Source of the DNA: Chlamydia trachomatis
GTDB lineage: Bacteria > Chlamydiota > Chlamydiia > Chlamydiales > JAAKFR01
DNA: 13,728 nt
Assembly: GCA_945861315.1 (NCBI GenBank)
Contig: CAMAUB010000017.1
Span: forward strand, 1 to 13,728
Direction of reading: 5' to 3'
In this document: positions 1 to 13,728 of the stretch, in pieces
How positions within the stretch are numbered: position 1 is the stretch's first letter
How the letters are laid out: every line of letters begins with the position of its first letter
Made by a program: the position numbers and the translations under genes
Notes under the pieces: generated by a model
What the model was told of the DNA's origin: nothing
Seen by the model: only the letters and a program-made list of their open reading frames with translations
Database searches by the model: none

Positions 1-129
1 AAAATGAGAATTTGGGCCGCGTCAAAGCCTCGGGCTTGAACGATCGTAAACAACCCCATATTTCTAATATTGGGTCGTTTACGATCGTTCAATCGCGAGA
101 GCTTTCACGCTGGCCGAAATTCTCATTTT
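1..129. repeat. Long imperfect palindrome A (129 bp)
   Basis: The two ends are exact inverted copies over 13 bases (1-13 AAAATGAGAATTT against 117-129). An inner 16-base arm, TTGAACGATCGTAAAC at 36-51, is exactly inverted at 77-92. The stretches between pair with a few mismatches and one-base indels, so nearly the whole segment can fold back on itself around position 65. The left boundary coincides with the window edge and could extend further. One forward frame is open from position 3 to the TGA at 129-131 (43 codons), so the element may also form the tail of a gene entering from the left. There is no transposase. A MITE-like or RPE-like palindromic element is the best description. Confidence 0.8.
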
Positions 130-165
130 GAGCTTGGATGAGTATATAATCAAAAATGTATAATA

Positions 166-185
166 TCCTCAGTTTTGGGTTTATA
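166..185 (+). repeat. 20-base repeat, inverted partner at 2911-2930
   Basis: The sequence around CAGTTTTGGGTTTATA matches the reverse strand of 2911-2930 at 18 of 20 positions. The two copies therefore bracket the response regulator, kinase and dioxygenase genes in opposite orientation. The copy here is a half-site only; the other copy belongs to a full hairpin. A TATAAT box at 159-164 lies just upstream and could be the -10 of the regulator promoter, but its best -35 (TTGGAT, 134-139) is 19 bases away, so the promoter is not called. Confidence 0.5.
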
Positions 186-218
186 GAGTTATAAAATTTA
201 AAAACTAAAGATGTATTA

Positions 219-668
219 ATGAAAAATAATCTAAGAGCGATATTAATAGCAGATGATGATCTGGGCGATTGCCAATTGATTCAAAAAGCGTTGGAAGAAA
301 ATTGCTTGAAAAACCCTTTGAATTTTGTTCATGATGGAGAAGAGTTGATGCAGTACCTTAAAGGTGAGGGCAAATTCAACGATAGAGCTCAATTTCCAGA
401 ACCTTGCATAATCTTTGTCGATCTTAATATGCCAAAGAAGGATGGGCGAGAGGCTATAGAGGAAATTAAAAGCTCTGAACTATTCAAATCCTACCCTATT
501 ATTGTAATGACAAACTCAGTTGCTGAAGAAGATATTGTTAGATCATATGAACTTGGAGTAAACTCTTATATTCAAAAACCTTTGACGTTTGAAAATTTAA
601 TAAAAGTTATAAAATCAATCAAAAATTATTGGTTTGAAATTGTTATTTTACCATCATCTAATAGGTAG
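219..668 (+). CDS. Rcp1-like single-domain response regulator
   Basis: This 149-residue protein is a stand-alone receiver (CheY-like) domain with no DNA-binding output domain. The acidic pair is Asp12/Asp13, the probable phosphoacceptor is Asp68 in FVDLNMP, the switch threonine is Thr98 and the conserved lysine is Lys120 in the KP pair. The long loop before the phosphorylation site and the C-terminal YWFEIVILP stretch are typical of the Rcp1 family, which takes phosphate from PAS- or phytochrome-type kinases lacking their own receiver. The kinase encoded 55 bp downstream is the obvious partner. The ribosome-binding site is weak (AAAG about 8 bases upstream). Output is presumably by protein-protein contact in the cytoplasm. 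Family call is sure; pathway is unknown. Confidence 0.92.
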   Translation: MKNNLRAILIADDDLGDCQLIQKALEENCLKNPLNFVHDGEELMQYLKGEGKFNDRAQFPEPCIIFVDLNMPKKDGREAIEEIKSSELFKSYPIIVMTNSVAEEDIVRSYELGVNSYIQKPLTFENLIKVIKSIKNYWFEIVILPSSNR

Positions 669-670
669 TT

Positions 671-727
671 ATGACATTTTCAGTTAAGCTACCTCTAAAA
701 CAATCTGGTATTGGGAGCAATAAATGA
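671..727 (+). pseudogene. C-terminal remnant of a second histidine kinase
   Basis: Read from 671, this frame gives MTFSVKLPLKQSGIGSNK and stops at TGA 725-727. The TFSVKLPLKQ part matches TFSVKLPIKQ at the C terminus of the intact kinase just downstream at 9 of 10 residues, while the codons differ at many third positions. This is the last beta-strand of a histidine-kinase ATPase domain. It overlaps the next start codon as ATGA (724-727), a coupled arrangement normally seen between two complete genes. I infer that a full paralogous kinase gene once lay between the response regulator and the present kinase and lost everything but its tail by deletion. It may still be translated as a short peptide that helps coupling. 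Confidence 0.65.
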
Positions 728-1839
728 AAAATGAATTTTCGGATAGTCTTATTGAAAACATCTTAGAACACTCGCCTACAGCTATTTTCGTCACAGATGA
801 AAATGGTTTAATACTCTTTGTAAATCACGAGGCGTATGAGTTATTTGGTTATTCAAAAGAGGAACTTTTGGGTCAAGAAGTAGAAATATTACTCCCACTG
901 CATATGCGAACTAAGCATCGTTGCCAGAGAGCAGATTTTATAGCACACAATAGTGGACCGAGAAAAATGGGAGAGGGGAGAGATCTTTTTGGAATGCACA
1001 AAAATGGAAGTTATATTCCTATTGAAATTGGATTGAATCCCATGTCAATCAAAGGGACACAATATGTTATTGCTACGATTATCAATATCACTGAGAGAAA
1101 GCGCAAGCAAGATCAACAACTCAATCAATTAATTAATAATCTCGAGCGCTCAAATAAAGAACTTGAAGAGTATGCTCATATCATCTCACATGATCTACAA
1201 AACCCGCTCTCAGTTATCCTCTCTTATTCAGAAATTCTAGAGAATGAGTTGCCAAATGAAAATCAAAAAGAACTGGTTGATAGAATTCGAAAGTGTGCAA
1301 CCCGTATGAATAAGCTTATCTCAAATTTATTAGAGCTTTCACGCATGACTAGTAAAAAATCAGAATTTACTGTGATTGATCTAAATGAGCTTCTCAATAG
1401 TTTGATTGCAGAGCTAAAGATTTTGCCTAACTATAAAGAGTTAGAAGTTGAAGTGGATCGCTTAGGAACCATTGAGGCAAATGCAACCCTTGTGGGGTTA
1501 CTTTTTCAAAATTTGTTGATAAATGCTTCAAAGTATTGCAAGCCTGGCCGCTCTGCTATCGTACATATTAGTGGGCGGGTAGATGGAGAATTCTATAGTT
1601 TAGATTTCAAGGATAATGGAATTGGCATGAATGATACCTCAACAATTTTTTCTCTTTTTAAACGACTTCCAACTAGTGATGAGAGTGTTCCAGGTTATGG
1701 AATTGGGCTTGCAATGAGCAAAAAGATTGTTGAGCTTCACTCTGGAGAGATTTCTGTTCAAAGTGTTGAAGGGGTTGGAACAACATTTAGTGTAAAATTG
1801 CCGATCAAACAAAACTTCACACTTGACGATCAAGGATAA
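724..1839 (+). CDS. PAS-domain sensor histidine kinase
   Basis: A 371-residue cytoplasmic two-component kinase with no membrane helix. A PAS sensor domain covers about residues 8-125 and ends in the common ITERKRKQ linker, followed by a helical segment and a dimerisation/phosphoacceptor domain with His156 in ISHDLQNPL. The ATPase domain shows the N box (NLLINASKY, Asn263 and Asn267), the G1 box DNGIGM (from Asp297), the F-box-like IFSLFKRL and the G2 box GYGIGLA (324-330). It ends with GTTFSVKLP. The HDLQNPL H-box resembles that of phytochrome-type kinases, which fits the Rcp1-like regulator upstream. The start is supported by GGGAG at 713-717. The PAS ligand cannot be told; no haem or cysteine ligand site is evident. 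Confidence 0.93.
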   Translation: MKNEFSDSLIENILEHSPTAIFVTDENGLILFVNHEAYELFGYSKEELLGQEVEILLPLHMRTKHRCQRADFIAHNSGPRKMGEGRDLFGMHKNGSYIPIEIGLNPMSIKGTQYVIATIINITERKRKQDQQLNQLINNLERSNKELEEYAHIISHDLQNPLSVILSYSEILENELPNENQKELVDRIRKCATRMNKLISNLLELSRMTSKKSEFTVIDLNELLNSLIAELKILPNYKELEVEVDRLGTIEANATLVGLLFQNLLINASKYCKPGRSAIVHISGRVDGEFYSLDFKDNGIGMNDTSTIFSLFKRLPTSDESVPGYGIGLAMSKKIVELHSGEISVQSVEGVGTTFSVKLPIKQNFTLDDQG

Positions 1840-1904
1840 ATAGAAGATATTTCAAGAGGGAATTGCAAAACTCCAATAGGAACAAAATATATAGGATAGC
1901 CAAG

Positions 1905-2897
1905 ATGAAACATTCATTTATCACAAAAGAAAAACTCCCTTTAGTGATTGAGCCCGATCATACACCTCCTTCCTTTGAGGAGTTTCTCTCGTATGTAAGA
2001 GAGCACAGAGATGAGCTTGCAAAATTAGTTGTGAAGCATGCTGGGATCTTATTCCGAGGTTTCCCAATTGAGGGAGCTGATGGCTTTAATTCTGTCATTG
2101 AAGCATTAGGCTTGGGTCGCACTCTTAATTATATTGGGGGAGATAGTCCAAGAGATAAGGTGAAGGGGAAGGTCTATACATCTACAGAAGCTCCACCCTC
2201 ATTGAAAATCCCTCTGCACAATGAGATGAGTTTTATCAAGCACTATCCAAAACACATCTATTTCTATTGCCAAACTCCTTCAGCTAGTGGGGGAGCAACT
2301 ATTTTGGGAGATGCACGTGAGATTTATCGCGCTATGCCCTTGCAGATTCGTCAAGAGTTTCAGCAACAGGGACTGCGCTATGTTTCAAACTACTATGGGA
2401 AAAGTATTCTCTTTGACATCATCAATCGTCTACAGCGCTCTCATAAGACGTGGATGGAAGCTTTTGAAACAACCAATCGAGATGAAGTTGAGCGCATGTG
2501 CAAAGAGAATGAATTTGAGCATCGCTGGAATGGAGATTGGCTTGAAATTGCGCAACAATGCCCAGCAACCATCAACCATGAGACAACAGGAGAAGCTATT
2601 TGGTTCAATCAGGCGCATCTCTACGATTTTAATCCAAAGCTCATAGGATTTTGGAACTGGATAGGAACAAAAGTTGTCTACTCCCGTCCTCACACGATTA
2701 TGCATGAAATATTTTATGGAAATGGGAAGAAAATCCCCAAAAAATATCTTTATTCTGTCATGGATGTTTTGGATCAAAAAACTATTGCCTATCCTTGGCA
2801 AAAAAGAGACCTTCTTGTCCTTGATAATGTCTTGGCGATGCACGGGCGGGCTCCATTTGAAGGGAAAAGAAAAATTTTAACAGCACTATCTAAATAA
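1905..2897 (+). CDS. TauD/SyrP-type Fe(II)/2-oxoglutarate dioxygenase
   Basis: A 330-residue member of the TauD/TfdA superfamily, closest in style to SyrP-like hydroxylases of amino-acid-derived natural products. These enzymes couple oxidation of a substrate to decarboxylation of 2-oxoglutarate. The iron ligands are visible: His105 and Glu107 in LHNEMSF (a His-X-Glu variant seen in this subgroup) and the distal His313 in MHGRAPFEGKR, with Arg322 as the probable 2-oxoglutarate anchor. ATG 1905 was chosen because it has AGGA (1893-1896) at good spacing and places the family-like LPLVIEP near the N terminus; an in-frame TTG at 1863 would add 14 residues. It follows the kinase by 65 bp and is followed by a hairpin. 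Active site looks intact; substrate unknown. Confidence 0.88.
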   Translation: MKHSFITKEKLPLVIEPDHTPPSFEEFLSYVREHRDELAKLVVKHAGILFRGFPIEGADGFNSVIEALGLGRTLNYIGGDSPRDKVKGKVYTSTEAPPSLKIPLHNEMSFIKHYPKHIYFYCQTPSASGGATILGDAREIYRAMPLQIRQEFQQQGLRYVSNYYGKSILFDIINRLQRSHKTWMEAFETTNRDEVERMCKENEFEHRWNGDWLEIAQQCPATINHETTGEAIWFNQAHLYDFNPKLIGFWNWIGTKVVYSRPHTIMHEIFYGNGKKIPKKYLYSVMDVLDQKTIAYPWQKRDLLVLDNVLAMHGRAPFEGKRKILTALSK

Positions 2898-2899
2898 CT

Positions 2900-2927
2900 T
2901 GAGTTTTGGGTATAAACCCAAAACTCA
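2900..2927 (+). terminator. Strong hairpin after the dioxygenase gene
   Basis: A perfect 12-bp stem (TGAGTTTTGGGT at 2900-2911 against 2916-2927) with a 4-base loop begins two bases after the dioxygenase stop codon. No clean run of T follows; the downstream sequence is GGTAAATAAAAATTC. It may be a terminator or mRNA-stabilising hairpin. It also contains a copy of the 166-185 repeat on the opposite strand, so it could be a small repeated element rather than a dedicated terminator. Confidence 0.55.
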
Positions 2928-2930
2928 GGT
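2911..2930 (-). repeat. 20-base repeat, inverted partner of 166-185
   Basis: Read on the minus strand this segment matches 166-185 at 18 of 20 bases, including GAGTTTTGGGTTTATA against CAGTTTTGGGTTTATA. It overlaps the hairpin after the dioxygenase gene. Confidence 0.5.
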
Positions 2931-2987
2931 AAATAAAAATTCTTTAATCACAATAAAATGATCTTTTTTGTTATGATTTAATGTCTT

Positions 2988-3263
2988 ATGGCTATAGCTA
3001 GCAAAAGGGAATTCTATCATCCAGAGAATGTTAGACCTCACGCACGTGATTTTTGTGCGAGGTCTATAGCATTAACTTTGATTGTACTATCGCTCATTGG
3101 CCTTATCTGTGGTATCATTGCTTACCATGCTGCTACGAATGGGTCTACGCTAACTTCCTTTTCATCAGTTACCTTGGAAAACAGCTATTTTATGATGGGT
3201 GGTTTTTCTTTAGTTTTTCTTCTTTCAGCATCAGCTCTTGCCTATTTTGTAAAAAAACCATAG
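2988..3263 (+). CDS. Small two-helix membrane protein, unknown function
   Basis: A 91-residue protein that I do not recognise. About 25 polar N-terminal residues are followed by a hydrophobic helix near residues 26-48, a short Ser/Thr-rich loop, and a second helix near 67-88 ending in KKP. This suggests two inner-membrane spans with both ends on the same side. There is no clear Shine-Dalgarno sequence. TATGAT at 2972-2977 is a possible -10 box about 10 bases before the start, so the transcript leader may be very short. The next gene starts 11 bp after its stop, which suggests co-transcription. The frame is favoured over an overlapping one because it gives a sensible hydrophobicity pattern. 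Confidence 0.6.
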   Translation: MAIASKREFYHPENVRPHARDFCARSIALTLIVLSLIGLICGIIAYHAATNGSTLTSFSSVTLENSYFMMGGFSLVFLLSASALAYFVKKP

Positions 3264-3274
3264 CATAAAAATTT

Positions 3275-4366
3275 ATGCTTGTTTCTCTTTACGACCACTC
3301 AAATATTGATACAATTGTTTGGCCCAAAACACAGATGGGAGCAACTGCTAAAGCAGTGCTTCTACCAATGATTCGTGATGGAGTGACACCTTACATTTCG
3401 AATGTTGAAACAACGCTTAACTTACTCAAACTGGATGAACACTTAATTCCACTCACAATCAATGAGCGTGAATATCACAGCTCTTATCTTACTTCGAATT
3501 ATTATATTATATCTGGAAAACAAGAAAAGCTTTCAAAATCAACAATTCGTCGAAGTCTTGTCACAGCAGCGGGTGGTTTTTTTAAAGGAATTAAAATTAA
3601 TCGTAGCGTTCTCATCAATAATTGGCTTATCAGTTCAAATATTTTACCAAGTCTGACGCTTCAGCAGCTCAATACAATCACGCAGTTTTTAATTGTTGCT
3701 TTTCCAACGCATTCAATCAATTTTCGCTCTTTGTATGATGATTCTATAAGTTCTTTTAAGCAGCTTAAATATGCTCTATTTCAAGCTCGAGAGATCTTTG
3801 GCTATGATCCTAAATGGAAGCAGACGTTGACCTCTCAAGCACGTTATCACCATCGTCGGGATAGACGACTTGTGAATAAGTTAGGCTATTTAGTGCTTAG
3901 AAATAATGAACTGATAGGGCGTGAAAAACGGATCTGTGAGCTGAACCGAAAGATATATATTGACAAGCATACAAAATATGGCCCAGCTTATACGGAGAAG
4001 TTTTTTCAAGTAGCTCTTTTATCGCCACTATTTGATTTTGTGGCTCTTGAAAAAGATGGAGTTATTGAAGGCGTTTTTGCAGCTTATAAAGGAGAACAAA
4101 AAATGTGTGTTCCCATCTTTGGTTATGACCCAGAACATCCACAAATGAGCCAAATCTATCGCATGCTCACACTACTTGTGATCGATGAATCAGAACACTG
4201 CGGCCTGTTTCTCAATGATGGGACGGGCGGAGATGTGACAAAGCAGCTGCGAGGGATGCAGAAATTCCCTGAATACGCAGCAATCTATGCACGCCATTTA
4301 CGCCCTCTTCGCCGCTCATTTTGGGCTCTTGCCGATCACTTTACAACTTCACCAACAATAAAGTGA
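3275..4366 (+). CDS. GNAT/FemAB-like putative acyl or aminoacyl transferase
   Basis: A 363-residue protein of uncertain family. The C-terminal half (about residues 180-345) has the texture of a GNAT/FemAB-like fold: a strand reading FDFVALEKDGVIEGVFAAY, a helix starting at SQIYRMLTLLVIDESE, a strand GLFLNDGTG, and a terminal LRGMQKFPEYAAIYARHL region like that of acyltransferases in peptidoglycan and natural-product pathways. The N-terminal half has no recognisable motif. The start ATG lies inside a small palindrome (AGCATAAA at 3262-3269 paired with 3272-3279), which could occlude initiation; an alternative ATG at 3335 would remove 20 residues. It lies 11 bp after the membrane-protein gene and its 3' end overlaps the convergent BtaA-like gene by 31 bp. 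Family assignment is tentative. Confidence 0.6.
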   Translation: MLVSLYDHSNIDTIVWPKTQMGATAKAVLLPMIRDGVTPYISNVETTLNLLKLDEHLIPLTINEREYHSSYLTSNYYIISGKQEKLSKSTIRRSLVTAAGGFFKGIKINRSVLINNWLISSNILPSLTLQQLNTITQFLIVAFPTHSINFRSLYDDSISSFKQLKYALFQAREIFGYDPKWKQTLTSQARYHHRRDRRLVNKLGYLVLRNNELIGREKRICELNRKIYIDKHTKYGPAYTEKFFQVALLSPLFDFVALEKDGVIEGVFAAYKGEQKMCVPIFGYDPEHPQMSQIYRMLTLLVIDESEHCGLFLNDGTGGDVTKQLRGMQKFPEYAAIYARHLRPLRRSFWALADHFTTSPTIK

Positions 4367-5409
4367 TAGACTAAGCAATTGTCTTCATGTTCAAGCTTGG
4401 TTTCAAGCTTTTTGTCTCTCTTAAAAAATTTCTCTAGATGCTTAGGGATTGTATAATTGGTCAAAAATTGACGAATGCAGAAGCGAGAACCTGGTTTTGC
4501 AACACGCACCAAAGAGGTAACCATGCGTTCGAAGACAGCCTTGGGAATGTAGGAGGCGACATCAGACATTGAAAAACAGTCAAAGCTATTGTCTGGTGCT
4601 CTTTCAAGGTAAGAAATCAAATCGATTGTTTCAAAGCAGATTCTATCGAGTTGCTTTTTAATGATGGGTACATATTTTTCTGAGAGATAAGGAGGGAGAT
4701 GCTTGCGATCAAGATTTCCTTTTAAAATTAAACTCATCAAAACACTCTCTTTTGCAAGTGCTTGATTCAAGTACCGATTGATGCGGAAGTGCAAAAACTT
4801 GCCAACATGTATATTTGAATCAACATATTCATAAAGACCGGGGTCTTTTAAAAAGCGTCTAAAAGGATGGACAAATGTGAAAATAGCTTGCCAGCTGCGT
4901 GTGTCGAACTCTTTTTTAACAAATGCAATTTGTTCATTGAGATCATCAAAGGAGAAAAGTTTTTCAATTTTTTTCTTTCGACAGGTGCGTGCAATGGTTG
5001 ATGTGAATTTCGCCATCTTTTCAATAGCACCTTCAAAAAGAACACCCTTTTGAATTTTTGAACGATGTTGTTGCCAGAGTTGGTCTGAAGAGTGAGATAA
5101 ATGCTTTCTTATCTTATCATAGTGGTTAAGCCGCTTTTTCATGGGGTTCAGACCTAAAAAAGCGAGATATTCATCGTAATCAAATGATTTGAGCGCAGCA
5201 ACTTTTAAATCAAAAAGAGCATTCTGAATGGGGTTAGCATCGATTGTGACAATTTCTTTGCACGGTACGGAAAGAAGATTTAAAGGGCGGTCGCCACTAG
5301 CTGTTACACAAAGAACCCGATGAGTTGGCTTAATCTGTAAGGCTTGTTGTTCAGTTTTCCAATCTTCATTTCCGAAACTATAACTTAGACGTGTGTAGAA
5401 ATTTCCCAT
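4336..5409 (-). CDS. DUF3419/BtaA-like 3-amino-3-carboxypropyl transferase
   Basis: This 357-residue protein is a class I SAM-dependent enzyme of the DUF3419 family. The SAM loop is VLCVTASGDRPLNLL (residues 32-46), followed by the acidic strand-2 motif VTIDANPIQ with Asp57 and then the family-typical ALFDLKVAAL. A later motif FDCFSMSDVASYIP lies near 276-289. The founding member BtaA moves the 3-amino-3-carboxypropyl group of SAM to diacylglycerol in betaine-lipid synthesis. No BtaB-type N-methyltransferase is seen in the window, so the product may stop at the aminocarboxypropyl stage or the acceptor may differ. AAGGA three bases before the ATG is a close but plausible ribosome-binding site. 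It lies 12 bp after the outer-membrane protein gene, so the two are probably one operon. Family sure, acceptor unknown. Confidence 0.85.
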   Translation of the reverse strand: MGNFYTRLSYSFGNEDWKTEQQALQIKPTHRVLCVTASGDRPLNLLSVPCKEIVTIDANPIQNALFDLKVAALKSFDYDEYLAFLGLNPMKKRLNHYDKIRKHLSHSSDQLWQQHRSKIQKGVLFEGAIEKMAKFTSTIARTCRKKKIEKLFSFDDLNEQIAFVKKEFDTRSWQAIFTFVHPFRRFLKDPGLYEYVDSNIHVGKFLHFRINRYLNQALAKESVLMSLILKGNLDRKHLPPYLSEKYVPIIKKQLDRICFETIDLISYLERAPDNSFDCFSMSDVASYIPKAVFERMVTSLVRVAKPGSRFCIRQFLTNYTIPKHLEKFFKRDKKLETKLEHEDNCLVYHFIVGEVVK

Positions 5410-5421
5410 GTGTCCTTAGTG

Positions 5422-6159
5422 TTAGAAGTTTGCAACAAGAGCGATTCTTGCGCCTAGTAAAATAAATTTAGTATCCAAGTAATCGCTTGGATAGTCTTCT
5501 CTCCCTCCATAATGACGAAATTCATAGAAGGGAGTGAGTGAGAAACGTAGATTCATACGTGTACATGAGGGAGATAAGACAAGTGGAAGCTCAATGCGCA
5601 CATTAATTTCTTCATTCATTTTTAAAACCACATCGTCATGAGCTGGATCATCTGAAATCTTTGTTTGCGCCTTTTGCATAAACATCATTTTGAAGCTAAA
5701 TCCCATACTTAGCAAAGATGACGAATAGACTCCAGATAAAAAACCAACAGGGATGTAGTTAAAGGTATCTGTGAATTTAAATGGGATTGGTGTAGGAGGG
5801 AAAAAATCATTCACTTCGTGGTAATAGCCATAGCCACTAAAGAGGAAAAAGAAATGATTTTTATCTGAGAAGGAGCAGCCAACTCTCCCTTCATAAACTT
5901 TATCTGTTAAAATGGAGGAAATTGGACGCTGAGATCCTGTGTGGCCTATAAGTTTTGCAGAACCATAAAAATAATCTCCTCCGAAATAAAAGCGTTGCAA
6001 ACGATTATAAGAGAGGCGTATCCCATCTATACGCCCATTTTGTTGCGTTCCACCATCACGCATACGTTTGATATGTGCGCTCTCCATGCCAACTGAAAAT
6101 TGCGCATGAAGCGTTGAGGTTGCGAAGGTTATTAATAGACACCTTGCGTAACTTCCCAT
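5422..6159 (-). CDS. Putative outer-membrane beta-barrel protein
   Basis: A 245-residue protein beginning with a classical signal peptide (MGSYARCLLITFATSTLHA, cleavage probably before the Gln) and followed by alternating aromatic/polar stretches typical of barrel strands, for example RFYFGGDYFYGSAKL and HFFFLFSGYGYYHEV. It ends in LVANF, and a C-terminal Phe is the usual signal for outer-membrane assembly. The frame stays open upstream to an ATG at 6279, but those 40 residues are highly charged and encoded by a palindromic element, and only the start at 6159 puts the signal peptide at the N terminus. The start codon and first eight or so codons lie in or against the end of that element. No specific family was recognised. 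Confidence 0.72.
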   Translation of the reverse strand: MGSYARCLLITFATSTLHAQFSVGMESAHIKRMRDGGTQQNGRIDGIRLSYNRLQRFYFGGDYFYGSAKLIGHTGSQRPISSILTDKVYEGRVGCSFSDKNHFFFLFSGYGYYHEVNDFFPPTPIPFKFTDTFNYIPVGFLSGVYSSSLLSMGFSFKMMFMQKAQTKISDDPAHDDVVLKMNEEINVRIELPLVLSPSCTRMNLRFSLTPFYEFRHYGGREDYPSDYLDTKFILLGARIALVANF

Positions 6160-6304
6160 GGTCGTTAAATGGATTTTTTTGCGTATTTTTTTTTCGTTCG
6201 TTTTTCGCCTACTCCATTTGAGTATATCAAAAAACGCACGGAAAAAATCTACGCAAAAATATCTCATTTCTCGACTCATGATAAGTTACGCAGGATGTCT
6301 AATA
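6133..6304. repeat. Palindromic element B at the start of the barrel gene
   Basis: The ends 6133-6154 and 6283-6304 are inverted copies of AAGTTACGCA..TGTCTA with 19 of 22 bases identical. The interior also pairs: 6155-6216 resembles the reverse complement of 6219-6282, sharing ATG.GTCG, TTTTTGCGTA and CGTTTTT blocks, and the centre is TACTC-CATTT-GAGTA. The whole is about 172 bp. It covers the start codon and first codons of the barrel gene on the minus strand, and mirrors them on the plus strand as ATG 6278 followed by ISYAGCLI and a stop. It is open in at least one frame on each strand. No transposase is present. Confidence 0.75.
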
Positions 6305-6589
6305 TAAGAATCAATTTCATGTTAGCTACAATTTTTCATCGTATCATGAATTAAAATTTCAATTGAGAAAAAAGATCTGTTAATCTTATCATTTTCTTAA
6401 CGGAATATTTGGTTTACTTGGAAATCAGACGTCTCGACAATTTTTTTTCTAAAGTAGCATTCATAATTTTGCTGATCTTCAAAAGGTTAGCTTAGATCCT
6501 TTAATTTCTGCCTAGTAAAAATCTTGCCGAAATGTCCCATGGCTGAGTGAGCAAAAATCTCTAAAAAAAACCCAATCAGGAGGCATTTT
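6305..6589. other. AT-rich intergenic region, no gene seen
   Basis: Together with palindrome B this forms a gap of about 430 bp between the divergent barrel gene and the secreted-protein gene. It has oligo-T and oligo-A runs (6441-6448, 6563-6570) and a CATAAT box at 6462-6467, but no -35 at proper spacing, no RNA gene and no plausible coding frame. It presumably carries the promoter of the downstream gene. Confidence 0.5.
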
Positions 6590-7282
6590 ATGCACGCTTT
6601 ACTAATGATGACGATGATTTCATCTGTAGCATTTGCTCAGATTGTCACACTTACAACCGACCACGAAGAATTCCTTTTCAATGTACATCCAGAGGAGACT
6701 ATTTCAGAGATTATCGAGCAAGCTAGCCCTTTCTTAGGCGATGATGATTTGATAATCCTTGAGATTTCAAGGAAACGTAATGCATTTAAATTTTGGGATC
6801 ACCAAGCACGTAATCAAGGGCAATACCTAGGTTATCCTCGTAACTATGAAGCGGGTATAAGTCGTGAAGAGAAAGGATATATTCACTACATTATCACAAC
6901 ACTGGCCAATAAAACGCTTGTTACTATTGCAAAATCTAGGACTGAGCTTGAAAATGCTGGAGATCGAATCGACCATGTCCATCCTCTTCATTTTTTAAGA
7001 ACAGTTTTTACAGATGAGGAGTTAAAAGTTGGTATTCGCAACATTCGTGGGAAAGGGTGGGTGTGGCACTCATTCACAGCAGGTTTGAAAGATACACTTA
7101 GTACAGAGCTTGATATCGGTAACATAAAAGAAGAGTATGTGATTGATTTTGCACAAGCTGTCGAACTCAATCCAAACATCATTCGTCCATTTATTCAAGC
7201 TCGCAATTGGGATGGGTTGATTGATGCTTTGATCAATGAAATTCCGCGAAAGAATAATGACCGTGACCGTTACGACTGCTAG
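6590..7282 (+). CDS. Secreted protein of unknown function
   Basis: A 230-residue protein with a short signal peptide (residues 1-16, ending AFA before Gln17). The start has a strong ribosome-binding site, AGGAGG at 6578-6583, six bases before the ATG. I do not recognise the family. Residues 17-60 (IVTLTTDHEEFLFNV, then PEETISEIIEQA, then DDLIILEIS) follow a strand-strand-helix-strand pattern reminiscent of a ubiquitin-like beta-grasp, which is only a shape resemblance. The C-terminal half (about 130-215) is helical and well conserved in appearance (HPLHFLRTVFTDEELKVGIR). It ends in a charged tail with a terminal Cys. It is convergent with acetate kinase, 32 bp away, and may act in the periplasm or be exported. 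Confidence 0.65.
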   Translation: MHALLMMTMISSVAFAQIVTLTTDHEEFLFNVHPEETISEIIEQASPFLGDDDLIILEISRKRNAFKFWDHQARNQGQYLGYPRNYEAGISREEKGYIHYIITTLANKTLVTIAKSRTELENAGDRIDHVHPLHFLRTVFTDEELKVGIRNIRGKGWVWHSFTAGLKDTLSTELDIGNIKEEYVIDFAQAVELNPNIIRPFIQARNWDGLIDALINEIPRKNNDRDRYDC

Positions 7283-7314
7283 ACGAACTCTAATATTTTT
7301 TTGCGAGAGGCTGT

Positions 7315-8604
7315 CTAAAGTGCGTTTTTGATTTGAGAAGCGATCTCAAATTCTTCTTGAGTGGGAATAATACAGACGGTGACCTTGGAGAGTGGAGATG
7401 AAATGATGCGTGGCGATGATGATGTGAGGTTGTTCTCACGATGGTCAATAGCTATTCCGAGGAAAGATAAGCGTTCACAAGCATCTTGGCGAACAAATGG
7501 TGCATTCTCTCCAATTCCTGCTGTAAAAACCAGTGTATCAAGTCCTCCAAGGGAGGCCGCCATCATGGCAATATACCCAGCGAGGCGGTGCTGAAACATG
7601 TCGAGGCTAAGCTGTGCACGGAGACTACCGCTATGTGCCTGTTTTAAAATATCACGCATATCTTCTGAAATACCTGAGATGCCAAGCAGTCCAGATTCAT
7701 TGTTGAGCATATGATTGATTTGTTCAGAAGTGTGATTATGAAGAAGGTCAAGGATAAGGCCAGGATCGATAGATCCGCAACGTGAGACCATCATTAGTCC
7801 ATCAAGGGGAGAGTAGCCCATTGTTGTGTCGACACTTTTCCCTTTGTCAATTGCGCAAAGGGAGGCTCCAGCGCCCAGATGACAAACAATGACTCGCTCT
7901 TTGGTAGAGAGCTCTTTCACTTTTTTAGAGCAGTATTCATGACTTATGCCATGAAATCCATATTTTCGCATCCCCCTCTCACGCAGATGTAGAGGAATGG
8001 GATAGGTAAAGACCTCTTCTTTTATGGTATGATGGAAAGCAGTATCAAAAACGGCATAGTGTGGAATATTTGGAAAAGTTTTTTCAGCAATTTCAATCCC
8101 CTCTAGGTCTTTGGGATTGTGCAATGGAGCGAGAGAGAAGAGCTTTTTAATGGCGCGTTTGACCTCTTCATCGATGCGGGTGAGTGCATAGTATTGCTCG
8201 CCCCCATGAACAACTCGGTGCCCAATAGCATCAATCTCTTTGGTAGGTAGTGCGTTGAGGATATGCAAGAGAGCTTCACCTGCCGATTTGATGTTGACAA
8301 TCTGACTCACCTTACGCATTTTTTTCTCTTCACAAAGTGGCTGCAAAGGCCAACCTGCTTCAGAGTGTTCCTCGACCAACTTTATAAAGTTGCTCTTCGT
8401 CTCACTCTTCGCATTTTGACCCCCTCGCTCACTCTGTGAAGGAAAAAAATGCGTAAGGTGAGTTTGAGTTTGATTGCCAATTTCTAGATAGGCATCTTTG
8501 AAGTTTTCTTTCCATTGCATAGATGCAGACCAGATGCACTCATCTGCAAAAAGTGCACATTTATAGCTTGATGAGCCAGCATTGATGACAAGAATTATAC
8601 CCAT
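7315..8604 (-). CDS. ackA: Acetate kinase with a 53-residue palindromic insert
   Basis: Acetate kinase (acetyl-phosphate + ADP to acetate + ATP), 429 residues. Family motifs are present in order: INAGSSSYK at the N terminus, AIGHRVVHGG, APLHNP, AVFDTAFHHT, GFHGISHEY, CHLGAGASLCAI, GIGENAPFVR and the terminal IPTQEEFEIA. Residues 48-100 are an insert encoded by a palindromic element (8305-8463) relative to other family members; without it the protein would have 376 residues, slightly below the usual length of about 400. The insert falls in the variable N-terminal region between the first strands and AIGHR, where it may be tolerated as a surface loop. The ATG at 8604 is preferred; a TTG two codons earlier is possible. 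It overlaps the end of the phosphoketolase gene by 10 bp, indicating translational coupling. Confidence 0.96.
   Translation of the reverse strand: MGIILVINAGSSSYKCALFADECIWSASMQWKENFKDAYLEIGNQTQTHLTHFFPSQSERGGQNAKSETKSNFIKLVEEHSEAGWPLQPLCEEKKMRKVSQIVNIKSAGEALLHILNALPTKEIDAIGHRVVHGGEQYYALTRIDEEVKRAIKKLFSLAPLHNPKDLEGIEIAEKTFPNIPHYAVFDTAFHHTIKEEVFTYPIPLHLRERGMRKYGFHGISHEYCSKKVKELSTKERVIVCHLGAGASLCAIDKGKSVDTTMGYSPLDGLMMVSRCGSIDPGLILDLLHNHTSEQINHMLNNESGLLGISGISEDMRDILKQAHSGSLRAQLSLDMFQHRLAGYIAMMAASLGGLDTLVFTAGIGENAPFVRQDACERLSFLGIAIDHRENNLTSSSPRIISSPLSKVTVCIIPTQEEFEIASQIKNAL
8305..8463. repeat. Palindromic element C, in frame within ackA
   Basis: The ends are perfect 22-base inverted repeats: 8305-8326 (ACTCACCTTACGCA, seven T, C) and 8442-8463. 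The exact centre is a 16-base palindrome, CAACTTTATAAAGTTG at 8377-8392, and the arms between pair imperfectly, including CTTCACA.AGTG blocks. Total length is 159 bp, which is exactly 53 codons, and its boundaries coincide with codon boundaries of acetate kinase. The encoded peptide, starting THLTHFFPSQSERGG, has no counterpart in acetate kinases. This is how Rickettsia palindromic elements behave, but the sequence itself is not one I recognise. Confidence 0.9.
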
Positions 8605-11006
8605 TGCCAATTCGAGATCTCTTCTGGATCTGTCCCATATTTTAGGATGTACTTTCGGTGGCGAATAAGCTCATACTCATAGTGCGCAATAAGCTCATTT
8701 GCTTTAGCTGCAACTTTAGGATTGTGTTTTGCACTGTGTCGAATAGCTTGCATAATCAGATGGTAGCGGTCTATCTTATTACGTACACACATGTCAAAAG
8801 GAGTCGTTGTCGTCCCTTCTTCAAGATAACCATTTATTGTAAAGCGATTGATTCTTTCTCTTTCATGAAGAAGTTGTTTGATGACAGATGGGTAGCCATG
8901 GAAGTTAATAATCACAGGTTTATCAGCTGTAAAAAGAGCATCAAACATCTCTTCATCAAGTCCATGAGGATGAACTGTATTTTTTTCTAGGATCAAAAGG
9001 TCGGTGATATTTACGACACGAACTCTCAACTCAGGAAGTTCATTATGTAGAATCTGCGCTGCAGCCATTACTTCTAAATGTGGGTTGTCACCAATTCCAG
9101 CTAGGATAATATCGGGATTTATTCCTTCATCTGTACTAGCCCATCTCCAAACTGAGGCACCAGCTTGACAGTGTGCAATCGCTTCATCCATGGAGAGCCA
9201 TTGAGGCATCATCTGTTTTCCTGCAACAACAAGGTTAACATAGCCTCGACTCTTTAGGCAGTGGTCAAATGTACTGATCAATGTATTGGCATCAGGTGGC
9301 AAGTAGACACGCACAATGTTTGGCTTGAGGTTGAGCAAAATATTGATGAAGCCTGGATTTTGATGTGAAAATCCATTGTGTTCCTGACGCCATAAGGTGG
9401 ATGTTTCAAGGTAATTGAGAGAAGCAAATGGATGACGCCAAGGTATTTCCCGACAAAATTTGAGAAATTTAGCAAATTGAAGCATCATTGTTGCAGCGAT
9501 ACTTAAGAAAGCCTCATAGGAAGGAAAAACACCGTGGCGGCCTGTCATAAGATAGCCTTGTAGCCATCCTTGGCAGGTGTGTTCACTTAAAATCTCGCTT
9601 ATTCTTCCACCTAGAGAAGAGATGTGCTCATCAAACTTTCCAATTGGCCATTGATAGTTACGATGGGTTACTTTGAGAACCTCCGACAATTGATTGGACT
9701 CCAATTCGTCGGGAGAGAAGATGCGGAAAGAGTGGGGATTTCTTATGATCACCTCTTTAATATACTGACCAAGTTGAGACATGCTGCGCTCTACCGTGCT
9801 TCCTCGTTTTGCGTGCTTAGGAAGTTCAGTTTCAAAATCATGAATAGAGGGGAGGTTTAGGGGCTTTAAGCACACTCCTCCAAATGTATGAGGATTTGTT
9901 CCCATTCTGCGATGAGGCTTTGGACAGTTTTCAAGAATTTCAGGGATTGGCTTTCCATGTTCATCTAATAGTTCTTCAATATGATAGGAGCGAAACCACC
10001 CCTCAACAAGTTTGAGAGACTTTGGATTGGTCTTAGCATCTTTAACAGGAACTTGGTGAGAGCGGTATGAACCCTCTATTGGAATTCCATTGATCTCTTT
10101 GATTCCAGTCCATCCTTTTGGAGAACGCAGTAAGATAACGGGCCATTTTGGTTTGCTTTGAGGATGGCCGAAGCGCGCGGCCTCTTGAATTGATTTGATC
10201 TCCCCATAGGCCCACTCAAGAGCAATGAAAAGATCGGCATGAAGGTCTTGAATTTTTTCTACAATATAGGGTTGATAGCCATATCCTTCAAAAAGAGAGG
10301 TGAGCTCCTGGTCATCCATTGTGCCGTAAATAGTTGGATTTGCGAGTTTATACCCATTGAGATGAAGAATAGGCAAGACAGCGCCAGATTCTATGGGGTC
10401 AATATACTTTGTGCTATGCCATGCCGTCGCTGTTGGTCCAGTCTCTGCTTCTCCGTCACCCACAATACACGTGACAATCAAATTGGGATTATCCATCACT
10501 GCACCAAAGGCGGTTGCTAGTGCATAACCAAGCTCTCCCCCTTCGTGAATCGTTCCCGGAATCCCGGAGTAGAGGTGACTTGGAAAACCTCCTGGCCATG
10601 AAAAACGTTTGATAAAATCTTCAAGTCCATCGTGATTGAGCTTGAGATCTGGGTAAAATTCTTCTAATGAACGTTCTAAGTACAAGTTTGCTAAATTGGC
10701 AGGAGCGCCATGTCCCGGACCTGTGACTAAAAACATGTCCAGATCATGGGCCCGAATTAAGCGATTGAGGTGTGTGTAGATAAAGTTGATTCCAGGGGAA
10801 GTTCCCCAGTGACCAAGAAGACGCTCTTTAATATTCTCAGGCTTCAGAGGTTCTTTTAGTAAGGTGTTGTCTTTCAAATAAATCTGCGCAGCTGCCAAAT
10901 AGTTGACAAGGCGAAAGTACTTCTCAAGCCTCTCTAGCTCAACCCCATGTTCTTTTCTGCAGATAGCAATATCATGAGTGTGTGTCTTTTTGATCTTAAT
11001 TTCCAT
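8595..11006 (-). CDS. xfp: Phosphoketolase (xylulose-5-P/fructose-6-P)
   Basis: An 803-residue thiamine-diphosphate enzyme of full family length (about 790-800). It splits xylulose 5-phosphate (and in some members fructose 6-phosphate) with phosphate into acetyl-phosphate and glyceraldehyde 3-phosphate (or erythrose 4-phosphate). Family motifs seen: GHWGTSPG (65-72), GPGHGAP (96-102), EGGELGYAL (155-163), the cofactor motif GDGEAETGPT (183-192), and later GYLMTGRHGVFPSYEAF and SHQNPG. Acetate kinase follows with a short overlap, so acetyl-phosphate is turned directly into ATP. The start has no evident Shine-Dalgarno sequence; a TATAAT lies 18-23 bases upstream on the minus strand (11024-11029) without a clear -35. 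Which sugar phosphate is used cannot be told from sequence. Confidence 0.97.
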   Translation of the reverse strand: MEIKIKKTHTHDIAICRKEHGVELERLEKYFRLVNYLAAAQIYLKDNTLLKEPLKPENIKERLLGHWGTSPGINFIYTHLNRLIRAHDLDMFLVTGPGHGAPANLANLYLERSLEEFYPDLKLNHDGLEDFIKRFSWPGGFPSHLYSGIPGTIHEGGELGYALATAFGAVMDNPNLIVTCIVGDGEAETGPTATAWHSTKYIDPIESGAVLPILHLNGYKLANPTIYGTMDDQELTSLFEGYGYQPYIVEKIQDLHADLFIALEWAYGEIKSIQEAARFGHPQSKPKWPVILLRSPKGWTGIKEINGIPIEGSYRSHQVPVKDAKTNPKSLKLVEGWFRSYHIEELLDEHGKPIPEILENCPKPHRRMGTNPHTFGGVCLKPLNLPSIHDFETELPKHAKRGSTVERSMSQLGQYIKEVIIRNPHSFRIFSPDELESNQLSEVLKVTHRNYQWPIGKFDEHISSLGGRISEILSEHTCQGWLQGYLMTGRHGVFPSYEAFLSIAATMMLQFAKFLKFCREIPWRHPFASLNYLETSTLWRQEHNGFSHQNPGFINILLNLKPNIVRVYLPPDANTLISTFDHCLKSRGYVNLVVAGKQMMPQWLSMDEAIAHCQAGASVWRWASTDEGINPDIILAGIGDNPHLEVMAAAQILHNELPELRVRVVNITDLLILEKNTVHPHGLDEEMFDALFTADKPVIINFHGYPSVIKQLLHERERINRFTINGYLEEGTTTTPFDMCVRNKIDRYHLIMQAIRHSAKHNPKVAAKANELIAHYEYELIRHRKYILKYGTDPEEISNWQWV

Positions 11007-11115
11007 ATTATTAGTATAACAGTATTATATAATAATTTAATATTTAGTAATAATTGATTCAAAATATTTATAAAAAGTCTCATCAAAAAGATAATTGATA
11101 ACCGCAAGAAAAACA

Positions 11116-11144
11116 TTGATAGCCAATAGATTATTCTATATAAT
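11116..11144 (+). promoter_or_regulatory. Sigma70-type promoter for the AGCS symporter
   Basis: TTGATA at 11116-11121 and TATAAT at 11139-11144 are separated by exactly 17 bases. Transcription would begin near 11151, one or two bases before the ATG at 11153, giving a leaderless or nearly leaderless message. A second ATTGATA copy at 11094-11100, about 21 bases upstream of the one overlapping the -35, may be part of an operator. Confidence 0.65.
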
Positions 11145-11152
11145 AATTAGTC

Positions 11153-12478
11153 ATGTTGATAGATTTTTTAACGCGTTATAATCAGTTATTTACTTTTTAC
11201 TTGATCTTCCCTGCGATGATCTTTCTTGGGGTCTACCTCTCAATTAAGCTTCGCTTTCTACAATTGTTTAAATTAAAAATGGGGCTCATGCAACTTTTTA
11301 AGAAGGGTGATGGAGGCAAGGGAAATCTAACGCACTATCAGGCAGTTGCTTCTGTCTTGGCAGGAAATTTTGGAACAGGGAATATCTCTGGAATGGCTGT
11401 GGCCCTTACTATGGGTGGTCCAGGTGCGCTAGTTTGGATGTGGGTTATGGCCTTTTTTGGTTCAATCATTCAATATTCAAGCTGCATGCTTGCTGTGAAA
11501 TACCGCCAGCAAAATAGTCGTGGTGAGTATGTTGGCGGACCTATGTATTACCTAGCCCATCTAGGCTTTAAGAAGCTGGCTGTTATTTTTTCCGTTCTTG
11601 TTTTATTTGGAGCACTTGGTGTTGGTATTTTTGCCCAGATCAACTCAATGACCCTATCTCTTGGGAAAATTGGCATTAGTCCTTGGTTCTCTTCTTTAGC
11701 GATTGCTGCCGTTGTGGGTGCCGTTATTTTAGGTGGTGTAGGGCGGGTTGCCAAAGTCTCTTCAACGATTATTCCCATTATGGCTCTGCTCTATCTGGGA
11801 GCGGCCTCTGTGATCTTGGCCTTCAATGCAAGTCACATTCTTCCAGCCTTTGGCATTATGTTTGACGCAGCGCTTGGCAAGGGTGCTGTTATTGGAGGCA
11901 CTTTGGGCTATACCATGATGAAAATGGTCTCAACGGGCCTTGGTAGAGCACTATTTGCAACTGATGTAGGAACGGGCTATGTCCCTATTTTACAGGCTGG
12001 AGCTAAAACGCGTCACCCTGTGATTGATGGTGTAGTGGCTCTTGTTGCTCCTTTTTTGGTCATGATTGTTTGTACAACAACAGCTCTTGTCCTGATCGTT
12101 ACAGGCGCGTACACCATTGAGGGATTGCAGAGCACTAACATGATTGTCTACGCATTTCAATCTGGAGTGGGAAATACCCTTGGATTAATTGTTGTTAACA
12201 TCGCTTTAATCCTTTTTGGATATACCACCATCTTGGCATGGGGGTGCTGTTTTGAAAGGGCTATAGGCTATCTTTTTGGTGGCCGCTTTAGACTCTCTTT
12301 CCGTCTTTTGTTCATTGCACTGATTCCAGTTGGGGCATTTTTACGTGTCGATTTTGTCTGGGTTTTCGCAGATATTACTCTTTCTATGATGGCATTTTGT
12401 AATCTCATTGGAATCTTTAGTCTTTCTAAAGAGGTAGTTAAAGACTCTCAAGATTTTTTTATGTTAACAAAATCTTAA
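11153..12478 (+). CDS. AGCS-family sodium:alanine/glycine symporter
   Basis: A 441-residue inner-membrane transporter of the alanine or glycine:cation symporter family, with about ten or eleven hydrophobic helices. It carries the family motifs GNFGTGNISGMAVALTMGGP followed by WMWVMAFFG, and GEYVGGPMYYL. In place of the usual FSNEAGMGSAP signature it has FATDVGTGYVPI, a notable variation in the substrate/ion-binding region. The start fits the family N terminus, although there is no Shine-Dalgarno sequence, consistent with a near-leaderless transcript. It is divergent from the phosphoketolase gene and lies 49 bp before the F-box gene. Its likely role is uptake of small neutral amino acids by an intracellular bacterium; substrate is inferred from the family only. 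Confidence 0.93.
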   Translation: MLIDFLTRYNQLFTFYLIFPAMIFLGVYLSIKLRFLQLFKLKMGLMQLFKKGDGGKGNLTHYQAVASVLAGNFGTGNISGMAVALTMGGPGALVWMWVMAFFGSIIQYSSCMLAVKYRQQNSRGEYVGGPMYYLAHLGFKKLAVIFSVLVLFGALGVGIFAQINSMTLSLGKIGISPWFSSLAIAAVVGAVILGGVGRVAKVSSTIIPIMALLYLGAASVILAFNASHILPAFGIMFDAALGKGAVIGGTLGYTMMKMVSTGLGRALFATDVGTGYVPILQAGAKTRHPVIDGVVALVAPFLVMIVCTTTALVLIVTGAYTIEGLQSTNMIVYAFQSGVGNTLGLIVVNIALILFGYTTILAWGCCFERAIGYLFGGRFRLSFRLLFIALIPVGAFLRVDFVWVFADITLSMMAFCNLIGIFSLSKEVVKDSQDFFMLTKS

Positions 12479-12527
12479 TTCATGTTTTAATAGAAACAGG
12501 TGTATATGGCAACAAGGAGGTCGTCAT

Positions 12528-13728
12528 ATGTTTGCTCGGTTGTTTTCCTGTACCAAAAGGGAGTCTGTGGAGCCCATCTATTTTGTAGATCAGTCCCCAT
12601 TTGGAGCTCTATCGGATGAGCTTATCCTAGAAATTTTTTCTCATCTTATCAATCCCCAAGGCTATATTTCTACCAATGCAATGACATATGCGTGCCAGTT
12701 ATTCACTTTGATGCAGGTTAATCACAGGTTTTATCAAATTGCTCATGATCGAAGGCTTTGGTCAACAAGATTGATATTCATGAGAAGCTTAGCTCTAAAT
12801 CTTAAAGAACAAAAACTATTCGAAATTATGAAGACGTCGTTTGGTGGAGGCCCAAGGAAAGTCCATCTATGGGGGGGGTATCTATTTTTGTTCGATTTTT
12901 TTTGTCACCTCATGGTATTTAACGTGGAGAGCAAAGAAAAGGTGTTGGATCTCCCACGCGCCAGAAATGAGCAAGGAAGACTTCAAGACCTTGGCAATGG
13001 GCAATTCATCATTTCCTTCTTAAAGGGGGATGCACACTGTTTTGGCGACCTCAAAACAAGGGATATTTATTGCATTGACAGAGTAAATCAAGAGGTCATA
13101 GCTCAACATGAGGGAAACATTGTTTTTGCAAATAATAGTCGCATTGATCTTTTTGATCCAATTCAAAGGCAGGTTGTCAAGACATACCAATTTGAGAAGG
13201 CTATTCACAAAACATGCTATCACCGAGATTGTTTTTTCTATGTGCATAAAGACGGGGATGAAAGCCAGGTTGTCTTCTATGATCTTCAAAGAGCACAAGA
13301 AATTGCGCGGCAAACCTTAGCATGGCAAGTCTCAGAAATTTATCCTTTCCAAGAAAAGCGAGTGCTCGCCATGTTAGAGCGAACCAATGGAGCTGTGATG
13401 GAATATGGATTGATCCGTATAGATTTTGAAAGTGGAGCGACATTCTTTATAAAAACTAGCAACGCTCCTTTTCAAGTTGTTTCTATACAGCAAGAGTTTT
13501 TTCTTCTAGCAGAAATTCTTGCTGGAATTGGGTTGACATATTCAGTTTTCAATATTCAGTTGGAAGTAGAGATTGCTCAAATAAGAGAGGGAGTTTGTCG
13601 CGGACATCTTTATAATCACTGCCTTTTTTATACGATGTGCAACCCAAAACTACCAAACCAGCAAACATTTATTATTTACGATCTGTTAAAAGAAAAATGT
13701 ATCCTTGAAGCGCATTTCCAGGGGATTG
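12528..13728 (+). CDS. F-box/beta-propeller protein, 3' end outside window
   Basis: An open frame of 400 codons runs to the window edge with no stop. The start has an excellent ribosome-binding site, AAGGAGG at 12514-12520, seven bases before the ATG. Residues 24-80 look like an F-box: PFGALSDELILEIFSHL, then LMQVNHRFYQIAHDRRLW, the leucine/proline and tryptophan pattern that binds Skp1 in eukaryotic SCF ubiquitin ligases. Beyond it, similar strand pairs recur about every 43-46 residues (near 128, 206, 248, 294, 338 and 381: LMVFNVESKEKV, IDLFDPIQRQVV, VVFYDLQRAQEI, FIIYDLLKEKCI), as expected for a beta-propeller substrate-binding domain. By analogy with bacterial F-box effectors it may enter the host cell and recruit its ubiquitin machinery. 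There is no classical signal peptide. A G8 run lies in the coding frame. Confidence 0.78.
   Translation, partial: MFARLFSCTKRESVEPIYFVDQSPFGALSDELILEIFSHLINPQGYISTNAMTYACQLFTLMQVNHRFYQIAHDRRLWSTRLIFMRSLALNLKEQKLFEIMKTSFGGGPRKVHLWGGYLFLFDFFCHLMVFNVESKEKVLDLPRARNEQGRLQDLGNGQFIISFLKGDAHCFGDLKTRDIYCIDRVNQEVIAQHEGNIVFANNSRIDLFDPIQRQVVKTYQFEKAIHKTCYHRDCFFYVHKDGDESQVVFYDLQRAQEIARQTLAWQVSEIYPFQEKRVLAMLERTNGAVMEYGLIRIDFESGATFFIKTSNAPFQVVSIQQEFFLLAEILAGIGLTYSVFNIQLEVEIAQIREGVCRGHLYNHCLFYTMCNPKLPNQQTFIIYDLLKEKCILEAHFQGI
12871..12878 (+). repeat. G8 homopolymer inside the F-box gene
   Basis: Eight consecutive G follow the codons for residues up to Leu114. At the present length the frame stays open to the window edge. 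Loss of one G would lead to the TAA at 13021-13023; gain of one would lead to the TAA at 12920-12922. Either would leave the F-box but remove the propeller. Confidence 0.85.

Follow-up and report, generated by a model that had tools for sequence, protein, structure and literature searches.

The best-documented cases of selfish palindromes that are translated as part of a host protein come from Rickettsia and Wolbachia, and in-frame fusions are also known for enterobacterial and neisserial MITEs. The available sections of one study describe Rickettsia palindromic elements (RPEs) of 105-146 bp that lie in frame in conserved proteins, and among these a guanylate kinase with an RPE that is translated and active, with a changed substrate affinity (PMC2229807). 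For the RPE groups examined, the inserts are reported, in the accessible part of a second paper, to lie in solvent-exposed areas (PMC3767692), and a review, as far as its available text goes, regards in-frame MITE fusions as not unusual, yet exceptionally frequent in Rickettsia (PMC10969869). Outside this group, RU-1 (ERIC) and RU-2 (YPAL) are described in excerpts of two sources as MITE-like hairpins of 127 and 168 bp with open frames that are fused in frame into genes, and the same excerpts present YPO1552 as a protein whose signal peptide is partly formed by an enterobacterial element (PMC2759123, PMC2229807). Among the open-access papers listed in literature searches, none reports palindromic or MITE elements in chlamydiae in its title or in the beginning of its abstract, a result that is no proof of absence; a paper that discusses the insertion sequences of Rhabdochlamydia contains neither "palindrom" nor "mite" in the portion of its text that was available (PMC9723776).

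The locus described here lies in a window of 13,728 bp, which is the whole stretch of DNA analysed. Its ackA gene (7315-8610, minus strand) encodes an acetate kinase, recognised by Pfam PF00871 (E 1.7e-118) and by NCBIfam TIGR00016, over the cut-off of the latter. The next gene upstream, whose end overlaps ackA, is xfp (8595-11006, minus strand; Pfam PF09364, PF03894 and PF09363), which encodes a phosphoketolase; XFP makes acetyl phosphate, from which AckA then makes ATP. Within ackA, a palindromic element, named E3 (8306-8462, minus strand), is found in frame. It has perfect terminal inverted repeats of 22 bp (8305-8326 and 8442-8463, which include one base on each side of the element) and a 16-bp palindrome, CAACTTTATAAAGTTG, at its centre (8377-8392). 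As RNA, the 159 nt from 8305 to 8463 are nearly all self-complementary and form one single hairpin of -91.4 kcal/mol, against a mean of -39.1 (sd 3.7) for shuffled versions (z -14.2), and none of 200 dinucleotide shuffles folds as well. The stems are imperfect, and the inner sequence is unrelated. The limits of the element can be drawn in two ways, either as 157 bp (8306-8462) with a probable 5-bp target duplication that matches at 4 of 5 positions (left copy TCTGA, 8301-8305; right copy TTTGA, 8463-8467), or as 159 bp (8306-8464) with a perfect 3-bp duplication, TGA (8303-8305 and 8465-8467). When all six reading frames are checked, E3 is free of stops in the ackA frame only; the chance of staying open in one given frame is 0.03 for shuffled E3 and 0.066 for a random palindrome built from one shuffled half of E3. 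The original prediction had described 22-bp perfect inverted ends, a 16-bp central palindrome and an addition of exactly 53 codons that leaves the enzyme gene unbroken. The ends and the centre are present and the ackA frame is open across E3; the gain has to be corrected to 54 codons (162 bp), because a short target duplication arrived together with the element. Two other identities of E3 were considered and rejected: that of a tandem repeat, and that of an RNA gene, riboswitch or terminator, which is ruled out by its position inside a coding frame and by the Rfam search, where nothing reached the gathering level.

The relatives of the enzyme are uninterrupted at this site. The window's AckA was aligned with 16 relatives, drawn from 120 matches listed, one of which is the window's own, and the insert is absent from all 16. 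Where the 431-residue reading of the window has QT, 54 residues (about 49-102) and then QIV, P0002, which is 62% identical to it in the search table, has KT directly followed by QIV, and P0003 and P0004 have QT directly followed by QIV; these empty sites are known as protein sequence rather than as DNA. Besides the window's own, none of the 120 matches listed is longer than 412 aa. Orthologues with a clean junction, which had been proposed as a check, are thus at hand in P0002-P0004, and a homologous loop conserved in distant lineages, which would have spoken against an inserted element, occurs in none of the 16. Among the AckA matches that carry a phylum name, the closest is P0012 from the Chlamydiota (47% identical), followed by P0021 from the Verrucomicrobiota (45%); judged by AckA similarity, a tentative guide, the host is probably chlamydial, and the earlier supposition that it is not rickettsial is probably right.

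The explanation that we consider likely is that E3 is a copy of a MITE-like, non-autonomous mobile palindromic element that inserted into ackA of an uncultured, probably chlamydial bacterium and is read through as a loop. The palindromic structure, the uninterrupted proteins of the relatives and the open frame are shown; that E3 was transposed, that it exists in multiple copies, and that the loop is translated and retained in the protein is inferred.

A second palindromic element, E2 (6138-6299, minus strand; 162 bp, fold z -13.8), lies in the signal-peptide region of an ORF (5422-6279, minus strand) that encodes an outer-membrane-like protein with no Pfam family and that is split near its start by the element. 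E2 is flanked by two copies of TAATA (6133-6137 and 6300-6304), a target duplication that matches at 5 of 5 positions, and 16 of 20 of its end bases are paired as a terminal inverted repeat. Upstream of it, an ATG at 6320 (minus strand) looks like the original start and reads MKLILIL before a stop is met inside E2; downstream, the outer-membrane-like reading resumes as ITFATSTLHAQFSVG. Twelve of the 13 relatives of this protein were aligned, with P0134 left out; two of the twelve (P0126 and P0127) are without the N-terminal end and two (P0128 and P0130) start further upstream. In P0122, read from the second M onwards, the signal peptide is unbroken (MMKLLLIFLSVLQSTLLGQFYVG), as it is in P0124 (MKLTLTLIALLGNFSLHALFSVG); MKLILIL and ITFATSTLHAQFSVG, the flanks of E2, match the signal peptide of P0122 in order and length, and that of P0124 to within one residue. 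The total gain caused by E2 is 167 bp, which is not divisible by three, and the old start at 6320 is therefore cut off. An ATG at 6159, inside E2, is in frame with the rest of the ORF and would give MGSYARCLLITFATSTLHAQ; translation may start there, to judge from the reading frame, and another ATG of the same ORF stands at 6279. P0122 and P0002 are each listed with a longest contig of 4,407 bp, probably one and the same, which would then be without both insertions. A search with the outer-membrane-like alignment in 387 genomes of the phylum to which the Kiritimatiellae genome G001 belongs gave no match, which says nothing about the host.

The original prediction had reported a single hairpin, which is real and turns out to be one of three in the window: three segments stand out in a fold scan with a sliding frame, namely E3, E2 (as 6133-6304) and a third foldback, E1 (1-129, fold z -13.95), which lies under no listed ORF. 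E1 is situated at the extreme end of the contig, a position that would fit a break of the assembly at a repeat or hairpin. The density of such structures was compared with control DNA consisting of 80 genome loci of other bacteria. A genome scan with the AckA alignment listed at least 80 loci, none of which bears a chlamydial title. The count used for enrichment was a palindrome self-alignment with a score of at least 50, which gives 3 sites in the 13,728 bases of the window and 9 in 820,664 control bases (Poisson P about 0.0005, a value that is optimistic because the control sites cluster, with two each in L039 and L062). The remaining loci beyond the 80 controls hold 2 foldbacks of this score, and two chlamydial plasmids, with 147.6 kb, hold one, 92 bp long. 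An energy scan of one strand in 40-base steps, with z below -4, finds 2 sites in the window and 15 in 12 of the 80 control loci, and misses E3 because the element falls between the steps. A count of nested pairs (at least 50) gives 2 segments here and 151 in 54 of the 80 control loci, and thus no enrichment; it was discarded, as its top ranks went to regions that have 66 pairs and fold at only -24 kcal/mol and E3 was not among the best.

Kinship among the three foldbacks is confined to the termini of two of them. That E1, E2 and E3 might be full-length relatives of each other was rejected, since no overall similarity stands clearly above shuffled sequences; the score of E2 against E3 over the whole element is reached by about 10% of shuffles. 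One end of E2, GACACCTTGCGTAACTT, and one end of E3, CTCACCTTACGCATTTT, share the consensus CACCTTRCGYA, which is equally far from the duplication in each of the two elements. With up to one mismatch, this motif occurs at 3 sites in the window, all of them ends of E2 or E3, against 0.31 expected, and 1 of 200 shuffles reaches 3; the count is supportive only, because the same sites had served to define the motif. The best match between the termini of E2 and E3 is 9 of 13 bases, which a random pair of 13-mers reaches with P 0.0019; the register was chosen post hoc. At its other end, E2 departs from the motif at 2 positions, and the terminus of E1 differs from that of E2 and E3. On the strength of about 11 terminal bases, E2 and E3 may thus be members of a shared family from which E2 has diverged. 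In the Simkania plasmid pSn, one 11-base match to the terminal motif (L161:10254) is not surrounded by any listed foldback and was set aside as fortuitous.

Searches for further copies covered phages, plasmids, viral contigs and proteins. E3 has no match in phages, and in plasmids only nine Enterococcus records over 41 bases (E 0.1), judged to be chance; E1 and E2 have no match in plasmids. Neither an 18-mer of E3 nor a 19-mer of E1 occurs in the viral contigs, and a 16-mer of E3 occurs in 76 stretches, whose alignments with E3 never extend beyond 24 bases, so that these too were judged to be chance. Among 5.8 billion proteins (lengths 237-754 aa), the peptide of the insert region finds only itself, and the element peptides scanned reach no Pfam or NCBIfam cut-off, with weak sub-cut-off matches only (E 0.044-0.21). 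As a yardstick, three of the nine control hairpins were searched in their own genomes. For L062:3638-3798, at least 97 matches were found among the best 40 of 126 candidates, and for L039:2443-2570 at least 78 among the best 40 of 850, with both strands counted apart in each case; L050:3481-3630 gave 10 matches, in four places besides its own, with identities of 74-97% over lengths of 32-122 bases. Two of the three are thus clearly multi-copy, and L050 has a few diverged partial relatives and is not abundant. Many copies of L062:3638-3798 share the outer 62 bases on either side without sharing the centre, as E2 and E3 would. The L062 contig, from an uncultured member of the Clostridia, carries two foldbacks of 160-180 bp (3638-3798 and 10224-10401) within 11 kb, and on L039, a Lentisphaeria contig, the foldbacks at 2443-2570 and 3937-4129 flank the ackA match.

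The lack of a second copy of E3 in the phages, plasmids, viral contigs and proteins searched, together with the lack of any overall sequence common to the three foldbacks, is what would be expected if E3 were a one-off local event, such as template switching or palindrome formation at a replication fork, and belonged to no mobile family. This is the alternative that survives best, and it is nonetheless unlikely. The only repeat partners of E3, among the best 20 of 38 direct families and the best 25 of 59 inverted pairs, are its own arms. The nearby E2 belongs to the same size class and has a similar terminus and a duplication of its own, the window holds three foldbacks in 13.7 kb where 820 kb elsewhere hold nine, and comparable hairpins in the controls are multi-copy in two of three cases. 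Further genomic copies of the element would accordingly be expected under the mobile reading, to which these observations point.

The effect on the enzyme was approached with an AlphaFold model of AckA, built on 17 sequences (mean pLDDT 77.9), which has the acetate kinase fold (best Foldseek matches 7fj7 and 2iir). Residues 48-97, which are enclosed by strands 41-45 and 101-104, have a pLDDT below 50; the other low-confidence segment, 271-279, has nothing to do with the insert. In the Methanosarcina thermophila enzyme (1tuu), the insertion site corresponds by profile alignment, with numbering done by hand, to a turn around residues 44-52. Five of the 16 aligned relatives (P0011, P0016, P0019, P0022 and P0023) are without most of the region around the site, and for this reason the site tolerates changes in length; this portion of the N-terminal domain seems dispensable in some enzymes. 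At thirteen positions that we take to be active-site or motif positions, the window has the common residue throughout, and nine are invariant in all 17 rows; the exceptions in other rows fall at 15 (T, three rows), 17 (R, one), 132 (C, one) and 420 (A or a gap, three). The motif CHLGAGAS of the window (7861-7884) corresponds to HLGAGAS or HLGSGAS in the aligned rows and to HLGNGSS in the Methanosarcina enzyme, a change in a conserved loop that has a role in the active site. According to the model, the insert is probably a tolerated, flexible loop that joins two strands. Of the surface loop for which modelling had been suggested, the loop is thus probable, at the low confidence that a pLDDT below 50 conveys. 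The stronger claim of protein innovation goes beyond what is shown; the insert looks like a loop that is tolerated.

The main functional alternative to a translated loop is that the hairpin is removed or skipped, by an RNase III-like cut of the transcript or by a hop of the ribosome, so that the loop never appears in the protein. Precedents exist in the intervening sequences of 23S rRNA and in ribosome hopping at mitochondrial bypass elements and at T4 gene 60. A stem of -91.4 kcal/mol is an obvious target for a double-strand RNase, and MITE repeats in mRNA are cut by RNase III according to the available part of a review (PMC10969869). Skipping would work just as well with a closed frame or with a gain in length that is not a multiple of three, yet the frame of E3 is open and its gain is divisible by three (joint chance about 0.01, as 1/3 x 0.03), while the guanylate kinase with an RPE is, in the accessible text on it, translated together with its insert (PMC2229807). 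Excision or bypass is disfavoured because the reading frame is kept, and we regard it as improbable, more so than a one-off origin of the palindrome.

Two further alternatives have very little to recommend them. The window appears to be the whole 13,728-bp contig of a metagenomic assembly, and amplification chimeras do produce inverted joins, yet a fold-back chimera inverts neighbouring sequence without resuming the gene on its far side, whereas ackA resumes in frame past E3, a short duplication is seen, the stems are not perfect and the inner sequence is unrelated, which leaves an assembly or amplification artefact barely credible. Equally improbable is a selected loop of the ordinary kind, specific to this lineage and palindromic by coincidence, for which the variable length of the site in the five relatives mentioned could be cited, since palindromy at the nucleotide level (z -14.2) has no protein reason, the closest relatives are uninterrupted at the site and a target duplication is present.

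If E3 is a mobile element, as preferred here, a transposase supplied in trans would have acted on its terminal repeats and placed the hairpin in the turn of ackA, at a time after the lineage had split from its nearest sampled relatives. With a gain of 162 bp, divisible by three, an open element and a target turn between two strands, the ribosome would read straight through, and acetate kinase would then carry a flexible loop of roughly 54 residues. Selection would have kept E3 only because it was suitable in length and in frame and because a loop at this place is tolerated by the enzyme. E2 would represent another member of the family, diverged from E3, whose insertion disrupted a signal peptide and supplied a start codon that could replace the old one.

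A broader proposal, put forward tentatively and a little short of probable, is that one or more multi-copy families of coding palindromes exist in the Chlamydiota, independent of those of Rickettsia and Wolbachia, and that they insert into coding genes often enough to have hit two within 2.2 kb in this window, where one copy would have become an internal loop of an enzyme and another would have taken the place of the start and of half the signal peptide of an outer-membrane-like protein. If this is true, the tolerance of translated selfish hairpins recurs in intracellular bacteria and is not a rickettsial oddity, and a probable chlamydial family, with relatives whose proteins are uninterrupted, would allow one to test if an intracellular way of life promotes insertions of this kind and in what way enzymes accommodate loops of 50 residues.

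When compared with the systems described so far, E2 and E3 share general features with MITEs: they measure 157-162 bp, below 200 bp, and encode no transposase, and they have terminal inverted repeats (22 bp and perfect in E3, 16 of 20 bases in E2). The sequences that flank them may be target duplications (5 of 5 in E2; TGA with 3 of 3, or 4 of 5, in E3), with the empty sites known from proteins. The Correia/NEMIS elements of Neisseria are alike in that these MITEs, too, form hairpins and have duplications and inverted repeats at their ends, and their 107-bp form carries open frames fused to others; unlike E3, they have TA at their termini and repeats of 24 bp, and their 155-bp form is almost only intergenic, as stated in the portion of the source available (PMC2229807). 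The coding palindromes of nematomorph mitochondria resemble E3 as long inverted repeats inside protein-coding genes and differ from it in being organellar, numerous and perfect, with repeats of up to 284 bp, according to the accessible part of their description (PMC6649704). The elements ERIC/RU-1 and YPAL/RU-2, set against E2 and E3 by their description, belong to another host group, the enterobacteria, and E2 would contribute to a signal peptide in the same way as the element in YPO1552, to go by the excerpts cited above.

The closest likeness is to the palindromic elements of Rickettsia, for which ten families are reported, and of Wolbachia, which are, like E3, hairpins in frame in housekeeping proteins in the sections available of three sources (PMC3767692, PMC2229807, PMC10969869). 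These measure about 100-150 bp, with several families per genome, so that E3 is slightly longer; a target duplication is seemingly visible for E3 and is marked with a question mark for RPEs in the table of PMC2229807, as far as that source is available; and the host of E3 probably belongs to another phylum. RPE1 (NCBIfam TIGR01045) has no match at E up to 10 in the frames scanned, which were for E3 that of ackA and an antisense one, for E1 a single frame, and for E2 one frame together with the ORF reading. The analogy to Rickettsia palindromic elements drawn in the original prediction gains support from the in-frame insertion in a conserved gene, and its statement that the sequence is unlike theirs agrees with the absence of an RPE1 match. 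By analogy, E3, an unusually clean example of a palindromic element within an open coding frame, would thus work like an RPE while being placed outside RPE1 by its sequence, and both its family and the host group are probably new, as an independent recurrence of a known phenomenon and not as a new kind of system.
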